Source: Halosimplex salinum (GTDB lineage: Archaea; Halobacteriota; Halobacteria; Halobacteriales; Haloarculaceae). From it: DNA of 64,000 nt. A program made the translations under genes and the position numbers. Numbering within the stretch: position 1 is the first letter of the stretch; each line of letters starts with the position of its first letter. Shown here one piece after another: positions 1 through 64,000 of the stretch. The stretch spans positions 372,001 through 436,000 of the forward strand of contig NZ_QWGG01000004.1 of the NCBI RefSeq assembly GCF_003730195.1, written 5' to 3'. Below the pieces are notes generated by a model that ran no database searches, was not told the origin of the DNA, and saw only the letters and a list, made by a program, of their open reading frames with translations.

Positions 1-309
1 CTCGAACAGCCTGCTCCCGATGTCACGGCCGCGGTAGGCGGGGTCGACGTGCAACCAGAGGAGCGTCGCGTCCGACCCCGACGACGACCGCTCGCTCTCC
101 GCGAACCCGACAACCTGGTCGTCGTGGTCCGCGACGAGGAGCAGTCTGTCCTCGGCCGCGATCGCGTCCCCGAGTCCGTCCTCGTCGTACCACTCCGAGA
201 CTGCGGTGGTGATAGCCTCCGGACTGAGCGAGTACGACGCCTGTAGCGAACGGCGAGCGACGTCACGGATCGCCGGCCGATCGCCCGGCGCCGCGGTGCG
301 TATCTCCAT
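1..309 (-). CDS. GNAT family N-acetyltransferase (partial, C-terminus off window)
   Basis: The first 103 residues of a GCN5-related acetyltransferase, an enzyme type that moves an acetyl group from acetyl-CoA to an amine; the acceptor cannot be told. The start is ATG at 309 (MEIRTAAPGDRPAIRDVARR), the usual GNAT beginning with beta-1 followed by helix 1. The acetyl-CoA-binding motif A lies at the truncated end: HVDPAYRGRDIGSRLF, where R-G-R-D-I-G matches the R/Q-x-x-G-x-G/A pyrophosphate loop. A TTTTATC box on the minus strand (334-340) sits about 28 bp upstream of the ATG with no Shine-Dalgarno, so the mRNA is probably leaderless. The gene continues beyond base 1. Confidence 0.85.
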   Translation of the reverse strand, partial: MEIRTAAPGDRPAIRDVARRSLQASYSLSPEAITTAVSEWYDEDGLGDAIAAEDRLLLVADHDDQVVGFAESERSSSGSDATLLWLHVDPAYRGRDIGSRLFE

Positions 310-764
310 GTGATACTTGTTGGCACGCAACACGATAAAACCTCACCCAGCCACCAGTTCGGTCCCGATTCGTTCGGTCGATTTCCGTCCCGCGGGGCAC
401 GCGTCGAGGTCGACGCGTCCGTGGCCGGAGAGTCAGAATCAGAAGTCAGTGCCGGGAGTCAGAGCCAGCCGGTCAGAGCCGGGAGTATAGATCCGGGAGC
501 CAGGATCCGAACGTCGGGAACAGCGCGCCGAAATCGGTGGTGATCGGGCCGTCGGGGCGTTCGATCGGCCGTGACCCGCTCGGAACGACCGCGATCGGTC
601 GGCCGTTGGACGGGGGACGAACGGTGAAACCGCCGGACAGGAGGCTGGTAGCGGTGGGGAATCGGCTGCGGATCGTGGGGCGGGACGAGTCCAACGACGG
701 TCGAAACTGGGGCCCCACGGGTGTCGTAACGCCTAAGAGTCGAACGCGCCTTTCTGTTCGTAAG
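310..764. other. gene-free intergenic stretch
   Basis: About 455 bases without a convincing gene. Open frames exist on both strands but have non-archaeal composition and no domain signal. Between about 430 and 515 there is a degenerate run of short repeats built on GTCAGAGCC and GCCGGGAG. The right end carries a possible TATA element (CCTAAGAG, 732-739) for the downstream HD-domain gene. Confidence 0.6.
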
Positions 765-815
765 ATGACTGACGCACGTATCTATCGGAGGTGGTTCTGT
801 GGGCGTCGAAATTAG
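765..815 (+). CDS. possible 16-residue leader ORF overlapping the HD gene
   Basis: ATG at 765 opens a 16-codon frame (MTDARIYRRWFCGRRN, stop 813-815). It lies 26-33 bp downstream of a TATA-like CCTAAGAG, the spacing expected for a leaderless start, and it runs through the GGAGGTG Shine-Dalgarno and GTG start of the next gene in another frame. That arrangement would suit translational coupling or a leader peptide, but chance is also plausible. The peptide is basic and Arg-rich, unlike ordinary haloarchaeal proteins, which argues against a functional product. Confidence 0.2.
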   Translation: MTDARIYRRWFCGRRN

Positions 816-1509
816 GGAGTCGCCCGTCTCGGAGGAGGCCTTCGAGGAGATGAAAGGCTTCGTCCACGACTACCTCGCCGCCAGTGTCGAGAGCGAGGAC
901 GACGGCGGTCGGATGCGGTGGTACCCCTGGCACTCCGCCGAGTACCGCTTCAACCACATCCTGAACGTCGTCGAACTCGCCGAGGAGATCGCCGAATCCG
1001 AGGGCGCGAACGTCGACGTGACCCGCGTCGCCGCCCTCTTCCACGACATCGCGAAGCTGGAAGTCGATCAGGACCTCCACGCCGAGGAGGGCGCCCGCAT
1101 CGCCCGCGAGTACCTCACCAGCCACGGGGACTACCCCGCGTCGTTCGTCGACGAGGTGTGCTCGTCCGTCCGCGACCACTCCTACCAGGGCGAACTGACC
1201 GACCTCTCGCTGGAGACCCAGTGTCTCATCGAGGCCGACCTGCTCGACAAGGTCGGGGCCAACGGCACGGCGCTCATGCTGTTGCGCATGGGCTACGAGT
1301 CCCGCACGCACATCGACGCGGCCGAGATGGTCGGACGCGTCCTCGAACGCGGCGTCGACGCTCGCGAGCGCGTCCGCAGCGACACCGCCGAGAGCATCTG
1401 CCACCGGCGACTCAAGCGCGTCAAGTGGTTCAAGGAGTGGCTGGAGACGGAAGTCGCGGACGTGGACGCCGACATGGAACTGGGCGGTCCGTCCGACGAC
1501 GCCGAGTGA
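799..1509 (+). CDS. HD domain-containing phosphohydrolase
   Basis: A 236-residue soluble protein with one HD domain, the metal-dependent phosphohydrolase fold acting on nucleotides or phosphodiesters; the substrate is unknown. His45 and His53 (WHSAEYRFNHILNVV) come before the HD pair His82-Asp83 in the motif ALFHDIAKLE, followed by His94, giving the metal-ligand pattern of the family. The start is GTG at 799, chosen because a strong GGAGGTG (787-793) lies 5 bases upstream and no in-frame ATG precedes it. The C-terminal third is helical and acidic. It is probably monocistronic; the LysE gene downstream is convergent. Confidence 0.85.
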   Translation: MGVEIRESPVSEEAFEEMKGFVHDYLAASVESEDDGGRMRWYPWHSAEYRFNHILNVVELAEEIAESEGANVDVTRVAALFHDIAKLEVDQDLHAEEGARIAREYLTSHGDYPASFVDEVCSSVRDHSYQGELTDLSLETQCLIEADLLDKVGANGTALMLLRMGYESRTHIDAAEMVGRVLERGVDARERVRSDTAESICHRRLKRVKWFKEWLETEVADVDADMELGGPSDDAE

Positions 1510-1548
1510 TCGGCGTCCGTCGTCCCGCGTGGACCGCCGCTGGGGGCC

Positions 1549-2259
1549 CTACCCACCCAGTCCGAGGAGCGTCTGCGCCGCCGTCCAGCAGAAGACGACG
1601 CCGAAGCCGGCGAGCACCAGCGCCGACGCGGCGGCGGTGGCCGGCGCGAACGCGTCGACCCGGCGGCCGACGCTGACGAGCGTCGCCGGGAACCCCACGA
1701 TCCAGACGACGATCCCGCCGAACAGGCCCGCCAGCAGCGCCGGACTGCCAGTCGCGACGACGAGCACGCCGGCCAGCCCCTCGCCGACGACCGGGAGGTA
1801 CGAGAGCACGTCGACGCTCCCCGGTTCGAGCAGGCCGACGCCGACGGTCAGCCAGAACAGGATCTGGTAGGGGTTCGTGAGCGCGAGCACGAACGCCTTC
1901 GTGAAGCCGCGCGCGTCGGCGTCGTCCGGTGACGGGCCCGGTTCGGTCGAGAGGAAGTCCGCGCGAGCGTCCCGGACGGCGCCGAGGGCGAAGTAGAGCA
2001 TCAGGACGCCGCCGACACCGACCATCGCCGCTCGGAGCGTCGGGGCGCCGTCGAGGAACGCGACGACGCCTGCCAGCGACAGCGCGAAGAAGATCAGGTC
2101 GGCGCTCATCGCCCCGAGGCCGGCGGTGAACCCCGCGAGCCAGCCCCGGAGTACGCTCTCTTCGGCGATGACCGCGTTCATCGGGCCGGGCGGGGCCGCG
2201 AGGGCCAGGCCGAACACGACGCCGACGCCGAACGTCACCGCGCTCGTGGCGACTCCCAT
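1549..2259 (-). CDS. LysE/RhtB family amino-acid exporter
   Basis: A 236-residue polytopic membrane protein of the LysE translocator family, which exports amino acids or their analogues using the ion gradient. About six hydrophobic segments are visible. The signature PPGPMNAVIAEES follows the first membrane helix (residues ~23-35), and the second half repeats a similar layout around FVLALTNPYQILFWLTVG, where the Asn-Pro is typical of the family. The central loop (~residues 100-115) is acidic. ATG at 2259 lies about 25-33 bp from a T-rich element (GTTTTTGCC on the minus strand), which suggests a leaderless transcript. It is convergent with the HD gene. The substrate cannot be predicted. Confidence 0.85.
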   Translation of the reverse strand: MGVATSAVTFGVGVVFGLALAAPPGPMNAVIAEESVLRGWLAGFTAGLGAMSADLIFFALSLAGVVAFLDGAPTLRAAMVGVGGVLMLYFALGAVRDARADFLSTEPGPSPDDADARGFTKAFVLALTNPYQILFWLTVGVGLLEPGSVDVLSYLPVVGEGLAGVLVVATGSPALLAGLFGGIVVWIVGFPATLVSVGRRVDAFAPATAAASALVLAGFGVVFCWTAAQTLLGLGG

Positions 2260-2322
2260 CGCAGTCGCTTACCGGAGCGAATGGCAAAAACTCGTCGCGT
2301 CCCCGTCGGAGGCGGCGGTCGC

Positions 2323-3060
2323 CTACTGGTACATCCCGATCGGCTGGGCCTTCGAGCTCTCGTCCTGGGCCTCCTGCATGCGCTCGGCGAGGTTCTCGCG
2401 GGCCTGGCTGATCTCCTCGGCCTGCTCGACGAGGTGTTCGGTGTCGACATCGACGCCGGCGATCGGACCGACGCCGTCCAGCAGGACCACGCGCGCGGCC
2501 TCGGGGTCGGGGAAGTTGCGGTTGGCCTCGACGACCAGTCCGAGGGCGTCGAGGTCGGTACGGTCGGCCTCGTAGAGGAGTGCGCCGGTCGGCCCGCTGA
2601 TGACGCCGTTCTCGGCGGGCGACGCGATGTCGAACTCGTCGAGGAGGCGCGTGGCGTCGCCGTTCGCGACGCCGTAGAGGCTCGGAACGTCGTCTTTCTC
2701 GGTCGGCATGCCCGAGACGTACAGCGGCGTCGCGTCCCGTTCGCCGAGCCACGCGGTCAGGCAGGACGCGAAGTCGTCCGCGGCGCTCGGCGAGATGGGG
2801 ACGTCGCTCTGGAGCGCGAGCAGGTCTCGCTCCTCGTCCGCGTAGATCCGAACGGGCGGCTGGTAGGTCGGTTCGCCCCCGCCGAAGACGGCCACCTCGG
2901 GCAACCCGTCGCAGTGACAGGAGGCGTAGTAGGTCATGTCGAGCGCGTCGACGAGGTGGTCCGCGGCGATCTTGCCGACGAGACCGACGCCCGGGAGCCC
3001 CTCGATCATCGTCGGCGAGTCCAGTTCCAGCTCCTCGCGGTGAACCTGAACGTGAGCCAT
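2323..3060 (-). CDS. PAC2 family protein (proteasome assembly chaperone-like)
   Basis: A 245-residue member of the PAC2 family, archaeal relatives of the proteasome assembly chaperones PbaA/PbaB. The N-terminal fingerprint TMIEGLPGVGLVGKIAADHL (~residues 15-35) is the PAC2 glycine-rich signature. The C-terminus is a charged helix with Gln/Glu heptads, as in this family. The start is ATG 3060. A frame continues 40 codons upstream, but a minus-strand TTTTATA (3084-3090) lies 24 bp before this ATG, marking a leaderless start. A second PAC2 gene occurs at 28127-28882, so the window encodes two paralogues. The role in proteasome assembly is inferred from the family. Confidence 0.85.
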   Translation of the reverse strand: MAHVQVHREELELDSPTMIEGLPGVGLVGKIAADHLVDALDMTYYASCHCDGLPEVAVFGGGEPTYQPPVRIYADEERDLLALQSDVPISPSAADDFASCLTAWLGERDATPLYVSGMPTEKDDVPSLYGVANGDATRLLDEFDIASPAENGVISGPTGALLYEADRTDLDALGLVVEANRNFPDPEAARVVLLDGVGPIAGVDVDTEHLVEQAEEISQARENLAERMQEAQDESSKAQPIGMYQ

Positions 3061-3083
3061 ACCGACGTACCGGCCGCCACGGC

Positions 3084-3090
3084 TATAAAA
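3084..3090 (-). promoter_or_regulatory. TATA box of the PAC2 gene
   Basis: TTTTATA on the minus strand, 24 bp upstream of the ATG at 3060 with no Shine-Dalgarno between, the typical spacing of a haloarchaeal leaderless promoter. It decides the start in favour of 3060 over the longer frame. Confidence 0.6.
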
Positions 3091-3179
3091 CCGTCCGCGG
3101 TCGGCCGTCTCGCTCGACCAGCGGTCGGTGTGGTCGCGAGCCGAGAGGGTTAACAGGGGCGACAGCGAACTGCCTCGCA

Positions 3180-4115
3180 ATGGACGTACTGGAGCGTTAC
3201 GAGCCGCTGATCGACGATTTCGACGCCTTTCTCGCGGCCTGTGAGCGGCCGCTCCCCTCCGTCGTCCGCGTCAACACGCTCAAGACGACCGTCGAGCGAG
3301 CGCGGGCGGCCATGGACGAGGCCGACATTGCCTACGAACCCTGTGAGTGGCACGACGGCCTGTTCGCACTCCCCGAGGACCAGCCCGGGACGAACTGGCC
3401 CTACGTGCTCGGCTGGCTCCACGGCCAGGAGGAAGTCTCGGCCGTCCCTGCCGAAGTGCTCGACCCCCAGCCCGGCGAGCGGGTCTGGGACGCCTGTGCC
3501 GCGCCGGGGAGCAAGACCACCCAGCTCGCCGCGCTGATGGACGACACCGGCCTGCTCGTCGCGACCGACAACAACCTCGGGCGCATCTCCGCGCTCCGCT
3601 CGAACGCCGAACGGGGCGGCGTCACGAACGTCGCCGTCACCCACGAGGACGCGCGCAACCACTCGCTCAAGCCCTTCCGCGGGCCCGACTCCGAGGAGGG
3701 GCGCGAGGGCGCGCCCTACGACCGCGCGCTCGTCGACGTGCCCTGCTCCTGCGAGGGGACGATCCGGAAGAACCCCGACGCGCTCGAGGACTGGAACCTC
3801 GACCACGTCGACGGCATCTCCGGCGTCCAGAAGGGCGTCCTCCGACGCGCAGTCCAGACGACGCGCGAGGGCGGTACCGTCGTCTACTCGACCTGCACGT
3901 TCGCCCCCGAGGAGAACGAGGCCGTCCTCGACTACGCGCTCGCCGAGGAGGACTGCGAACTCGTCGAGTTCGACCTCCCGCTGGATCACGCGCTGGGGAT
4001 CACCGAGTGGGACGGCGAGACCTACGACGAGTCGGTCCGCCGGGCCAAGCGCATCTACCCCCACCACAACGACACGGGCGGGTTCTTCTGCGCGAAACTG
4101 GAGGTGACCGCCTGA
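3180..4115 (+). CDS. RsmB/NOP2/Sun-type RNA cytosine-C5 methyltransferase
   Basis: A 311-residue SAM-dependent methyltransferase that methylates cytosine C5 in tRNA or rRNA. The SAM motif I is WDACAAPGSKTTQLAALM (~residues 103-120). Motif IV is DVPCSCEG with Cys189, and motif VI is YSTCTFAPEENE with Cys239; Cys239 is the catalytic nucleophile and Cys189 the release cysteine in this family. The N-terminus (VVRVNTLK) is the short RNA-binding lead-in. The C-terminal RNA-binding domain of many relatives is missing here and is apparently supplied by the next gene, which overlaps by one base (TGATG) and is presumably co-translated. Whether the target is rRNA or tRNA cannot be said. Confidence 0.92.
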   Translation: MDVLERYEPLIDDFDAFLAACERPLPSVVRVNTLKTTVERARAAMDEADIAYEPCEWHDGLFALPEDQPGTNWPYVLGWLHGQEEVSAVPAEVLDPQPGERVWDACAAPGSKTTQLAALMDDTGLLVATDNNLGRISALRSNAERGGVTNVAVTHEDARNHSLKPFRGPDSEEGREGAPYDRALVDVPCSCEGTIRKNPDALEDWNLDHVDGISGVQKGVLRRAVQTTREGGTVVYSTCTFAPEENEAVLDYALAEEDCELVEFDLPLDHALGITEWDGETYDESVRRAKRIYPHHNDTGGFFCAKLEVTA

Positions 4116-4630
4116 TGTGCCCAGAACCTCGGGAGAACGACAGCACGCGCTTCGACCGACTGCCCGCGACCGCCGAGGAGCGAGTCGTCGAGGGCCGACC
4201 CACCCGCGAGGAAGTGCTCGACTGGTGGGACGACCGGTTCGGCGTGCCGCCGGCGACCTTCGAGAACCACACCTTCTGGGAGCACGGCGCCGGCAAGATC
4301 TGGGCGTTCGCCGGCGACGTGGCCTCGCCCGTCGCAATCGAGGGGCTGGGCCTCACGTTCCTGCGCACCCGCCGGGAGCACTGGAAACCGACGCTCGAAG
4401 CCGTCCAGCGGTTCGGCGGCGCGGCCGAGGACTGCGTGATCCACGTCTCGCGCGAGGAGGCGGCGACGTTCGTCGCCGGCGACGACCAGGAACTCGACTG
4501 GGACGGCGACTGGGGCTACCTGATCGTCACCACCGATATCGCCGGCGAGCCCGAACCCGTCGGCGTCGGTCTCTACGTCCACGGGGAACTCCGCTCGCAG
4601 GTCCCGAAAGGGCGACGCCGAGATCTATAG
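4115..4630 (+). CDS. PUA-like partner protein of the RNA m5C methyltransferase
   Basis: A 171-residue protein whose ATG overlaps the methyltransferase stop (TGATG). The sequence from EVLDWWDDRFGVPPATFENH through ARRREHW-like and FAGD segments resembles the C-terminal PUA-type domain that NOL1/NOP2/Sun methyltransferases carry fused, including the GAGKIWAFAGD and GLYVHGELRSQVPKGRRRDL portions. The likely job is RNA recognition for the preceding enzyme, in effect a split two-subunit version of the usual single chain. The family match is from memory and the function is inference from the overlap and the missing domain upstream. The C-terminus is basic, unusual for this acidic proteome and consistent with RNA binding. 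Confidence 0.7.
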   Translation: MCPEPRENDSTRFDRLPATAEERVVEGRPTREEVLDWWDDRFGVPPATFENHTFWEHGAGKIWAFAGDVASPVAIEGLGLTFLRTRREHWKPTLEAVQRFGGAAEDCVIHVSREEAATFVAGDDQELDWDGDWGYLIVTTDIAGEPEPVGVGLYVHGELRSQVPKGRRRDL

Positions 4631-4704
4631 GTGGACTGGGCGGCCGCTGTCGGCCCACCCACCTCACGCCAACCCTTATCACGGATACCGAGAATCGTAG
4701 GGGT

Positions 4705-5178
4705 ATGTCGTGGGCGCGCCGGCTCTGGATCGTCCTCGCAATGCTCGCAGTCCTCGGAGCCGGCGGTGTGCTCGTGGCCGCGACCTACGGGCAGGGCGGC
4801 GTGGTCGTCGAAGACGTCACCGTGACCGGCGCGACGCCGACCAACGCCACTGCGAACTGCGAGGAGGTGGTCGTCCGAACCGCCAGCGTCTCGGTGACGA
4901 CGAGCCGCCCCGCGCTCAGCGTCGACAACCCGCAGTTCTGGGCAGTCGGCGTCACTGTCACTGCGTCGGTGTTCGAAGGGACGACCAGCCGGTCCGCCAC
5001 GCTCCCGCCGGACGAACGCCGCACCGTCACCGTCCCGTTCAACACCGTCCGAGAGGGATCGTGGGCGCCCCGGGAGTCCGTCGAAGCGGTGATACAGGTC
5101 TCCCAGGGGAGCGCCGCTCTCGCCGATCGGACGGAGACGGTGACGTTCGAACCGGTGAAAGCCGGACAGGACTGCTGA
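4705..5178 (+). CDS. hypothetical membrane-anchored extracellular protein
   Basis: 157 residues with one N-terminal hydrophobic segment (RLWIVLAMLAVLGAGGVLV, ~residues 6-25), then a Thr/Val-rich beta-type domain likely outside the cell. Two cysteines (NCEEVV at about residue 50 and the penultimate QDC) could form a disulfide. No family is recognised. ATG at 4705 lies ~25-30 bp after CTTATC (4675-4680), which fits a leaderless promoter. The gene is convergent with the end of the nitrate operon. Confidence 0.65.
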   Translation: MSWARRLWIVLAMLAVLGAGGVLVAATYGQGGVVVEDVTVTGATPTNATANCEEVVVRTASVSVTTSRPALSVDNPQFWAVGVTVTASVFEGTTSRSATLPPDERRTVTVPFNTVREGSWAPRESVEAVIQVSQGSAALADRTETVTFEPVKAGQDC

Positions 5179-5352
5179 ACGGTCGCGGCGGACCGTCACT
5201 GACAACTGTTTGTCTATTGGTACCAAACGACACAGTGGCGGGTAGGTCGCCGCCGTACTGAGTGGGTGACCGAGCGGGATCGCTCGGTTGGTCTCGGACC
5301 GGCGGGCGCGACAACCCGGACCGGCAACCGCGCCGACCCGGAGCGGTGCCGG

Positions 5353-6609
5353 TCACGGCGTCGCCGCGAGGACCCACTCGTCGGGGCCACGCCGCTCGAC
5401 CGCGAACTCCGAGAGCACGTCCGCCGGGTCGCCTGACTCGCCGAGGAGTTCGACCACGAACTCCCCCGCTGGCGCCGGGTCCCGGTCGCTGACGAGGTAG
5501 ACGGACTCGCCGTCGGCTCTCTCCTCGACGGCCTCGCGGACGAGGTCGTAGCGCCGCTCGGGGGGCTGACCACGGAGGTCGACCGCGTCGTCGGGGACGT
5601 CGATCCGGTCGACGTCGGCCGCCGCCGCGTCGACCGCCGCGGCCAGATCCGCGAACGCCTCGGGCGCCTCGCCGGGGGTCGGCCGCTCCTGGAACTCGTG
5701 TGCGAACGGGATTCTCGCGAGGACGGGCACGTCCAGCGCGTCGGCGACGTCGCCGCGCGGGAAGAGGTCGTGTTCGCGCCCGCAGTCGCAGGTGAAGTGG
5801 TCCATGTTCACGACGGCGCCGAGGACGGGGACGCCGTTCTCCTCGAACAGGTCGAGGCTCCGGCGGGTGTCCTCGACGCTCGTGTGGAACGGGGTCGTCA
5901 CGAAGACGACGCCGTCGACGGGCACCTCCTGGAGCGTCGTCAGCGCGACGTCGCCGGTCCCCGGCGGGAGGTCGACCACCATCACGTCCGGGTCGTCCCA
6001 CGCGGTCGTCTCGAACAGTTCCGTCAGCGCGTCGTGGACCATCGCGCCGCGCCAGGCCAGCGGCCCCTCGCCCTCGGTCATGAGGCCGACGCTCATCACC
6101 TGGAGCGGCCCCGCCGAGACGGGGACGGCCCGGTCCTCCTCGTCGGCGCGGATCGGCCCTTCGACGCCCAGCAGCGACGGGACGTTCGGCCCGTACACGT
6201 CGGCGTCGAACAGCGCGACGTCGGCGTCGGCGTCGGCCGACAGGGCACAGGCGAGTTGCGTCGCGACGGTCGACTTCCCGACGCCGCCCTTCGTGCTCGC
6301 GACGGCGATCACGGTGTCGACCTGCTCCATCGCGACCGGCTCGTCCAGCGACGGCGCGCTCGCCTGTTCGACGTGCGCGCCCTCGACGCCCTCGACGTTC
6401 GAGACGGCGGCGAGGATGGCTCTCGTGACGCCGGTCCCGGTCTGCGGACCGAACTCGTCCAGCGCCACCTCGACGACGACGTCGCCGTCGTCGACCTGCA
6501 CGTCCTCGACGAGGCCGGCCTCGAACACGTTCATCTCCATCCGCGGGTCCTCGACCCGGCGGAGCGCCGCTTCGACCTGCTCGGTGAGTTGGGTGTCTGG
6601 GATCGACAT
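5353..6609 (-). CDS. Mrp/NBP35 family P-loop ATPase with C-terminal DUF2249 domain
   Basis: A 418-residue three-part protein and the last gene of the nitrate operon. Residues ~1-85 are a MIP18/DUF59 domain. Residues ~95-320 are the Mrp/ApbC ATPase, with deviant Walker A KGGVGKST at 107-114, the FDADVYGPNVPS segment and VVDLPPGTGD. CDC (274-276) supplies the paired cysteines that bridge an Fe-S cluster in the homodimer. Residues ~343-415 (VDLRGQPPERRYDLV... YLVSDRDPAP... EWVLA) match DUF2249, a TusA-like small domain common in nitrate and nitric-oxide gene neighbourhoods. The family carries Fe-S clusters to apoproteins; in this operon the clients are probably NarG, NarH and the Rieske protein (inference). 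Confidence 0.88.
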   Translation of the reverse strand: MSIPDTQLTEQVEAALRRVEDPRMEMNVFEAGLVEDVQVDDGDVVVEVALDEFGPQTGTGVTRAILAAVSNVEGVEGAHVEQASAPSLDEPVAMEQVDTVIAVASTKGGVGKSTVATQLACALSADADADVALFDADVYGPNVPSLLGVEGPIRADEEDRAVPVSAGPLQVMSVGLMTEGEGPLAWRGAMVHDALTELFETTAWDDPDVMVVDLPPGTGDVALTTLQEVPVDGVVFVTTPFHTSVEDTRRSLDLFEENGVPVLGAVVNMDHFTCDCGREHDLFPRGDVADALDVPVLARIPFAHEFQERPTPGEAPEAFADLAAAVDAAAADVDRIDVPDDAVDLRGQPPERRYDLVREAVEERADGESVYLVSDRDPAPAGEFVVELLGESGDPADVLSEFAVERRGPDEWVLAATP

Positions 6610-6636
6610 GGGTCAGGTGGCTCGTTTCGTCGTCGG

Positions 6637-7482
6637 TCAGAGGTCGGGGGTTCGGTTGAGGAGGTCTTCTCCGGGGAGCGCCCTCGTCTCCTCGGACAGC
6701 GCGCCGCGGAACGACCGCCGGAAGCGAGCGGGGTCCTCGTCGAGCGCGTTGCCCGCGGTGATCCGGACGACGTCGCTCTCGTCGCGGACCGCGGCCCGGC
6801 GGAGCCGCTCGCGGGCGGCGTCGCTGTCGACGCCCGCGAGCATGTGGACTGCCCACTCGCGGACGCGCTCGCTGGGGTCGCCGGCCGCCTCGACCAGGAC
6901 CTCCTCGGCGGCCTGCCCGCGGTGTTTGAACAGCGAGATGAGCGCGTTCCGCCGGACGGCGTGGTGGTCGTCGTCGAGCGCCTCGGCCATCCGGTCCTCG
7001 TGGGCCGCGCGGTCGAGGCGGTCGAGGGTCACGACGGCCTCCGCGCGGACCCACGGGTCGTCGTCGCTCGTCACGGCCAGCGCGGCCCGTTCGGCGACTT
7101 CCCCGCCGATCTTGCCCAGCGACTCCACCGCGAACTGGCGCACGTCCTCGTCCTCGTCCGACTGGGCGACGCCCGCCAGCGTCTCGACCACGCGGTCGTC
7201 GGGCGTCTCGACGTCGCCGAGCGCCAGCGCCGCCCGCCGGCGTTCGACGTGGTCGCCGTCGATCACCTGTTCGAGGAGGGCGCTCTGGGGGTGGTCCGCG
7301 ACGGGGTCGGTGTCGCTGGCCATCAGCTCCTCGGGGGTCGCCTCGCCGATGGTCACGTCGCGGTCCACCTCGATGTCCGCGAGGCCGTCCGGGTCGACGC
7401 CGAACCCTGGGCTCCGCTCGGGTGCCAGCTGTGGGTCCGGCGGTCCGTCCTCGGGGTCGCCGTCGCCGCCGTCACACGGCAT
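6637..7482 (-). CDS. HEAT-repeat protein of the nitrate operon
   Basis: About 281 residues with PBS-lyase-type HEAT repeats from residue ~60 to ~240: successive ~30-residue units of the form RRRAALALGD, VRQFAVESLGKIG, VRAEAVVTLDRL, VRRNALISLFKH, VREWAVHMLAG, VRITAGNAL. Such repeats make a protein-binding solenoid. ATG 7482 is preferred; GTG at 7491 is possible. Either start overlaps the end of the upstream membrane-protein gene, so the gene is translationally coupled. No catalytic residues are visible. A scaffold or assembly factor for the reductase complex is the most reasonable guess, based on position only. The N-terminal ~50 residues are Asp/Gly/Pro-rich and probably disordered. Confidence 0.8.
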   Translation of the reverse strand: MPCDGGDGDPEDGPPDPQLAPERSPGFGVDPDGLADIEVDRDVTIGEATPEELMASDTDPVADHPQSALLEQVIDGDHVERRRAALALGDVETPDDRVVETLAGVAQSDEDEDVRQFAVESLGKIGGEVAERAALAVTSDDDPWVRAEAVVTLDRLDRAAHEDRMAEALDDDHHAVRRNALISLFKHRGQAAEEVLVEAAGDPSERVREWAVHMLAGVDSDAARERLRRAAVRDESDVVRITAGNALDEDPARFRRSFRGALSEETRALPGEDLLNRTPDL

Positions 7483-8359
7483 CGTCCTCACCCCCGACGG
7501 TCGCCAACTCGGCGGGGCCGAGCGCCAGCCTCGCGCCGACGACGACGGCCAGCGCGCGGGGGACGGTCGCCGGGACGCCCGCGGCGAGGAGGAGCGCCCC
7601 GCCGATAGCGGTCGCCGTTCGACCGGTCGTCGCGCCGCTCACTGCGGTCGCGACGGCGCCGCCGACGCCCGCGGCCAGCAGGGCCAGCGGCGGGTCGATC
7701 GCGGCACCGACGACGAGCACGCTCGCGCTGGCGGCGAAGGGGGCGGACAGGGTCGCGGCCGCGACGGCGAGCGCGGCCCCGACTCCGACCAGCAGCGCGG
7801 ACCGGGACGGGTGGACGACGAGCGGCGTCGCCCCGAGTGCGACCAGCGTCGCGGCCGTGCCGGTGGCCCGCGCCGTCGCGGGGAGGAGCCCCGAACTCGC
7901 ACCCAGCGAGAGCGCGAGCGCGAGGAGGAACCCGCCGGCGACGGCCGTCCACCGCGACCACAGTTCGGTCCGCGGACGGAGCGCCAGCAGTCCGGCGGCG
8001 ACCACGACGCCCGCCGCGGGCACGGTCACCGCGTCGGTGACGAGCGTCAGGAACGCGAACGACCCCGCGGAGACGAGGCCGACGCGCTCCCAGTCGTCCG
8101 TGGCCGTGGCGCCGACGGCGACGGCGGCCGTCGCGGACCCGACGACGCCGAGGACGGTCGCGGCGCCGTAGACGCCGTCTCCGGCGAGGACCGCGGCGTC
8201 GACCGGCGCGTTGCGAGCCAGCCGAACGACCGCGACCGCGGCCGCACCGAACAGCGCGACGGCGCCCGCGACCAGTCGGGCCTGCGACCGTCGGTCCTCT
8301 CCCGGAGTTCGTCCGGTCCGTTCGGCGCGGACCGCGGGCCGCCAGGACTTCCCGGCCAT
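7472..8359 (-). CDS. polytopic membrane protein of the nitrate operon
   Basis: A 295-residue, Ala/Val/Leu/Gly-rich protein with roughly nine or ten membrane-spanning segments after a short charged N-terminus (MAGKSWRPAVRAERTGRTP). ATG at 8359 is chosen: it follows the TorD-gene stop by one base, and the longer frame would run into that gene. No transporter family is recognised with confidence. The segment count and small-residue helices would fit a transporter or a membrane anchor, but no substrate motif is visible. Its fixed place between the TorD-type chaperone and the HEAT protein says it belongs to nitrate respiration. Confidence 0.7.
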   Translation of the reverse strand: MAGKSWRPAVRAERTGRTPGEDRRSQARLVAGAVALFGAAAVAVVRLARNAPVDAAVLAGDGVYGAATVLGVVGSATAAVAVGATATDDWERVGLVSAGSFAFLTLVTDAVTVPAAGVVVAAGLLALRPRTELWSRWTAVAGGFLLALALSLGASSGLLPATARATGTAATLVALGATPLVVHPSRSALLVGVGAALAVAAATLSAPFAASASVLVVGAAIDPPLALLAAGVGGAVATAVSGATTGRTATAIGGALLLAAGVPATVPRALAVVVGARLALGPAELATVGGEDDAV

Positions 8360-8360
8360 C

Positions 8361-9107
8361 TCACTCCCCCTCCACGCGCTCGACGAGGTCGCGCCGGTCG
8401 GCGGCGGTGAACGCGTCGAGCAGCCGGGCGAAGTCGCCGTACGCGCCCGTCTCGGGTTCGTCCGCGAGCGCGTCGACGACCCCCTCGGTGACGACGCGGA
8501 GGTGTCGGTCGAGGAAGTCGAGTCGCGCGGCGGGCGCGCCGTCGTCCGCGACCGCCGCACGGCGGGCCAGGTAGCCGGCGAACTCCAGCTGGTACCGGAG
8601 GAAGTCGTGGTGGTCGCGGTCCGACTGGTCGACCTCCAGCCCGTAGTAGTCGTACGCGCGCATCAGGTCGAGGTTGACGTCGGTCCACGAGACGTCGGAC
8701 CGATAGGACGACTCGTAGAGGGGGACCGGCGGCGCCGTCGTCGACTCGGTCCCGTCGGTGCGGTCCTCGACCTCGGTGTAGCTGACAACGAAGAGGTCGT
8801 TGTACCGGGCACAGAGCGTCTCGTAGTCGTCGTCCGTGCCGATCGGTGGTCGGTCGGCCGTCCCGACCGCCGCGGTCACGTCGAGGGCGGTCCGGTCGAG
8901 GAGCGACTCGACCTCCGCGGCGAGTTCGTCCGTCGCGAGCGCCTCGTGGAGCGTCTCGTCGGGGTGGGCGAACCCGCGCGCCAGCAGCGCGTAGACCGCG
9001 CCGCGGGCGCCGGGGTCGACGGTCAGGTCGGCGCGATCGACCGTCGGTGGTAGCGAGTCCGATTCGTCGGTCGGTTCGGTCGGGTCGTCGGTCGTGTCGG
9101 GTGTCAT
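8361..9107 (-). CDS. narJ: TorD/NarJ-type molybdoenzyme chaperone
   Basis: A 248-residue all-helical protein of the TorD/DmsD/NarJ family, which holds the apo catalytic subunit, inserts the molybdenum cofactor and proofreads Tat export. Visible features are ARGFAHPDETLHEAL near residue 50, the YETLCARYNDLFVVSY segment, PPVPLYESSY (the family's P-x-P-x-[YF]-E-S hallmark) and DFLRYQLEFAGYL in the second half. ATG at 9107 follows the heme-subunit stop by 14 bases. The first ~30 residues (Asp/Thr/Pro/Glu) are disordered. The client is presumably the Tat-dependent NarG encoded upstream. Naming it narJ follows its role; it is closer to the TorD branch than to bacterial NarJ. Confidence 0.85.
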   Translation of the reverse strand: MTPDTTDDPTEPTDESDSLPPTVDRADLTVDPGARGAVYALLARGFAHPDETLHEALATDELAAEVESLLDRTALDVTAAVGTADRPPIGTDDDYETLCARYNDLFVVSYTEVEDRTDGTESTTAPPVPLYESSYRSDVSWTDVNLDLMRAYDYYGLEVDQSDRDHHDFLRYQLEFAGYLARRAAVADDGAPAARLDFLDRHLRVVTEGVVDALADEPETGAYGDFARLLDAFTAADRRDLVERVEGE

Positions 9108-9121
9108 CGATGAGGTCTCCG

Positions 9122-9964
9122 TCAGGTCCGCTGGACGCCGAGCACCGTCGCGACGATCACGACTGCGATCGCGAGGCCGGCGACGATCCAGAGGATAGTC
9201 GCGTACGGCGGTCCCTCGGCTCCCGGTCCGAGCGGGAAGTACTGCCACTCGCTGACGGCTTTCTGGCCCGACCGCTCCGCGTTCGAGCCGTTCCAGACCG
9301 CCAGCGCCACGTCCACGTCGCGCTCGCCCTCGATCGTCGTGCGGTTCTCGCCCGCGTCGTCGACTTGAAGGGTGCGCTCGAACACGACGTGCCACGTGCC
9401 GTCCTCGTAGCTCGCGCTCGTCTGGACCGCGGGGTCGCCGACGGGCGTCGTCGTACCGGGCCCGCCTGCGAGGAGTTCCTGACTCGTGTTCGGCGCCGAC
9501 CAGTACCAGACGTTCACCATCGTCCGGTCGCTCCCCATCGCGATGCCGGGGTGGGCGCTCGTGTTCGCCGGCAGCTGGATCGCCGCGGCGTCCCAGAACG
9601 TGGTCACGTCGGGCGTCCGGTTCTCCGCTCCGGGCGTGAACGCGTCGGCGGTCGCGTCGTCCCACGAGAGCCGGACGAATAGCGACCCGTCCGTCTGCGC
9701 GGCGCGGACGGTCACCGCCTCGACGGACGTGTCCTCGGCGTTCGGGACCGAGCTCTCGGCGCTCGCGAGTGCAACGTCGGCGGCCGGGACGCGCCCCCAC
9801 GCGTCTCCGGCCGGTTCCGCCAGCGCCTCGGCGTCGGGCGGGTCCTCCTCCACTGGGATCTCGTTCGCCGGGCGGGCGGCGACGAGCGTCGGCGCCACCG
9901 CGGCGACGGTGACGACGGCGAGGGCGAGCAGGACCGTCCGGGTCGACGGCCCGTCGTCGGTCAC
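9122..9964 (-). CDS. ethylbenzene dehydrogenase-type heme b subunit (gamma subunit)
   Basis: 280 residues. An N-terminal signal or anchor (~residues 9-30) is followed by an extracytoplasmic beta-sandwich like the gamma subunit of type II DMSO-reductase-family enzymes (ethylbenzene dehydrogenase, chlorate and selenate reductases), which binds heme b: DGSLFVRLSWDDATAD, TFWDAAAIQLP, MVNVWYWSA, WHVVFERTL and DVALAVWNGSNAERSGQKAVS. A C-terminal membrane helix (~residues 254-275) anchors it outside the cell. GTG at 9964 has GGGAGGTG ten bases upstream. In this operon it would pass electrons between the membrane cytochromes and NarH. The family match is strong; the electron route is inference. Confidence 0.85.
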   Translation of the reverse strand: MTDDGPSTRTVLLALAVVTVAAVAPTLVAARPANEIPVEEDPPDAEALAEPAGDAWGRVPAADVALASAESSVPNAEDTSVEAVTVRAAQTDGSLFVRLSWDDATADAFTPGAENRTPDVTTFWDAAAIQLPANTSAHPGIAMGSDRTMVNVWYWSAPNTSQELLAGGPGTTTPVGDPAVQTSASYEDGTWHVVFERTLQVDDAGENRTTIEGERDVDVALAVWNGSNAERSGQKAVSEWQYFPLGPGAEGPPYATILWIVAGLAIAVVIVATVLGVQRT

Positions 9965-10039
9965 GGCCCGGACACCTCCCGGCCGCGGCGCCGAAGGGTT
10001 GCCGCCCCGTCTCGGCGGCGCTCACTCACCGTCGAACGC

Positions 10040-10121
10040 CGGGAGAGCAGAGCTCTCCCGAGCACGAGTTCGCTCGCTGTCGCTCGCATCACTCGAACAC
10101 CGTCGGAGCACAGCTCCGACG
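10040..10121 (-). repeat. three-hairpin spacer between narH and the heme-subunit gene
   Basis: The 184-bp narH-heme subunit gap is the only large spacer in an otherwise overlapping operon. It holds two perfect 9-bp-stem hairpins, CGGGAGAGC-AGA-GCTCTCCCG (10040-10060) and CGTCGGAGC-ACA-GCTCCGACG (10101-10121). Between them an imperfect stem, CGAGT..GC / GC..ACTCG (10065-10095), encloses TCGCTGTCGCTC. The flanks of the two perfect hairpins are alike (GAAC-CCG before, CGAGC-CGA after), so the unit looks tandemly duplicated with diverged stems. In RNA these would be strong structures and may set the amount of the downstream chaperone genes relative to narGH. Confidence 0.7.
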
Positions 10122-10148
10122 AGCCCGAATTCGCGCCGATCCGTTCGC

Positions 10149-11267
10149 TCATTCGAACGCCTCCAGCCGGTACTGCTCGGCCATGTCGGTCGTCGTCAGC
10201 AGTTCCATCAGCTCGCTCTCGCCGCCCCGTTCGACGCGTTCGCGCTCGCGCTCGATGGTGTCGAGCGCCTCGTGGACCTGCTCGCCGAACAGCTCCTCGA
10301 GGTACGTCCGCGGGATGCGCTCGACGCCGACCGTCTCGCCCTCGTCGTCGTGCTGGGGCGGCGCGAACGGCGGGACGTAGTAGACGTTCGGCTCCGTGTG
10401 GAACTCGGGGTGGAGCCGGAGCGCCACCTCCCACTCCTCGACGAGCTTGTAGATCGGACCGTCCTCGTCGTCGAGGAACCCGACGAGCCGTAGCTGGGGC
10501 GGACACTCCGTGGCGCAGGCCGGCGGGCGCACCTCGTCGTCCGGCCCCTCGGCCTCCTTCCGCGGGTAGCAGAAGATGCACTTCTCCGATTTCTTGCTCA
10601 GGACGTTGAAGTGCACCTTGTTGTACGGACACCCCTCGACGCAGTAGCGGTAGCCGCGACAGCGCTCCTGGTCGACGAGGACGATACCGTCCTCCTCGCG
10701 CTTGTACAGCGCTTTTCGGGGACAGGCCTCGGCACACGAGGGGTGCGTGCAGTGGTTGCAGATCCGCGGGAGGTAGAAGTAGTAGGAGTTGGGGAACTCG
10801 CCGGCGCCCTGGTCTTCGTCCCAGTTGGGCCCCCACTCCGGTTCCGGGCCCTGCGGCCGGAGCGACTCGTCGCTCCCGTCGTACATGACGTCCTCGTGGT
10901 TGAACTCCCAGGGGCGCCCCCAGTCCTCCGCCGAGGGGAGTTCGCCCACCTCGCGCTCGCCGTGGACGTCCTCCTGGTTCGCCTGCTCGGCGGACTCGAA
11001 GCCGCCGCCCTTCTCCTCCCAGTCGCGGGGGTACCCGCGACCGGGCTTGGTCTCGACGTTGTTCCAGTACATGTACTCCCGGCCGCCGCCCTCCGTCCAG
11101 AGCGTCTTGCACGCGACCGTACAGGTCTGGCAGCCGATGCACTTGTTCAGGTCCATCACCATCGCGACCTGATGCTCGACGCCGTCCGCGAGTTCGACCG
11201 TCGCGCCGGCGCCCGACTCGGTCCCGGTCTGCGTCTCCGTCTCCGTCTCCTGCGAGTCGGAACTCAC
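10149..11267 (-). CDS. narH: respiratory nitrate reductase beta subunit NarH
   Basis: A 372-residue iron-sulfur electron-transfer subunit carrying four clusters between the heme subunit and NarG. Cluster ligands are visible as Cys43-x2-46-x2-49-x3-53, Cys170-x2-173-x4-178-x3-182, Cys203/209/213 and Cys230-x2-233 with Cys251 and Cys255. In the third group Tyr206 stands where a fourth cysteine would be (CRGYRYCVEGCPY); E. coli NarH has Trp there and holds a [3Fe-4S] centre. The GTG start overlaps the narG stop (GTGA). There is no signal peptide, so export is presumably by hitch-hiking with Tat-targeted NarG. It is shorter than bacterial NarH (~510) and closer to DdhB/ClrB-type subunits. Confidence 0.95.
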   Translation of the reverse strand: MSSDSQETETETQTGTESGAGATVELADGVEHQVAMVMDLNKCIGCQTCTVACKTLWTEGGGREYMYWNNVETKPGRGYPRDWEEKGGGFESAEQANQEDVHGEREVGELPSAEDWGRPWEFNHEDVMYDGSDESLRPQGPEPEWGPNWDEDQGAGEFPNSYYFYLPRICNHCTHPSCAEACPRKALYKREEDGIVLVDQERCRGYRYCVEGCPYNKVHFNVLSKKSEKCIFCYPRKEAEGPDDEVRPPACATECPPQLRLVGFLDDEDGPIYKLVEEWEVALRLHPEFHTEPNVYYVPPFAPPQHDDEGETVGVERIPRTYLEELFGEQVHEALDTIERERERVERGGESELMELLTTTDMAEQYRLEAFE

Positions 11268-14200
11268 TGGCCGTCACCCCCGTCGCCGCCACCGTCATCA
11301 CCGCCGCCGTCCGTGGCGGTCGGGGTCTCCGCCTCCCCGTCGGCTCCGTCGACCTCGTCGTCGGTGTCGCCGCTGACGTTGTCCGCGTCGTCGGACTCCA
11401 GCCAGCTGCGGTCCATCGACTCGACGAGCTCGACCTCGACGTTGACGTCGCTGTTGACGCCGGTCGGGCCCCAGTAGTTGGGCCGGAAGGAGAGGTGTTC
11501 GCCGCTGTCCTCCGGGTACTGGACGAGCTGCGTGGGTTTCATGTACATGTCCACGAGGGTGTTGAAGTTGCCGCGGCTCTCGAACTGGAACCGCTCCCAG
11601 GCGAAGTACATCCGCGCGGTTCCCGGCTCGCTGCTCGGATACACCTTCGCCTGGAGCTCCAGTTCGTCGGTGTCGTTGTACACCCGGACGAGGTCGCCGT
11701 CCTCGATGTCTCGCTCTGCGGCGTCGTCGGGGTGGAGATAGACGAGCGGTTCGCCGCGCTGGAGCCGGAGCATCGTCTCGTTGTCCCGCCACGTCGAGTG
11801 GATCGACCACCGGCCGTGCGGCGTGTTGTATCGCAGCGTGTACTCCTCGGGGTCCTGTGGTTCGTACGGGCGCTTGTGCGTCGGTAGCTCCTCGTCGAGT
11901 TCGAGGAACCAGTCGTGGTCGATGTAGTACTGCTGGCGCCCGGTGAACGTGGGCCACGGCTCCTTGTCCTGGACGAAGCGTTTCCACGGCGTGTACGCTT
12001 CTCCCTCCTCGATGTCCGAGGTCCAGTGGTCGCCAGCGGCGAGGAACCGCCGGGGCTGCTCGTCGATGTCGTCGAACGTGATCCGCCCGCCCTGGCCGGT
12101 CCGGGCGGCGGTTCCGTCGCCAGCGTCGTCGGTGTCGTCGCCGCCCGACGACGTCTCGGTTCCGTCGGTGCCCTCGGCGGTCGCGTCTTCCTCCGCTCCG
12201 CCTCTCGCGGGCGCCGACTCGGCGTCGTCCCCCGACACGCTGCCGGGGTTGGTCTCCTCGGAGTGTTCGAGGATGAACTCGCAGGCGGCCCGATCCTCGG
12301 CCAGCGCGCCGGCCTCGTCGTTCAGCTGGTCGCGGACGTAGTCGTCGTGGACCGTCGTCAGGTCGATCTGGCGGTCGAACGACCGGTCGTCGACCGGGTC
12401 GAGGTCCCGCTCGGTCGCGAGTTCCTGGATCTTCTCGGCGAGTTCGCGGAATATCTGCCAGTCGGTCTTCGACTCCGCGAGCGGTTCGACCGCCGGCGTG
12501 AACGGGTGGACGTACGAGTGCATGTCGGTCATGTTGAGGTCGTACTTCTCGTAGTGGCTCGCCGCGGGGAGCACGATGTCGGAGTACAGCGCCGAGGAGT
12601 CCATTCGGAAGTTGATGTCCACGACGAGGTCCAGCTTCGGCCACAGGTTCTGTTCGATCGAGACGCCCCCCTTGGACTGGTTGAAGTAGTTGCCTCGCCA
12701 GATGAACATGACCGAGGGGTCGGGACGGGCCCCGTTCTCGCGGCGTTCGGGGTACACCGGCATCCAGCCCCGATCGATCGATTCCTGGATGCGTTCGCGG
12801 GTGTCGTCGTCGACCTCCCCGAGGATACCGCCGTGGTAGTAGGTCCACAGCGCGGTAGCGACCGAGCGTCCCGGGACCGGGAAGGCCAGCTCCGACCAGC
12901 CGTTGTAGGTCCAGATCTTCTCCTGGCCGACGTAGTGGTCGAAGCCGGTGCCCTGTCGACCGAGGTTCCCGGTCAGCGTGAGGAGCAACTGGATGGCGCG
13001 GTTGCCCAGGTCGTTGTGGTACCAGTCGTTGACCCCCTTGCCGTGGATGATCTTCGCGCGCTCGGCCTCGGCGAACTCCCGGGCGACGCGCTGGTAGGTC
13101 GTCCGCCCGACGCCGGTCTCGTCGTACACGAACTCCGGCGTGTACTGCGAGAGCTCCTCGAGGAGGTTCTGCCAGACAGTCCGTGTCTCGACCCGGCCGT
13201 CAGCGGTGTCGACGCCTCGCTCGGCCTCCAGCGGGGGGTCGAAGTCGAGCGCGATGCTCGACTCGGGGTCGTACTCGCCGGCGCGGTTCCCGAGCGAACC
13301 CGGGGCCGTCCGGAGCCCGCCGTCGCCGTCTGCCATGACGAACACCTTGGAGGGGTCGCCGGCGTCGTCGCCGAGGCCCTCGACCTCGCTCGCGCGGAGG
13401 AACTTCCCGGTGTCATCGCGGACGAGCAGCGGCATATCGGTCTGCTCTCTCAGGTGGGCCGGGTCGTGCAGGTCTTCCTCGACGATGGTCCGGGCCATCC
13501 CGAGCGCGAGGGCGATGTCCGACCCGGGGGTGGGCGAGAGCCACTCGTCGCAGTGGATGGCGGTCTGGGAGTAGTCGGGGAAGACGCCGACGCGCTTGGT
13601 CCCGTTGTACGCGGCCTCGAGGAAGTACTTCGCGTCGGGGATGCGCGTGACGTTGACGTTCGACCCCCAGGCCATCAGGTAGTCGGCGTTGTACCAGTCG
13701 GCAGACTCGGCGTTGTCCGTCTGGACGCCCCACGTCAGCGGCTCGCCCGGCGGCAGGTCGGAGTACCAGTCGTAGAAGGAGTGGCTCACGCCGCCGAGCA
13801 GCCTGATGAGCCGGGAACCGCTCGCGAAGGAGACGGGACTCATCGCCGGGATCGGGGTGAACCCGCTGATAGCGTCGTAGCGCTCGGCCTGCACCTCCTC
13901 GATGACTTTCTCGGCGATCTCGGTGAGCGCGTCGTCCCAGGAGATGCGCTGCCACTGGCCTTCGCCGCGCTCGCCGACGCGCCGGAGCGGGTACTTCACC
14001 CGGTGGTCGGCGTTGACGTAGTCCGTGTAGCAGGCGCCCTTCTGGCACCCGCGGGGGTTCGGGTCGGGGACGTCCTCGTCGAACTGCGGGTAGTCGGCGG
14101 CCTGCTCCTCGCGCCACACCTGGCCGTTCTTGACGTACACCTCCCACGAGCACGACCCGGTGCAGTTGACGCCGTGCGTGCTCCGGGCGACGTCGTCCCA

Positions 14201-14545
14201 GTCCCAGCGCTCGCGGTAGAAGTCCTCCCAGTCGCGGTACTGGTAGTTCCCGAGGTAGTCGGTGTCGTCGACGGCCCGGAGCCCGTCCATCTGGAACAGC
14301 TGGTCCGCGAGGCCGGTCCCGCTCGCACCGATGGCGGCCGTCGCGCCCACGCCCTTCAGGAAGTCGCGACGGTCGACGCCGTCTCCGCCGAGCGAACTCG
14401 CGCGACCGCCGCTCTCGGACTCCGGTCGCCCGTCGCCGTCGGCCGGCTCGCCGAGTTGCTCGGGGTCCCCCGAGGGGACGCGGCCGCCGTCGGCCGCCTG
14501 GTCTGACTGGCTGTGCGGGTCGTCGTCGGTGTGGTGGTCACTCAT
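11264..14545 (-). CDS. narG: respiratory nitrate reductase alpha subunit NarG (Tat-exported)
   Basis: A 1093-residue molybdopterin catalytic subunit reducing nitrate to nitrite. The N-terminus carries a twin-arginine motif (DRRDFLKGVG, Arg59-60) after a long acidic leader, so the active site faces outside the cell, as in archaeal pNar enzymes. The FS0 cluster ligands are His124, Cys128, Cys132 and Cys167, with the same H-x3-C-x3-C-x34-C spacing as E. coli NarG. The DWYSDLPPG segment and WGSNVNVTRIPDAKYF follow the NarG pattern around the Mo-ligand aspartate. A Gly/Asp/Thr/Glu linker of ~60 residues (~760-825) is inserted between catalytic blocks. The last ~50 residues are acidic and disordered. 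Confidence 0.96.
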   Translation of the reverse strand: MSDHHTDDDPHSQSDQAADGGRVPSGDPEQLGEPADGDGRPESESGGRASSLGGDGVDRRDFLKGVGATAAIGASGTGLADQLFQMDGLRAVDDTDYLGNYQYRDWEDFYRERWDWDDVARSTHGVNCTGSCSWEVYVKNGQVWREEQAADYPQFDEDVPDPNPRGCQKGACYTDYVNADHRVKYPLRRVGERGEGQWQRISWDDALTEIAEKVIEEVQAERYDAISGFTPIPAMSPVSFASGSRLIRLLGGVSHSFYDWYSDLPPGEPLTWGVQTDNAESADWYNADYLMAWGSNVNVTRIPDAKYFLEAAYNGTKRVGVFPDYSQTAIHCDEWLSPTPGSDIALALGMARTIVEEDLHDPAHLREQTDMPLLVRDDTGKFLRASEVEGLGDDAGDPSKVFVMADGDGGLRTAPGSLGNRAGEYDPESSIALDFDPPLEAERGVDTADGRVETRTVWQNLLEELSQYTPEFVYDETGVGRTTYQRVAREFAEAERAKIIHGKGVNDWYHNDLGNRAIQLLLTLTGNLGRQGTGFDHYVGQEKIWTYNGWSELAFPVPGRSVATALWTYYHGGILGEVDDDTRERIQESIDRGWMPVYPERRENGARPDPSVMFIWRGNYFNQSKGGVSIEQNLWPKLDLVVDINFRMDSSALYSDIVLPAASHYEKYDLNMTDMHSYVHPFTPAVEPLAESKTDWQIFRELAEKIQELATERDLDPVDDRSFDRQIDLTTVHDDYVRDQLNDEAGALAEDRAACEFILEHSEETNPGSVSGDDAESAPARGGAEEDATAEGTDGTETSSGGDDTDDAGDGTAARTGQGGRITFDDIDEQPRRFLAAGDHWTSDIEEGEAYTPWKRFVQDKEPWPTFTGRQQYYIDHDWFLELDEELPTHKRPYEPQDPEEYTLRYNTPHGRWSIHSTWRDNETMLRLQRGEPLVYLHPDDAAERDIEDGDLVRVYNDTDELELQAKVYPSSEPGTARMYFAWERFQFESRGNFNTLVDMYMKPTQLVQYPEDSGEHLSFRPNYWGPTGVNSDVNVEVELVESMDRSWLESDDADNVSGDTDDEVDGADGEAETPTATDGGGDDGGGDGGDGQ

Positions 14546-14747
14546 CGGTAGACTCGCTGGAATCGATAGTCAGGAAGACGGTACTCGTCGCGAGCGCCGC
14601 GCCGCTCAGACCCAGGATCAGCCCCGTCGCGGTCCCGCCGCCGGCCTCTAGACCAGCCGCGACGAGCGCGACGCCGCCGAGTTTCGTCAGGCGGTCGAGC
14701 CAGCGGTAGGTCCGCGGCGCGATCGACGCGACCGGCCGCTCACTCAT
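14538..14747 (-). CDS. small two-helix membrane protein between cytochrome b and NarG
   Basis: 69 residues. A charged N-terminus ([20 protein letters not shown]) precedes two hydrophobic stretches (~23-35 and ~40-58) and a short acidic tail. ATG 14747 is chosen because GGAGGTG lies 6 bases before it; the GTG at 14756 is inside that Shine-Dalgarno. It overlaps the cytochrome b gene at its start and narG by 8 bases at its end, so it is translated in lock-step with both. No family is recognised. Likely a small accessory subunit of the membrane part of the nitrate reductase (inference). Confidence 0.7.
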
Positions 14748-16224
14748 CGGCGTCACCTCCGGGCGGGGCGCCGGAACGGTCGTCCGCGTCGCCGTCGAGC
14801 GGACGGTCGTCGGCCGGTCGGTCGCCTCCGGGCTGACCGCCGTCCGCCGGTCGGCCGTCGCCGTCGGTCGCCATCGGTTTCCGCCCCTCGTCGGTCGGGT
14901 CCTCGGCGTCGTAGCGGACGAGCGAGACGTACGTGATCGCGCCGGCGACGAGCGGGCCGACGATCAGTGCGCCGAGGAGTATCGGGTTGATCGTCCCCGT
15001 CGACAGCCCGGTGATGTCCGCGACGATCGTGTTCATCCCGGCGATGGAGGCGATCATGATGAACACGACGCCAGTGACGCCGACCGCGGTCTGCCACGGT
15101 CGGGCGAGCGGGTCCATCGTGAAGTGGCGCTGGTCGTCGTACCGGTCGATGAACGGCCAGGCGAACAGGAGCCCGAAGACGATGCCCGGGAGTACCACGC
15201 CGCTCAGGAACTCCGTGCTGACGTGGATGTCCGTCCCCGGGACGGTGAAACTCAGCCACGACGGCATGAGCTTCAGGAAGCCGAACACCCACATCAGGAA
15301 CCAGTCGGGCATGATGAGCGCGGGCGTCGACGCCGGGTCGTTCGGGCCGTACTCGGCGACGTTGTGGACGGGGAGGAACCCCGCCAGCAGCGACAGCGCC
15401 CCGAGCGTGATGAAGAAGACGATGGCGCTGATCGCGGCCTGGTTCGGGAACGCGGGGAGCCCGATGACGACGCGGTCGTCGGTCCGGTCGACGGGTTTCC
15501 GGCCGGTCGTGACGTCGGCCTCCCGCGGCGCCTCGGTGTGTTTCTGCCGGACGAGGATCGCCATGTGGACGGCGATCAGCCCCGCGATCACCACTGGTAA
15601 CAGGAAGACGTGGATGAAGTAGAAGCGCGGGAGCGTCGCGCTGGAGGGGTACTCGCCGCCGAAGACGACCTGTGAAGCGATTTCGCCGACGACGGGGACG
15701 GACTGGGCGATGCTGTACCCGATACCGGTCGCGGTACTGGCGAACTCGTCGTAGGGGAGCGCGTAGCCGGTGTAAGCGGCGAACATCGACGAGATGGCGA
15801 GGGTCCCGCCGATCACCCAGTTGGGTTCTCTGGGGTTGGCGTAGGCTCCCTGGAAGAACACGCGCAGCATGTGGAGCGACAGCGAGGCGACGAACAGGTG
15901 GGCCGCCCAGTGGTGGAGTCGCCGGAGGAACATCCCGTAGGGCACCTCGTAGGTGATGTTGAGGACGCTCACGAACGCCTCCGGGAGTTGCTCGCCCTGA
16001 TACCGGTCGACGCTCCCGTCGTACTCGACGTCCGAGGTCGAGGGCTCGAAGAAGAAGCCGAGGAACATCCCCGTCAGCACGAGCACGAGGAAACAGAACA
16101 GCGCCACCTCGCCGAGCAGGAACGAGTCCTCGGCGGGGAACGCCTTCCCGAGGTACTCCGACTCGGTCACGAGGTCGAGTCGGGAGTCGAACCAGTCGTA
16201 GACGCGGCGGAGGCGGCCGGCCAT
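14740..16224 (-). CDS. cytochrome b of the nitrate reductase (bc1/b6-type)
   Basis: A 494-residue membrane protein with the four-helix b-heme core plus C-terminal helices (b6 plus subunit-IV-like fused), ending in a Gly/Asp-rich disordered tail from ~455. Heme-binding histidines are His104-x13-His118 ([15 protein letters not shown]) and His205-x14-His220; the 13/14 spacing is that of cytochrome b6 and menaquinol bc complexes rather than mitochondrial b. [16 protein letters not shown] in the second half corresponds to the Qo-region PEW motif, here PDW. It oxidises the quinol and, with the Rieske protein, supplies electrons to nitrate reductase. In Haloferax literature this position is called narC or narB; I leave the symbol open. 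Confidence 0.92.
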
Positions 16225-16226
16225 GG

Positions 16227-16922
16227 TCAGTCCTCCACCCCGATCGGGCTCGGGAAGTCACCGGTGGCGACGAGGTACCCCTCGTCGGCGAGCGCGAGCG
16301 GGAGCTGGGGCAATGGTCGCGGCGGCGGCCCGCCGACGACGCGCGCGCCCGAGAGCGGGTCGAACTTCCCGGCGTGACACGGACAGACCAGCGTGCTGTT
16401 CTCGCGGTTGGACACCATACAGCCGGCGTGGGTACACACCTTCGAGTAGGCGGCGTAGCCGCTGACCGTGAACTCGGCGTTCGTCGCGTCGGTGTACTCG
16501 CCCTCCTCGAACCTGACGAGCAGCGTCGGCGCGTCCTCGATGCCCGGGTTCGTCTCCGGGAACACCGTCATCTGTTCGCCAGGGTTCAGCCGCCCCTCCT
16601 CGACGGGTTCGCCCTCCTCGTCGACCAGCGCCACGTTGTCGGTGTACACCGGACCCGAGTACCCGCGCTCGAACACCTGCGTGAGGCCGGCGAGCGGGGC
16701 GGCGAGACTGCCGACGGCCGTCAGCCCGCCGACCGTCGCGAGGAACTTTGCGACGTCGCGCCGCTCGAACCGGCCGTCGTCGCCGTCGCCCTCGGGCCCG
16801 GTCTCGTCTGGCGGCCCGTCGCTGGTGTCGGTGGGGCCGGTCCCGCCGTCGGTCACCGCCCGGTACGTACAGGGACAGTCGATGTCCGCGATGGCCTGGG
16901 GGTCGATGTCGTCGTCGGTCAT
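16227..16922 (-). CDS. Rieske iron-sulfur protein of the nitrate reductase
   Basis: A 231-residue Rieske [2Fe-2S] protein that takes electrons from quinol at the cytochrome b Qo site. Cluster ligands are in CTHAGC (Cys163, His165) and CPCHAGKFD (Cys180, His183); Cys168 and Cys182 form the conserved disulfide. A Tat-like signal-anchor ([20 protein letters not shown], ~residues 52-72) follows an unusual ~50-residue N-terminal extension containing CPC (16-18), which would stay in the cytoplasm. ATG 16922 overlaps the preceding stop (ATGA), and the gene is two bases from the cytochrome b start. Confidence 0.93.
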
Positions 16923-17497
16923 CTCGCGTGCTCCCGTTCTTCCACGACCTCGACGTGGGGCATGAACCAGGCGTAGTAGGCGACGGTCAGCCCGGCGAGC
17001 GAGAAGAACATGCCCGCGGCGTACACGCCGAAGTACTGCGTTCTCGCGAGGGTGAAGTACTCGCCGGTGAACAGCGCGGCGAACGCGATAGCGAGCACCG
17101 TCAGCCCGCCCATCGCGACGATCCCCTCGACCTGTTCCGACGCGTCGGCGTACTCGACGACCCACCGGTCCTCGGTGTCGAACCAGCTCGACGCCGACCC
17201 GCGACCGTCGGCGACCACGGCCGCGTCGTCAGCCGGCCGAACGGCCTCGTTCACGAACCGGTGGGCCACGGCGACGACCCCGTACAGCCCGAACAGCGCG
17301 ACCCAGACGATGACTCCGACCTGGCTCGGCGAGAGCTTGTTCGGCGTGTCGAGGAACCCGTCCAGCGGTCGGATCTCACTGACGCCGCGGTCTATCTCCA
17401 CCTCCTCCGACCCGGCTTCCCCCTGGATCGCGATGACCCACATCGGTAGTAGCACCGCCGCGACGAGGACGCCGATGACGACGACAGGCCACCTCAT
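16919..17497 (-). CDS. membrane protein, first gene of the nitrate operon
   Basis: 192 residues with about four hydrophobic segments: an N-terminal helix (VVVIGVLVAAVLLPMWVIAI), one at ~60-82, and two in the C-terminal half (GIVAMGGLTVLAIAFAALFT and YFGVYAAGMFFSLAGLTVAYYAWF). The loop RGVSEIRPLDGFLDTPNKLSP lies outside. It always seems to sit before the Rieske gene in haloarchaeal nar clusters (from memory, where it may be called narA). No heme ligands are obvious (one His in the second helix and one near the C-terminus). Likely a structural subunit of the quinol-oxidising module; not otherwise characterised. Confidence 0.75.
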   Translation of the reverse strand: MRWPVVVIGVLVAAVLLPMWVIAIQGEAGSEEVEIDRGVSEIRPLDGFLDTPNKLSPSQVGVIVWVALFGLYGVVAVAHRFVNEAVRPADDAAVVADGRGSASSWFDTEDRWVVEYADASEQVEGIVAMGGLTVLAIAFAALFTGEYFTLARTQYFGVYAAGMFFSLAGLTVAYYAWFMPHVEVVEEREHAR

Positions 17498-17814
17498 TCA
17501 TCCTCCCACCGCGTCCTCTGGTTGCGCGTGAATGCGTCTCCGGGCGACTGTGGGGCGGTAACGAAACACACGCGATGCATCGAGTGGTGTCTACTTAAAT
17601 CTTGGAACGAAATTCCGAACTATCTCTAAATACATCCAATTATGGGTCGTATGATAAGTAAAATTGTACAATCTGTGGGCGAATATGGGAATATCCATAA
17701 CTATACTCGCTACTGGGGATCGGAGATGGGGACCTGCCAGTCGCCGACTACTGAGAGGGGCGGTCCCGGAACGAGGGAACGAGAGGATCGAGTGCGAACC
17801 GCGTGTCGATTCGG
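17498..17814 (-). promoter_or_regulatory. AT-rich regulatory region of the nitrate operon
   Basis: A 317-bp gene-free stretch whose middle part (17560-17720) is far richer in A+T than its surroundings. A minus-strand TATA element ATTTAAG-type (17594-17600) would start transcription ~65-75 bases before the first nar gene. Directly upstream lies GGAACGAAATTCC (17604-17616), an inverted repeat at activator position; the same DNA also reads CGAA-N4-CGAA (17608-17619). Further upstream are TTGTACAA (17664-17671) and TATGG-N6-CCATA (17684-17699), both palindromic. The layout suggests control by an oxygen- or nitrate-responsive regulator; the protein is not encoded next door. Confidence 0.6.
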
Positions 17815-19344
17815 CTACTCCGCGCTACGCACGGTTCCGCCGCTCAGCCCCTCCCACGCGACGCGGTACCCCAGCACGGAGAGCGCGGCGCTGGCGTCGT
17901 CGAGGCCGAACTCGTCCAGCACGGCCTCCGCCGATTCGAGATCCATCCCGGCCTCGATACGTTCGCCCAGCGTCTCCAGCACGGCGGGCCTGACCAGCGT
18001 CCGCCCGACGCGCTCGTGTTCGGGGAAGGACTTGCCTTCGACGGCACTCTCGCTGACGCCGTGATCGGCCGCCAGCGATTCGATCGTCACCACGTCCGCG
18101 TCGGGGACGAGTTCGTCCGGGAGCGCGGCGGCGCTCTCCGCGACGAGGTCGTCCTCGTATCGGCGGAGCGCGTCACGGACGTCCTTGACGCGCACGCCCC
18201 CGGAGTAGGGGATCGCCCGGTGGTCCCGCGCCTCGACGGCCTCGCCGGCACCGAGACTCTCGTCGACGGCGACCAGCAACTCCACGTCGTCGATGGCCTC
18301 TAGCTGGGCGAGTTTCTTCTCGACGTACTCCGGCGTCCAGAACCCCATGATCTCGAAGAACACGCGGAAGTCGGCGTGTCTGTAGTCGAAGGCGAAGTCG
18401 GGGATGGCGACGCTCGCGCCGGCTTCGAGCGGTTCGGGCTCCCGGACCAGGTCCCAGTCGAGGTCGAGCGACTCGAAGCGGGTCGCGAAGTCGGCCTCGA
18501 CGCCGCTGTCGTAGCTCACCTCGGTCACGGGGTCGACGCCGGGGACGGACACGTCGGCGTCGGTCAGGGTCATCGTCCGCTCGGTGCCGCGGTCCTCGAT
18601 AGTCGCCTCCAGCGTCCACTGGTCGGCCGTCGCGACCGACCGGAGGAGGCGGGCGAAGCGCGTACCGTAGCGGCGCGTTCCCCGGAACAGCGCGGTCGGA
18701 CCGGTCACAACGACTTCGCGGCCTTCCTCGGTCTTCCGGACCTCGTACATCAGGCGGAGGCGCTTGACGGCGGAGACGAGCGCCTTCGGGTCGCTGGAGC
18801 GGACGCGGACCTCGGTCGCGTCGAACAGCGCGGTCTGGGCCAGCGAGAGGTTGTACTGGGCCACGAGTTCGCCGGGGTTCCAGCGCGGGTCGACCGCCGC
18901 GAGGACCTGCCGGTCGTCGAGGTCGGCGTACAGCGCGCCGGCGACCGTCTCTGGGTCGGCGTCCAGTCGCTCCGCGGCCCGGTCGAGCGCGCGACTGCGG
19001 TCGTCGACGGTGACGACGCCGACGGCCTCGCTCGCGGCGAAGGCTGCCTCTCGGGCGCGCCGGGGGTCGACGGGCGACCGGGTCTCGAAGCGGGCCTCGC
19101 GGTCGAGCAGTTTCGCGAACCCGCGGACGAGTTTGAAGTCGTCGGCGTCGCGTTCGAGGTCCGTGAGCGCCTCGTCCAGTTCCGCGCGGGTGTGGTCGAC
19201 GTGGCCCTGGTAGACGCCGAGGACGCGGGCGGCGAGGTCGCTGTGGGCGTCGTCGGCGAACTGCGGGTGGAAGCCGCCGCCGGCCCGCGAGACGCGCAGC
19301 AGGTCCTTCGTCAGCACGGCCGAAGGTCGACGGGCGACGGGCAT
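17815..19344 (-). CDS. Bax1-type nuclease (DUF790), partner of XPB
   Basis: A 509-residue member of the DUF790/Bax1 family, a structure-specific nuclease that binds archaeal XPB helicase and cuts bubble substrates, an archaeal counterpart of XPG in nucleotide excision repair. The N-terminus (MPVARRPSAVLTKDLLRVSR) is the family's opening. The nuclease core is visible at ~310-345 as VAIPDFAFDY...FFEIMGFWTPEYVEKKL, carrying the Asp, Glu and Lys expected of a metal-dependent nuclease. The C-terminus is helical. ATG 19344 overlaps no other gene. The XPB gene lies on the same strand 706 bases upstream but is separated from it by an oppositely oriented lipoprotein gene, so the usual direct pairing is interrupted. 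Confidence 0.85.
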   Translation of the reverse strand: MPVARRPSAVLTKDLLRVSRAGGGFHPQFADDAHSDLAARVLGVYQGHVDHTRAELDEALTDLERDADDFKLVRGFAKLLDREARFETRSPVDPRRAREAAFAASEAVGVVTVDDRSRALDRAAERLDADPETVAGALYADLDDRQVLAAVDPRWNPGELVAQYNLSLAQTALFDATEVRVRSSDPKALVSAVKRLRLMYEVRKTEEGREVVVTGPTALFRGTRRYGTRFARLLRSVATADQWTLEATIEDRGTERTMTLTDADVSVPGVDPVTEVSYDSGVEADFATRFESLDLDWDLVREPEPLEAGASVAIPDFAFDYRHADFRVFFEIMGFWTPEYVEKKLAQLEAIDDVELLVAVDESLGAGEAVEARDHRAIPYSGGVRVKDVRDALRRYEDDLVAESAAALPDELVPDADVVTIESLAADHGVSESAVEGKSFPEHERVGRTLVRPAVLETLGERIEAGMDLESAEAVLDEFGLDDASAALSVLGYRVAWEGLSGGTVRSAE

Positions 19345-19390
19345 AAGCGCGACGGGAAGATTCTTACCGGGCCGAACCCGGGGGAGAGGT

Positions 19391-20002
19391 ATGCAACGAC
19401 GAACGGTCCTGCGCGGGCTGGCCGCCCTGGCCGCGGGGGCGGGCGCGGGCTGTACGAGCGTGGACGGGCAGGTGCCGGCGACGGCGCCCGACCCGCCGGC
19501 GGACGTTCGGCGGTCGAGCGACGACGGCAGTTCCGGGGACGGAGGCGCCGGCGGCAGTGACGGTAGCAGCGACGATGGAGGCGGTGCGGGCGACGAGACG
19601 CCCGATAAGCAGCGGTTCGCCGTCCCAGCGCGGGCGTTCCGCTCCGACGACGACGGCGACCTCGTGGTCGAGATAACCGTCGAGAACCGCTCTGAAATCG
19701 TTCACAACGCGGTGATGACCGTCCACATCCGGGCCGGGGACAAGACGTTCACGCCGTCGCGCCACGTCGCGCTCGAGGCCGGGGCACAGACGACCCTCTC
19801 GGTTCACGTTCCGGTCCCGATGATCGAGTTCGAGACCGACCCCGGATTCGACGTGACCTTCGACCCCGGCCCGCCCGAGACGCCGATTCCCGAGGGGACT
19901 GTGACGCCGTATCCCGAGGACAGGGAGACGGCGACGGCGGGCGACACCGACGCGACGGCCGGTTCGCCGACGGCGACACCGACGGCCCAGCAGAGCGAGT
20001 GA
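19391..20002 (+). CDS. Tat-exported lipoprotein
   Basis: 203 residues. The N-terminus MQRRTVLRGLAALAAGAGAG-C has a twin-arginine motif and a lipobox ending in Cys21, so it is a Tat lipoprotein anchored on the outer face. A Ser/Gly/Asp linker (~38-70) leads to a beta-sandwich-like domain (KQRFAVPARAFRS... EITVENRSEIVHNAVMTVHIR) resembling CARDB/FxLYD-type extracellular domains, then a Pro/Thr tail. GGAGAGG precedes the ATG. It is transcribed divergently from Bax1 (46-bp gap) and converges on XPB, lying between two genes that are normally neighbours. The function is unknown. Confidence 0.7.
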   Translation: MQRRTVLRGLAALAAGAGAGCTSVDGQVPATAPDPPADVRRSSDDGSSGDGGAGGSDGSSDDGGGAGDETPDKQRFAVPARAFRSDDDGDLVVEITVENRSEIVHNAVMTVHIRAGDKTFTPSRHVALEAGAQTTLSVHVPVPMIEFETDPGFDVTFDPGPPETPIPEGTVTPYPEDRETATAGDTDATAGSPTATPTAQQSE

Positions 20003-20050
20003 CGCCGACGGACGCCGCCGCGCTCACCGGCCCGCTGGCCACGACGGCGT

Positions 20051-21463
20051 TCACCGCCGCCGCCGACGCGCGACCCGTTCTTCGGCCGTCTCCTCGGTGA
20101 CGATCTCGTACAGCAATGCCCGCCCACCGAGAGGCGACGCAGTCGCCTCTCGAGCCTCCGAGTCCGTGGGCTCGGAAACCCCGTCGTCCTTCGGCCGGAG
20201 CACCCGTCCGAGTCGCTGCGTGAACTCCCGTTCGCTCCCGCTCCCCGAGAGGACGACGGCGACGTTCGCGTCCGGCACGTCCACGCCCTCGTCCAGTACG
20301 TTCGCAGTCACCACGCGAGAGTACTCCCCCGAGCGGAACTGCTCGAGGATCTCGCGGCGCTCGCTCGCGCCGGTCTCGTGGGTGATCGCGGGGATCAGGA
20401 ACCGCTCGGAGAGGCGATACACGAGGTCGGTGTGGGCGGTGAAGACGATGATCCGGTCGCCGCGGTGCCGGTCGAGGATAGTCTCCAACTGCTGGACCTT
20501 CTCGTCGGCGTTCATCATCACCTCGCGGGCGCGCTGTTTGGCGAGCAGGGCCTCTCGTGCCCGCGGGTCCGAGCCGGACCGCTTGACGAGTTCCTGGTAG
20601 TCGCTGCCGCTTCGCATGTGTATCCCCGAGGTGGCGAGGTAGTCGGTGAACGTCTCCTGGTGGCGCTCGTACACCTCGCGTTCCTCGGGGGTGAGCGCCA
20701 CCTCGACGCGCTTGATGTCGTAGTCCGCGAGGTGCTCGCCGGCGAGTTCGTCCACGTCGACGCGGTGGACGAGCGGACCGACGAGTTCCTCGACGACCTC
20801 GTGGGCGCCGTCCGGGCGTTCGAACGTGGCCGTGAGGCCCATGCGAGCGGGCGTGGCGAGCAGGCGGGCGATGTCGCGGTAGCCTTCGCCGCCGAGGTGG
20901 TGGACCTCGTCGAAGACGACGAGGCCGAAGCGGTCGCCGAGTTCGTCCGCCCGGAGGTACGCCGAGTCGTACGTCGAGACGGTCAGGTCGCCGAAGCGCT
21001 GCTCACCGCCGCCGAGCTGGCCCACGTCGACGTCGAACTCCCGTTCGAGTTCGCGGCGCCACTGTTCGAGCAGGTCGATGGTGGGGACGACGACGAGCGT
21101 CGGCGTATCGAGCGCCTCTATCGCGGCGATGCCGATGACGGTCTTCCCGCTCCCGGTCGGGAGTTCGAGCACACCCTGCCTGTCGCCCCGCTCCCAGTCG
21201 TCGAGGGCCTCCCGCTGGTACTCGCGGAGTTCGTACGTCGATTCGAGGGAGAGGTCCGAAAGGGCGAAGACGCGGTCGTCGTACGCGATGCCCGCCTCGT
21301 CGAGAGCGGCCAGGAGAGCGGTGTAGCGATGGGCCGGTGCCCGGAGCGTCTTCGACCGTTCGTCGCGCTCGACGAACGGCAGGTCGGGGGCGTCGGAACC
21401 ACCCAGTTCGTCGGCGCCCGTGATCCGGATCGTGCCTTCTTCGTAGGTGAGCCGGACGGTCAC
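20051..21463 (-). CDS. XPB-type DNA helicase
   Basis: A 470-residue superfamily 2 helicase of the XPB/Ssl2 group, which opens DNA around damage and in archaea works with Bax1. Walker A is PTGSGKT (102-108), Walker B is DEVH (185-188), motif III is TAT (210-212), and motif VI is QRLGRVLR near the C-terminus. The N-terminal ~75 residues correspond to the damage-recognition domain. The RPDGAHEVVEELVGPLVHRV region follows motif III. A small hydrophilic insertion (DDGVSEPTDSEAREATASP) sits just after motif VI. ATG 21463 has no overlapping neighbour upstream. Confidence 0.92.
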   Translation of the reverse strand: MTVRLTYEEGTIRITGADELGGSDAPDLPFVERDERSKTLRAPAHRYTALLAALDEAGIAYDDRVFALSDLSLESTYELREYQREALDDWERGDRQGVLELPTGSGKTVIGIAAIEALDTPTLVVVPTIDLLEQWRRELEREFDVDVGQLGGGEQRFGDLTVSTYDSAYLRADELGDRFGLVVFDEVHHLGGEGYRDIARLLATPARMGLTATFERPDGAHEVVEELVGPLVHRVDVDELAGEHLADYDIKRVEVALTPEEREVYERHQETFTDYLATSGIHMRSGSDYQELVKRSGSDPRAREALLAKQRAREVMMNADEKVQQLETILDRHRGDRIIVFTAHTDLVYRLSERFLIPAITHETGASERREILEQFRSGEYSRVVTANVLDEGVDVPDANVAVVLSGSGSEREFTQRLGRVLRPKDDGVSEPTDSEAREATASPLGGRALLYEIVTEETAEERVARRRRR

Positions 21464-21602
21464 TGGCGGTGGCTACCCCCGCCCCGGTGTTAAGTCGTGC
21501 GGGGTCGTCGGGCGGTGTCGCTGGCGTGGTCTGACGGCCCCGGCCACCGTCGTCGCAACCGGATTCTCAACCCTTTTGTCGTCCCAGCGACTTGCCTCGG
21601 GT

Positions 21603-22337
21603 ATGAGCGAGCAGGACGCGTCCGACCCCGCAGAGTCCGTCGCAGACGAGACAGGCCCGCAGTCGGACGGGGACGCGAGCGACGCAGCGACGCCCGACGA
21701 GGTCATCGACCCCGGGGAGGTCATCGACCCCGGGGAGTCCCGCGACGGCGACGGCGCAGTCGACGGCGAGGCCGAGTTCGAGGGGAGCGTCGGCGAGGAC
21801 CTCGTCGACCGGATCGCCGAGTCAGACCCCGAGTCGGTCGCCCACGAACTCGCCGCGCTGCGGACGCGCGTCGGCGGGCTGGAGGAGCAACTGGACGCCC
21901 GCGAGGAGGAACTCGACGACGTGACCGAGAAGCTCAAGCGCAAGCAGGCGGAGTTCCAGAACTACAAGAAGCGCATGGAACAGCGCCGCGAGGAGGAGAA
22001 ACAGCGCGCGACCGAGGACCTGGTCTCGCGTCTGCTCGACGTGCGCGACAACCTCCAGCGCGCCCTCGAACAGGACGAGGACGTCGACATCCGCGGCGGC
22101 GTCGAGTCCACGCTCCGCTCGTTCGACGACGTGCTCGACCAGGAGAACGTCGACGTGGTCGAACCCGAACCCGGCGAGGAGGTCGACCCGCATCGCCACG
22201 AAGTGCTCGTCACCGTCGAGTCCGAGCATCCCGAGGGGACTATCGCAGAGGTCCACCGCCCGGGCTACGTGATGGCCGAGAAGGTCATCCGCGAGGCGCA
22301 GGTCACCGTCAGCGACGGGTCCGGCGGCGCCGAGTAA
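21603..22337 (+). CDS. grpE: GrpE nucleotide-exchange factor
   Basis: 244 residues; exchanges ADP for ATP on DnaK. A long coiled coil (~75-140: LRTRVGGLEEQLDAREEELDDVTEKLKRK, then QAEFQNYKKRMEQRR) leads to the four-helix and beta-wing region ending in the hallmark EVHRPGYVMAEKVIREAQVTVS. The first ~70 residues are acidic and disordered and contain the repeat VIDPGE-VIDPGE encoded by an exact 18-bp tandem duplication (~21707-21742). ATG 21603 follows a CCCTTTTG element by ~20-30 bases. dnaK follows 174 bases downstream with its own promoter. Confidence 0.93.
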   Translation: MSEQDASDPAESVADETGPQSDGDASDAATPDEVIDPGEVIDPGESRDGDGAVDGEAEFEGSVGEDLVDRIAESDPESVAHELAALRTRVGGLEEQLDAREEELDDVTEKLKRKQAEFQNYKKRMEQRREEEKQRATEDLVSRLLDVRDNLQRALEQDEDVDIRGGVESTLRSFDDVLDQENVDVVEPEPGEEVDPHRHEVLVTVESEHPEGTIAEVHRPGYVMAEKVIREAQVTVSDGSGGAE

Positions 22338-22476
22338 ACTATCTCTCTACTGAGTTTTCGGCGGCTTGCGCTGGTATTGCGGTCGGATTTATAGGCACCG
22401 GTCGGTGTCGGCGCCGCTGGGGCAAATCGGCCGTCTGGGGCCGTCTAGCACGATTCCCGCTCGTCGCGTCTAGCAA

Positions 22477-22483
22477 CTTTTAA
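22477..22483 (+). promoter_or_regulatory. TATA box of dnaK
   Basis: CTTTTAA 29-35 bp before the dnaK ATG, preceded by purine-poor DNA. A second TATA-like TTTATAGG lies at ~22388-22395, so two start sites are possible; heat-shock control would be expected for this gene but no specific operator is evident. Confidence 0.5.
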
Positions 22484-22511
22484 CCGGCACAATCGGGTAT
22501 ACACTGGTAAG

Positions 22512-24431
22512 ATGGCGAGCAACAAGATTCTCGGAATCGACCTCGGGACCACGAACAGCGCGTTCGCGGTCATGGAGGGGGGCGACCCCGAGATCATCGT
22601 CAACTCCGAGGGCGAGCGGACGACGCCGTCCGTCGTCGCGTTCGACGACGGCGAGCGTCTCGTCGGCAAACCCGCGAAGAATCAGGCAGTCAAGAATCCC
22701 GAGCAGACGATCCAGTCCATCAAGCGCCACATGGGCGAGGACGACTACTCGGTCGAACTCGAGGGGGAGGAGTACACGCCCGAGCAGGTCTCGGCGATGA
22801 TCCTCCAGAAGATCAAACACGACGCCGAGGAGTACCTCGGCGACGACGTCGAGAAGGCGGTCATCACCGTCCCGGCGTACTTCAACGACCGACAGCGTCA
22901 GGCCACGAAGGACGCCGGCGAGATCGCCGGGTTCGAGGTCGAGCGTATCGTCAACGAGCCGACCGCGGCCGCGATGGCGTACGGCCTCGACGACGAGTCC
23001 GACCAGACCGTTCTCGTCTACGACCTCGGTGGCGGGACGTTCGACGTCTCCATCCTCGACCTGGGCGGCGGCGTCTACGAGGTCGTCGCGACCAACGGTG
23101 ACAACGACCTCGGTGGCGACGACTGGGACCACGCGATCATCGACTACCTCGCAGAGGAGTTCGAGGACGAACACGGCATCGACCTCCGCGAGGACCGACA
23201 GGCGCTCCAGCGACTCAACGACGCCGCCGAGGAAGCCAAGATCGAGCTCTCCAACCGCAAGGAGACCCGCATCGACCTGCCGTTCATCACGACGACGGAC
23301 GACGGCCCGCTCGACTTAGAGGAGAAGCTGACTCGCGCGAAGTTCGAGTCGCTGACGGCGGACCTCATCGAGCGGACGGTCGGCCCGACGGAGCAGGCGC
23401 TCGAAGACGCCGGCTACGGCCAGGACGACATCGACGAGGTCATCCTCGTCGGCGGTTCGACGCGGATGCCGCAGGTCCAGGACCAGGTCGAGGAGATGAC
23501 CGGGCAGGAGCCCAAGAAGAACGTCAACCCGGACGAGGCCGTCGCGCTCGGCGCGGCCATCCAGGGCGGCGTCCTCTCGGGCGACGTGGACGACATCGTC
23601 CTGCTCGACGTGACGCCCCTCTCGCTGGGCGTCGAGGTCAAGGGCGGTCTCTTCGAGCGACTCATCGAGAAGAACACGACCATCCCGACGGAGGAGTCGA
23701 AGATCTTCACCACGGCCGCGGACAACCAGACGCAGGTCCAGATCCGCGTCTTCCAGGGTGAGCGCGAGATCGCCAACGAGAACGAACTGCTCGGCGAGTT
23801 CGCGCTCAGCGGTATCCCGCCGGCCCCCGCCGGCACGCCCCAGATCGAGGTGTCGTTCAACATCGACGAGAACGGCATCGTCAACGTCTCCGCCGAGGAC
23901 AAGGGCTCCGGCAACGAGGAGAACATCACCATCGAGGGCGGCGCCGGGCTCTCGGACGACCAGATCGAGGAGATGCAGGAGGAGGCCGAGGAGCACGCCG
24001 AAGAGGACCAGCAGCGCCGCGAGCGCATCGAGGCCCGCAACGAGGCCGAGAGCACGATCCAGCGCGCCGAGACCCTCCTCGAGGAGAACGAGGAGAACGT
24101 CGACGAGGAACTCGTCGAGGACATCGAGGCCGAGATCGACGACGTGCAGGAAGTTCTCGAAGACGAGGACGCCGACACGGAGGACTACAAGGAGGCCACC
24201 GAGAGTCTCGCCGAAGCCCTCCAGGAGATCGGCAAGCAGATGTATCAGGACCAGGCCGCAGAGGGCGCGGCTGGTGCAGGCGCCGCAGGCGGCGCGGCCG
24301 GTGCGGGCGGCATGGGCGGCATGGGCGGTGCCGGTCCTGGCGGCGCCGCAGGTGCCGGTGCTGGCGGGCAGGGCGAGGAGTACGTCGACGCCGACTTCGA
24401 AGACGTCGACGAGAGTGACGAGGACGAGTAA
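22512..24431 (+). CDS. dnaK: molecular chaperone DnaK (Hsp70)
   Basis: 639 residues; ATP-driven folding chaperone of the cytoplasm. The actin-like ATPase starts with [19 protein letters not shown], with [19 protein letters not shown] and the adenosine motif [13 protein letters not shown] further on. The interdomain linker region [17 protein letters not shown] opens the substrate domain (~380-500). The helical lid is very acidic, and the C-terminal tail is Gly/Ala/Met-rich (GGMGGMGG type) and ends [10 protein letters not shown]. The DnaK/GrpE system in archaea was acquired from bacteria; the gene shows normal haloarchaeal composition here. A dedicated dnaJ is not adjacent. Confidence 0.97.
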
Positions 24432-24740
24432 CACGAGTCCGAGGAACTCTCGTCGGCTCGATAGACGAACGCAGTGAGTCTATCGGTGTCTCGGAGTCCG
24501 AGCGGAGCGAGGACTCCGAGGGAGGCGAATCTTCGATTCGCCGTGCCTGAAAAAGCGAGCGAAGCGAGCTTTTTCAGTTGGACGAAGACGACGACGAGTG
24601 AAACGAGTCTGAGGAGCTTTCGTCGGCTCGATAGACGAACGCAGTGAGTCTATCGGTGTCTCGGAGTCCGAGCGGAGCGAGGACTCCGAGGGAGGCGAAT
24701 CTTCGATTCGCCGTGTCTGAAAAAGCGGGCGAACTGCGAA
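24421..24740. repeat. tandem duplication (period 170 bp) of a hairpin cluster after dnaK
   Basis: Copy 1 begins at the dnaK stop (24421) and copy 2 at 24591; the best-matching ~120 bases are nearly identical. Each copy holds hairpins CGATAGAC-GAACGCAGTGA-GTCTATCG, CGGAGTCC-GAGCGGAGCGA-GGACTCCG and GGCGAATC-TTC-GATTCGCC. Copy 1 also has CTGAAAAAGC-GAGCGAAGCGA-GCTTTTTCAG (24547-24577), a plausible terminator, whose right arm is lost in copy 2. Copy 2 even includes a remnant of the dnaK end (GACGACGAGTGA). No gene is visible in the 419 bases between dnaK and the next start. Confidence 0.85.
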
Positions 24741-24850
24741 TTCTCTGTCGATTTCGTGGACGGAAGCGGCGTCGCCGACGCGTTCCGAACAAAACGATCG
24801 TCCGTGAGACACGCGGCAATACTTAACAGTGGGACGGTCCGATGAGGTGT

Positions 24851-26857
24851 ATGAGCCACGACGTCGAACCACTGCGGGGGGAGTGGGGAGACGGGGCGAT
24901 GGGGAGCGCGGTCGAGGAGTCGTTCACTGAGGTGGTCGGAGAGACGGTTCTGACGGAGTTACTCGTCGCCAGTGCGGCGGAGTGTTATCTGGTTCTGGAC
25001 GAGGCAGGGCGTATCGTGTTCGCGAACCCGGCGGTCGAGCGGGTGTTCGGGTACGAGCCGGAGGCGATCGTCAATCGGCCGCTGGGAGCGCTGATCCCCG
25101 ACAGACTGCGGTCGGCACATCGCGAGGGGTTCGAGGCGTATCTCCGCAGTGACGAACGGACGATCGACTGGGACGACGTGCGGTTTCCGGGTCGTCACCG
25201 CGACGGGAGCGAGTTCCCGCTGGCGATGTGGTTTCGGGAGTTCACCTACGACGACGAGCGGTACATGGTTGGCGTCGTCCGCGATATCTCCGCGCGAGTC
25301 GAACAGCGCGACCGCCTCGCGTCCGAGCAGGCGTTCGTCGGGAGCATCTTCGACGCGCTGCCGGACGTGCTCTACGCGGTCGACCGCGACGGCCAGTTCC
25401 TGCGGTGGAACGAGACACTCACCGAGGTCACCGGCTACACCAACGACGAGGTCGAGTCGCTCGACCCGCTCGATTTCATCCCGGAGGAAGACCAGAGACA
25501 GGTCGGCACGGCGATCGCACGGGTCCTCGAAGCGGGGGCGGTCGAGACGGTCGAATCGGCTCTCGTGACGAAGGACGGGGAGGGGATCCCCTACGAGTTC
25601 ACGGGCGCTCCCCTCGTGGAGAACGAGACGGTGGTCGGGTTGACTGGCGTCGCGCGAGACGTCTCCGAGCGCAAGCGATACAGGGCGACGCTGGAGCGAC
25701 TGAACGACCTCAACAGCGTCATCCGGTCGGTCGACCGGGCGCTCGTCGAGGCGACGACGCGCGAGGAGATCACACGAGCGGTGTGTTCGCGCCTGGTCGA
25801 ACAGGGCGCCTACTGCGGGGCGGTGATCGGGTCGTACGGCGCCGAGGCGGGGATCGCCGTCGACGCTGCGGCGGGGCTGGGCGAGCGGATGTTCGGAGTG
25901 CTCTGTCCCGAGAGCGAGCTCCCGGCCTTCGCCGTTCGAGCGGCGGAATCACGCTCGGTAGAGGTGTTCGAGGGTGTCACCGGCGAGTCCGGCGACGGAG
26001 GGTTCGACGACTCTCGCACCGTCGCGGCTGTCCCGCTGGCCGTCGACGACCAGTTGTTCGGACTGCTCGGCGTGTGTACCGAGCGCGAGGCCAGCGTCTC
26101 GGAGCGCGAACGGAGTGTCCTCGGCGAACTCGGGGAGGGGATCGGCAACGCGATCCAGTCGGCACTGACCCGACAGTTGCTCCACTCCGACACCGTCACG
26201 GAGATCGAACTCCGGACGACGGACGACGGCGTCGCGTTCGTCGCGCTCTCCGAGGCGGCCGAGTGTCGCCTCGAAGTCGACCGCGCGGTCTCGTTCGGCG
26301 ACGAGCACGTCTTCTACGTCTCGGCCGGCGACGTCTCGCCGGAACGGATCCGCAAGGCCGCCTCGTCGGTTCCCTCGGTCACCTCGGTGGAGCACCTGGC
26401 CGACGACAGGTTCGAGTTCCGGTCACGGGAGGGGACGATCTCCACGGTGCTGACCGAACTCGGGGCGCGGACGGTCGCGGGTGTCGCCGACCGCGGGCAG
26501 GCCCGGATCGTCGCGCAGTTGCCGGCCGACGTGCCGGTTCGCTCGGCCGTCGACGCCGTCACGGCGGCGTATCCCGACACCGAACTCGTCGGGCGACAGG
26601 TGACTGACCAGTCGCTTCGCACGCCCGAAGCGTTCAGGGAGACGCTCGCCGCCGACCTGACCGAGAAACAGCAGGCGGCGCTGGAAGCGGCGTACTTCGC
26701 CGGCTACTTCGAGTGGCCGGCGCGCACGAGCGACGCCGGCGCGGTCGCCGAGACGCTCGACATCGCGCCGCAGACGTTCCACCAGCATCTCAGAGTGGCC
26801 GAACGGAAGCTCCTCGCTGCACTGCTCGAGGAACCCGGGCACGACTCGCTCGACTGA
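24851..26857 (+). CDS. PAS-PAS-GAF-HTH_10 regulator (bacterio-opsin activator type)
   Basis: A 668-residue signal-responsive transcription regulator. Two PAS domains (~40-155 and ~160-280; AECYLVLDEAGRIVFANPAVERVFGY, then FDALPDVLYAVDRDGQF) are followed by a GAF domain (~300-440), a BAT-type middle domain (~445-590), and a C-terminal HTH_10 DNA-binding domain (LTEKQQAALEAAYFAGYFEW...AETLDIAPQTFHQHLRVAE). ATG 24851 lies 28 bp after TACTTAA (24820-24826), the leaderless spacing; an ATG nine bases earlier is less suitably placed. Such proteins sense redox or light through PAS or GAF cofactors; the ligand here is unknown. It could be a candidate regulator for nearby respiration genes, but nothing links it to them directly. 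Confidence 0.88.
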   Translation: MSHDVEPLRGEWGDGAMGSAVEESFTEVVGETVLTELLVASAAECYLVLDEAGRIVFANPAVERVFGYEPEAIVNRPLGALIPDRLRSAHREGFEAYLRSDERTIDWDDVRFPGRHRDGSEFPLAMWFREFTYDDERYMVGVVRDISARVEQRDRLASEQAFVGSIFDALPDVLYAVDRDGQFLRWNETLTEVTGYTNDEVESLDPLDFIPEEDQRQVGTAIARVLEAGAVETVESALVTKDGEGIPYEFTGAPLVENETVVGLTGVARDVSERKRYRATLERLNDLNSVIRSVDRALVEATTREEITRAVCSRLVEQGAYCGAVIGSYGAEAGIAVDAAAGLGERMFGVLCPESELPAFAVRAAESRSVEVFEGVTGESGDGGFDDSRTVAAVPLAVDDQLFGLLGVCTEREASVSERERSVLGELGEGIGNAIQSALTRQLLHSDTVTEIELRTTDDGVAFVALSEAAECRLEVDRAVSFGDEHVFYVSAGDVSPERIRKAASSVPSVTSVEHLADDRFEFRSREGTISTVLTELGARTVAGVADRGQARIVAQLPADVPVRSAVDAVTAAYPDTELVGRQVTDQSLRTPEAFRETLAADLTEKQQAALEAAYFAGYFEWPARTSDAGAVAETLDIAPQTFHQHLRVAERKLLAALLEEPGHDSLD

Positions 26858-27051
26858 CCGCGACACACCAGAGCATTCAGGCACACCGCTCAATGGCGTC
26901 CGGGAGTACTGTGACGTATGAGGTCAACCAGTCGGGAGCCCCGCGAAGAGCGCCGGCGACGCCCTGATAACGAAGCCGGACGGACGATTCGGTGTCAGCG
27001 TTCGTCAGTCCCCTGCGGTCGACCGGTCGCCTCCGAGAGGTGTGGTCGACG

Positions 27052-27321
27052 ATGACGGTGAGCGGCGAACGGCCCGTCACGAACCGGTACGGCGACGACC
27101 GGCCGAGCGAGGCGGTCGTTCACGCGGTCGCCGCCGCGACCGATCGGAGCGTGACGGACCTCGACCCGCTGTACGGGGTCGTCGACTCGGACTCGCTCGA
27201 CGCCCTCCTCGAGCGCGGGTCGAGTGCCGCGGCTCGCTTTCGGTACGAGGGGTGTGACGTGCGCGTCACCGGAACACACGTCGTCGTCTGGACTGACGAC
27301 GATACCGAGAATTCACAGTAG
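27052..27321 (+). CDS. HalOD1 domain protein
   Basis: An 89-residue stand-alone haloarchaeal output domain (HalOD1). The pattern PSEAVVHAVAAATDRSVTDL, DPLYGVVDSDSLDALLERG, then FRYEGCDVRVTGTHVVV covers nearly the whole protein and matches the family. HalOD1 occurs in signal-transduction proteins of haloarchaea with no settled biochemical role. ATG 27052 is preferred over the upstream in-frame codon at 26992 because the domain begins soon after; GAGAGGTG lies ~10 bases before it. It follows the HTH_10 regulator gene by 194 gene-free bases. Confidence 0.75.
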   Translation: MTVSGERPVTNRYGDDRPSEAVVHAVAAATDRSVTDLDPLYGVVDSDSLDALLERGSSAAARFRYEGCDVRVTGTHVVVWTDDDTENSQ

Positions 27322-27346
27322 GCGGCCCACGACCCGTACGACCGAG

Positions 27347-27415
27347 CCCGATCACGTGGCCCACGCGACCGGCCCCGATCACGTGGCCCGCGCGACCTGT
27401 CCCGATCACGCCTCG
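27347..27415. repeat. 27-bp tandem repeat
   Basis: Two full and one partial copies of a 27-base unit beginning CCCGATCACGTGGCCC (27347, 27374, 27401), placed between the HalOD1 stop and the end of the convergent J-domain gene. Copies 1 and 2 differ at three positions. The unit contains the palindrome CACGTG. No gene is visible in the 125-base gap. Confidence 0.8.
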
Positions 27416-27446
27416 CTATCGACGCTCGGACGGACGTGTCTCCCGG

Positions 27447-28049
27447 TCACCCGGCGTGTTGTTTCGCGGTCGTGTACGCTTCGCGGACGCGTTTGAACTC
27501 GTCTTCGTCGCCCCCCTGGTCGGGGTGGACCTCTTTGACCTTCTGGCGGTAGGCCGACTTCACTTCCTCGAGCGTCGCGGTCGAGGGGACGCCGAGTTCG
27601 GTGAACGCGGCGGTCGCGGGGTCGACCCGACTCTCGGCTTCGGTGGGACCGAAGTCGACGTCGGGGACGGAGAACGGAAGCCGGTCGCCGAGGTGGACGC
27701 CCGGCATCTCGTGTTCGACCAGCACGGGATGGGTGGGCGAGCGTTCGATCCGGTAGAACGCCCTGGCGTCGAACGTGATCGCCACGTCCCGTTCGGGCAG
27801 GTAGAAGGCGACGTGCTGGCCTTCGACGAAGTGGTCCTCGGCGTACGGTTCGTCGATGGCGTCGAGATAGTCCCGCAGTTCCGTCCGGCGGCGGTGTTCG
27901 CCGTCGCCCCGCCTGCGGTGAGCCTGTTTGGCGGGGTAGAGGCGGTCGGCGACGACGAACAGGCACGCGGCGAGGACGCTACTCGCGAGTCCGAGAGCGA
28001 GGCCGACGAGCAGCCACTGAGGCAACGCGAGCAGACCGTCGTGAACCAC
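27447..28049 (-). CDS. membrane-anchored J-domain protein
   Basis: 200 residues. One N-terminal membrane helix (~12-35) is followed by a charged central region and a C-terminal J domain: FTELGVPSTATLEEVKSAYR, QKVKEVHPDQGGDEDEF, KRVREAYTTAKQ. The HPD triad (HPDQGG) that stimulates Hsp70 ATPase is intact. The order (anchor first, J domain last) is the reverse of classical DnaJ, so it probably recruits DnaK to the membrane. GTG 28049 is chosen; TTTCATAG lies ~25 bp upstream on the minus strand. It sits ~3 kb from dnaK but is not co-transcribed with it. Confidence 0.8.
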   Translation of the reverse strand: MVHDGLLALPQWLLVGLALGLASSVLAACLFVVADRLYPAKQAHRRRGDGEHRRRTELRDYLDAIDEPYAEDHFVEGQHVAFYLPERDVAITFDARAFYRIERSPTHPVLVEHEMPGVHLGDRLPFSVPDVDFGPTEAESRVDPATAAFTELGVPSTATLEEVKSAYRQKVKEVHPDQGGDEDEFKRVREAYTTAKQHAG

Positions 28050-28126
28050 GCGCGAGCGTTAGCGTCGCTCCACTATGAAAGTCTCGCCGGCGGGCGGCCG
28101 ATGGTCGCGAGAACGGCGGTCGTGCG

Positions 28127-28882
28127 CTACCCGATGTAGCGGAGGTCTTCGTCGGAGGCGGTCGGCGTCCCCTGGTCCATCTCCTGGATCTTGCGGACGA
28201 CCTCTTCCATCTCGTCGGCGCGGTCCTCGAGCGAGGCGTAGTCGACGTCGAAGTCGACGACCTCCTGGAGGATCTCGAGGACCGCCTGCGCGCTCTTGGG
28301 GTCGACGAGGTAGCCGCTCGTCTCGCCCATCAGACAGGCCGCCTCGAAGTCGCGGCGCTGGCCGAGGCCGAGCAACAGGCCGCTGACGCCGACGATGCCG
28401 CCGGCGGGTTCGTCCTCGCGGAACTCGACGCCCACGTCGGTGAGGTCGTCGACGACGTCGTCGGTGGTCGCCGCACCGAGCACGGAGTACTCCTCGATGA
28501 GTTCGCCGGTCGGGACGCCGCCCAGCGCGAAGACGCGCTCGACGCCGTAGTCCTCGGCCACGTCGAGGAACGTGTCGGTCAGGCCGTAGTGGCCCTCGTT
28601 GTCCTGGGCCTGGTGGTCGCCGGTGAGCACGAGCAGGTCGCGCCCCTCCTCGGGCTGGACGGCGTGGAACTCGGCGCTCGCGAGCTCGGTCCGGCCGTCC
28701 TCGACGCTGACCTGCGGCGGGAAGTGCGTGGAGTGCACCCGCTCGACGAGTTCGCTCTCCAGTTCTTCGAGCAGGTGCTCGACGGCGAGCTTGCCGACGT
28801 GGCCGACGCCGGGGAGCCCCTCGACCAGCACGGGCTCGTCGAGGTCCGGAGCCGCCAGCTCCTCACGTTCGAATTCGTCCAT
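28127..28882 (-). CDS. proteasome assembly chaperone family protein (PAC2, PbaB-like)
   Basis: 251 residues. The PAC2 signature is VLVEGLPGVGHVGKLAVEHL (~residues 17-37), followed by alternating beta/alpha segments (DLLVLTGDHQAQD, VFALGGVPTGE) and a helical acidic C-terminus. This is the PAC2 gene classically found at the end of the L44e-S27e-aIF2-alpha-Nop10 operon in archaea; it starts 5 bases after the Nop10 stop. Related PbaB proteins help assemble the 20S proteasome core. The paralogue at 2323-3060 shares the family signature but not the operon context. Confidence 0.88.
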   Translation of the reverse strand: MDEFEREELAAPDLDEPVLVEGLPGVGHVGKLAVEHLLEELESELVERVHSTHFPPQVSVEDGRTELASAEFHAVQPEEGRDLLVLTGDHQAQDNEGHYGLTDTFLDVAEDYGVERVFALGGVPTGELIEEYSVLGAATTDDVVDDLTDVGVEFREDEPAGGIVGVSGLLLGLGQRRDFEAACLMGETSGYLVDPKSAQAVLEILQEVVDFDVDYASLEDRADEMEEVVRKIQEMDQGTPTASDEDLRYIG

Positions 28883-28887
28883 ACGGC

Positions 28888-29070
28888 CTAGTCCCGGCGT
28901 CGCCGCTTAAGTGCGCGTCGATACTCCCCGTATCGGTCCTCCGGCGAGAACGGCGCGGGCGCCGAGTTGACCGCCTCGGCGCCGCAGTCGGGACACTCCT
29001 CGGAGAGCGTGTATCGCGGTCGCTCGTGTTCGTCGCGCCAGGCCGAACAGACGAGAATGTCGGATTTCAC
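28888..29070 (-). CDS. nop10: RNA-protein complex protein Nop10
   Basis: 60 residues; core subunit of archaeal H/ACA ribonucleoprotein, binding Cbf5 to guide pseudouridylation of rRNA. The sequence KSDILVCSAWRDEHERPRYT, CPDCGAEAVNSAPAPFSPED and YGEYRRALKRRRRD is diagnostic: the PAPF-P-D segment and the Tyr-Arg-rich helix contact Cbf5. GTG at 29070 is the start because the family begins at this Lys-Ser. It lies 29 bases after the aIF2-alpha stop. Confidence 0.93.
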   Translation of the reverse strand: MKSDILVCSAWRDEHERPRYTLSEECPDCGAEAVNSAPAPFSPEDRYGEYRRALKRRRRD

Positions 29071-29099
29071 AGGTAGTGGGTCGGCGGCGGCGGACCGCG

Positions 29100-29900
29100 T
29101 TATTCGGTGTCTTCGTGACGCTCGCGGTGGTACTCGCCGCGACCGCCGCGGTCGCCGACGACGGCGACCGCGCGGTCGGCGCTCTCCTCGAGCTCGGACT
29201 CGGCGGTCTTGTAGTCGGGCGCCTGCACCTGGATGCGGTACTCGGGCGAGCCGACGTAGGTCACGTCGAGTTCGACCTCGTCGGGGATCTCGCCGTTGCC
29301 CTCGGCGGCCTGGAGCGCTTCCTTGATCACGTCGACGCCGTCGCCGCTGGGACACTCCAGCGTGACGTAGCCGGTGACGTTGACGTAGGGCACCGAGACG
29401 TTCTCGCGCGCGGTCTCGACGAGCGCGTCGATTTCGTCCTCGGAGAGGTCCGTCTCATCGAGCGCGTCGTGGCCGTGGATGGCCGCCTCTTCGAAGCCCT
29501 CGTACATGGAGCCGAAGGCGGCCAGCAGTTCGTTGGCGATGGCGGCGTAGGTCTCGTCCTCGATGTCCTCGCCGAACGCCAGCAGCATCCAGTTGTCGGC
29601 CTTCTGCTCGTTTTTCCACTCCTGGATCTTGTCCTTGCGCTGGTGGTCGTTGACGTCCTTGATCGAGAGATCGATCTGCTTGGCGCTCTCGTCGACGTCG
29701 AGGACCTTCGCGACGACCGTCTGTCCCTCGGAGACGTGGTCCCGGACGTTCTTGATCCACCCGGAGGCGACCTCGCTGATGTGACAGAGGCCGCGCTTGT
29801 CCTCGTACTCCTGGAGGTCGACGAAGACGCCGAAGTCCTCGATCTCGTCGACGCGTCCGACCACCAGTTCGCCGGGGTCGGGCCAGCCGCTGTATTTCAT
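29100..29900 (-). CDS. translation initiation factor 2 subunit alpha
   Basis: 266 residues; alpha subunit of aIF2, which delivers initiator Met-tRNA to the small ribosomal subunit. An N-terminal S1 domain (~10-85: [20 protein letters not shown]...[32 protein letters not shown]) is followed by a helical domain (~90-170) and an alpha/beta domain (~175-255). The regulatory Ser of eukaryotes lies in the loop corresponding to [12 protein letters not shown]. The start overlaps the S27e stop by one base (TAATG). Confidence 0.95.
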
Positions 29901-30073
29901 TATCGTGCCTCGACGGTTTCGAGTACCTCGCCCTCGATGGCCGCTTTGCCGCCGGTCGGGCGGGCGAGCGTGTGCCCGCAGACCTCGCAGACGACTTCGG
30001 ACGCGGCCTTGCCGAAGACGACCTGTTCGTTCTCACAGTCCGGACAGGCGACGGCGTAGAAGCTTCCCGCCAT
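29900..30073 (-). CDS. 30S ribosomal protein S27e
   Basis: 57 residues with a C4 zinc ribbon: [11 protein letters not shown] and [16 protein letters not shown]. This is the standard archaeal S27e, a small-subunit protein. ATG 30073 lies two bases after the L44e stop, and the TAA overlaps the aIF2-alpha ATG. Confidence 0.95.
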
Positions 30074-30075
30074 CG

Positions 30076-30360
30076 TCAGTCCTGTAGGTCCAGCTTACCG
30101 GCGCGCCATCCCTCGCGGAGGTGGGCCTTGCCGCAGTCGGAGCAGCGGTACTTCAGGTCCGTCTTCTGGGTCGGCTTCCCGCCGGACGGAACCTTCGAGA
30201 ACTTCCCCGCGTTCCCGTAGCCCGAGCGGGTTCGCTCGGCCTGGCGCCCGTTGACCTTCGTCATCCCGGAGGACCGTCCGGTCCTGACGCGCTCTACCTC
30301 GTGTTCGTTGTGCTCGTTACAGTGCGGACAGTACGTGTTAAACCGGCGTGGCATCTCCAT
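30076..30360 (-). CDS. 50S ribosomal protein L44e
   Basis: 94 residues with a zinc finger formed by CPHC near the N-terminus ([20 protein letters not shown]) and [10 protein letters not shown] near the C-terminus; basic linker [21 protein letters not shown]44e lies near the ribosomal E site. ATG 30360 is used because the family begins M-x-M-P-R-R-F. First gene of the operon with S27e, aIF2-alpha, Nop10 and PAC2; a TTTTAAG box (30396-30402, minus strand) gives a leader of about ten bases. Confidence 0.95.
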
Positions 30361-30532
30361 AGATATCGACCTTGCGAGCGGCTTGGTCGTGCCCGCTTAA
30401 AACCCGTTTGGTTCGAACCCGCCGAGCCCCCGTCTCGCGGTCGTCTCCGTGCGGTGTCCGCCGCCGCGGACCACCGTCAGCGTCGCGCCAGCCTTCGAAG
30501 TCACTAAGTACGCCTCCGACGAACCGGCGGGC

Positions 30533-30790
30533 ATGAAGAAGCTGATCGTCAACGGGGACCCCGGATTCCGCAAGGACGCCGTCATCTCGGTCGACGGCGA
30601 GGAGCTGGTCGTCTTCGGCGTCGCCCGGCAGGGCGAGTGGCACGGCCCCGACCGCCCCCAGCTGTGGTGTACCGTCGGCACGCCCGACGAACGCGAGGTG
30701 TACCAGCGCCGCGACTACATCCCCAACCACCTCGACACGGAGGCCGTCGAGGCGGAGGCCGTCGAACTCGTCGAGAAGGCGAGCGCCTGA
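30533..30790 (+). CDS. small conserved haloarchaeal protein (HAH_0734 family)
   Basis: 85 residues, no membrane segment. MKKLIVNGDPGFRKDAVISV, GEELVVFGVARQGEWHGPDR and YQRRDYIPNHLDTE match a short protein conserved across haloarchaea (named after HAH_0734); no function is known. ACTAAGTA lies ~25 bp before the ATG. It is transcribed away from the ribosomal operon and precedes tyrS by 108 bases. Confidence 0.75.
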   Translation: MKKLIVNGDPGFRKDAVISVDGEELVVFGVARQGEWHGPDRPQLWCTVGTPDEREVYQRRDYIPNHLDTEAVEAEAVELVEKASA

Positions 30791-30898
30791 GTCGCGGTTC
30801 TCTTCTCTCTCGGTCGCCGCACAGGAACGTATCGCAGGGGTGATACCCGTTCTCGGCCGAAAGAAACGCTTTAATCTCGCCCGGCGGGAGGGGTGCAC

Positions 30899-31933
30899 AT
30901 GGACACGGCCGAGCGGCTCGAACTCGCGACGCGGAACACGGCGGAGGTCGTCGAAGAATCGGAACTCGCGGAACTGTTCGACGACGGCGACCCGTCGGTG
31001 TACATCGGCTACGCGCCGACCGGCGAGATGCACATCGGCCACTTCACGACGATGCGCAAACTCGCCGACTTCCTCGGCGCCGGGATGGAGGTCACCGTCC
31101 TGATCGCCGACCTCCACGCCCACCTCGACGACAACAAGAGCCCGTTCGACCTGCTCGAAGCCCGGTCGGACTACTACGAGGAGACAATCGAGGCGATGAT
31201 CGACGCCGCCGGCGCCGACGCCGACGACATCTCCTTCGTCCGCGGGAGCGACTTCGAACTCGACCCCGACTACACCCTCGAACTGCTGCGGATGGCGGCC
31301 GAGACGACGCTCAGCCGCGCCCAGCGCGCCGGCAGCGAGGTCGTCCGCGAGTCCGACTCGCCGAAGCTCGGCGGGCTCCTCTACCCGCTCATGCAGACGC
31401 TCGACGTGGACGCGCTCGACGCCGACGTGGCCTACGGCGGCATCGACCAGCGCGGCATCTACATGCTCTCCCGGGAGATCCTGCCGGACCACGGCGGCGA
31501 GGCGCCGGTCTGCCTCTTCGCCCCGCTCCTCTCGGGGCTCTCGGGCGGGAAGATGTCCGCCTCCGACGAGTCCTCGAAGGTCAACCTCACCGATTCGCAC
31601 GACGAGGTCGTCGAGAAGATCGAGGCCGCGTACTGTCCCGCGGGCGAGCGCGAGGAGAACGGCGTCCTCGAGTACATGGAGTACCTCGTCTTCCCCATCC
31701 TCGACGAGCGCGGCGAGTCGTTCGTCGTCGAGCGCCCCGAGGAGTACGGCGGGGACCTCACCTACGAGACGTACGACGACCTGGAGGCGGACTTCCTGTC
31801 GGGCGAACTCCACCCGGCGGACCTGAAGCCCTCGGCGGGCGCGGCCATCTCGGAGATCGTCGCCCCCATCCGCGAACGGCTGAACGACCAGCCCGAACTG
31901 CTCCGCGAGGCGTACCCCGAGAAGTACGAGTAA
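30899..31933 (+). CDS. tyrS: tyrosyl-tRNA synthetase
   Basis: 344 residues; class I synthetase charging tRNA-Tyr. The HIGH motif is HIGH at residues 45-48 (GYAPTGEMHIGHFTTMRKL), and the KMSKS loop reads KMSAS (~217-221, GGKMSASDES). VLIADLHAHLDDNKSP is typical of the archaeal/eukaryotic TyrRS branch, which lacks the bacterial C-terminal S4-like domain. ATG 30899 has GGAGGGG upstream and a CTTTAAT box (30869-30875) 24 bp away; GTG at 30893 is possible but unnecessary. Confidence 0.95.
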   Translation: MDTAERLELATRNTAEVVEESELAELFDDGDPSVYIGYAPTGEMHIGHFTTMRKLADFLGAGMEVTVLIADLHAHLDDNKSPFDLLEARSDYYEETIEAMIDAAGADADDISFVRGSDFELDPDYTLELLRMAAETTLSRAQRAGSEVVRESDSPKLGGLLYPLMQTLDVDALDADVAYGGIDQRGIYMLSREILPDHGGEAPVCLFAPLLSGLSGGKMSASDESSKVNLTDSHDEVVEKIEAAYCPAGEREENGVLEYMEYLVFPILDERGESFVVERPEEYGGDLTYETYDDLEADFLSGELHPADLKPSAGAAISEIVAPIRERLNDQPELLREAYPEKYE

Positions 31934-31939
31934 CCGCCC

Positions 31940-32605
31940 GTGAGCGACGACGAGCCCGGATCCGTCCCCGACACCGCGTCGGTCCGCGCGACGTACGACC
32001 GGATCGCCGACCACTTCTCGAAGACCCGCGAGTACCCCTGGCCCGAAGTCGAGGACTTCCTCGACGGACGCTCGGGGACCGTCGGGCTCGATATCGGCTG
32101 TGGCAACGGCCGGCACACCGAACTACTGGCCGAGTGCTGTGAGCGGGCGGTCGGTGTGGACCTGAGCCGCGGGATCCTGGAGACTGCCAGCGATCGTGCG
32201 GCGGATCGGGGAGGTTCCTACGCGCTCGCGCAGGGCGACGCGTCGCGACTGCCGGTCCGGGACGGGGTCGTAGACGTGGCCGTCTACGTCGCGACGCTTC
32301 CGCATCTCCCGACTCGCGAGACCCGCGTCGCGAGCCTGGACGAACTGGCTCGCGTGCTCTCTCCCGACGGCCGTGCGCTCGTGAGCGCGTGGTCGACGGA
32401 GCACGACCGCTTCGACCGGACCGAGGGGTTCGACACGACCGTCGAGTGGACCCTGCCCGGCGGCGAGGCCGTCGACCGGTTCTATCACATCTACGACCCC
32501 GACGAGTTCCGGGCCGACGTGGCGGCGAGCGGGCTGGAACTGGGTTCGTTCGAGCTCTCCAGCGGGAACTGTTACGGGGTCGTTCGAGTCGAGCAGTCGG
32601 GGTGA
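31940..32605 (+). CDS. class I SAM-dependent methyltransferase (Trm9/ABH8-like)
   Basis: 221 residues. The SAM site is LDIGCGNGRHTELLAE (motif I, ~residues 50-65), followed by VGVDLSRGILE and the DVAVYVATLPHLPTRETRVA core; ALVSAWSTEHDRFDR and the RFYHIYDPDEFRAD tail resemble the Trm9/ABH8 group, which methylates modified wobble uridines in tRNA. The tRNA role is inferred from this resemblance and from its place 6 bases after tyrS. GTG start; no Shine-Dalgarno is needed for the short gap. Confidence 0.8.
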   Translation: MSDDEPGSVPDTASVRATYDRIADHFSKTREYPWPEVEDFLDGRSGTVGLDIGCGNGRHTELLAECCERAVGVDLSRGILETASDRAADRGGSYALAQGDASRLPVRDGVVDVAVYVATLPHLPTRETRVASLDELARVLSPDGRALVSAWSTEHDRFDRTEGFDTTVEWTLPGGEAVDRFYHIYDPDEFRADVAASGLELGSFELSSGNCYGVVRVEQSG

Positions 32606-32722
32606 AGAGAGGCAAGTGTCGGAGCGGGTTCGTTCTCCGCTCGCGAGTCGTCCCCATTCTGTCGATCGACTGGTGTCACGTGAGACAGAAAACCTATTGG
32701 CAGTCGAGGATGTCCGCCCGAC

Positions 32723-33154
32723 GTGAAGCGCGCCCTCCAGAACGTGTCGCTGCCACCGGCGGGACTGTTCGTTCTCGGGGTCTTCGCGGTCGGTGCCCTC
32801 TTGCTCGGGATCAACGCGGGCTTGCCGTACCTGTCCGCGCCGGACGGACCCGTCGACGCGGAGGTCGATTCGGACGTCGAGTTCCTCGAGTCGGGGACCG
32901 AAGTGACGATCAACCTCACGCAGAGCGAGAACGTCGACCGGGTGCTCGTGGAGAGCGACGGGAGCGGGAACTGGTCGAACGGCGCAGACGGACGCACAGA
33001 GTACGCCGACTGGTCCGAGGGCGTCGAGTTGACGTCCGTCGGCGAGACGACGACGAACCTCGTCGTCTCCGGCGAGGCGGAGGTCGATATCTACACCGTG
33101 GTCGACGGGGAGCGCCACCTGCTGGACGAAGAGACGTTCCGACTCCCGCCGTGA
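32723..33154 (+). CDS. hypothetical membrane-anchored extracellular protein
   Basis: 143 residues. One hydrophobic helix (PPAGLFVLGVFAVGALLLGI, ~residues 11-32) and then an acidic, beta-rich outer domain with Asn-x-Thr/Ser sites. No known family was recognised. GTG at 32723 lies ~27 bp after CCTATTGG, suggesting a leaderless mRNA. Confidence 0.6.
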   Translation: MKRALQNVSLPPAGLFVLGVFAVGALLLGINAGLPYLSAPDGPVDAEVDSDVEFLESGTEVTINLTQSENVDRVLVESDGSGNWSNGADGRTEYADWSEGVELTSVGETTTNLVVSGEAEVDIYTVVDGERHLLDEETFRLPP

Positions 33155-33312
33155 CTGTCCGTATATACCGTTCGGCGCGTCGTTCGCCGACGAACTGGTC
33201 GCTCTGGTCCGACCCGTAGCGGACGGAGGGTCGTGCGTCCGCGGCCGATGGTGTGTTACTGTGTGGCACTCTCGGAGAATTCTTATGTGCGAGTCGAGAG
33301 ACCGCCGGGGTA

Positions 33313-35289
33313 ATGGACGGGTTCGACGACGCCGTCGACGGGTATTTCGACGTCGAGGACCAGCTATCGCGGTACCTGCTCCGACGCGCGGAAGCGCGAC
33401 TGCGGGGCGATGACGGGACTCTGGCCGACGTCGAGTCGCGGGCCGACGCTGCGGCCCACCGAGATAGGGTCCGCTCGTTCCTGAAATCGAGTATCGGCGG
33501 GCTCCCCGACCGCCCCGTCGACCCGGGAGTCGAGACCACCGGCCGCCACGAGCGAGACGGGTACGCCGTCGAGTGCGTGACCGTCGAGAGCCGCCCGAAC
33601 TACCGCGTGACCGCGAACTGCTTCGTCCCCGAGGGCGAGGGGCCGCATCCGGGGATTCTCTTCCTCTGCGGGCACGCCGGGCCGCCGAGAGCGGACGAGT
33701 CGAACCAGCGCGCGTGTATCGAACTCGCGCAGAACGGGTTCGTCGTGCTCGTCGTCGACCCGCTCGGACAGGGAGAACGCAGGCAGTACGAGGACCTCGA
33801 CCTCGACGACACGACGGTCAGCGGCGGCGGCGGGGTGTTCCCGCACGTCTACGCCGGACAGAAGTGCTTCTACGCCGGGACGAATCTCGCCCGCTATATG
33901 ATTCACGACGACCGGTGCGCGCTCGACTACCTCTGCGGGCGCCCCGACGTCGACGCGGACAGGATCGGTGTCACGGGGACCTCCGGCGGCGGCATCCAGA
34001 CGGTCTATCTCTCCGTCCTCGACGAGCGCGTCGACGCCGCAGCGCCGTGCTGTTCGGTCACGGAGCGGTACGAGCAGCTGAAGATCGGGAACCCGACCCA
34101 CGCCGAGCAGGCGCTCGTCGGCAGCGTCGACCGCGGGATCGATTACGACGACCTCCTCGCGGCCCTGGCTCCGCTCCCGCTCTTCGTCGGCGCGGCGGCC
34201 CACGACAGGTACATCCCCATCGAAGGCACCCGCGACGCGGTCGACCGCGTCCGCGACGTCTACGGCCGGTTCGACGCCGAAGACGAGGTCGAACTCGTCG
34301 TCGCCGACGCGCCCCATAGCCCTGTGTACGAGTTCCGTGACGACCTGTTCGAGTGGCTCTGCGACCGGTTGGACGTCGGTGAGTACCGACCGGTCGACGA
34401 CCCACAGCCGCTCGACGATTCGACGGTCCGCTGTACCGATGCGGGAACGGTGCTCGACGAGTACGACGACGAACGGACGATAGACGACGTGATAGCGGCC
34501 GACGTCGCGGAGCGGTATCCCGACGGGGGCGCGAAGCCGTCGGTCGACGACAGCGGTGACTTCGGCGATCAGGTGCGAGCGACTCTCGTGGAGCGCTTCG
34601 ACCTCGACCGGGAGGCCTGCGACCTGCACCCCCGGTTCGTCCACGAGACGACGGCGGACGGGCTGGAGGTCGAGCGCATCTGGTTCAGGACGGAACGAGA
34701 CCCGGACGCGGTCGTCGCAGGCGTCCTCGTGTCGGACCCCGAGACGGCCACCGAGTCGCCCGCCGTCGTCCTGTTCGACCGCGGGACGGCGGAGCTCCCG
34801 GCGCGGAGCGAGACAGTCGCCGACCTCGCGGCGGAGCACGGAACGGTGCTGGTGTTCGACCCGCGCGGCGTCGGCGCGGTGCGAAACCGGACTATCCCGG
34901 TGCCGTCCTGGGCGGACGACTACTACGGCGTCTTCGGGACCGAATTCAAATTCGTGAACGACGCGCTGTTGCTGGACACCTCGCTCCTGGCGATGCGCGT
35001 CTTCGACGTGCTCCGCGCCGCGGCGTTCCTCCGTTCGGAGACGGACGCCTCGCAGGTGTCGTTCGTCGGCGAGGGCGTCGGGAGCTATCACGCCCTGTAC
35101 GCGGCGGCCGCTGCGGAGAACGTCGCGAGCGTCGACCTCTCCGACCTCGGACCGAGTTTCTACGAGATGGCCACCGAGCGAGCGGTCCCCTTCGACGAGT
35201 CGCTCACTGTCTCGGACGTGATCGGCGACTGTGACCTCCCGCATCTGCTGGCAGCGCTCGAACGGCGCGGGGTCACGATAACGCGGTGA
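33313..35289 (+). CDS. two-domain alpha/beta hydrolase (second domain degenerate)
   Basis: 658 residues, cytoplasmic (no signal). The first domain (~80-370) is an acetyl-xylan-esterase/dienelactone-hydrolase-like alpha/beta hydrolase: oxyanion region GHAGPPRADESNQRACIELA, VVDPLGQGERRQYEDLDLD, nucleophile elbow GTSGGG with Ser224, Asp near ~300 (AAAHDRYIPIEG) and His near ~335 (ADAPHSPVYEF). The second part (~440-655) again looks like an alpha/beta hydrolase, with VVLFDRGTAEL, VFDPRGVGAVRN and an elbow VGEGVGS (~586-592) in which the nucleophile Ser is replaced by Val. ATG 33313 is used because the preceding frame has no coding character. The substrate is unknown, perhaps a carbohydrate ester. 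Confidence 0.78.
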   Translation: MDGFDDAVDGYFDVEDQLSRYLLRRAEARLRGDDGTLADVESRADAAAHRDRVRSFLKSSIGGLPDRPVDPGVETTGRHERDGYAVECVTVESRPNYRVTANCFVPEGEGPHPGILFLCGHAGPPRADESNQRACIELAQNGFVVLVVDPLGQGERRQYEDLDLDDTTVSGGGGVFPHVYAGQKCFYAGTNLARYMIHDDRCALDYLCGRPDVDADRIGVTGTSGGGIQTVYLSVLDERVDAAAPCCSVTERYEQLKIGNPTHAEQALVGSVDRGIDYDDLLAALAPLPLFVGAAAHDRYIPIEGTRDAVDRVRDVYGRFDAEDEVELVVADAPHSPVYEFRDDLFEWLCDRLDVGEYRPVDDPQPLDDSTVRCTDAGTVLDEYDDERTIDDVIAADVAERYPDGGAKPSVDDSGDFGDQVRATLVERFDLDREACDLHPRFVHETTADGLEVERIWFRTERDPDAVVAGVLVSDPETATESPAVVLFDRGTAELPARSETVADLAAEHGTVLVFDPRGVGAVRNRTIPVPSWADDYYGVFGTEFKFVNDALLLDTSLLAMRVFDVLRAAAFLRSETDASQVSFVGEGVGSYHALYAAAAAENVASVDLSDLGPSFYEMATERAVPFDESLTVSDVIGDCDLPHLLAALERRGVTITR

Positions 35290-35325
35290 GTCGCGAATTC
35301 GATACGTCGAGGGGGTCCTCCTCGG

Positions 35326-36519
35326 TCAGTCGTCGCCGCCGGCGCGTTCGCCGTCGGCCGCTTCGGACGCGCCCGATTCGAGGAGTTCGTCGCGGTGTTC
35401 GTCGAGCAGGGGAGCGCGGCGCTCGACGCCGGTCGGCGTCTCGCTCAGCTTGATCGGGCTGCCGGCGATGGTGACGCGCTCGTCGGCACCGGGCTGGTCG
35501 ACGGTCGCGAGCATGTCGCGGGCCCGGACGTGCGGGTCGTCGAAGACGTCGCTCGTGTCCTGCACCGGGGCCGCCGGGACCGAGCCGTCGAGCGCGGCGA
35601 CGACCTCGTCGGCGGTCCGGGGTCGCGTCCACTCGGCGATCTCCGCGCGCAGCGTTTCGCGCTCTGCGAGTCGGTCGGCACCGCTCGGGTAGTCGGCCGC
35701 GAGGTCGGGGCGGTCCATCGTCTCGCAGAGCGCGCGCCAGTGCCCGTCGGAGAAGGCGGCGATCACGACGTGGCCGTCTGTCGTCTCGAAGGCGTTGTAG
35801 GGGAACAGGGTCGGGTGCGCGTTCCCGCGGCGGCCGGGTGCATCGCCGGTGTAGGAGTACTGGTAGACGGTGCGTTCGCACATGGAGACCATCGCGTCGT
35901 ACATCGCGGTGTCGACGTACTGGCCCTCGCCGGTACGGTCGCGGTGGTGGACCGCCGCGAGGATGCCGACGGCGTTGAGTACGGCGGTGAAGAGGTCGCC
36001 GATGCCGGGGCCGACCTTCGTCGGCGGGCCGTCGGGCTGGCCGGTTATCTCCATCACGCCGCCCAGCGCCTGTGCGATGAGGTCGAAGGAGGGCTGGCCC
36101 TGCCGTTCTGTCTCGCCGGTCCGCGGGTCGCCGAAGCCGCGGATCGAGGAGTAGATCAGCGACGGGTTGTGTTCGCGGAGGGTCTCGTAGCCGAGGTCGA
36201 ACTGCTCCATCGTGCCAACGCGGTAGTTCTCGACGACCACGTCGGCGGTCTCGACGAGCGAGAGGAAGTCCGCGCGGTCCTCCGGGTCGTCGAGGTCGAG
36301 TTCGAGCGAGCGCTTGTTCCGGTTGACGCTCTGGAAGTAGCCGCCGTAGGCCTCGGCTTCGGGGCCGTCGACGAACGGCGGGTTCGACCGGATGAGGTCG
36401 CCGCCCGGCCGCTCGACCTTTACCACGTCCGCGCCCATGTCCGCGAGCAACATCGTACAGTACGGCCCGGCGAGCACCTGGGTCAGGTCGACCACGCGCA
36501 GGTCCGACAGTGCGCCCAT
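35326..36519 (-). CDS. family III CoA-transferase, methylaspartate cycle (succinyl-CoA:mesaconate type)
   Basis: 397 residues. CaiB/Frc fold: the N-terminus MGALSDLRVVDLTQVLAGPY and the catalytic Asp175 in PGIGDLFTAV (Frc Asp169 equivalent). In this cluster the expected reaction moves CoA from succinyl-CoA to mesaconate, giving mesaconyl-CoA for the hydratase encoded on the other strand. It is divergent from the glutamate mutase genes with a 152-bp AT-rich promoter between. TTTTATGG (minus strand, ~36543-36550) lies ~25 bp before ATG 36519, so it is leaderless. The C-terminal tail is Glu/Ala/Gly-rich and disordered. Substrate assignment rests on context. Confidence 0.9.
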   Translation of the reverse strand: MGALSDLRVVDLTQVLAGPYCTMLLADMGADVVKVERPGGDLIRSNPPFVDGPEAEAYGGYFQSVNRNKRSLELDLDDPEDRADFLSLVETADVVVENYRVGTMEQFDLGYETLREHNPSLIYSSIRGFGDPRTGETERQGQPSFDLIAQALGGVMEITGQPDGPPTKVGPGIGDLFTAVLNAVGILAAVHHRDRTGEGQYVDTAMYDAMVSMCERTVYQYSYTGDAPGRRGNAHPTLFPYNAFETTDGHVVIAAFSDGHWRALCETMDRPDLAADYPSGADRLAERETLRAEIAEWTRPRTADEVVAALDGSVPAAPVQDTSDVFDDPHVRARDMLATVDQPGADERVTIAGSPIKLSETPTGVERRAPLLDEHRDELLESGASEAADGERAGGDD

Positions 36520-36671
36520 ACCACCTCGAAGCGCCCGCTCGCCATAAAACCTAGTGATAAATCATTACATACTGAGATAACTGTTTTCGGGCCCTGTGTG
36601 AACGGTTACCAAGACTATCATGAAAGACCATTATGTTTATGGCAGTGGCCGCCATCGGTGGTGATACTCAC
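36520..36671. promoter_or_regulatory. divergent promoter of the methylaspartate-cycle genes
   Basis: A 152-bp AT-rich gap. On the minus strand a TTTTATGG box serves the CoA-transferase; on the plus strand TTTATGG (36631-36637) serves the glutamate mutase operon. The palindrome TGAT-AA-ATCA (36555-36564), extendable to GTGAT..ATCATTAC, lies directly upstream of the minus-strand TATA box and could control both directions. Confidence 0.55.
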
Positions 36672-37112
36672 ATGGGGCAGACAGTCATCCTCGGAGTGAT
36701 CGGGTCCGACGCGCACGTCGTCGGCATCACGATTCTCGAACAGGCGCTCACGGCGGCCGGGTTCGACGTCGAGAACCTGGGCGTCCAGACCTCGAAAGCC
36801 GAGTTCGTCTCGGCCGCGGAGTCCGAGGACGCGGGGGCCGTACTCGTCTCCTCGCTCTACGGTCACGCGGAGCAGGACTGTCAGGGCCTCCACGAGCGAC
36901 TCGCGGACGCGGACTGCGACGCCGTCACGTACATCGGCGGCAACCTCGCGGTCGGCCAGAACGACTGGGCCGAGACTGAGGACGTGTTCCGCGAGCTCGG
37001 GTTCGACCGCGTCTTCGACGCGGAGACCGACCCCGAGGCGGTCGTCGCCTCGCTCGAACGCGACCTCGACCACACGACGACCGAAACCGAACGGGTCAGC
37101 GTGAACTCGTAG
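36672..37112 (+). CDS. glutamate mutase sigma (S) subunit
   Basis: 146 residues; cobalamin-binding subunit of glutamate mutase, which rearranges L-glutamate to threo-3-methylaspartate. The B12 motif D-x-H-x-x-G is Asp13-Ala-His15-Val-Val-Gly18, with His15 as lower cobalt ligand; LYGHAEQDCQGLHE and TYIGGNLAVGQNDW complete the Rossmann-like fold. ATG 36672 has GGTGGTG ten bases before; the frame open from 36633 would add an implausible tail. The stop is followed immediately by the start of the E subunit. Confidence 0.93.
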   Translation: MGQTVILGVIGSDAHVVGITILEQALTAAGFDVENLGVQTSKAEFVSAAESEDAGAVLVSSLYGHAEQDCQGLHERLADADCDAVTYIGGNLAVGQNDWAETEDVFRELGFDRVFDAETDPEAVVASLERDLDHTTTETERVSVNS

Positions 37113-38600
37113 ATGCTCCGCGACGACCGCATTCCCGGCGACCAGCTACGCGAAACGGCGTCCGAACTGCGCGACCGGTGGCCCACCGGCGCCGACGCCG
37201 ACTTCGAGGACGCTATCGAGTTCCACGAGTCGCTGCCGGCGAGCAAGCGGTTCGCGGACGTGCTGGAGTCGGCCGACCGTCCGCTCCTCCAGCCCCGCGC
37301 CGGCGTCCCGCGACTCGACGACCAGATCGAACTGCTCGTACACCTCGAGACCGAGGGCGGGGCCGACCTGCTCCCGACGACCATCGACTCCTACACCCGC
37401 GACAACGAGTACGAGAAGGCCGCGGAGGGGCTCGCTGAGGCCCGCGAATCGGGGAACGACACGCTGAACGGCTTCCCCGCCGTCAACCACGGCGTCGACG
37501 CCTGCCGCGAGCTGATCCAGTCGGTCGACGCGCCGGTGGAGGTCCGCCACGGGACGCCCGACGCCCGCCTGCTCGCTATCGTCACGCTCGCGGGCGGCTT
37601 CCAGAGCTTCGAGGGCGGCCCCATCTCGTACAACATCCCATACACGAAGGAACACGACCTCGAAGAGACGATCGAACACTGGCAGTTCGTCGACCGGCTC
37701 TGCGGGGCGTACACCGAGCGCGGCGTCCGCATCAACCGCGAACCGTTCGGCCCGCTCACGGGCACGCTCGTCCCGCCCGCTATCGCCATCGCGGTGATGA
37801 TCGTCGAAGGACTCCTCGCGGCGACGCAGGGCGTCCGGTCGCTCACGCTCGGCTACGGACAGGTCGGCAACGTCGTGCAGGACGTGGCCGCGCTCCGCGC
37901 CCTCCGGGAACTCGGCGAGGAGTACCTCCCTGACGATGCCGTCGTCACCACCGTCTTCCACGAGTGGATGGGCGGTTTCCCGCCGGACGAAGCCCGCGCA
38001 AGCGGCGTCATCGGCCTCGGCGGCGCGACGGCCGCGCTCGCCCGACCGGACAAGGTCATCACCAAGTCACCGCAGGAGTTTCAGGGGGTTCCGACTCGCG
38101 AGGCCAACGCCGCCGGCCTGCGCACCACCAGACAGCTGATCGATATGATGGTCGAACAGGAGATACTCATCGACGGCATCGACGAGGAACAGAACCTCAT
38201 CGAGCGCACGGCGCGCTCGCTCGTGGAGTCGGTCGTCTCCCACGGCGACGGCGACGTGGCCCGCGGAACGGTCGCGGCCTTCGACTCGGGCGCGCTCGAC
38301 GTCCCCTTCGCGCCCAGCGACAGCGCGGCGGCCGCGGTCCTCCCCGCCCGTGACGACGACGGACGGGTCCGAATCCTCGAGTGGGGCGACCTCGCGGTCC
38401 CCGACGAGACCAAAGAGATACACGAGGCCCGCCTCGACGAACGTGCTCGAACCGAAGGGCGCAGTCGCTCCTTCAGGATGGTCGCCGACGACGTCGACGC
38501 CATCAGTGACGGGAAACTGATCGGCCGACCGACGCCGTCCGACGGTGGCGGCCCCGGTGACGGCGTCGACACCCGGGGAGGTGAGAGCGATGCGGATTGA
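37113..38600 (+). CDS. glutamate mutase epsilon (E) subunit
   Basis: 495 residues; catalytic TIM-barrel subunit pairing with the preceding cobalamin subunit. Typical stretches are LLQPRAGVPRLDDQIELLVH, TIDSYTRDNEYEKAAEGLAE and SFEGGPISYNIPYTKEHDLE (substrate and B12 contacts). The start directly abuts the S-subunit stop, so translation is coupled. The C-terminal ~40 residues are Gly/Asp-rich and disordered and overlap the next gene. Confidence 0.93.
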   Translation: MLRDDRIPGDQLRETASELRDRWPTGADADFEDAIEFHESLPASKRFADVLESADRPLLQPRAGVPRLDDQIELLVHLETEGGADLLPTTIDSYTRDNEYEKAAEGLAEARESGNDTLNGFPAVNHGVDACRELIQSVDAPVEVRHGTPDARLLAIVTLAGGFQSFEGGPISYNIPYTKEHDLEETIEHWQFVDRLCGAYTERGVRINREPFGPLTGTLVPPAIAIAVMIVEGLLAATQGVRSLTLGYGQVGNVVQDVAALRALRELGEEYLPDDAVVTTVFHEWMGGFPPDEARASGVIGLGGATAALARPDKVITKSPQEFQGVPTREANAAGLRTTRQLIDMMVEQEILIDGIDEEQNLIERTARSLVESVVSHGDGDVARGTVAAFDSGALDVPFAPSDSAAAAVLPARDDDGRVRILEWGDLAVPDETKEIHEARLDERARTEGRSRSFRMVADDVDAISDGKLIGRPTPSDGGGPGDGVDTRGGESDAD

Positions 38601-39861
38601 CTCGGTTCGCGCCGTCCCGGGCGTCTCCGGCTTCTACTTCGACGACCAGCGGGCGATCAAGACCGGAGCCGAGGAAGACGGGTTCGCGTACGCGGGCGAT
38701 CCGGTCTCCGAGGGGTTCGACGCCGTCCGGCAGGCCGGCGAGGCGCTGATCGTCGAACTCGAACTCTCGGACGGGAGCGTCGTCCGCGGCGACTGCGCCG
38801 CCGTCCAGTACTCCGGCGCGGGCGGCCGCGACCCGCTCTTTCGCGCCGACGACTACGCGCCGGTCGTCGAGGGACAGGTCGGCGACGCGCTCCGGGGCCG
38901 CGACCCGCGGGCGTTCGCGGACAACGTCTCCGTCGTGGAGATGCTACCCTCTGCTGCCGAAGACGGAGACGCGCTCCACACGGCGGTCCGCTACGGCGTC
39001 TCGCAGGCGCTCCTGTTCGCGGCCGCGCGTGCCCGGCGAGACACACCCACCGACGTGCTCGCGGACGCGCTCGGGACGACGCCCGCCACCGACCCCATCC
39101 CGGTGTTCGGCCAGTCCGGCGACGCGCGCCGGCGCAACGCCGAGAAGATGCTCGTCAAGGGCGTGCCGGTCCTCCCCCACGGCCTGTTCAACAGCGAGGC
39201 CAAACTCGGGAGCGAGGGCGAGCGGCTGGTCGAGTACCTGGAGTGGCTGGGTGACCGCGCAGACGAACTCGGTCCCGAAGGGTACCACCCGCGCTTCCAC
39301 GTGGACGTGTACGGCACGATCGGCGAACTGTTCTGCCCGCCGTACGACCGCGCCGAGGTCCTCGACTACTTCGCCGACCTCGCGGCGGCCGCCGACCCGT
39401 ACCCCCTCCAGGTCGAGGGGCCGATGGACGCGGGCGGTCGCGCCGAACAGATCGCGGAGATGGCCGAACTCCGCGACGGACTGGCCGACGCGGGCGTCCC
39501 GGTCGACGTCGTCGCCGACGAGTGGTGCAACACCTTCGACGACGTGCAGGCGTTCGTCGACGCCGAGGCCGCGGACGTGGTGCAGGTGAAGACGCCCGAC
39601 CTGGGCGGCATCCAGCGGAGCGCCCGCGCCGTCGCCGAGTGCGAGGGGACGGACACCCGCGCGTATCTCGGCGGCACCTGCAACGAGACGGCCGTCTCCG
39701 CGCGGGCCTGCGTCCACGTCGCGCTCGCTACCGACGCCGCACAGCTCCTCGCCAAGCCCGGCATGGGCTTCGACGAGGGGTTCATGGTCGTCACCAACGA
39801 GATGCGTCGGACGCTCGCTCGTCGGGAGCGGGCCGACCGGGAGGTGGCCGCCGATGACTGA
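38590..39861 (+). CDS. methylaspartate ammonia-lyase
   Basis: 423 residues; enolase-superfamily enzyme removing ammonia from threo-3-methylaspartate to give mesaconate. The catalytic bases match the Citrobacter enzyme: His197 in VLPHGLFN (His194 there) and Lys334 in VQVKTPDLGG (Lys331 there). Metal ligands lie around the VEGPMD and VVADEWCN segments. ATG 38590 has GGAGG upstream and overlaps the mutase E gene by 11 bases. Confidence 0.94.
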   Translation: MRIDSVRAVPGVSGFYFDDQRAIKTGAEEDGFAYAGDPVSEGFDAVRQAGEALIVELELSDGSVVRGDCAAVQYSGAGGRDPLFRADDYAPVVEGQVGDALRGRDPRAFADNVSVVEMLPSAAEDGDALHTAVRYGVSQALLFAAARARRDTPTDVLADALGTTPATDPIPVFGQSGDARRRNAEKMLVKGVPVLPHGLFNSEAKLGSEGERLVEYLEWLGDRADELGPEGYHPRFHVDVYGTIGELFCPPYDRAEVLDYFADLAAAADPYPLQVEGPMDAGGRAEQIAEMAELRDGLADAGVPVDVVADEWCNTFDDVQAFVDAEAADVVQVKTPDLGGIQRSARAVAECEGTDTRAYLGGTCNETAVSARACVHVALATDAAQLLAKPGMGFDEGFMVVTNEMRRTLARRERADREVAADD

Positions 39862-40969
39862 CTGGACCGACCCGGAGACGTTCTCGGCCGCGCTCGACCT
39901 CGTCGAGACCCGCGAGAAGGGCAACTACTTCGAGGATTTCACCGAGGGCGCAACGATCGAACACGCGCCCGGCCTCCGCCTCACCCGCTCGGGCAACGAG
40001 ACGTGGATGGCCCAGACGCTCAACCACGACCCGGCCCACTGGCGGACCGACGCCGCCCGCGCTCGCGGCTTCGACGACCCGCCGATCCACCCCGACTACC
40101 TGCTGGCCTCGGTGATGGGCCCCTCCGTCGAGGACCTGAGCGAGAAGGGCGGGTACTTCCTCGGCCGCGACGGCGTGCGCTTCCACCGCCACGGCGTCCC
40201 GCCGGGGACGGAACTGCGTGTCGAGTCCACCGTCGAGGCGACCCGCACGTCGAGTTCCCGTCCCGAGTACGGCATCGTCACCTGGGAGACCCGTGGCATC
40301 GACGCCGACGACGGCGAGACACTCGTCTCCTACGAGCGAACGAACATGCTCCCGCGGCGCGAGCCGGCCGCGACGGACGGTGGCCGGTCCGAATCTGCGG
40401 ACGAGTCGCCGCCGGGTGACGAGTCCACGCCCGCGCTCCCGGAGACGTTCGTCACCCCCGAGGGCGGCGCGTTCGAGGACTTCCGGCGCGCGTTCGACGA
40501 GGCGGCGGACCGGGACGCCGCTGTCGCCTACCGACACGAGCGCGGGCGGACGATGGACGCGGTCACCGTCGCGGCGCTCCCGCTGGCGACGCTCAACACC
40601 GCTCGCCAGCACCACAACGCCGAGGCCATGCGCGACTCGCCGTCGGGCGAACCGGTCGCCTACGGCGACGTGACCCGCTCGACCGCGCTCGGTCACGCTC
40701 GCTCGGACGAGCGGACCTACCGCGAACTGGCCTTCGACGACGAGCGGTTCCACGACTTCGTGACCGCCGGCGACACGGTGTTCGCGTTCACTCGCGTCCT
40801 CGACGCCGACGGCTCGTCGGGCCCGTCGCGGGCCGGCGAAGTCACCTTCGAACACGTCGCGTTCACTGGCGACGAGCGACCGGTGTACTCCGGCACCAGG
40901 CGGGCGCTGATCGACCGCGTCGACGCGTCCGAGACGACCACCGACACGCAGACGACAACCCACCTATGA
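39854..40969 (+). CDS. mesaconyl-CoA hydratase (MaoC double hot-dog)
   Basis: 371 residues; hydrates mesaconyl-CoA (2-methylfumaryl-CoA) to beta-methylmalyl-CoA. Hot-dog hydratase features: HDPAHWRTDAARARGFDDPP then HPDYLLASVMGP in the first half and ALPLATLNTARQHHNAEAMR in the second. Overlaps the ammonia-lyase gene by 8 bases. The specificity is inferred from the cluster. Confidence 0.9.
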   Translation: MTDWTDPETFSAALDLVETREKGNYFEDFTEGATIEHAPGLRLTRSGNETWMAQTLNHDPAHWRTDAARARGFDDPPIHPDYLLASVMGPSVEDLSEKGGYFLGRDGVRFHRHGVPPGTELRVESTVEATRTSSSRPEYGIVTWETRGIDADDGETLVSYERTNMLPRREPAATDGGRSESADESPPGDESTPALPETFVTPEGGAFEDFRRAFDEAADRDAAVAYRHERGRTMDAVTVAALPLATLNTARQHHNAEAMRDSPSGEPVAYGDVTRSTALGHARSDERTYRELAFDDERFHDFVTAGDTVFAFTRVLDADGSSGPSRAGEVTFEHVAFTGDERPVYSGTRRALIDRVDASETTTDTQTTTHL

Positions 40970-42006
40970 CACGACTCTGTCGCACGTTCCAGACCGCACC
41001 GGCCGCCGTCCCGCGAGAGGACTCGGCGAAGTACCTCGAATCCGGCCTCGAAGCCGAGGGATTCGAGGCCCCCGACTGGCTCGTCCCGGACATCGAGGAC
41101 GGGACGGCGCCGGACATGAAAGCCGAAGCGGTGGAGAACGTCGTCGACCGACTCCCCGGCCTCGCACCCGACTTCGGCGGCGAGGTGTGGCCCCGCGTCG
41201 AGTGGGCTCACGACGACGCCGAGTTCCGCGACCGCGGCCGCGACCAGATCGACCGCCTCGTCGGCGAGGTCGGCGACCACCTCGACGGCGTCGTCGTCCC
41301 GAAGGTGGGGCGGCTCTCGGACGTACAGGACGCGGTCGGCGCCGTCGCCGAGGCCGAACGCGACCACGGCTACGACGACGGGAGCCTCGAACTCACCGTC
41401 ATCGTCGAGACCGCCGCCGCGGTCTCCGACCTCCCCGACATCGCTCGCCTCGGCGAGGACGACCGACTCGCGGGACTCGTCTTCGGCCCCGTCGACTACA
41501 CGGCCGACCTCGGCGGTCGAGCGATGGACGGCGAGCGCCCGCGCTGGAGCGGGCTACTCGAACGGCTCTCCAACGAGGCGTCGGCGGGCGGACTGGTCGC
41601 TATCGGCGGTCCGTTCGACCGCCTGTTCGACGAGCGGGCTGGCGTCACCTACTACAACGCGCCCGGCTACGCCGACCAGGTCGAGCGCGAGGCGCGCATC
41701 GGACTCGACGGCTCGTGGTCGCTCCACCCCAAGCAGACGTCCCAGGCCAATCGCGTCCACATGCCGACGGCCTCCGAACTCGAATCGGCGCTCGACAAGG
41801 TCGAGGGGTTCAACGAGGCCAAACGCGAGGGCACCGGCGCGGTCGTCCTCGACGGACAGATGGTCGACGAGGCGACCTACAAGAACTTCGCCAACACCGT
41901 CGAGACAGTGCGGCGGATCGACGATGCACACCCCACGCAGACCGCGGAGAGCTACGACGACTCCCTGCTGGAGCGAGCGCGGTCGGTGACGCTCAGATTC
42001 GGGTGA
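40966..42006 (+). CDS. beta-methylmalyl-CoA lyase (CitE/HpcH family)
   Basis: 346 residues; TIM-barrel lyase that would split beta-methylmalyl-CoA into glyoxylate and propionyl-CoA, completing the carbon-skeleton part of the methylaspartate cycle; the glyoxylate then needs malate synthase. Family motifs: LVPDIEDGTAPDMKAE (Mg site), VVVPKVG, VIVETAAAV and VFGPVDYTADLG. ATGA overlap with the hydratase gene. The last gene of the operon. Confidence 0.9.
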   Translation: MTRLCRTFQTAPAAVPREDSAKYLESGLEAEGFEAPDWLVPDIEDGTAPDMKAEAVENVVDRLPGLAPDFGGEVWPRVEWAHDDAEFRDRGRDQIDRLVGEVGDHLDGVVVPKVGRLSDVQDAVGAVAEAERDHGYDDGSLELTVIVETAAAVSDLPDIARLGEDDRLAGLVFGPVDYTADLGGRAMDGERPRWSGLLERLSNEASAGGLVAIGGPFDRLFDERAGVTYYNAPGYADQVEREARIGLDGSWSLHPKQTSQANRVHMPTASELESALDKVEGFNEAKREGTGAVVLDGQMVDEATYKNFANTVETVRRIDDAHPTQTAESYDDSLLERARSVTLRFG

Positions 42007-42053
42007 CCGCCAGCGAAAGGAAACATCCTTAATCGGCGGCCAAGAAGCGGGTA

Positions 42054-42173
42054 GTGAGCGCCGGTGTCTGACCGAGCGAAGCGAGGTCAGGCTCGGGGCG
42101 CGAGCGAAGCGCGCCGGTGGTGAGCGAACGCGGAGCGTTCGCGAGCCTCGGGGCGAACGAACGCAGTGAGTGA
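42054..42173 (+). repeat. partial tRNA 5'-end repeats with hairpins, left of tRNA-Gly
   Basis: Two tandem units precede the intact tRNA. Each starts with the tRNA 5' end (GCGCCGGTG at 42058-42066; GCGCCGGTGGT at 42111-42121), carries a hairpin (CTGACC-GAGCGAAGCGA-GGTCAG at 42068-42090; GCGAACGC-GGA-GCGTTCGC at 42124-42142) and then CTCGGGGCG (42092-42100; 42147-42155). A GAACGCAGTGA motif (42159-42169) abuts the intact gene. Confidence 0.8.
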
Positions 42174-42244
42174 GCGCCGGTGGTCTAGTGGTAGGACCTG
42201 AGCCTTCCAAGCTCATGGCCCGGGTTCAAATCCCGGCCGGCGCA
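42174..42244 (+). tRNA. tRNA-Gly (anticodon UCC)
   Basis: 71 nt. Acceptor stem GCGCCGG (42174-42180) pairs with CCGGCGC (42237-42243), discriminator A42244. The anticodon stem-loop GAGC-CTTCCAA-GCTC gives anticodon TCC. T-arm CCGGG-TTCAAAT-CCCGG is canonical. CCA is not encoded. Reads GGA glycine codons. Confidence 0.95.
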
Positions 42245-42350
42245 GTTCTGCGACGAGCGGACGCGAGGAGCGAACTCGTCAGAGGGATTTGAATCACGGC
42301 AGACCGAACGCAGTGAGGTCTGGCATCGGGTTCAAATCCCGGCCGGCGCA
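42245..42350 (+). repeat. inverted and direct tRNA-Gly 3'-end copies
   Basis: The last 24 bases of the tRNA (42221-42244) recur exactly at 42327-42350. Between them GGGATTTGAATC (42284-42295) is an inverted T-arm copy with one mismatch. The pair of T-arm copies is arranged around a perfect hairpin, CAGACC-GAACGCAGTGA-GGTCTG (42300-42322), so 42284-42340 is one near-palindrome centred on the GAACGCAGTGA loop. Downstream flanks of intact gene and copy also resemble each other (GAGGAGCRAAC). No second functional tRNA is present. Confidence 0.85.
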
Positions 42351-42387
42351 CTTTTGAGAAGTTACGAGGAGCAAACCCGTTAGAGAG

Positions 42388-42873
42388 TCACCACTCGAAC
42401 TCGTCGCCGACGGTGATCTCTCCAGACTCGACGATCCGGGCGTCCAGTCCGCCGCGGTGGACGAGCGCGGCCTCCAGACCGTCCTCGCCGACGAGCGACT
42501 CCATGTAGCTACACGGCTCGCACAGCTGGATCCCCTCGCAGACGGCTTCGCCGACGCGAAACTGCCGGTCGACGAGGTGGTTGAGCGGGACGTCGCGGGT
42601 CGTCACGTTCCGGCGGTGTGCGCCGGTCGGGACTGCGATGTCGGTCTCGCGCTCGACGGCGGCCAGCGCCTCCGACTCGATGAAGGTGACCTCGCTGGCG
42701 CCCGTGAGGTCGTTGTCGGGGTCGGCCTCGATCTCGTTCCAGAGGCCCCGGTCGTCGAAGTACCGGTCGCCGCGGAGCCCGCGACCGGCCACGGCCTCGA
42801 CCGACTCGCGCGCTTCCATCGGTTCGCCGCTGTCGGGAGAGACGTGGATCCGTTCGACGCGACCTGTTCCCAT
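42388..42873 (-). CDS. MOSC domain protein
   Basis: 161 residues comprising one MOSC domain (molybdenum-cofactor sulfurase C-terminal fold; YiiM/mARC-like). RGLRGDRYFDD and LTGASEVTFIESEALAAVE come first, then NHLVDRQFRVGEAVCEGIQL with conserved Cys, LCEPC, and a terminal GEITVGDEFEW. Such proteins bind Moco and may reduce or sulfurate substrates. ATG 42873 is used; a TACAATA element lies ~25 bp upstream. It may relate loosely to the Mo-dependent nitrate reductase but is 25 kb away. Confidence 0.85.
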   Translation of the reverse strand: MGTGRVERIHVSPDSGEPMEARESVEAVAGRGLRGDRYFDDRGLWNEIEADPDNDLTGASEVTFIESEALAAVERETDIAVPTGAHRRNVTTRDVPLNHLVDRQFRVGEAVCEGIQLCEPCSYMESLVGEDGLEAALVHRGGLDARIVESGEITVGDEFEW

Positions 42874-43414
42874 AGGATTCGCTTCGCTTAGCCCGGTATT
42901 GTATCTGGTGGTCGTCGACAGATCGGAGACGAACGGGAGACGAGTCCAGTGCTCCGTGGCCGTGTCGTGATCGACCGACCCACTGTTCGCCCGGCCCACT
43001 GCTCGCCTGACCTTCGTCGGGGTCCCGTGTGGCTCCCGATCAGGTCTCGAATCCGATCGGTCCTCGTTCTCTGACGACCGGGGACCTCGACAAACGAGCG
43101 TTTACCGCGCGGCACGTTGACACTGGTCAGGACACATGGTATCAATCTACACAGGTCGGCGAGGTAACACGTCTGTGGCTGGCGGACAGAGCAGTCGGCG
43201 CCGCGTCGAGTAACGCCTCGTTACCGGCTGAGCGGGCTATTCGACGCCCGACTGGGCGAGGTTCGGACCCGTCGATTCGCGGTCGGTCGTGTGGGAATCT
43301 GTGACACAAAGGCGACGCTATTCGGCGGCGGCGGCGGGTTGTCCGCGCTTACAGATCACGGGGGGCGGATGGGCGGAGGATAACAAAGTGTCTCTCGGCC
43401 GTAGATTCGACCGG
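42874..43414. other. gene-free intergenic stretch
   Basis: About 540 bases between the divergent MOSC and DUF4397 genes. Short open frames are present but show neither family resemblance nor haloarchaeal acidic composition. No repeats, tRNA or strong hairpins were seen. Confidence 0.5.
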
Positions 43415-44836
43415 ATGACTTACGAGAAATACACGAAAGCATTAGTCGGAGCGGTCGCACTGACACTCGTCGTGAGCGCGCTCGCGATGGGCGGTGCGGC
43501 CTCGTTTTCGGCACAGGAGGACACAGAGGAGGAGCAGACACAGGACACGTCGTACCTGCGTGTCGCGCACTTCTCCCCGGACGCGCCCGCGGTCAACGTA
43601 ACGCTCGGTAACGAAACGGTCGTGTCGGACGCGCAGTTCGGGAACGTGACCGACTACGTGAACGTCACCGCCGGGACGTACAACGTGACGATCACGGCCG
43701 CGGGTCAGCAGAGTAACGTGCTCTACGAAGGGAACGTGACGGTCGAACCGCGAATGGTCGCGACGATCGCCGCCAGCGGTGAGTTCACGACCGACTCCGA
43801 CACGGAGTTCGAACCCGTCGTCTTCGAGAACGACGCCTGGGAACCCAGTGACGACATGGCCGCCGTCAGCGTCGTCCACCTCTCACCCGACGCCGAAGCG
43901 GTCGACGTAGTCGTCTCCGAAGGACCGACCGAAGAGACGGAGACCGACGCCATGGGCGAGGAGACGGAGACTGAGACGGAGACCGAAACCGAGACCGACG
44001 GTGTCGGCGAGGAGACGGAGACTGAAACCGACGCCACGGGCGAAGAGACAGAGACTGAGACGGAGACCGAAACCGAGACCGACGCCATGGGCGAGGAGAC
44101 GGAGACCGAAACTGAGACCGAATCCGAGATGGCCATGGCTGCGCAGGAAGAGAACGAAACCGACACTCCGACCGAGACCGACGGCCTCGGTGAGGAGAAC
44201 GAGACGGACACCCCGACCGACACCCCGACCGAGACCGACGGCCTCGGTGAGGAGAACGAGACGGACACCCCGACCGAGACTCCGACCGACGACGGCCTCG
44301 GCGAGGAGACCGACATGGAGGACAACGAGACGGTTCTCGCGTCGAACGTCTCCTTCCAGAACGCCTCTGACTACGTGAACGTGCCGGAGGGGGACTACAC
44401 GGTCGAGATCCGTTCGAACGAGACGGGGCAGGTGCTGGCTAGCGCCAACCTCTCCGTCGAGGGCGGTAACGCCTACTCCGCAGTGGCTGCGGGCTACACG
44501 GACCCCGACGACTCGCCCGCGGGCGCTTCGTTCGAGGTCATCCCGCTCGAAGACGCGACGATGACCGTCTCTCTCCCGACCGTCGAGGCAGCGACCGAGA
44601 CGGACGCGATGGGCGAAGAGACCGAGACGGACGCGGCCGGTGAGGAGACCGAGACCGAGACCGAGACGGAAACCGAAACGGACGCGACGGGCGAAGAGAC
44701 CGAGACCGAGACCGACGACGGAATCGGCGACGAAACTGAGACCGAGACCGACGACGGAATCGGCGACGAAACTGAGACCGAGACCGACGACGGAATCGGC
44801 GACGAGACACCGACTGCGACCGAAGCCGGCGCATAG
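43415..44836 (+). CDS. secreted DUF4397 protein with Glu-Thr repeat insertions
   Basis: 473 residues. A signal peptide (~10-34: ALVGAVALTLVVSALAMGGA) precedes a complete DUF4397 domain (~45-135: YLRVAHFSPDAPAVNVTLGN...). A second DUF4397 begins at ~150 (VSVVHLSPDAEAVDVVVSEG) but is interrupted by ~130 residues of Glu-Thr-rich repeat (units such as ETDAMGEE and ETDGLGEENETDTPT) before resuming at ~310 (SNVSFQNASDYVNVPEGDYT). A C-terminal repeat (three units of ETDDGIGDETET) ends the protein. There is no C-terminal membrane anchor or PGF-CTERM. DUF4397 occurs in surface or adhesive proteins; the acidic repeats suit high-salt flexible spacers and are likely O-glycosylated. Confidence 0.85.
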   Translation: MTYEKYTKALVGAVALTLVVSALAMGGAASFSAQEDTEEEQTQDTSYLRVAHFSPDAPAVNVTLGNETVVSDAQFGNVTDYVNVTAGTYNVTITAAGQQSNVLYEGNVTVEPRMVATIAASGEFTTDSDTEFEPVVFENDAWEPSDDMAAVSVVHLSPDAEAVDVVVSEGPTEETETDAMGEETETETETETETDGVGEETETETDATGEETETETETETETDAMGEETETETETESEMAMAAQEENETDTPTETDGLGEENETDTPTDTPTETDGLGEENETDTPTETPTDDGLGEETDMEDNETVLASNVSFQNASDYVNVPEGDYTVEIRSNETGQVLASANLSVEGGNAYSAVAAGYTDPDDSPAGASFEVIPLEDATMTVSLPTVEAATETDAMGEETETDAAGEETETETETETETDATGEETETETDDGIGDETETETDDGIGDETETETDDGIGDETPTATEAGA

Positions 44837-44851
44837 ACGCACGGACCCAGC

Positions 44852-44858
44852 TTTTTTT
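44852..44858 (+). terminator. poly-T terminator of the DUF4397 gene
   Basis: Seven consecutive T residues 15 bases after the stop, the archaeal T-tract terminator type, in otherwise GC-rich DNA. Confidence 0.6.
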
Positions 44859-44933
44859 GATTCCACACGGTCGGGAGCGACAGCGCCGCCTGCGGTGACG
44901 AGATTCAAGTCGTCGCGGTTCGAACGACCGGTC

Positions 44934-45461
44934 GTGCCCGGAGACACGCAGGCCGACGGCGAGTCGACGAACCCTCGATACGGTCGGATAACCAGTCATC
45001 CGACCGAGGGACCGCACAACTCCATCTTCCACTGGACGACGGCGCGCAACCCGCTTCGAGTGATGGTCAACTACGTCGTCATCCTGGTCTGCCGGGTCTG
45101 CCCGAGCATGCGGCTGAAGAACTGGCTGTTACGACGGATCGGGGTCACCGTCGGGACAGGCGTCGCCTGGGGACTGGAGTCGACGCCCGACGTGTTCTGG
45201 CCGGACCGCATCACGATCGAAGACCACGCTATCGTCGGCTACGACGCGACGATACTCTGTCACGAGTTTCTCCAGACGGAGTATCGGACCGGAGACGTCG
45301 TCATCGGCGAACGCGCGATGATCGGTGCGGGGGCGATCGTCCTGCCCGGCGTGGAGGTCGGGGCGGGCGCGCAGGTGGCCGCGAACTCCCTGGTCACCGA
45401 AGACGTGCCGCCCGACACGACAGTCGCGGGCGTCCCGGCGACCGTCACCGACGACGAGTGA
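44934..45461 (+). CDS. left-handed beta-helix acyltransferase
   Basis: 175 residues. The C-terminal two thirds show hexapeptide repeats: ITIEDHAIVGYDATIL, GDVVIGERAMIGAGAIVLPG, VEVGAGAQVAANSLVTEDV and the closing PPDTTVAGVPATVT, as in maltose/galactoside O-acetyltransferases. A hydrophobic stretch (MVNYVVILVCRVCPSM) near residue 45-60 may lie on the membrane. GTG 44934 is the favoured start (a TTCAAGT element ~28 bp before); a start at the internal Met is possible. The acceptor is unknown, probably a sugar. Confidence 0.75.
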   Translation: MPGDTQADGESTNPRYGRITSHPTEGPHNSIFHWTTARNPLRVMVNYVVILVCRVCPSMRLKNWLLRRIGVTVGTGVAWGLESTPDVFWPDRITIEDHAIVGYDATILCHEFLQTEYRTGDVVIGERAMIGAGAIVLPGVEVGAGAQVAANSLVTEDVPPDTTVAGVPATVTDDE

Positions 45462-45497
45462 CCGGTCGGGTCACCGCTTCGACCCTCTCCGGCGCTA

Positions 45498-46286
45498 TCA
45501 GTCGCGGATGCGGACGATGCCTGACTCGAAGACGTTCTGGTTGGGGAGGATGTACTCCTCTCCCTCGCTCTCGATGCGCGTCGTGAACATGTCGACCTCC
45601 TGGACGATCCCCTCGTTGCCACCGATACGGACGCGGTCGCCGATGCTGTACGGTTCGTTGAGGAGGAGGTAGATGCCGGCGGCGCCCGACCGGAGCAGGT
45701 CCCAGAAGGCCACGAGCGCGACGATCACGACCGCGAACGCGTAGACGCCGAGCAGCACGACCAGGGCGGTGGTCTCGACGCCGAGCTGACCGAGCGCGAT
45801 CAGGATGGCGACGTAGAAGACGCTGTACTTGACGAGTTCGGGGATGAGGCTGACCTCGGGGAGCTTGATACTCCGGAGGCGTTCGCTGACCCGGAGCCTC
45901 GCCTGGTCGCCGACGACCAGCCCGACGATGAGCGCGAGGGCGGCGATGAACAGGCTGGGGAGGTACGCGGTGACTCGCGTCCAGAACACGTCGGTGTTCC
46001 CCAGCTGCGCGACGTTGATCGCGAGGACGATCGCGAGCACGTAGACGAAGACCGCCGCGATGTTGGAGATGATCCCGACCGTCGACGTGCCGAAGCTTCG
46101 GGCGGTCCGCTCGAACGGCGTCCCCTCGACGGCCTCCGAGACGCCCGCGTTTCTGAGCATCCGTCGAGTCCACCGCCAGATGAGGTAGCCGAGCACCATG
46201 CCCAGCAGGAGAATCCCGATAGAGACGACGAACACGCCCTGCTCTGAGAACACCCGTCGGACGAGCCCTGGCCAGTCGATCTGCAT
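45498..46286 (-). CDS. MscS-family mechanosensitive channel
   Basis: 262 residues with about four membrane helices and a short MscS beta domain: LLRSGAAGIYLLLNEPYSIG, DRVRIGGNEGIVQEVDMFTT and LPNQNVFESGIVRIRD. It lets osmolytes escape on membrane tension. ATG overlaps the stop of the diadenylate cyclase gene (TGATG). The C-terminus is cut short after the beta domain compared with E. coli MscS. Confidence 0.88.
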   Translation of the reverse strand: MQIDWPGLVRRVFSEQGVFVVSIGILLLGMVLGYLIWRWTRRMLRNAGVSEAVEGTPFERTARSFGTSTVGIISNIAAVFVYVLAIVLAINVAQLGNTDVFWTRVTAYLPSLFIAALALIVGLVVGDQARLRVSERLRSIKLPEVSLIPELVKYSVFYVAILIALGQLGVETTALVVLLGVYAFAVVIVALVAFWDLLRSGAAGIYLLLNEPYSIGDRVRIGGNEGIVQEVDMFTTRIESEGEEYILPNQNVFESGIVRIRD

Positions 46287-47092
46287 CAGTACGCCTCCGG
46301 ATCCAGCTCCAGAATGAGTTCACCGGCTTTGAATCCGCGGACGAGCCCGTCGCTCTCGGAGAGGACGATCGCGATCGCGTTCGTGTCCCGCGTGATCGCC
46401 CCGGCGGCCATGTGGCGGGCCCCCAGCCCCTTCGGGATGTCCACCCCCTCCGCGGAGGGTTCGAGATAGCGGTACGCCGAGACGATCTTCCCCGAGTCCG
46501 AGATGACGAACGCACCGTCCAGCCGCGAGAACTCCTTTAGCATCACGTTCACGATGGGGTCGCCAACGTGGACGTGGGACTTCTCGAAGGGGTTGTACGA
46601 GAGCGGCCGTGACTTGTTCATTACCTTCCCGGCGTCGCCGACGACGAACAGCGCGCCGACGGGCTTGCCCTTCTGACCCTTCTTCCCCAGTTCGACGGCG
46701 ACCTCCAGCACGTCGCGGATGACGGACGGTTCTGCTCGCGAGTTGGCGAACAGGTCGTACACGCCCGACTTCTCGAACTGGTCCGCGCGGACCTGCGAGA
46801 CGGTGTCGACGTCCTCGTCGAAGACGCCCGCGAGACAGACCAGCTCGGCGTCTTCGCCGACGTGCCCGTGTTCGACGGCGCCCTCGACACCGAACCGGAT
46901 GCGGTCGCGCAGGTCCTCGAACTCCAGGGGGAGCTCCACGAACGTCTCCGCCTCCACGTCGTTGCTCGGTCCGACGACGACAACGTCGTCGTCCTCGGCC
47001 AGCGCCTCGTACTGTGTCTTCCCCGGTGAGAACAGAAAGACGGCGTCCGCATCGGCGACTAGCTCGTCCAAGAAATCGTCGAGACCGGTCAT
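46286..47092 (-). CDS. dacZ: diadenylate cyclase DacZ
   Basis: 268 residues; condenses two ATP into cyclic di-AMP. The C-terminal DAC domain has the DGA motif at 192-194 (RLDGAFVISDSGKIVSAYRY) and the RHR-type motif as RHM at 226-228 (LGARHMAAGAIT). The N-terminal ~130 residues are the archaeal DacZ-specific domain (pyruvate-kinase-C-like). TATA-like CTTTTTCC (minus strand, ~47117-47124) lies ~25 bp upstream of ATG 47092. It is followed by mscS in the same transcript; c-di-AMP governs osmotic balance in haloarchaea and bacteria. Confidence 0.92.
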   Translation of the reverse strand: MTGLDDFLDELVADADAVFLFSPGKTQYEALAEDDDVVVVGPSNDVEAETFVELPLEFEDLRDRIRFGVEGAVEHGHVGEDAELVCLAGVFDEDVDTVSQVRADQFEKSGVYDLFANSRAEPSVIRDVLEVAVELGKKGQKGKPVGALFVVGDAGKVMNKSRPLSYNPFEKSHVHVGDPIVNVMLKEFSRLDGAFVISDSGKIVSAYRYLEPSAEGVDIPKGLGARHMAAGAITRDTNAIAIVLSESDGLVRGFKAGELILELDPEAY

Positions 47093-47331
47093 TGTCGTAT
47101 CAACTCATCCGACAGGAAAAAGCGTTTCGGCCCGTCTGACCGGCGTCGTGCGTTCGTCATGCGAACGGCGGGAACTCACCACTGCGTCGGTGGTTCGATC
47201 GGACTACCTAATCTTTAGTTGATAGGTCTGCGGGCGGACCCAGTGCCATCGGCGAGCGGGCGGAGCCACGCCGAAGGGAGGGGGTTACTGCATGCGGACG
47301 GAGGCCTGCAGAGCGCTTCTCGGTTCGCGGG

Positions 47332-48342
47332 TCAGTCGTCGAGCGGGAGCGCGCGGTAGCGTTCGACCACTCGCTCCCGCACGTCGGCCATCGGAACGCC
47401 GACGGAGTCGGCGAGCGCCAGTGCCCCGCCCATCCCGACTCCTTCCTTGGCCTCGCCGGCGACGTACCCCTCGAAGGCGGGGTGCTCTCGGCCGTCGAAC
47501 TCCGGGTTGGTCACCGTCACGGAGAGGTCGAACGCCTCGGCGAGGGCGTCCAGATCGACCGACGGGTCCTCGGCGACGAAACTCGTCGTCGACAGGTTCA
47601 GGCGCTCCTCGACGCCGGCGTGACGCAGGACTGCCGCGACGGTCGCGAGCTGTGTCCCGCCGGCGAGCGTGACGGCCGTGTCGGTGTCGAGACAGCCCAT
47701 CGCTGTGCCCGCGACCACGGCCAGCACCGGGTCGCCCATCCGACGGAGCGCCGCTCGCGGGTCGCCCGACAGGTCTCCCTCCTCCAGCCCGCTGGCCGCG
47801 AGCCCCTCGGCGACCGCTTCGCGCTTGCGCTCCACCGGATTCTCCGGCAGCGACGAGGAGACGCCGGCTCCCTCGCCCCCGGCCGACCGCTCGCCCAGCG
47901 CCGCTTGCACGCCCAGGGCCGTCGTCGTCCCGCCCGGGATCGACTCCCCGAGATACACTTCGTCGTCCGGCAGCGCCCGTCCGAACTCTCTCGCCGCCGC
48001 GAACGCCCCCGGCGCCGTCGGCACCGGGTCTGCCTCCCTGACGTCCCCTCCCGTTCGGGCGCCGACGGTCACGGTCGGCGCACCGGTCGGCTCCGCCAGT
48101 CCCGCGTCGACGACAGTCACGTCGAACCCCACGAGGTCCCGCACCGCCCGCGTCACCAGCGCCGGCGTCGGACACCCCGTCGGGCTCACGGGGACCACCG
48201 GCGCTCGGATCGGCTCGCCGTAAGCAACGATCTCGGCGTCGGCACTCGGCGTGTGAACCATCGCGTCCGGGTCCGCGCCCGCGGCGCTGATCCCCTCGAT
48301 CTCCGCGGTCCGCGTCGTCCCGACGGCCAGGATCACTCGCAC
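47332..48342 (-). CDS. cobT: CobT-like nicotinate mononucleotide-dependent phosphoribosyltransferase
   Basis: 336 residues; the archaeal CobT-like family (TIGR00303/UPF0284), thought to activate the lower-ligand base in cobalamin synthesis. Start [10 protein letters not shown]-type at GTG 48342 with GGAGG eight bases before it; a longer GTG at 48357 is possible. Diagnostic stretches: [38 protein letters not shown] and [18 protein letters not shown]. Links to the B12-dependent glutamate mutase ~10 kb away are metabolic only. Confidence 0.88.
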
Positions 48343-48458
48343 CGTCGCGCCCTCCACGTCGCTCCCGTCGTCGCGCTCGAACTACGGTCCATGTGCGTCC
48401 GGTTCGACGGCGACCGGTTAACTCCGTCGGCCCCGCCGTCGACCGGACTGAGCGACGA

Positions 48459-49172
48459 TCAGATAAAGTCGTCCACGCTCGGCCCGCCGGCGTCGTCGTC
48501 GTCCTCGTGTGCGGTGCCGCCGGCCATCAGCGTCAGCGGATTCCGCGTCTGGAGCCAGACGTGCCCCTCGCCGGAGAACTCCGTCACGTACCCCTCCCCA
48601 CCGAGCATCGTCGACTTGATGCTCCCGTCTCGCTGGCGACTCATCGACAGCCCCTCCGTCCACGCCACGAGGTGGTCCTCGTCGACGGTCAGCGGCTCTT
48701 CGGGCGTCACGTCCACCTCGTACATCGACCCGTACGACGACACGAACGCCATCCCCTGCCCGGAGATGCCCAGCACCGTCAGCTCACCCGACGAGAAGAG
48801 ATTCGAGGTGTTGTTCAGCTCCGTCGAGCGCTCGACCAGCGGCTCCCACGCCAGTAGCGACCCCGACTGCGACCGGATCGGACCCTGCTCGGTGACGTTG
48901 ATCGCCGTGATGTCGCCCGGATGGTCCGGCACCAGCGTCACCGTCGAGTCGTCGTCGGTCGCGTAGTACTTGTTCTCGATCAGCCCTCGCTCGTCGCTGA
49001 TCGCCCGCTTCGCCATCCCCATCACACCGTCGTCGCCACCGATGCTCGTCTCGTTGTCGATGCCCGCCGACTGGGTCATCATCGCACCCGGCTTCGTCTC
49101 TATCTCCTCACCCGCCGCCAGCGTCACCTCTAACACCGCGTAACTCGGCCGCTTGTCGATGGTGTAGCGCAT
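48459..49172 (-). CDS. AIM24 family protein (TIGR00266)
   Basis: 237 residues of the AIM24/YeeI family, a beta-helical trimeric fold; cellular role unclear. MRYTIDKRPSYAVLEVTLAA at the start, EIETKPGAMMTQSAGIDNET, and a run of Gly-punctuated strands (GSLLAWEP, GELTVLGISGQGMAFVSSYG) fit the family. ATG 49172 has GGGGTGAG upstream and ATATAAATAA (~49197-49207, minus strand) ~27 bp away; the TTG-initiated longer frame is unlikely. The C-terminus is Asp-rich. Confidence 0.82.
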   Translation of the reverse strand: MRYTIDKRPSYAVLEVTLAAGEEIETKPGAMMTQSAGIDNETSIGGDDGVMGMAKRAISDERGLIENKYYATDDDSTVTLVPDHPGDITAINVTEQGPIRSQSGSLLAWEPLVERSTELNNTSNLFSSGELTVLGISGQGMAFVSSYGSMYEVDVTPEEPLTVDEDHLVAWTEGLSMSRQRDGSIKSTMLGGEGYVTEFSGEGHVWLQTRNPLTLMAGGTAHEDDDDAGGPSVDDFI

Positions 49173-49318
49173 CTCACCCCGTATGTCTACCAATCGTTAT
49201 TTATATCTTGCCAATAGCTACCCGATTTCTCGTCACGCTTCTCTCTGCGTTCGATTCTGCTCCCCATCGAGGACTTACTTCGGCCGGTTGTCCGCAAACG
49301 GATTGATCGCAGGAAGAA

Positions 49319-49459
49319 TGCGCGGGACCGGATTTGAACCGAGTGGAGACGGTCGGCCTCGCTTCGCTCGGCCGCTGCGACTCCCCGGGTTCAAATCCGG
49401 TCTGTTCGCACTTCGTCGACGGACGCCTCGCTGTCGCTCGGCGTTGCGGTCGACAGAAG
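49319..49459 (-). repeat. inverted and direct tRNA-Leu 3'-end copies
   Basis: The last 23 bases of the tRNA-Leu gene recur exactly at 49319-49341, and the 15-mer GACCGGATTTGAACC appears three times: direct at 49326-49340, inverted at 49388-49402, and in the intact gene (49467-49481). The interval 49326-49402 is a near-palindrome centred on CGGCC-TCGCTTCGCTC-GGCCG (49354-49374). The interval 49388-49481 is a second one centred on ACGCC-TCGCTGTCGCTC-GGCGT (49423-49444), with the tRNA trailer (CACTTC..GTCGAC) also mirrored. Confidence 0.87.
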
Positions 49460-49543
49460 TGCGCGGGACCGGATTTGAACCGGCGGATCCCTACGGAACA
49501 GCGTCCTAAGCGCTGCGCCTTTTCCTGGCTTGGCTACCCGCGC
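49460..49543 (-). tRNA. tRNA-Leu (anticodon UAG)
   Basis: 84 nt, class II. Acceptor GCGCGGG (49537-49543) with CCCGCGC and discriminator A (49460). Anticodon arm CAGCG-CTTAGGA-CGCTG, anticodon TAG. A long variable arm (GTTCCGTAGGGATC) and T-arm with GGTTCAAATCC complete the fold. CCA is not encoded. Confidence 0.95.
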
Positions 49544-49695
49544 TCGACGCGTCTCCCTCACACCGGCAGACGCCACTCGAACGTATCCCCGAGCCCCCAA
49601 TGAAACTGTCGCTCCGCACGCTGGACCCGCTCCGTTGAGATCCGACAGTTCGAATCCACACAGATTTATCGCTGGATACTGTCCTCTCGCTCCGT

Positions 49696-50673
49696 ATGGG
49701 ACAAACCCGCTCGTCGGGGAGTTTCGGCGACGATACAGTGTACGAGTACGACGAGACCGAAGTGCGGACTCTCGTCGAGTCGGATTTTCTGGGCTTTGCG
49801 GACATGCGTGCAGCAGCCGAGGGCGTCCTCCGCGTTCTATCCGACAGCGTAGTCGGTACGACGCCAGTCACTACTCGAGGGTACGACGAGTACACTATCG
49901 TCGACGTCGACGCGATCGGCGACGAACGAAAGGTTCGACCCGTAAACACCGACCTGTTCATCCAGGAGGTCGACGAGTTCCAGACGGCGTCTTCCCGACT
50001 GAGTTCGTTCCTCGGTGAGATCTCTGCGGCGCGGGGCGTGACCGAAGCGATCCGCGACAGCTATCCCGAGTTCGTCGACCAGAACCGAATCAACGAGGTC
50101 CTGTACACCATCTCACAGGGAGTGGGTATCGGGCTGGACGCGCTCTCCAGTAGCAAAAACAAGGCCCGGAAACACGCCGGTCTGCGGTTCGAGAGCGTCA
50201 TCGAGGGGCTGGTGGACGAGATGGGTATCGCGAACGACAACCACTTCTTCAAGATCCCTATCGGAGAGTCCGGGGACGAATACAGTTGTGAAGTGGACAT
50301 GATCCTCGGTCCGCACGACAACATGCGGTCCACGAAAACGGCGCTGGACCCCGAAGAGACGCTCGTCTCCATCAAGACCACGAGCAAGGACCGGATGACC
50401 AAGATATTCACCGACAAGATGCTGATGTCGCAGTTCCTTGAACAGGACGTCGACCTCCTCGCGTTCTTCCTCCACGACGTTCAGCGAAAGGGCGAAGACG
50501 GCATCAACTCGACGTTCGTCTCGAACAACTACTACATCTATTACGAGTACCTGACTCCGATGGAGGGGACCTACTTCATCGACCCGCCGAGCAAGATCAC
50601 GGAAGACGGGTACGAGAACAAGCTTTCTACGTTCAAGGACCTCATTCTGGAGGACATCTGGACGTACTGTTGA
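49696..50673 (+). CDS. putative type II restriction endonuclease
   Basis: 325 residues. A PD-(D/E)xK-like core is visible: RFESVIEGLVDEMG (Glu166) on the first helix, CEVDMILG (Asp201), then VSIKTTSKDR (Lys227), the usual E...D...xK arrangement. Pairs with the DNA methyltransferase encoded convergently downstream. A GATTTATC box (49663-49670) lies 26-33 bp before the ATG. Its codon use is more relaxed and the protein less acidic than the neighbourhood, and it sits directly beside a tRNA gene, which suggests acquisition. The recognition sequence is unknown; no named family is recognised with confidence. Confidence 0.72.
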   Translation: MGQTRSSGSFGDDTVYEYDETEVRTLVESDFLGFADMRAAAEGVLRVLSDSVVGTTPVTTRGYDEYTIVDVDAIGDERKVRPVNTDLFIQEVDEFQTASSRLSSFLGEISAARGVTEAIRDSYPEFVDQNRINEVLYTISQGVGIGLDALSSSKNKARKHAGLRFESVIEGLVDEMGIANDNHFFKIPIGESGDEYSCEVDMILGPHDNMRSTKTALDPEETLVSIKTTSKDRMTKIFTDKMLMSQFLEQDVDLLAFFLHDVQRKGEDGINSTFVSNNYYIYYEYLTPMEGTYFIDPPSKITEDGYENKLSTFKDLILEDIWTYC

Positions 50674-50770
50674 TCCACACAGGGAACGATCCGGGGACTC
50701 CCGGACCTCACGCTGGGCCGTCTACGGCACACCACGATCGAACACTGTCGATCCGCTACTGAACTACCGA

Positions 50771-50816
50771 GATACACAGTTCGAACCTCTGCTGATACAC
50801 AGTTCGAACCTCTACT
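50771..50816. repeat. two 23-bp tandem repeats with GTTCGAAC core
   Basis: GATACACAGTTCGAACCTCT occurs at 50771 and 50794 (period 23) between the convergent endonuclease and methyltransferase genes. Each holds the palindrome GTTCGAAC. The related ACAGTTCGAA is also at 49645-49654, just before the endonuclease TATA box. The rest of the 199-base gap has no gene. Confidence 0.75.
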
Positions 50817-50872
50817 CGGAGATATCCCCCGCGTCGGCTGTGACGACCGCTTCGATACGCCGGACGGGTAGC

Positions 50873-51832
50873 CTACTCGGATTTCCCGTATCGAACCTCG
50901 CGACGATGCTGTCGCCGGTCCAGGTCGTGTTTCATCCAGTAGTCCGGTTCGTCCCGATGTTCCATGTCGGTCAGCCGGTTCTCGATGATCTCGAGGTAGT
51001 CGTCGTTGACTTCGGTCCCGATCCACTTCCGACCGAGCTGTTCCGCGACGGCGTACGACGAACCCGAGCCCCCGAAGGGATCGAGTACGACCTCGTCCTT
51101 GTCCGTCGTCGCCCAGACAATCTTTCGAAGCAGCTCTTCCGGTTTCTGCGTCGGATGGTCGGTTCGCTCGCTGCTCGCGTTGTTGACCGTGGGGACGTCG
51201 ATGACATCACGGGGCTTGGCGCCTTCGACGTTCGGGTCCCACTCGTACCCGTCCTCACTCCCGAAGAGCGACGTCTGTCCCTGTGCACGCATCGGGTACT
51301 CTTTCGTGTGGCTGTTGTAGGGGATCCGGACCCGGTCCATCCGGAACTTGTACTCCTCGGTCTTCCGCAGCCAGAGGATGCTCTCGTGTGAGCGGGTCCA
51401 CCCGCCGTCCCCCATCTGGGGCTTGTTTCGATACGACCAGACGAGCCACTGCAACGAGTCGTACCAGTCGCACTCCCGGGAGAGTCGATATTTGATGTCC
51501 GCGAGCCCCTCGGAGAACCCCATGATGAAGAGAGACCCGTCCTCTTCCAGAATATCGCCCGCTTTCCGTACCCAGTCGACCACCCAGTCGAGATAGGACT
51601 CTTCGCTCTCGAACGTGTCCCAGTCCGCCTTTCCGATATTGTACGGCGGATCGGAGAACAACACCTGCACGGACCTGTCGTTCTCAGAGAGATACTCGAT
51701 GAGGTCCACGGCATCGATATCGTAGAGTTCCCCGTGGTCGCTTTCGAAGTACGGCCGGGTCATCACTGACGTATGTTCTCCTTCTCCCTTTGGGTCTGTC
51801 GATGCGCTCTCGTCTCCCGGGGGTGACGACAT
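50873..51832 (-). CDS. site-specific DNA methyltransferase (N4/N6, beta-class order)
   Basis: 319 residues. The catalytic motif IV is DPPYNIG (61-67), the target-recognition part lies between (~130-210), and the SAM motif is DPFGGSG (251-257) with HPTQKP at 226-231 before it; this order (IV before I) is that of beta-class N4-cytosine or N6-adenine methyltransferases. It would protect the host from the adjacent endonuclease. ATG 51832 is supported by ATAAATACTTAG (minus strand, ~51857-51870) about 28 bp upstream; an internal Met at 51763 is less suitable. The first ~25 residues look disordered. Confidence 0.9.
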   Translation of the reverse strand: MSSPPGDESASTDPKGEGEHTSVMTRPYFESDHGELYDIDAVDLIEYLSENDRSVQVLFSDPPYNIGKADWDTFESEESYLDWVVDWVRKAGDILEEDGSLFIMGFSEGLADIKYRLSRECDWYDSLQWLVWSYRNKPQMGDGGWTRSHESILWLRKTEEYKFRMDRVRIPYNSHTKEYPMRAQGQTSLFGSEDGYEWDPNVEGAKPRDVIDVPTVNNASSERTDHPTQKPEELLRKIVWATTDKDEVVLDPFGGSGSSYAVAEQLGRKWIGTEVNDDYLEIIENRLTDMEHRDEPDYWMKHDLDRRQHRREVRYGKSE

Positions 51833-51962
51833 TACGCGATCCGACGTGAGAATCCGACTAAGTATTTATCCACCCGAGGCGGTCGGATACGGTCCCGCGT
51901 CCCGTGCGTTTGCACGTTCGTACGTCGGCGCGTCCGTATCTCCGAGGGGTTCGAGACGTCGC

Positions 51963-53378
51963 TCACGAGTCGACGAACTCGACGCCGCGGAACTCGAAAC
52001 GCGCGCCGCCGTCCGACCCGTCCGTCACTCCGACTTCCCAGTCGTGCGCCCGAGCGACCTGTCGAACGATCGCCAGGCCGTATCCGGTCCCCTCGCTCGC
52101 CGTCGAGAACCCCGAATCGAACACGTCCTGCCGGTTGCTCGCCGGGATCCCCGGGCCGTCGTCCTCGACGAAGACGCAGTCGCCGTCGACGCCGACTCTG
52201 ACCGTGACCGAGCGACCCTCGTCGGCGTCGGACCCGTGCTCGACCGCGTTGATGAAGAGGTTCTCCAGCAACTGCGTCAGTCGACCGCGGTCGGCGAGTA
52301 CCGTCCGGCCGTCGCCGACGACGAGAGAGGCCTCGCGGGTCGCGATGTGGCCCCAGGCCGTCCGCGCGACTTCGACGAGCGAGACGGGTTCGGTCTTGCC
52401 CAGTTCCTCGCCCTGTCTCGCCATCTGCAGGAGGTCCCTGAGTAGCTCGTCCATCCGGTCGAGCGCAGAGAGCGCGTCGTCGAGGTGGCGGTCGTCGCCG
52501 GTCCGGCGCGCCATCTCGATTCGGTGCTTGACCGCGCCCATGGGGTTGCGCAGGTCGTGGCCGACGACGCTCGCGAACTCGTTGAGTCGGTCGTTCTGCT
52601 CCTGGAGGCGCCGCTCGCGCTCGCGCTGGTCCGTGACGTCGATGTAGACGGCGTAGCCGACCGGCCCGCCGTCGCTCTCGACCGCGATGTTCCGAAAGAG
52701 GAACTCGCGAACCCCGTCGGCGGTCTCACGCTCGACCTCGGCGTCGACGCGCTTGCCCGACTGGGCGCGCTCGTCGAGCGACTCCGCTTCCGCCTGCTTC
52801 TCCTCGGGGACGACGAGGTCGTTCATCGGTTCGCCGACGGCACTCGCGCGGTCGAATCCGAACGTCTCCACGAACGACCGATTGACCGATCGGACGACCG
52901 GTTCACCGTCGACGAACTCGTACTCGATCATGGGGTCGGGCGCCTCCTCGAATAGCACCCGGTGATGCGTCCGCGCGCGTCGACCGGCGCGCGCTCGCTC
53001 CCCGTGCTCGACCGCACGCTCGACTGCGGACACGACGGCGTCACCCGACCGTTCGGGGACGTACTCCGCGGCGCCGGCGGCGACGGTCCGGTGGGCGAGC
53101 CCCTCGTCACCGTCGGCCGCCACGACGACCACCGGGAGGACCGGATCACGGTCCCGGACCCGCTCGACCACGGCCACGGGGTCGGCCGTGTTGTCTCCGT
53201 CGCAGACGACGCAGTCCGACCGACGCTCGTCGATCCGCTCTCCGAGCGTCGTCGTGTCGCAGGTCTCGACGGCGAACCCGCCCCCCTCCAGCGAGTCGCG
53301 GCCGTCGTCGGACCCCCTCGTTCGTCCCCCGGACGACGGGCGTCCCTCGACCCACACGACCCTCGAAACCTCGCTCAT
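51963..53378 (-). CDS. sensor histidine kinase (receiver-like, PAS, HisKA, HATPase)
   Basis: 471 residues. A receiver-like N-terminal domain (1-115; Asp60 in DCVVCD at the phospho-acceptor place, AAGAAEYVPE at the end) leads to a PAS domain (~138-260), a HisKA with His274 (VVGHDLRNPM), and a HATPase (~360-470: ENLFINAVEHG, DDGPGIP, GTGYGLAIVRQVARAH). There are no membrane helices, so it senses in the cytoplasm. ATG 53378 is chosen: TTGTAAACG (~53403-53411) lies 27 bp upstream, and the longer frame would overlap the next gene. Confidence 0.9.
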   Translation of the reverse strand: MSEVSRVVWVEGRPSSGGRTRGSDDGRDSLEGGGFAVETCDTTTLGERIDERRSDCVVCDGDNTADPVAVVERVRDRDPVLPVVVVAADGDEGLAHRTVAAGAAEYVPERSGDAVVSAVERAVEHGERARAGRRARTHHRVLFEEAPDPMIEYEFVDGEPVVRSVNRSFVETFGFDRASAVGEPMNDLVVPEEKQAEAESLDERAQSGKRVDAEVERETADGVREFLFRNIAVESDGGPVGYAVYIDVTDQRERERRLQEQNDRLNEFASVVGHDLRNPMGAVKHRIEMARRTGDDRHLDDALSALDRMDELLRDLLQMARQGEELGKTEPVSLVEVARTAWGHIATREASLVVGDGRTVLADRGRLTQLLENLFINAVEHGSDADEGRSVTVRVGVDGDCVFVEDDGPGIPASNRQDVFDSGFSTASEGTGYGLAIVRQVARAHDWEVGVTDGSDGGARFEFRGVEFVDS

Positions 53379-53466
53379 TGTCAGGTCGTGTGTCCCCCGT
53401 TCGTTTACAACTATCGGCCTGTTTTTGGTTTCTGATACCGGTTCCCCGGTCTCCCGGTAAACCGGC

Positions 53467-54048
53467 TCAGTCGTCGGCACCGACGTTCTCGGTGCTCTCC
53501 AGGCAGGGCGGGTCGGGTTCGATAGTGGCGTACTCGACGACGCGCCGACCGAGGGTGCGGACGCGTTCCTCGTCGCCCGGCTCCCGCAGTTCCTCGCCGT
53601 CGAACTTGGTGCGAGCCTTCGGGAGCGCCACCTGGTGGGGCACGACCCAGGCGTTGAGCGCGCGACAGACGGAGCGGAGGTGGTCGAGCGACGTGATGGG
53701 GAACGAGCCCCCGGAGACGCAGAGCAGGCCGACCGTCGTGTTCTCGAACTCGTCGAACCCGCAGTAGTCGAGGGCCGTCTTGATCACCGAGGAGTACGAC
53801 CCGTGGTAGACGGGCGTCCCGAGCACCACCGAGTCGGCCCGTGCGACGCGCTCCCGGAGGCGGTCGGCGTCTCCGGCGGCGTCGTCGTCGGCGTCGTACA
53901 CCGGGAGGTCGAACTCCCTGAGGTCGACCATGTCCACGCTGGCGCCCGCGGCCGCCGCCGCGTCGAGGACGACGCCGAGCCCTTTGCGCGTGTAACTCTC
54001 CTCGCGGAGACTCCCGCAGATCGCGACGACGTGTGGTCGGTCCGACAT
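53467..54048 (-). CDS. NADPH-dependent FMN reductase
   Basis: 193 residues; flavodoxin-like fold with the FMN phosphate loop ICGSLREESYTRKGLGVVL at the N-terminus and GTPVYHGSYSSVIKTALDY in the middle, the hallmark of NAD(P)H:FMN/quinone reductases of the SsuE/ArsH type. The electron acceptor in vivo is unknown. ATTTTTACC (minus strand) ~27 bp before ATG 54048 marks a leaderless promoter. The following kinase gene has its own promoter. Confidence 0.9.
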   Translation of the reverse strand: MSDRPHVVAICGSLREESYTRKGLGVVLDAAAAAGASVDMVDLREFDLPVYDADDDAAGDADRLRERVARADSVVLGTPVYHGSYSSVIKTALDYCGFDEFENTTVGLLCVSGGSFPITSLDHLRSVCRALNAWVVPHQVALPKARTKFDGEELREPGDEERVRTLGRRVVEYATIEPDPPCLESTENVGADD

Positions 54049-54174
54049 ACGAACCCTTCCGAGGTGGGCGGGTAAAAATCTCGCTGGTTCGGCGACTCTC
54101 GGTCGAGGGGGAGACGGGGTTGGCGAGGGCTGTGGTGGGGACGAAGCAGGGTGGGGCCACCGCCGGGCCGGGGG

Positions 54175-55182
54175 TCAGATCCCCCTGACGGTCTCGATGG
54201 TGCCGGTCGACTCCAGCCCCATCCAGAGGAGGAACACCACGTAGAGTCCCAGGAGCGCGTAGGCTTCGCGGTCGGTGAGTTCGAGATCCGTGCGAGTGAA
54301 CACGATGAAAACGAGCGTCGCCAGCGCGAGGAAGCCCATCGTCGGGATCGCCGCCAGGAAGTCGATGGTCGCCGACCCGGCGAGGAGGACGCCGAGCGGG
54401 ATGGCCACGAGGAGGTTGAAGGTGTTGCTCCCGAGGACGTTGGTGAGGCTGGTGACGTCGTCGTCGTCTCTGGCGGCGTTGACGCTGACGAACGCGTCGG
54501 GCAGGCTCGTCGCGGCGGCGATGACGGTCAGGCCCCACAGGAACGTCGGCGTGCCGAATAGCTCCCCGAACGAGAGGGCGGCGCGGACGACCCCCTCAAC
54601 GCCAACGGCGATGACGACCAGTGCGACGGCGAGCAGTGCCCACTCCCGGAGCGGGCGCACCTCGCCGGCCGCGTCGGCGACGTGGTCGCTCGCGTCCTGC
54701 TGGTGGAGGAAGACGTAGATGCCGTAGGTCGCCAGCGGCAGGACGACGAGCGCCGGGGTCAGGATCGCGGCCCTGTTCGTTCCGCCCGGAACGTACGTCG
54801 CCCCGAGCGCGAACACGATGAACAGGACGAGGACGCTGATGATGTAGAACTGCGCGTCCTTGTGGACGATGTCGCGCGTCACGGTCAGTTCCTCGCTGGC
54901 GAGCGACGACAGCGCGGGAATGACGAGGAGGTTGAAGATGGCGCTCCCGACGATCGCCCCGACGCCGAGCGAGAACTCGTCGTGGACGACCGTGCTGATG
55001 ACGATCGAACTGATCTCGGGGAAACTCGACCCGACGGCGACGACGATGGCGCCGTGGACGGCGACCGGCAACCCGTAGTATCGACTGAGGCGTTCGGCGG
55101 CGCCTTCGAACCAGCCGCTCCCCTTCCAGATGACGGCGGTGCCGACCACGACCAACACGAGAGAGACGAGAAGTCCAGCCAT
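54175..55182 (-). CDS. sodium/calcium exchanger family protein (CaCA)
   Basis: 335 residues, about ten membrane helices in two inverted halves. The alpha-repeats are VAVGSSFPEISSIVISTVVH with GSAIFNLLVIPAL (first) and AATSLPDAFVSVNAARD with VLGSNTFNLLVAIPL (second); the Glu/Asp and Ser residues bind cations. The cytosolic loop between the halves is short. ATG 55182 is preferred: the frame continues upstream for 57 codons but without coding character and with an incongruent hydrophilic sequence. The ion is likely Ca2+ or another divalent exchanged for Na+ or H+. Confidence 0.88.
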   Translation of the reverse strand: MAGLLVSLVLVVVGTAVIWKGSGWFEGAAERLSRYYGLPVAVHGAIVVAVGSSFPEISSIVISTVVHDEFSLGVGAIVGSAIFNLLVIPALSSLASEELTVTRDIVHKDAQFYIISVLVLFIVFALGATYVPGGTNRAAILTPALVVLPLATYGIYVFLHQQDASDHVADAAGEVRPLREWALLAVALVVIAVGVEGVVRAALSFGELFGTPTFLWGLTVIAAATSLPDAFVSVNAARDDDDVTSLTNVLGSNTFNLLVAIPLGVLLAGSATIDFLAAIPTMGFLALATLVFIVFTRTDLELTDREAYALLGLYVVFLLWMGLESTGTIETVRGI

Positions 55183-55388
55183 CGCCGGGGGCTTCTCGAC
55201 ACACAGTGAAAGCCGTGTTCCCTCGGGCCAGGGCCGACGCCGCTCCAGGACGGTCGTGTCAGAACCGGCCGACACCGCTCCGGGACTTTCGGTTCGGTGT
55301 CGGACGCCGGTCCCGTCGCTCCGAGCGATCCGCTTCGGGTCGGCGACCGGCACGGGACTTAACCAGAGCGAAGGCGTGAATACACCAT

Positions 55389-58300
55389 ATGAGTGGACGG
55401 TCAGGGCCCTCCGACACGGCTTTCTGGGGCGACGCGGACGACGGAGAGGCCCGCGAACGGTTTCAGTCGCTCGTGAACGCCATCGACGACGGGATCTTTT
55501 ACCTCGACGCCGAGGGGCGTGTCGTCGCCGTCGACGACGTCTTCGCGGATCTGACGGGGGCCGCCCGCGACGACCTCCGCGGCGAGCCCGTCGCCGCGCT
55601 CTTCGACGGCGAGGACGCGTCGGCCATCGAGCGGACCGTCGACCGACTCTCCGCTGACTCCGGGGAAGCGAGCGCCCACCTCGACCTGACTGTCCGGGAT
55701 GGTGACGGCCGGCAGATCCCGTGCGAAGTGCGGATGACCCCTCTCGAATCGGACGGCGGGTTAGAAGGGAGCGTCGGCGTCGTTCGGGAGCTCGACGGCC
55801 GCGAGACGGGCGACAGCGCCGCAGACGTGTCTGAGGGGCGGGAGCGACCGTCTCGGGACCAGGACGGCGAGCGCGAGCGGGAGCTCCGGCAGACGGAGCG
55901 GCGCTTCGAGACCGTCTTCGAGGACCCGAACATCCTCGTCGGCCTGCTCGACCCGGATGGCACCGTGCTCGACATCAACGAGACGGCGATGGAGTACATC
56001 GACGCCGACCTCGCGGACGTCCGGGGGGAGGCGTTCTGGGAGACGCCGTGGTGGGGCGACGGGGACGACGTCCAGTCCGACGTCAGGGAGTGGACCGAGC
56101 GCGCCGCGTCGGGCGAATACGTGGACTTCCAGGCCGACCTCACCCGGCCCGACGGCGAGCGGTACGTCCTCGAGGGCTACTTCAGGCCCGTCACGAACGA
56201 CGACGGCGACGTCGTGTCGATCATCGTCTCCGACCGCGACGTCACCGAACGGACGGAGCGCGAGCGCCAGCTCGTGGAGTCCGAGCGTCGCTACCGGACG
56301 CTCGCCGAGTACTTCCCGAACGGGATCGTGACGCTGTTCGACCGCGACCTCCAGTACACGCTGGTCGCGGGACAGGGGTTCGACCGGATCCCCGTCCGGC
56401 CGGGAGAGGTCGAGGGAGCGCATTTCAGCGAAGTCTGGGACGAGGACACCGCGGAGGCGCTCGAACCCCTGTTCGAGGGCGCCATCGACGGCGAGGAGCG
56501 GTCGGTCGAGCTCGAGTACGCGGGCCGGGAGTGGGTCGTCCACGCGGTGCCAATCACGGACGAGCGCGGCGACGTCTTCGCGGGGATGACGATGGCCCAG
56601 GACATCACCGAGCAGAAGGAACGCGAGCAGTACCTGCGCGACGCGAAGTCGCAGATCGAAGCGGCGGCCGAGGCCGGCGCGGTCGGAACGTGGGAGTGGC
56701 ACGTCCCCGAGGACAGGTTCGTCGCCGACGCCTCCCTCGCGCGGACGTTCGGCATCGAACCCGAGGCGGCCCGCGAGGGCGTCTCGCTCGACCGGCTCGT
56801 CTCATCGATCTACGAGGCCGACCGCGAGCGCGTCGAACGGGAGATCGAGGAGGCGATCGAGTCGTGCGGCGAGTACGAGACGGAGTACCGCGTCCGGGAC
56901 GCCGACGACGAGCTCAGATGGGTCATCGCGCGCGGCCACGTCGAGTGCGACGAGGCGGGCGACCCGGTGATGTTCCCCGGTGCCCTGACCGACATCACCG
57001 AGCGAAAGGAGCAACAGCGCGAGATCAGCCGCTCCGAGCGCCGGTATCGGACGCTGGTCGAGAACTTCCCGAACGGCTCCGTCGGGCTGTTCGACGAGGA
57101 CCTGCGCTACACTGTCGTCGGCGGACAGCTCCTCGACACCCTCGACCTGTCGCCGGCGGACCGAACCGGGAAGAGTATCTACGAGATCCACTCGGAGGAC
57201 CTGCTCGAGGACATCGAGCCGTACTTCCGATCCGCGCTGGCGGGCGAGCGGAACTCCTTCGAGGTCGAGTATCGCGGGCGGCACCTGTTCGCGCACACGC
57301 TCCCCGTCAGGAACCAGGACGACGACGTGTTCGCCGGGATGCTCGTCGTCCAGGACGTCACCGAGCGCCGGGAGGCCCAGCGGGAACTCCGCGAGAGCGA
57401 GGCGAAGTTCCGTATGCTCGCCGAGAACCTCGAGGAGATCGTCTGGATGGCCGCCGAAGACGGCGAGGAGTTCGTCTACCTCAACCCGGCGTTCGAGGAA
57501 GTGTGGGGGATCGAACGGCAGCACCTGTACGACGACCCGCTGTCGTTCCTCGACGCGGTCCACCCGGACGACCGCGAGCGCGTCCGCGAGCGGTTCACTG
57601 CGCTCCCGGAGCGCGATTTCGACGAGGAGTTCCGGATCCGCCGGCCCGACGGCGAGGTCAGGTGGGTCCACGCCCGGGGCACCAGAGTGTTCGACGAGAA
57701 CAGCGAGATGGCTCGCGTCGTCGGCATCGGCGAGGACGTCACGGAGCGCGTCGAGCGCGAGGCCGAACTCGAACGGGCGCTCGACCTGCTCGAGCGGACC
57801 GAGCGCATCGCCGACGTCGGCGGGTGGGAGATCGACCCGGAGACCCGGGACGTGTTCTGGACCGAGTACCTCTTCGAACTCCTGTCGGTGGACGCCGACG
57901 AGGAACCGCCGCTGGACGAGGCCCTCGACATGTACCACGAGGACGACCGGCCGCGGATCGAGGCGGCCGTCGCGGACGCCCTCGAGAACGGCGACGCCTT
58001 CGACGAGGAGGTGCGGCTACGGACCGGGAGCGGAGAGCTCCGCTGGCTGCGGTTACAGGGCGTCCCGGAGCGGGTCGACGGTGACGTGGCGTCCTTCCGG
58101 GGCGCGGCGCAGGACGTCACCGAGCGAAAGGAGCGCGAACAGCGCCTCGAAGACCTGATCGAGCAGCTCCAGACCTCCAACGAGCGCCTCGAACAGTTCG
58201 CCTACGCCGCCTCCCACGACCTGCAGGAGCCCCTGCGGATGGTGTCGAGTTACCTGCAGCTGGTCGAGAAGCGGTACGCCGACGAACTCGACGAGGACGG

Positions 58301-58916
58301 CCGGGAGTTCATCGAGTTCGCGGTCGACGGTGCCGACCGGATGCGCGACATGGTCGAGGGGCTGCTCCAGTACTCCCGCGTCGACACCCGCGGCGAATCG
58401 TTCGAGCCGGTCGACCTGGACGCCGTCCTCGGGGACGTCCGCGACGACCTGCAGGTCCGGATCGAGGAGAGCGACGCTGAGATCACCGCGGACGCGTTGC
58501 CCACCGTGGCGGGCGACGGCGGACAGCTCCGGCAGGTGTTCCAGAACCTGCTGGAGAACGCTATCCAGTACAGCGGCGACGAGCCACCGCGTGTCCGCAT
58601 CACTGCCGAGCGGGACGCCGTCCGCACGAACGGGTCGGGTGACGGGCCGACGGACGAGCGTCGTGAGTCCGACGGCGACCGGTGGGCCATCTCGGTCCGC
58701 GACGAGGGTATCGGGATCGACCCGTCCGACACCGACCGGGTCTTCGAGGTGTTCCAGAGCCTCCACGCGGACGAGACCGCCGGAACCGGTATCGGACTCG
58801 CGCTCTGTGAACGCATCGTCGAGCGACACGGCGGCGACATCTGGGTCGAGTCGGAACCGGGTGTGGGATCGACGTTTACTTTCACGCTGCCGACCCTAGG
58901 AGACGGCAGTGAGTGA
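55389..58916 (+). CDS. multi-PAS sensor histidine kinase
   Basis: 1175 residues, with about seven PAS domains in series: ~25-135, 170-290, 297-415, 420-540, 545-665, 670-795 and 800-920; the third and fifth are close relatives (both open SERRYRTL and contain FPNG...LFD-DL-YT-V-G). HisKA has His943 (YAASHDLQEPLRM), and the HATPase (QVFQNLLENAIQYSG, DEGIGIDPSD, GTGIGLALCERIVERHGG) closes the protein. No membrane helix, so a cytoplasmic sensor. ACTTAACC ~28 bp before ATG 55389 gives a leaderless start. It overlaps the response regulator by 8 bases. Signal and target are unknown. Confidence 0.93.
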   Translation: MSGRSGPSDTAFWGDADDGEARERFQSLVNAIDDGIFYLDAEGRVVAVDDVFADLTGAARDDLRGEPVAALFDGEDASAIERTVDRLSADSGEASAHLDLTVRDGDGRQIPCEVRMTPLESDGGLEGSVGVVRELDGRETGDSAADVSEGRERPSRDQDGERERELRQTERRFETVFEDPNILVGLLDPDGTVLDINETAMEYIDADLADVRGEAFWETPWWGDGDDVQSDVREWTERAASGEYVDFQADLTRPDGERYVLEGYFRPVTNDDGDVVSIIVSDRDVTERTERERQLVESERRYRTLAEYFPNGIVTLFDRDLQYTLVAGQGFDRIPVRPGEVEGAHFSEVWDEDTAEALEPLFEGAIDGEERSVELEYAGREWVVHAVPITDERGDVFAGMTMAQDITEQKEREQYLRDAKSQIEAAAEAGAVGTWEWHVPEDRFVADASLARTFGIEPEAAREGVSLDRLVSSIYEADRERVEREIEEAIESCGEYETEYRVRDADDELRWVIARGHVECDEAGDPVMFPGALTDITERKEQQREISRSERRYRTLVENFPNGSVGLFDEDLRYTVVGGQLLDTLDLSPADRTGKSIYEIHSEDLLEDIEPYFRSALAGERNSFEVEYRGRHLFAHTLPVRNQDDDVFAGMLVVQDVTERREAQRELRESEAKFRMLAENLEEIVWMAAEDGEEFVYLNPAFEEVWGIERQHLYDDPLSFLDAVHPDDRERVRERFTALPERDFDEEFRIRRPDGEVRWVHARGTRVFDENSEMARVVGIGEDVTERVEREAELERALDLLERTERIADVGGWEIDPETRDVFWTEYLFELLSVDADEEPPLDEALDMYHEDDRPRIEAAVADALENGDAFDEEVRLRTGSGELRWLRLQGVPERVDGDVASFRGAAQDVTERKEREQRLEDLIEQLQTSNERLEQFAYAASHDLQEPLRMVSSYLQLVEKRYADELDEDGREFIEFAVDGADRMRDMVEGLLQYSRVDTRGESFEPVDLDAVLGDVRDDLQVRIEESDAEITADALPTVAGDGGQLRQVFQNLLENAIQYSGDEPPRVRITAERDAVRTNGSGDGPTDERRESDGDRWAISVRDEGIGIDPSDTDRVFEVFQSLHADETAGTGIGLALCERIVERHGGDIWVESEPGVGSTFTFTLPTLGDGSE

Positions 58917-59367
58917 CCAGAACCGCTCCCGCAACTCGGCGGACATCCTGCTCGTCGAGGACAACCCCGGCGACGTCCGTCTCACGGAGGAGGCGTTCAA
59001 GGAGGGCCAGATCGCCAACACGCTCCACGTCACGACCGACGGCGTCGAGGCGCTGGACTTTCTCCATCAGCGCGGCGACCACGAGGACGCTCCGCGCCCG
59101 GACATCGTCCTCCTCGACCTCAACCTCCCCCGCAAGAACGGCGACGAAGTGCTCGACGAGATCCGCGCCGACCCCGACCTCGAACGCCTCCCGGTCGTCA
59201 TCCTGACGAGTTCGAAGGCCCAGGAAGACGTCGTCCAGTCCTACGAGAACCAGGCGAACGCCTACCTGACGAAGCCGGTCGATCCCAGCGAGTTCATCGA
59301 CGTCGTCCAGTCGTTCCAGCAGTTCTGGCTCTCGGTCGTTCGCCTCCCGCCCCGCGACGAGTCCTGA
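58909..59367 (+). CDS. single-domain response regulator (Rcp1-like)
   Basis: 152 residues; receiver only, no output domain. LLVEDNPGDVRLTEEAF at the N-terminus, IVLLDLNLPRKNG with the phospho-acceptor Asp, ILTSSKAQEDV and AYLTKPVDP with the conserved Lys: the Rcp1 type that pairs with phytochrome-like PAS kinases. GTG start inside the kinase 3' end with GGAG upstream; surely co-translated with it. Confidence 0.92.
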   Translation: MSDQNRSRNSADILLVEDNPGDVRLTEEAFKEGQIANTLHVTTDGVEALDFLHQRGDHEDAPRPDIVLLDLNLPRKNGDEVLDEIRADPDLERLPVVILTSSKAQEDVVQSYENQANAYLTKPVDPSEFIDVVQSFQQFWLSVVRLPPRDES

Positions 59368-59427
59368 TCGCAAGCGTACGCAGTCCAACCGCGACGCCGG
59401 ACGGGACCCGAGCGTCGCCCCGTGGCC

Positions 59428-60372
59428 TTATCTGCGGAGCCGTGCGACGCGCTCGCCGTCGCGGTCGTCGACTTCCACGAGCCCGTCGTCGGACAGGTCG
59501 GAGACCAGGCCGAGCAGCCACTCCCGGCCGTATTCGCCGTCTGGCGCGTAGTCGACGCGGACGCGCGGACCGAGTTCGTCCAGCGCCAGTTCGTCGTACT
59601 CGCCCAGGACGTTCACGACTCGCCCGCGGAACTGCCGACGACTCCCCTCGAAGCTCGGCTGTGTGGGCACGTCCGGCGCGGTGAAATCGCCCGTGTCGTA
59701 GGCGTGACACCACTCGCGCCAGGGGCAGGCCGCCGCGTCACAGGAAGGTGTCTTCTCACAGGCCACCCCGCCCAGTTCCATGATCGCGTTGTTCCAGACG
59801 CGGGACTCCCCGTCGGGCATCAGTTCCGAGGCGACCCGCTCGAAGGTGTCGTCGTCGTCCGGCACGTCGAAGGCGCGGTAGAGGACGCGTTTGACGTTCG
59901 TGTCGACGACGGCGTTGCCGTTGTCGAAGGCGAAACTGGCGACGGCGTTGGCGGTGTAGGGACCGACGCCCATCAGTTCGGAGAGTTCGTCGGGGTCGCG
60001 GGGAAACTCGCCGCCGTACTCGTCTTCTACCTGTCCGGCGGCCTCGTGGAGGTACTTCGCGCGGTTGTTGTAGCCGAGGCTGTGGTCGCTCCAGAACCCC
60101 ACCACGTCGCCCCGCTCGGCGGCCGCGAGGTCGGCCGTCGTCGGCCACCGTTCGAGGAACGACTCCCACGCGGTGACGACGCGGCTCAACTGCGTCTGCT
60201 GGCTCATCACCTCGGAGACGAGAATCTCGTAGGGGTCCGTCGTCCTGCGCCACGGGAAGTCGCGGTGGTCCGCCTCGTACCACTCCACCAGCGCCCCCCG
60301 GACCGCCTCGACGTCCTCGGGCAGGTACTCCTCGTCCGGTTCGCTCCCGCCCGACCCATCGGCCTCGCTCAT
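59428..60372 (-). CDS. mutY: A/G-specific adenine glycosylase MutY
   Basis: 314 residues; removes adenine mispaired with 8-oxoguanine. HhH-GPD core: catalytic Glu54 in SEVMSQQTQ, hairpin LMGVGPYTANAVASF and the Asp157 in VVDTNVKRVL. The [4Fe-4S] cysteines are 205, 211, 216 and 222, spaced x5-x4-x5, while classical MutY has x6-x2-x5. The C-terminus (~235-314) is a short winged-helix-like region rather than the usual NUDIX-type 8-oxoG domain. ATG 60372. Confidence 0.9.
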   Translation of the reverse strand: MSEADGSGGSEPDEEYLPEDVEAVRGALVEWYEADHRDFPWRRTTDPYEILVSEVMSQQTQLSRVVTAWESFLERWPTTADLAAAERGDVVGFWSDHSLGYNNRAKYLHEAAGQVEDEYGGEFPRDPDELSELMGVGPYTANAVASFAFDNGNAVVDTNVKRVLYRAFDVPDDDDTFERVASELMPDGESRVWNNAIMELGGVACEKTPSCDAAACPWREWCHAYDTGDFTAPDVPTQPSFEGSRRQFRGRVVNVLGEYDELALDELGPRVRVDYAPDGEYGREWLLGLVSDLSDDGLVEVDDRDGERVARLRR

Positions 60373-60451
60373 CGACCGAGGCTATCGACCGGACTCGCTT
60401 GGGTGTGGCGATCAGGAGTCGGCGACGGCCCGCTCGTCCGCGGTCGACCGG

Positions 60452-61225
60452 TCAGCCCAGCGCCGCGACCGCCGGCAGGGCCGCCGCGAACGTGCCCACG
60501 AGACCCTCGACGAGGGCTGTGACGGCGTCGACGACGGTCTCCCACACGGAGAAGCCGGTGAGCAGCTGGAGGAAGGTGTCGAGGCCGAAGAAGAAGAACA
60601 GGGCGGCGCCGGCCAGGTGGGCCTTCACGGCGTCGAACCGGCCGGAGAAGGTGCTGAAGAAGTAGGCGTTCGCGAGGCTCACGGGGATGATGACGAGCAT
60701 CTCGCCGACCCAGATACCCGGGTGGGCACCGTACTGGACGGCGAGACTGATCGTGACCAGCTGGGTCTTGTCGCCGAACTCGCCGGCGGCCATCAGTACG
60801 AAGATGGGGAGGAAGCTCCCGAAGCGGTTCGGCACGTCGTAGCCCAGTATCGACACGTCGAGCTCCTCGCCGGTGCCACCGACACCGGCGACGCCGCCGT
60901 CGGTCTGGGCGGCGTCGACTTCCTGGCCCGTCGGGGTGACCCGTCCGCCCTCCGGGGTCGACCGGAGGAGCAACACGCCGAACAGCAGAAACAGTCCGCC
61001 GGCGATCACGTCGAGATACACCGGCGCGAGCGCGCCCTGGAGCGCCTGCCCGAACCAGATCTCCAGCGCGGTCCACCCCGCGAACGCCAGGCCGGCGGCG
61101 CTGACGACGGTCAGCGGGTCGAACCGCGTCGCCAGTCCGGCGATGATGAACTGGACCTTCTCGCCCGGGAGGACGGCCAGTTGCGCGACCATCGCCGCGA
61201 CCATCACCGTCAGGAAGCCGTCCAC
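60452..61225 (-). CDS. GDT1/TMEM165 family Mn/Ca transporter
   Basis: 257 residues, six to seven membrane helices in two homologous halves. The signature E-x-G-D-K-[TS] is intact in the second half (AAGEFGDKTQLVTIS); the first has the variant LPGEKVQFIIAG (Gly-Glu-Lys, without Asp). A soluble Asp/Gly loop separates them. The family exports Mn2+ or moves Ca2+. GTG 61225 has a strong GGAGGTGA ten bases upstream. A palindrome (61314-61329) lies ~90 bp upstream. Confidence 0.85.
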   Translation of the reverse strand: MDGFLTVMVAAMVAQLAVLPGEKVQFIIAGLATRFDPLTVVSAAGLAFAGWTALEIWFGQALQGALAPVYLDVIAGGLFLLFGVLLLRSTPEGGRVTPTGQEVDAAQTDGGVAGVGGTGEELDVSILGYDVPNRFGSFLPIFVLMAAGEFGDKTQLVTISLAVQYGAHPGIWVGEMLVIIPVSLANAYFFSTFSGRFDAVKAHLAGAALFFFFGLDTFLQLLTGFSVWETVVDAVTALVEGLVGTFAAALPAVAALG

Positions 61226-61313
61226 GTGGGACTCACCTCCGGGCGTCCCCGACGTCGACGGACGTCGCGACGGGCGCGGGTATCGACGGACACGAGACCG
61301 TTCACAGGGATAG

Positions 61314-61329
61314 TTTAGAATCGTCTAAA
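61314..61329 (-). promoter_or_regulatory. palindromic operator candidate upstream of the GDT1 gene
   Basis: TTTAGA-ATCG-TCTAAA, a perfect 6-bp inverted repeat in GC-rich DNA, resembling the dyads recognised by DtxR/SirR/MntR-type metal regulators (TTTAGG..CCTAAA). Confidence 0.55.
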
Positions 61330-61417
61330 TCATAAGCGTGACGGCCTCGGAACCGGGCGGCCGACCCGTAGCGGCCGACCGTTGCCGATTTCCGCGTCAC
61401 CGCCGACAGGGGTCGTC

Positions 61418-62221
61418 TCAGGTCTCGTCGCCGAACAGGTCGTCCCGGCCGAGCGGGTCGCTCGTCTCCCAGTAGCGTTCGAAGGCGGTCTCTGCCCACT
61501 CGAAGACGGCTGGGTCGTCGGTGTCGACCGACGCGCGGAGGACGCCGCTGTCGTCGCGGACGAGCAGGTGGACGGTGTCGTCGACGATCGTCCCCGCGAT
61601 CGGGATCTCGTCGTCGCGGACGCGGACCGTCGCGTCCGCGGCGTCCAGAAGCGTCCCCAGACGGCGTCGCAACGTCGGCTCGCTCGCCAGCGCGTCGATC
61701 GCGCTCCGGGAGAAGACGCCGCTGAAGTCCAGACCGCCCTCGTCGGTCCGGTCGGCCATCAGGCCGAGCGTCTGCTCGTTGAAGGCGTGGGAGAACGCGC
61801 GCACCTCGCCGGCGTCCCGTTCCAGGGCGAGCAGCCGCTGGAGCGGCGCGTTCGGTCGCGTCTGTGTCGGCACCGTGATCGTGGCGTCGGCGAGACACGC
61901 GAGGTCGAAGTCCATCGCCCCGGTGGGGAGGAACTCGACGATGTCGCGGAGTTTCCGCTCGGTCTCCAGCACGTCGAGCAGGTCCGAGAACGCCCCGGCG
62001 ACGAGTTCGCCCGTCGCAGTGGCCTCGTATTTACCGTCGACTCGGCGGACCCACGACCGCTCCTCGAAGTCGGCGAGGATCCGCCCGAGCGTGGCCTGCG
62101 ACGCGTCGGTCTCCGCGGCGAGATCCGACCGGCTGCGCGCGCCCGCGGCCAGCGACTGCAACACCGCGACCCGGTTGGGCGAGAGTGCGAGGAACTCAAC
62201 GTCGTCGAGCGCCGCGTCCAT
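61418..62221 (-). CDS. winged-helix regulator (FilR1-like)
   Basis: 267 residues. An N-terminal winged helix (~8-70: LSPNRVAVLQSLAAGARSRS, then DLAAETDASQATLGRILADF) is followed by an FilR1/MCHi-type ligand domain (~100-260) with repeated strands VTVPTQTRPNAP and DETVHLLVRDDSGV-like segments. ATG 62221 is used; the frame is open further upstream but lacks coding character, and TTTAGC lies ~25 bp before. Divergent from the EamA transporter with a shared 272-bp intergenic region; probably its regulator (inference). Confidence 0.8.
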   Translation of the reverse strand: MDAALDDVEFLALSPNRVAVLQSLAAGARSRSDLAAETDASQATLGRILADFEERSWVRRVDGKYEATATGELVAGAFSDLLDVLETERKLRDIVEFLPTGAMDFDLACLADATITVPTQTRPNAPLQRLLALERDAGEVRAFSHAFNEQTLGLMADRTDEGGLDFSGVFSRSAIDALASEPTLRRRLGTLLDAADATVRVRDDEIPIAGTIVDDTVHLLVRDDSGVLRASVDTDDPAVFEWAETAFERYWETSDPLGRDDLFGDET

Positions 62222-62295
62222 ACCCTTCCTGACGGGCGTCGGGCTAAACCGCTTTCGGGGACCGCTCGCCGCGACGGGCCCCCGGTCGAACGCGT

Positions 62296-62312
62296 CGTGA
62301 AACGGTTTCACG
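62296..62312. promoter_or_regulatory. 17-bp perfect palindrome between regulator and transporter
   Basis: CGTGAAAC-G-GTTTCACG, a perfect 8-bp inverted repeat with one central base, in the divergent intergenic region. The form and position suit a dimeric winged-helix operator. Confidence 0.6.
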
Positions 62313-62493
62313 CCGTGCAAACCGACCGCGGTTCGACCGCCTTTCCCAGCGCACAACATTTTCTAAACGAGCCTATAAGGCCCCGAAACGTAGGAAATTC
62401 CAAGATGATATCTATCACGTCCTCTCCGCCGCGGACCCGCTCTCTCCGAACGCACCGCGGGGTAGCCCCCGTCGGTTCCCCGGGGGTGTCGCC

Positions 62494-63549
62494 GTGATCG
62501 GTCGGAAGAGCCTCGTCGCCTTCCTCGCGACAACCGTCTTCTTCGGCGGCACGTTCGTCGCGGCGAAGGCCGGCCTCGAACACTTTCCGCCGCTTCTGTT
62601 CGTGGCACTGCGATTCGACGTCGCGGCCGTCGCGCTGTTCGCCTTCGTCGCGCTCACTCGCACCCGCGAGGAACTGATCCCGCGAACCCGGGGCGACCTC
62701 GGCGGCATCGTCGCGACCGGCCTGTTCGCCATCGGCCTGACGAACGCCCTGTTGTTCGTCGGGCAGCAGTTCGTCACCAGCGGCGTCGCCTCGATCATCG
62801 CGAGCCTGAACCCGATCCTCACGCCGGTGTTCGCCGCCGTGTTGCTTGCCGACGAGCGCCTCTCGGCCCGCGGCGCCGTCGGGATGGCGCTGGGACTGCT
62901 CGGAGTCGTCCTCGTGGCGAACCCCGACCCGGCCGCGCTGCTCTCGGGCGGCGTGTTCGGGGAGGCGCTCATGCTCGTCAGCGCGGTCTGTGGCGCGCTC
63001 GGATCGGTGCTCATCCGCCGGTCGGACGCCGACATCTCCAGCACCGTCCGAACCGCCTGGGGACTCCCGCTCGCGGCGGTCGTCACGCACGCGCTGAGCG
63101 TCGGCGCCGGTGAGTCCTTCGCTGCGATCGCCTGGAACCTCGAATCCCTGCTCGCGCTCGGTTACGTCGCGCTGTTCGCCGGCGTGCTCGCCTACATCGC
63201 CTACTTCGGCCTCATCGACGACCTCGGGGCGATCCGCGCCAACCTCGTCTTCTACGTCGTCCCGGTCGTCGCCACGCTCGGCGGCTGGGCGCTCCTGGGC
63301 GAGACCATCTCCGGGCTCGCGGTCGCCGGCTTCCTCGTCATCTTCGCCGGGTTCGCCATCATCGGCGGCGACTCCCTCGACGACCCGTGGATCCGCGGTA
63401 CGCTCCCCGGCCGCATCGCGACGTCCGACAGCCTGTTCGCGCTCGACGACGCCTACGCGACGGACGGGGGACAGTCCGAGAACCCCGACGAGGGCGCCGC
63501 GAACTCCCGGTTCGACGCCGACTCCCCGGCCTGTCCCGCGGACGACTGA
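62494..63549 (+). CDS. EamA/DMT family transporter
   Basis: 351 residues, ten membrane helices as two EamA halves (~5-140 and ~150-290), followed by an acidic ~60-residue cytoplasmic tail. Typical motifs: FFGGTFVAAKAGLEHFPPLL, FALRFDVAAVALFAFVAL-type first repeat and RANLVFYVVPVVATLGGWAL in the second. GTG start; a CTATAAGG box lies upstream at ~62372-62379. The substrate is unknown (metabolite or amino acid export is common in the family). Confidence 0.88.
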   Translation: MIGRKSLVAFLATTVFFGGTFVAAKAGLEHFPPLLFVALRFDVAAVALFAFVALTRTREELIPRTRGDLGGIVATGLFAIGLTNALLFVGQQFVTSGVASIIASLNPILTPVFAAVLLADERLSARGAVGMALGLLGVVLVANPDPAALLSGGVFGEALMLVSAVCGALGSVLIRRSDADISSTVRTAWGLPLAAVVTHALSVGAGESFAAIAWNLESLLALGYVALFAGVLAYIAYFGLIDDLGAIRANLVFYVVPVVATLGGWALLGETISGLAVAGFLVIFAGFAIIGGDSLDDPWIRGTLPGRIATSDSLFALDDAYATDGGQSENPDEGAANSRFDADSPACPADD

Positions 63550-63601
63550 GACGGGACCGTTCCCACTCCGGAACCGGCGACGGTCGACACCCGACGCTGG
63601 C

Positions 63602-64000
63602 TCACTCCCCCTCGAATTCGGGGTCGCGACTGGCGACGAAGGCGCGGACGCCCTCCTCGTGGTCGTCGGTCGACGCGGAGACGATCTGGGCGGCCGCTTC
63701 GTTCTCGATGGCCTCGTCGAGCGAACTCGTGAGCCCCTGCTCGACGAGCCGTTTCGACTGTTTCAGCGCGACAGTCGGCCCCGAGGCGATGCGGTCGACC
63801 ACTCCGGCCACGCGCTCCTCGAACTCGTCGTCCGAATACACGTGGTTGAACAGCCCGACCTCGGCCGCGCGCTCGGCGTCGATGAGTTCGCCGGTCAACA
63901 GCAGTTCCTTGGCGACGTTCTCGCCGACCATCCGGGGCAGGAGGTGCGAGGCGCCTGAGTCGACGTTCAGCCCGACCTGCCGGAAGCCGAAGCTGATCGA
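63602..64000 (-). CDS. enoyl-CoA hydratase/isomerase family protein (partial, N-terminus off window)
   Basis: The C-terminal 133 residues of a crotonase-fold enzyme. FGFRQVGLNVDSGASHLLPR carries the family's second conserved helix, then MVGENVAKELLLTGELIDAE and AAEVGLFNHVYSDDE, followed by the trimerisation helices (VALKQSKRLVEQG). It would hydrate or isomerise acyl-CoA in fatty-acid or amino-acid breakdown. The first half, with the CoA-binding residues, is outside the window. Confidence 0.9.
   Translation of the reverse strand, partial: SISFGFRQVGLNVDSGASHLLPRMVGENVAKELLLTGELIDAERAAEVGLFNHVYSDDEFEERVAGVVDRIASGPTVALKQSKRLVEQGLTSSLDEAIENEAAAQIVSASTDDHEEGVRAFVASRDPEFEGE

Follow-up and report, generated by a model that had tools for sequence, protein, structure and literature searches.

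Hairpin cassettes closed by copies of tRNA 3' ends beside haloarchaeal tRNA genes: a candidate case of polar insertion

Why should partial copies of a tRNA gene stand, in the same order, beside two different tRNA genes of one archaeon? The window analyzed here, a stretch of 64,000 nucleotides from contig C23 of Halosimplex salinum (genome G000, 5.07 Mb), poses this question. An initial annotation, made from sequence alone, had described an intact tRNA-Gly gene followed by an inverted T-arm, a hairpin and a direct copy of the tRNA 3' end, had reported the same architecture at tRNA-Leu, and had argued that recurrence at two tRNAs implies a mechanism. It named two outcomes that would refute it, the absence of any such arrangement at other tRNA loci and evidence that the fragments are attL and attR of one excised element.

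The intact tRNA-Gly(TCC) gene (42174-42244, plus strand; ARAGORN and Rfam RF00005, 71 bits) anchors the first array. A spacer, X (42245-42283, plus strand), begins right after the discriminator base and carries the hairpin GACGAG...CTCGTC, as judged by sequence and fold. It is followed by the inverted T-arm GGGATTTGAATC (42284-42295, minus strand), which, apart from one mismatch, is the T-arm in reverse complement and forms the 5' arm of a long hairpin. Next comes an interior that we call type A (42296-42326, plus strand), in which CACGGCAGACC and GGTCTGGCATCG flank a cap; these flanks were also seen at other tRNAs and in other families. Its inner hairpin, AGACC-GAACGCAGTGA-GGTCT (42301-42321), holds the cap GA-AC-GCA-GT-GA (42306-42316, plus strand), a C-GNA-G triloop with tandem GA on its flanks. 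The last 24 nt of tRNA-Gly then recur as an exact direct copy (42327-42350, plus strand; G000:C23:414327-414350) that supplies the 3' arm of the long hairpin and the right end of the putative insertion. Beyond it lies a probable worn second X (42351-42386, plus strand), where CGAGGAGCAAACCCGTTAGAG is 86% identical to CGAGGAGCGAACTCGTCAGAG of the first.

The order of elements at tRNA-Leu(TAG), the second anchored array of the window, is identical. The gene (49460-49543), its X (49403-49459), the inverted T-arm (49388-49402; GACCGGATTTGAACC read on the tRNA strand), a type B interior AGTCGCAGCGGCC-GAGCGAAGCGA-GGCCGACCGTCT (49342-49387, with the cap at 49359-49369) and an exact 23-nt copy of the tRNA-Leu 3' end (49319-49341) all lie on the minus strand. 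Since the antisense T-arm precedes the tRNA-end copy, inverted and direct T-arm form the opposite sides of a single long hairpin, and folding placed them so around the inner hairpin. The Leu trailer folds much better than its shuffles (z = -6.6) and the Gly trailer alone modestly better (z = -1.4). Every element that had been described at tRNA-Gly was thus confirmed at its coordinates, and the architecture claimed for tRNA-Leu held.

The two tandem units with tRNA 5' ends that had been reported in front of tRNA-Gly also held, but among the 45 tRNAs surveyed in this genome they are unique to tRNA-Gly(TCC). The outer one (42058-42110, plus strand) consists of 9 nt of the tRNA 5' end (GCGCCGGTG, 42058-42066), a hairpin TGACC-GAGCGAAGCGA-GGTCA and CTCGGGGCG (42092-42100); the inner one (42111-42173, plus strand) has 11 nt of the tRNA 5' end (GCGCCGGTGGT, 42111-42121), a CGAACGC-GGA-GCGTTCG hairpin, CTCGGGGCG (42147-42155) and a second cap. 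Both close on an inverted copy (GGGGCGC). Such units also precede tRNA-Gly(TCC) in other genera and families, where they track that species' own tRNA letters (GCGCCGATGG at L096, GCGGCGG at L099). The 5' units are real, similar in style to the 3' cassettes but a separate feature of tRNA-Gly(TCC), and their function is not known.

We surveyed the tRNA loci, rather than the complete genome sequence, for copies of each gene's own last 20 nt with 3 mismatches or fewer within 700 nt downstream. In this genome 17 of 45 tRNA genes carry a copy of at least their own last 20 nt, from T-loop to discriminator, and none of the 45 has one upstream. When tRNAs were swapped as a control, the ends of other tRNAs matched in 22 of 1976 trials (1.1%). 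Given 17/45 against 22/1976 and none upstream, the 3' copies are not due to chance, and what is copied is the end of the adjoining tRNA. Other loci do show the arrangement, so the first refuting outcome did not occur, and the inference of a mechanism from two tRNAs is supported by the 17 of 45 found here and by the order-wide occurrence described below.

Of 198 tRNAs in a broader set, chosen in part for the pattern, 80 had an own-end copy. The identity most often spans 22 nt (GG followed by T54 through the discriminator), and the distance from the tRNA end to the first copy is 68-149 nt in 78 of the 80 first units. Of 98 units, 91 have an inverted T-arm ahead of the copy; in 72 of 86 it matches base 57 in the T-loop of that copy (Fisher p = 5e-9). 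It does not follow the tRNA-specific bases past the universal T-loop, and we therefore rejected the idea that it is a full antisense copy of each tRNA end. The core of the cassette is the T-loop, GTTCRAAT. Most units are not tandem duplications, since an array usually combines different types. Two peculiarities were seen in passing. The direct copies at L016, L017 and L022, which belong to different tRNAs, share an extra C in the T-loop (TTCACAAT for TTCAAAT), and a tRNA-Thr(GGT) on contig C22 (L010) is followed by unrelated sequence while its 3' part and T-arm units lie on contig C6 (L073), which looks like a large element inserted between the tRNA and its units.

The hairpins fold on one strand and covary. 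Cross-species alignment of two interior types placed 95.6% and 97.0% of cells in standard pairs, with two-sided, compensatory changes at 9 and 10 pairs; none of 500 shuffles reached the covariation score, and sliding the stem partners cut pairing to 16-51%. Two-sided changes were found in 64 cells and one-sided G-U changes, which are rare, in 10, and G-U makes up ∼1.4% of paired cells in the stems against 4.8% in tRNA acceptor stems of the same genome set. In 52 units the cap is found on the tRNA strand and in 3 on the opposite one, and GNA caps downstream of tRNAs number 24 sense and 10 antisense. One strand folds, and the data do not separate RNA from single-stranded DNA, with the scarcity of G-U pairs leaning away from classical selection on RNA. 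Free combination is seen among outer, middle and cap modules; interiors and spacers also recombine in modular fashion, and GTAG is present in some interiors.

The caps GAACGCAGTGA and GAGCGAAGCGA follow one design, GA-RC-GNA-GY-GA, and in 146 of 158 distinct contexts its R and Y are matched for base pairing, so that the "loop" is itself paired around a C-GNA-G triloop. The DNA mini-hairpin d(GCGAAGC) is extraordinarily stable, and tandem sheared pairs can arise from GA/GA beside it. The motif GARCGNAGYGA is present 471 times in this genome and its reversed control 147 times; the motif is also found away from tRNAs, as behind dnaK. A survey of haloarchaeal tRNA genes for nearby copies of this motif had been suggested; the motif is a general haloarchaeal hairpin cap rather than a tRNA signal. 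Cap hairpins away from tRNAs favor the 3' sides of genes, with only ten usable cases, too few to decide.

Several other hairpin-rich regions were observed. At dnaK (24430-24745), an ∼170-bp segment with three cap hairpins and a copy of the gene 3' end is tandemly repeated; the region is variable in the genus, and in G001 the insertion of a hairpin pair supplies the gene with another C-terminus, the former end remaining downstream (L237). An intergenic element of a few hundred nucleotides with many GNA hairpins, GGACTGAAAGGGCGAGGC ... GGATATCCCG..CTCAGCGACCGCGAG ... GAGGGCTTTC, recurs in this genome (L037, L039, L040, L049, L052, L053, L054 and L056). Bidirectional T-run modules of the type CATCTTTTTCCCG..hairpin..CGGGAAAAAGATGG, with freely varying stems, stand behind both tRNA and protein genes (L001, L002, L058, L059 and L062).

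The tRNA-end hairpins are very common across the order and touch as many as half of a genome's tRNA genes. The pattern GGATTYGAA-N25..55-TTCRAATCC was found in 102 of 117 sampled genomes of the order, with a maximum of 23 per genome, and the reversed control pattern in none of the 117; in a sample of the phylum, matches were confined to haloarchaeal genomes and two others. All 9 matches in this genome adjoin surveyed tRNA genes, and each of the 35 interior hairpins inspected in relatives has a tRNA within 700 nt, so that, among the hairpins examined, their association with tRNAs is exclusive. The type A interior (CACGGCAGACC...GGTCTGGCATCG, 0-2 mismatches) is limited to 12 of the 117 genomes in three families (f1, f6 and f12), where it accompanies tRNAs for Glu, Arg, Ser, Leu, Thr and Gly; one further match with two mismatches, in G111, is not a unit. 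An exact type A scan of 84,980 species returned haloarchaea only, including Halorhabdus, Haloarcula vallismortis, Natronomonas and Halorientalis. We found no description of haloarchaeal palindromes, tRNA-end repeats or GNA hairpins in the open-access library searched, which excludes subscription papers.

We compared the tRNA loci of G000 with those of two congeneric species (G005 and G006). Among 37 tRNAs with orthologs in all three species, a unit is present in at least one species at 23 and in all three at 4. Exact empty sites, defined by alignment of the post-copy flank from base 0-2 with the flank directly after the empty tRNA, were found at seven tRNAs (L063, L021, L067, L001, L004, L013 and L029), with flank alignment scores for the empty site against X of 58 versus 8 at L063, 52 versus 10 at L021 and 40 versus 13 at L067. 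Since the flank after the copy is the flank after the tRNA in the other species, the difference is an exact insertion or deletion of X, the hairpin and one tRNA-end copy. Homologous recombination between the tRNA-end repeats would delete a unit and likewise leave an exact empty site, so which way each change went is an inference. At tRNA-Gly itself, three congeners (G003, G004 and G007) are empty and G005 retains a worn unit, and the exact junction could not be demonstrated because the flanks of the empty congeners are too diverged to align with ours.

The arrays have a polarity. Of two adjacent copies, the outer is the more mismatched in 9 cases, the less mismatched in 1 and equal to the inner in 8, which shows decay outward from the tRNA. 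Inner units are specific to lineages and outer ones shared: in the clearest case, tRNA-Lys(CTT), G000 and G005 have the outer unit (CTCTCTCTGGCGCTC...GCGTCACGGAAGGGATT) in common and differ in the inner units, and at both tRNA-Lys(CTT) and Lys(TTT) the outer unit or its spacer is common across species and the inner unit differs. The Leu(TAG) and Met arrays agree with this trend.

The reading that we rank first, and that we consider as likely to be wrong as right, is the polar, site-specific insertion of non-coding hairpin cassettes of 70-150 nt at tRNA 3' ends, with duplication of ∼20 nt. The cassette (about 70-150 nt) would comprise the spacer hairpin X, the antisense T-arm and the structured interior, and would lie between the tRNA end and a duplicate of its last ∼20 nt, from T54 to the discriminator. 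A new cassette would enter at the T-loop/3' end, beside the tRNA gene, the duplicated end would rebuild the tRNA, and older cassettes would be pushed outward and then decay. Cassettes would need no benefit and would be tolerated because the tRNA stays intact. Most speculatively, the T-loop-armed hairpin may be a folded recombination site, with a tyrosine recombinase as the leftover candidate enzyme and the array working like an integron or CRISPR array while being neither. Against this reading, the modular recombination of interiors and spacers is not explained by simple cassette movement, no enzyme and no autonomous element with matching ends came to light, and recombinase numbers do not track the units, as set out below.

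One close likeness is to the gene cassette arrays of integrons, with their attI and attC sites and IntI integrase. Both kinds of array grow in a polar manner at a fixed site, and this criterion is met here by the 9:1 outer wear and the lineage-specific inner unit. In both, an imperfect palindrome closes the unit, its inverted core arm coming first and its direct core arm lying at the junction, one specific strand folds, and the boundary falls near G-TT of GGTTC. Unlike integron cassettes, the units described here carry no genes, their anchors are ordinary tRNA genes in many places, and what is duplicated is ∼20 nt of tRNA, not a core of 7 nt. The core, GTTCAAAT, is not GTTRRRY and fails the attC criterion of GTTRRRY / RYYYAAC, and the criterion of an IntI beside attI was not met: no IntI was identified, and tyrosine recombinases are few and do not track the units.

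Casposons and CRISPR arrays share with these arrays the duplication of a target of similar size, growth beside a fixed leader and degenerate outer repeats; casposon target site duplications measure 1-27 nt (median, 15), and some targets overlap 4-7 nt of tRNA 3' ends (PMC4046053). They differ in that Cas1 is absent from this genome and several unit-rich ones and in that the inserts are structured families, not spacers or elements with terminal inverted repeats. The tRNA-targeting tyrosine-recombinase elements of the SSV, pNOB8 and SNJ2 types use the 3' part of the tRNA and restore it, and the criterion of a direct repeat of the tRNA 3' end with an exact empty site is met. These elements carry genes and usually have longer att sites of 40-50 bp (PMC8371274), whereas the cassettes are about 100 nt long, non-coding and in tandem; with inserts of 68-149 nt in nearly all first units, the criterion of a gene-carrying interior or its remnants is not met. 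REP/BIME palindromes are also small, intergenic and present in many copies, but here the stems vary freely, the targets are tRNA ends with a ∼20-nt duplication, and the Y1 transposase of the RAYT type is undetected in three unit-carrying genomes.

Those three genomes (G005, G044 and G079) gave no PF01797 match, and Cas1 is missing from G000, G005, G034, G082, G091, G074, G090 and G117, several of them rich in units. A resident Cas1 or IS200/IS605 (Y1) transposase was therefore rejected as a necessary agent, being absent from unit-bearing genomes. Tyrosine recombinases are present in all 12 genomes tested (4-13 per genome). Their number does not track the units, with 5, 4, 13, 13 and 5 recombinases in genomes with 23, 15, 15, 15 and 14 units, respectively, and genomes with no unit carry 5-12. 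They remain a possible agent; no enzyme has been identified.

We found no autonomous element with the same ends in the chromosomes or in the viral, phage or plasmid records examined, and no autonomous transposon partner, as would be expected for miniature elements (MITEs), among the 35 hairpins of relatives in a search that was not exhaustive. Of 96 pattern stretches in viral contigs, none from contigs above 52% G+C resembles a unit, and phage and plasmid records matched the tRNA end only. Carriage by haloviruses or plasmids is thus not supported, no unit having been found in the collections searched. Viral contigs of 60-65% G+C do contain near-perfect T-arm palindromes (GGATTTGAACCGTGGACCTCTGG...CCAGAGGTCCACGGTTCAAATCC) at L183, L195, L198, L221 and L231, perhaps att sites of another kind. 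True integrative elements at these tRNAs have att copies of 43 nt (G006) and 49 nt (G026), and in G026 22-nt units lie outside attR. A 5-kb interval in G087, between two copies of the tRNA-Glu end plus a whole unit, might represent a mobile element that picked up a unit, offering a route for spread. Separately, a cluster of tRNA genes, many of them low scoring, occurs twice on a congener contig (G005:C3:6495-9296 and 116103-118906) and a similar one in G006, probably on mobile elements.

The main rival, which remains a possibility, is replication error, in which hairpin-driven template switching or slippage at tRNA ends makes both arms locally without any mobile cassette and gene conversion or quasi-palindrome correction keeps the arms matched. 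In its favor, stems change almost only by two-sided Watson-Crick swaps (64 against 10) with few G-U pairs, the inverted arm tracks base 57 of its copy (p = 5e-9), dnaK shows hairpins and repeated gene ends without any tRNA, and interior modules are exchanged concentrically. Against it, type A interiors recur without mismatch at different tRNAs and in different families, one array holds units of different types, and local copying predicts a tRNA-specific inverted arm, of which there is none beyond the universal T-loop.

A functional RNA is unlikely. Here the cassettes would be transcribed as tRNA trailers serving termination, processing or as a source of tRNA-end fragments, with selection keeping the structure. 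The caps and stable fold on the transcribed strand (52 against 3; GNA caps 24 sense, 10 antisense) and the strong covariation speak for it. Against it stand the few G-U pairs, the high turnover within the genus (units in all three species at 4 of 37 tRNAs), the decay of outer copies, the lack of any match among the Rfam 15 covariance models to a family besides tRNA, and T-runs after units that are not in excess.

Conventional att scars, with each copy the attR of an integrated virus or plasmid whose interior was later lost, are very unlikely. In their favor, the tRNA 3' end is where archaeal integrases have their standard att sites (PMC8371274), a very similar tRNA-Gly end is found in fuselloviruses, and the insertion is exact. 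Against them, insert length is short throughout (68-149 nt for 78 of the 80 first units), true elements leave att copies of 43-49 nt with the G026 units outside attR, no virus, phage or plasmid record searched holds the hairpin, and the G087 interval is bounded as if its unit had been picked up by the element. Insert size, att length and units outside attR likewise reject the scars of a single excised element, the second outcome that would have refuted the initial annotation.

A bolder form of the insertion reading, which we would sooner doubt than accept, is a dedicated recombination system found throughout the haloarchaeal order that adds structured non-coding cassettes in a polar manner beside tRNA genes, with the universal T-loop as its core and a folded single strand as its substrate, in effect a gene-less, tRNA-borne, integron-like system. 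If replication error is the correct reading, the arrays reveal a hairpin-making mutation process at gene ends. Either reading accounts for many partial tRNA copies that one might take for virus scars or for pseudogenes of tRNAs. If the insertion reading is true, it adds a class of tRNA-anchored arrays in which the order of insertions is recorded, and it raises the question of what enzyme works on tRNA ends in almost all haloarchaea.
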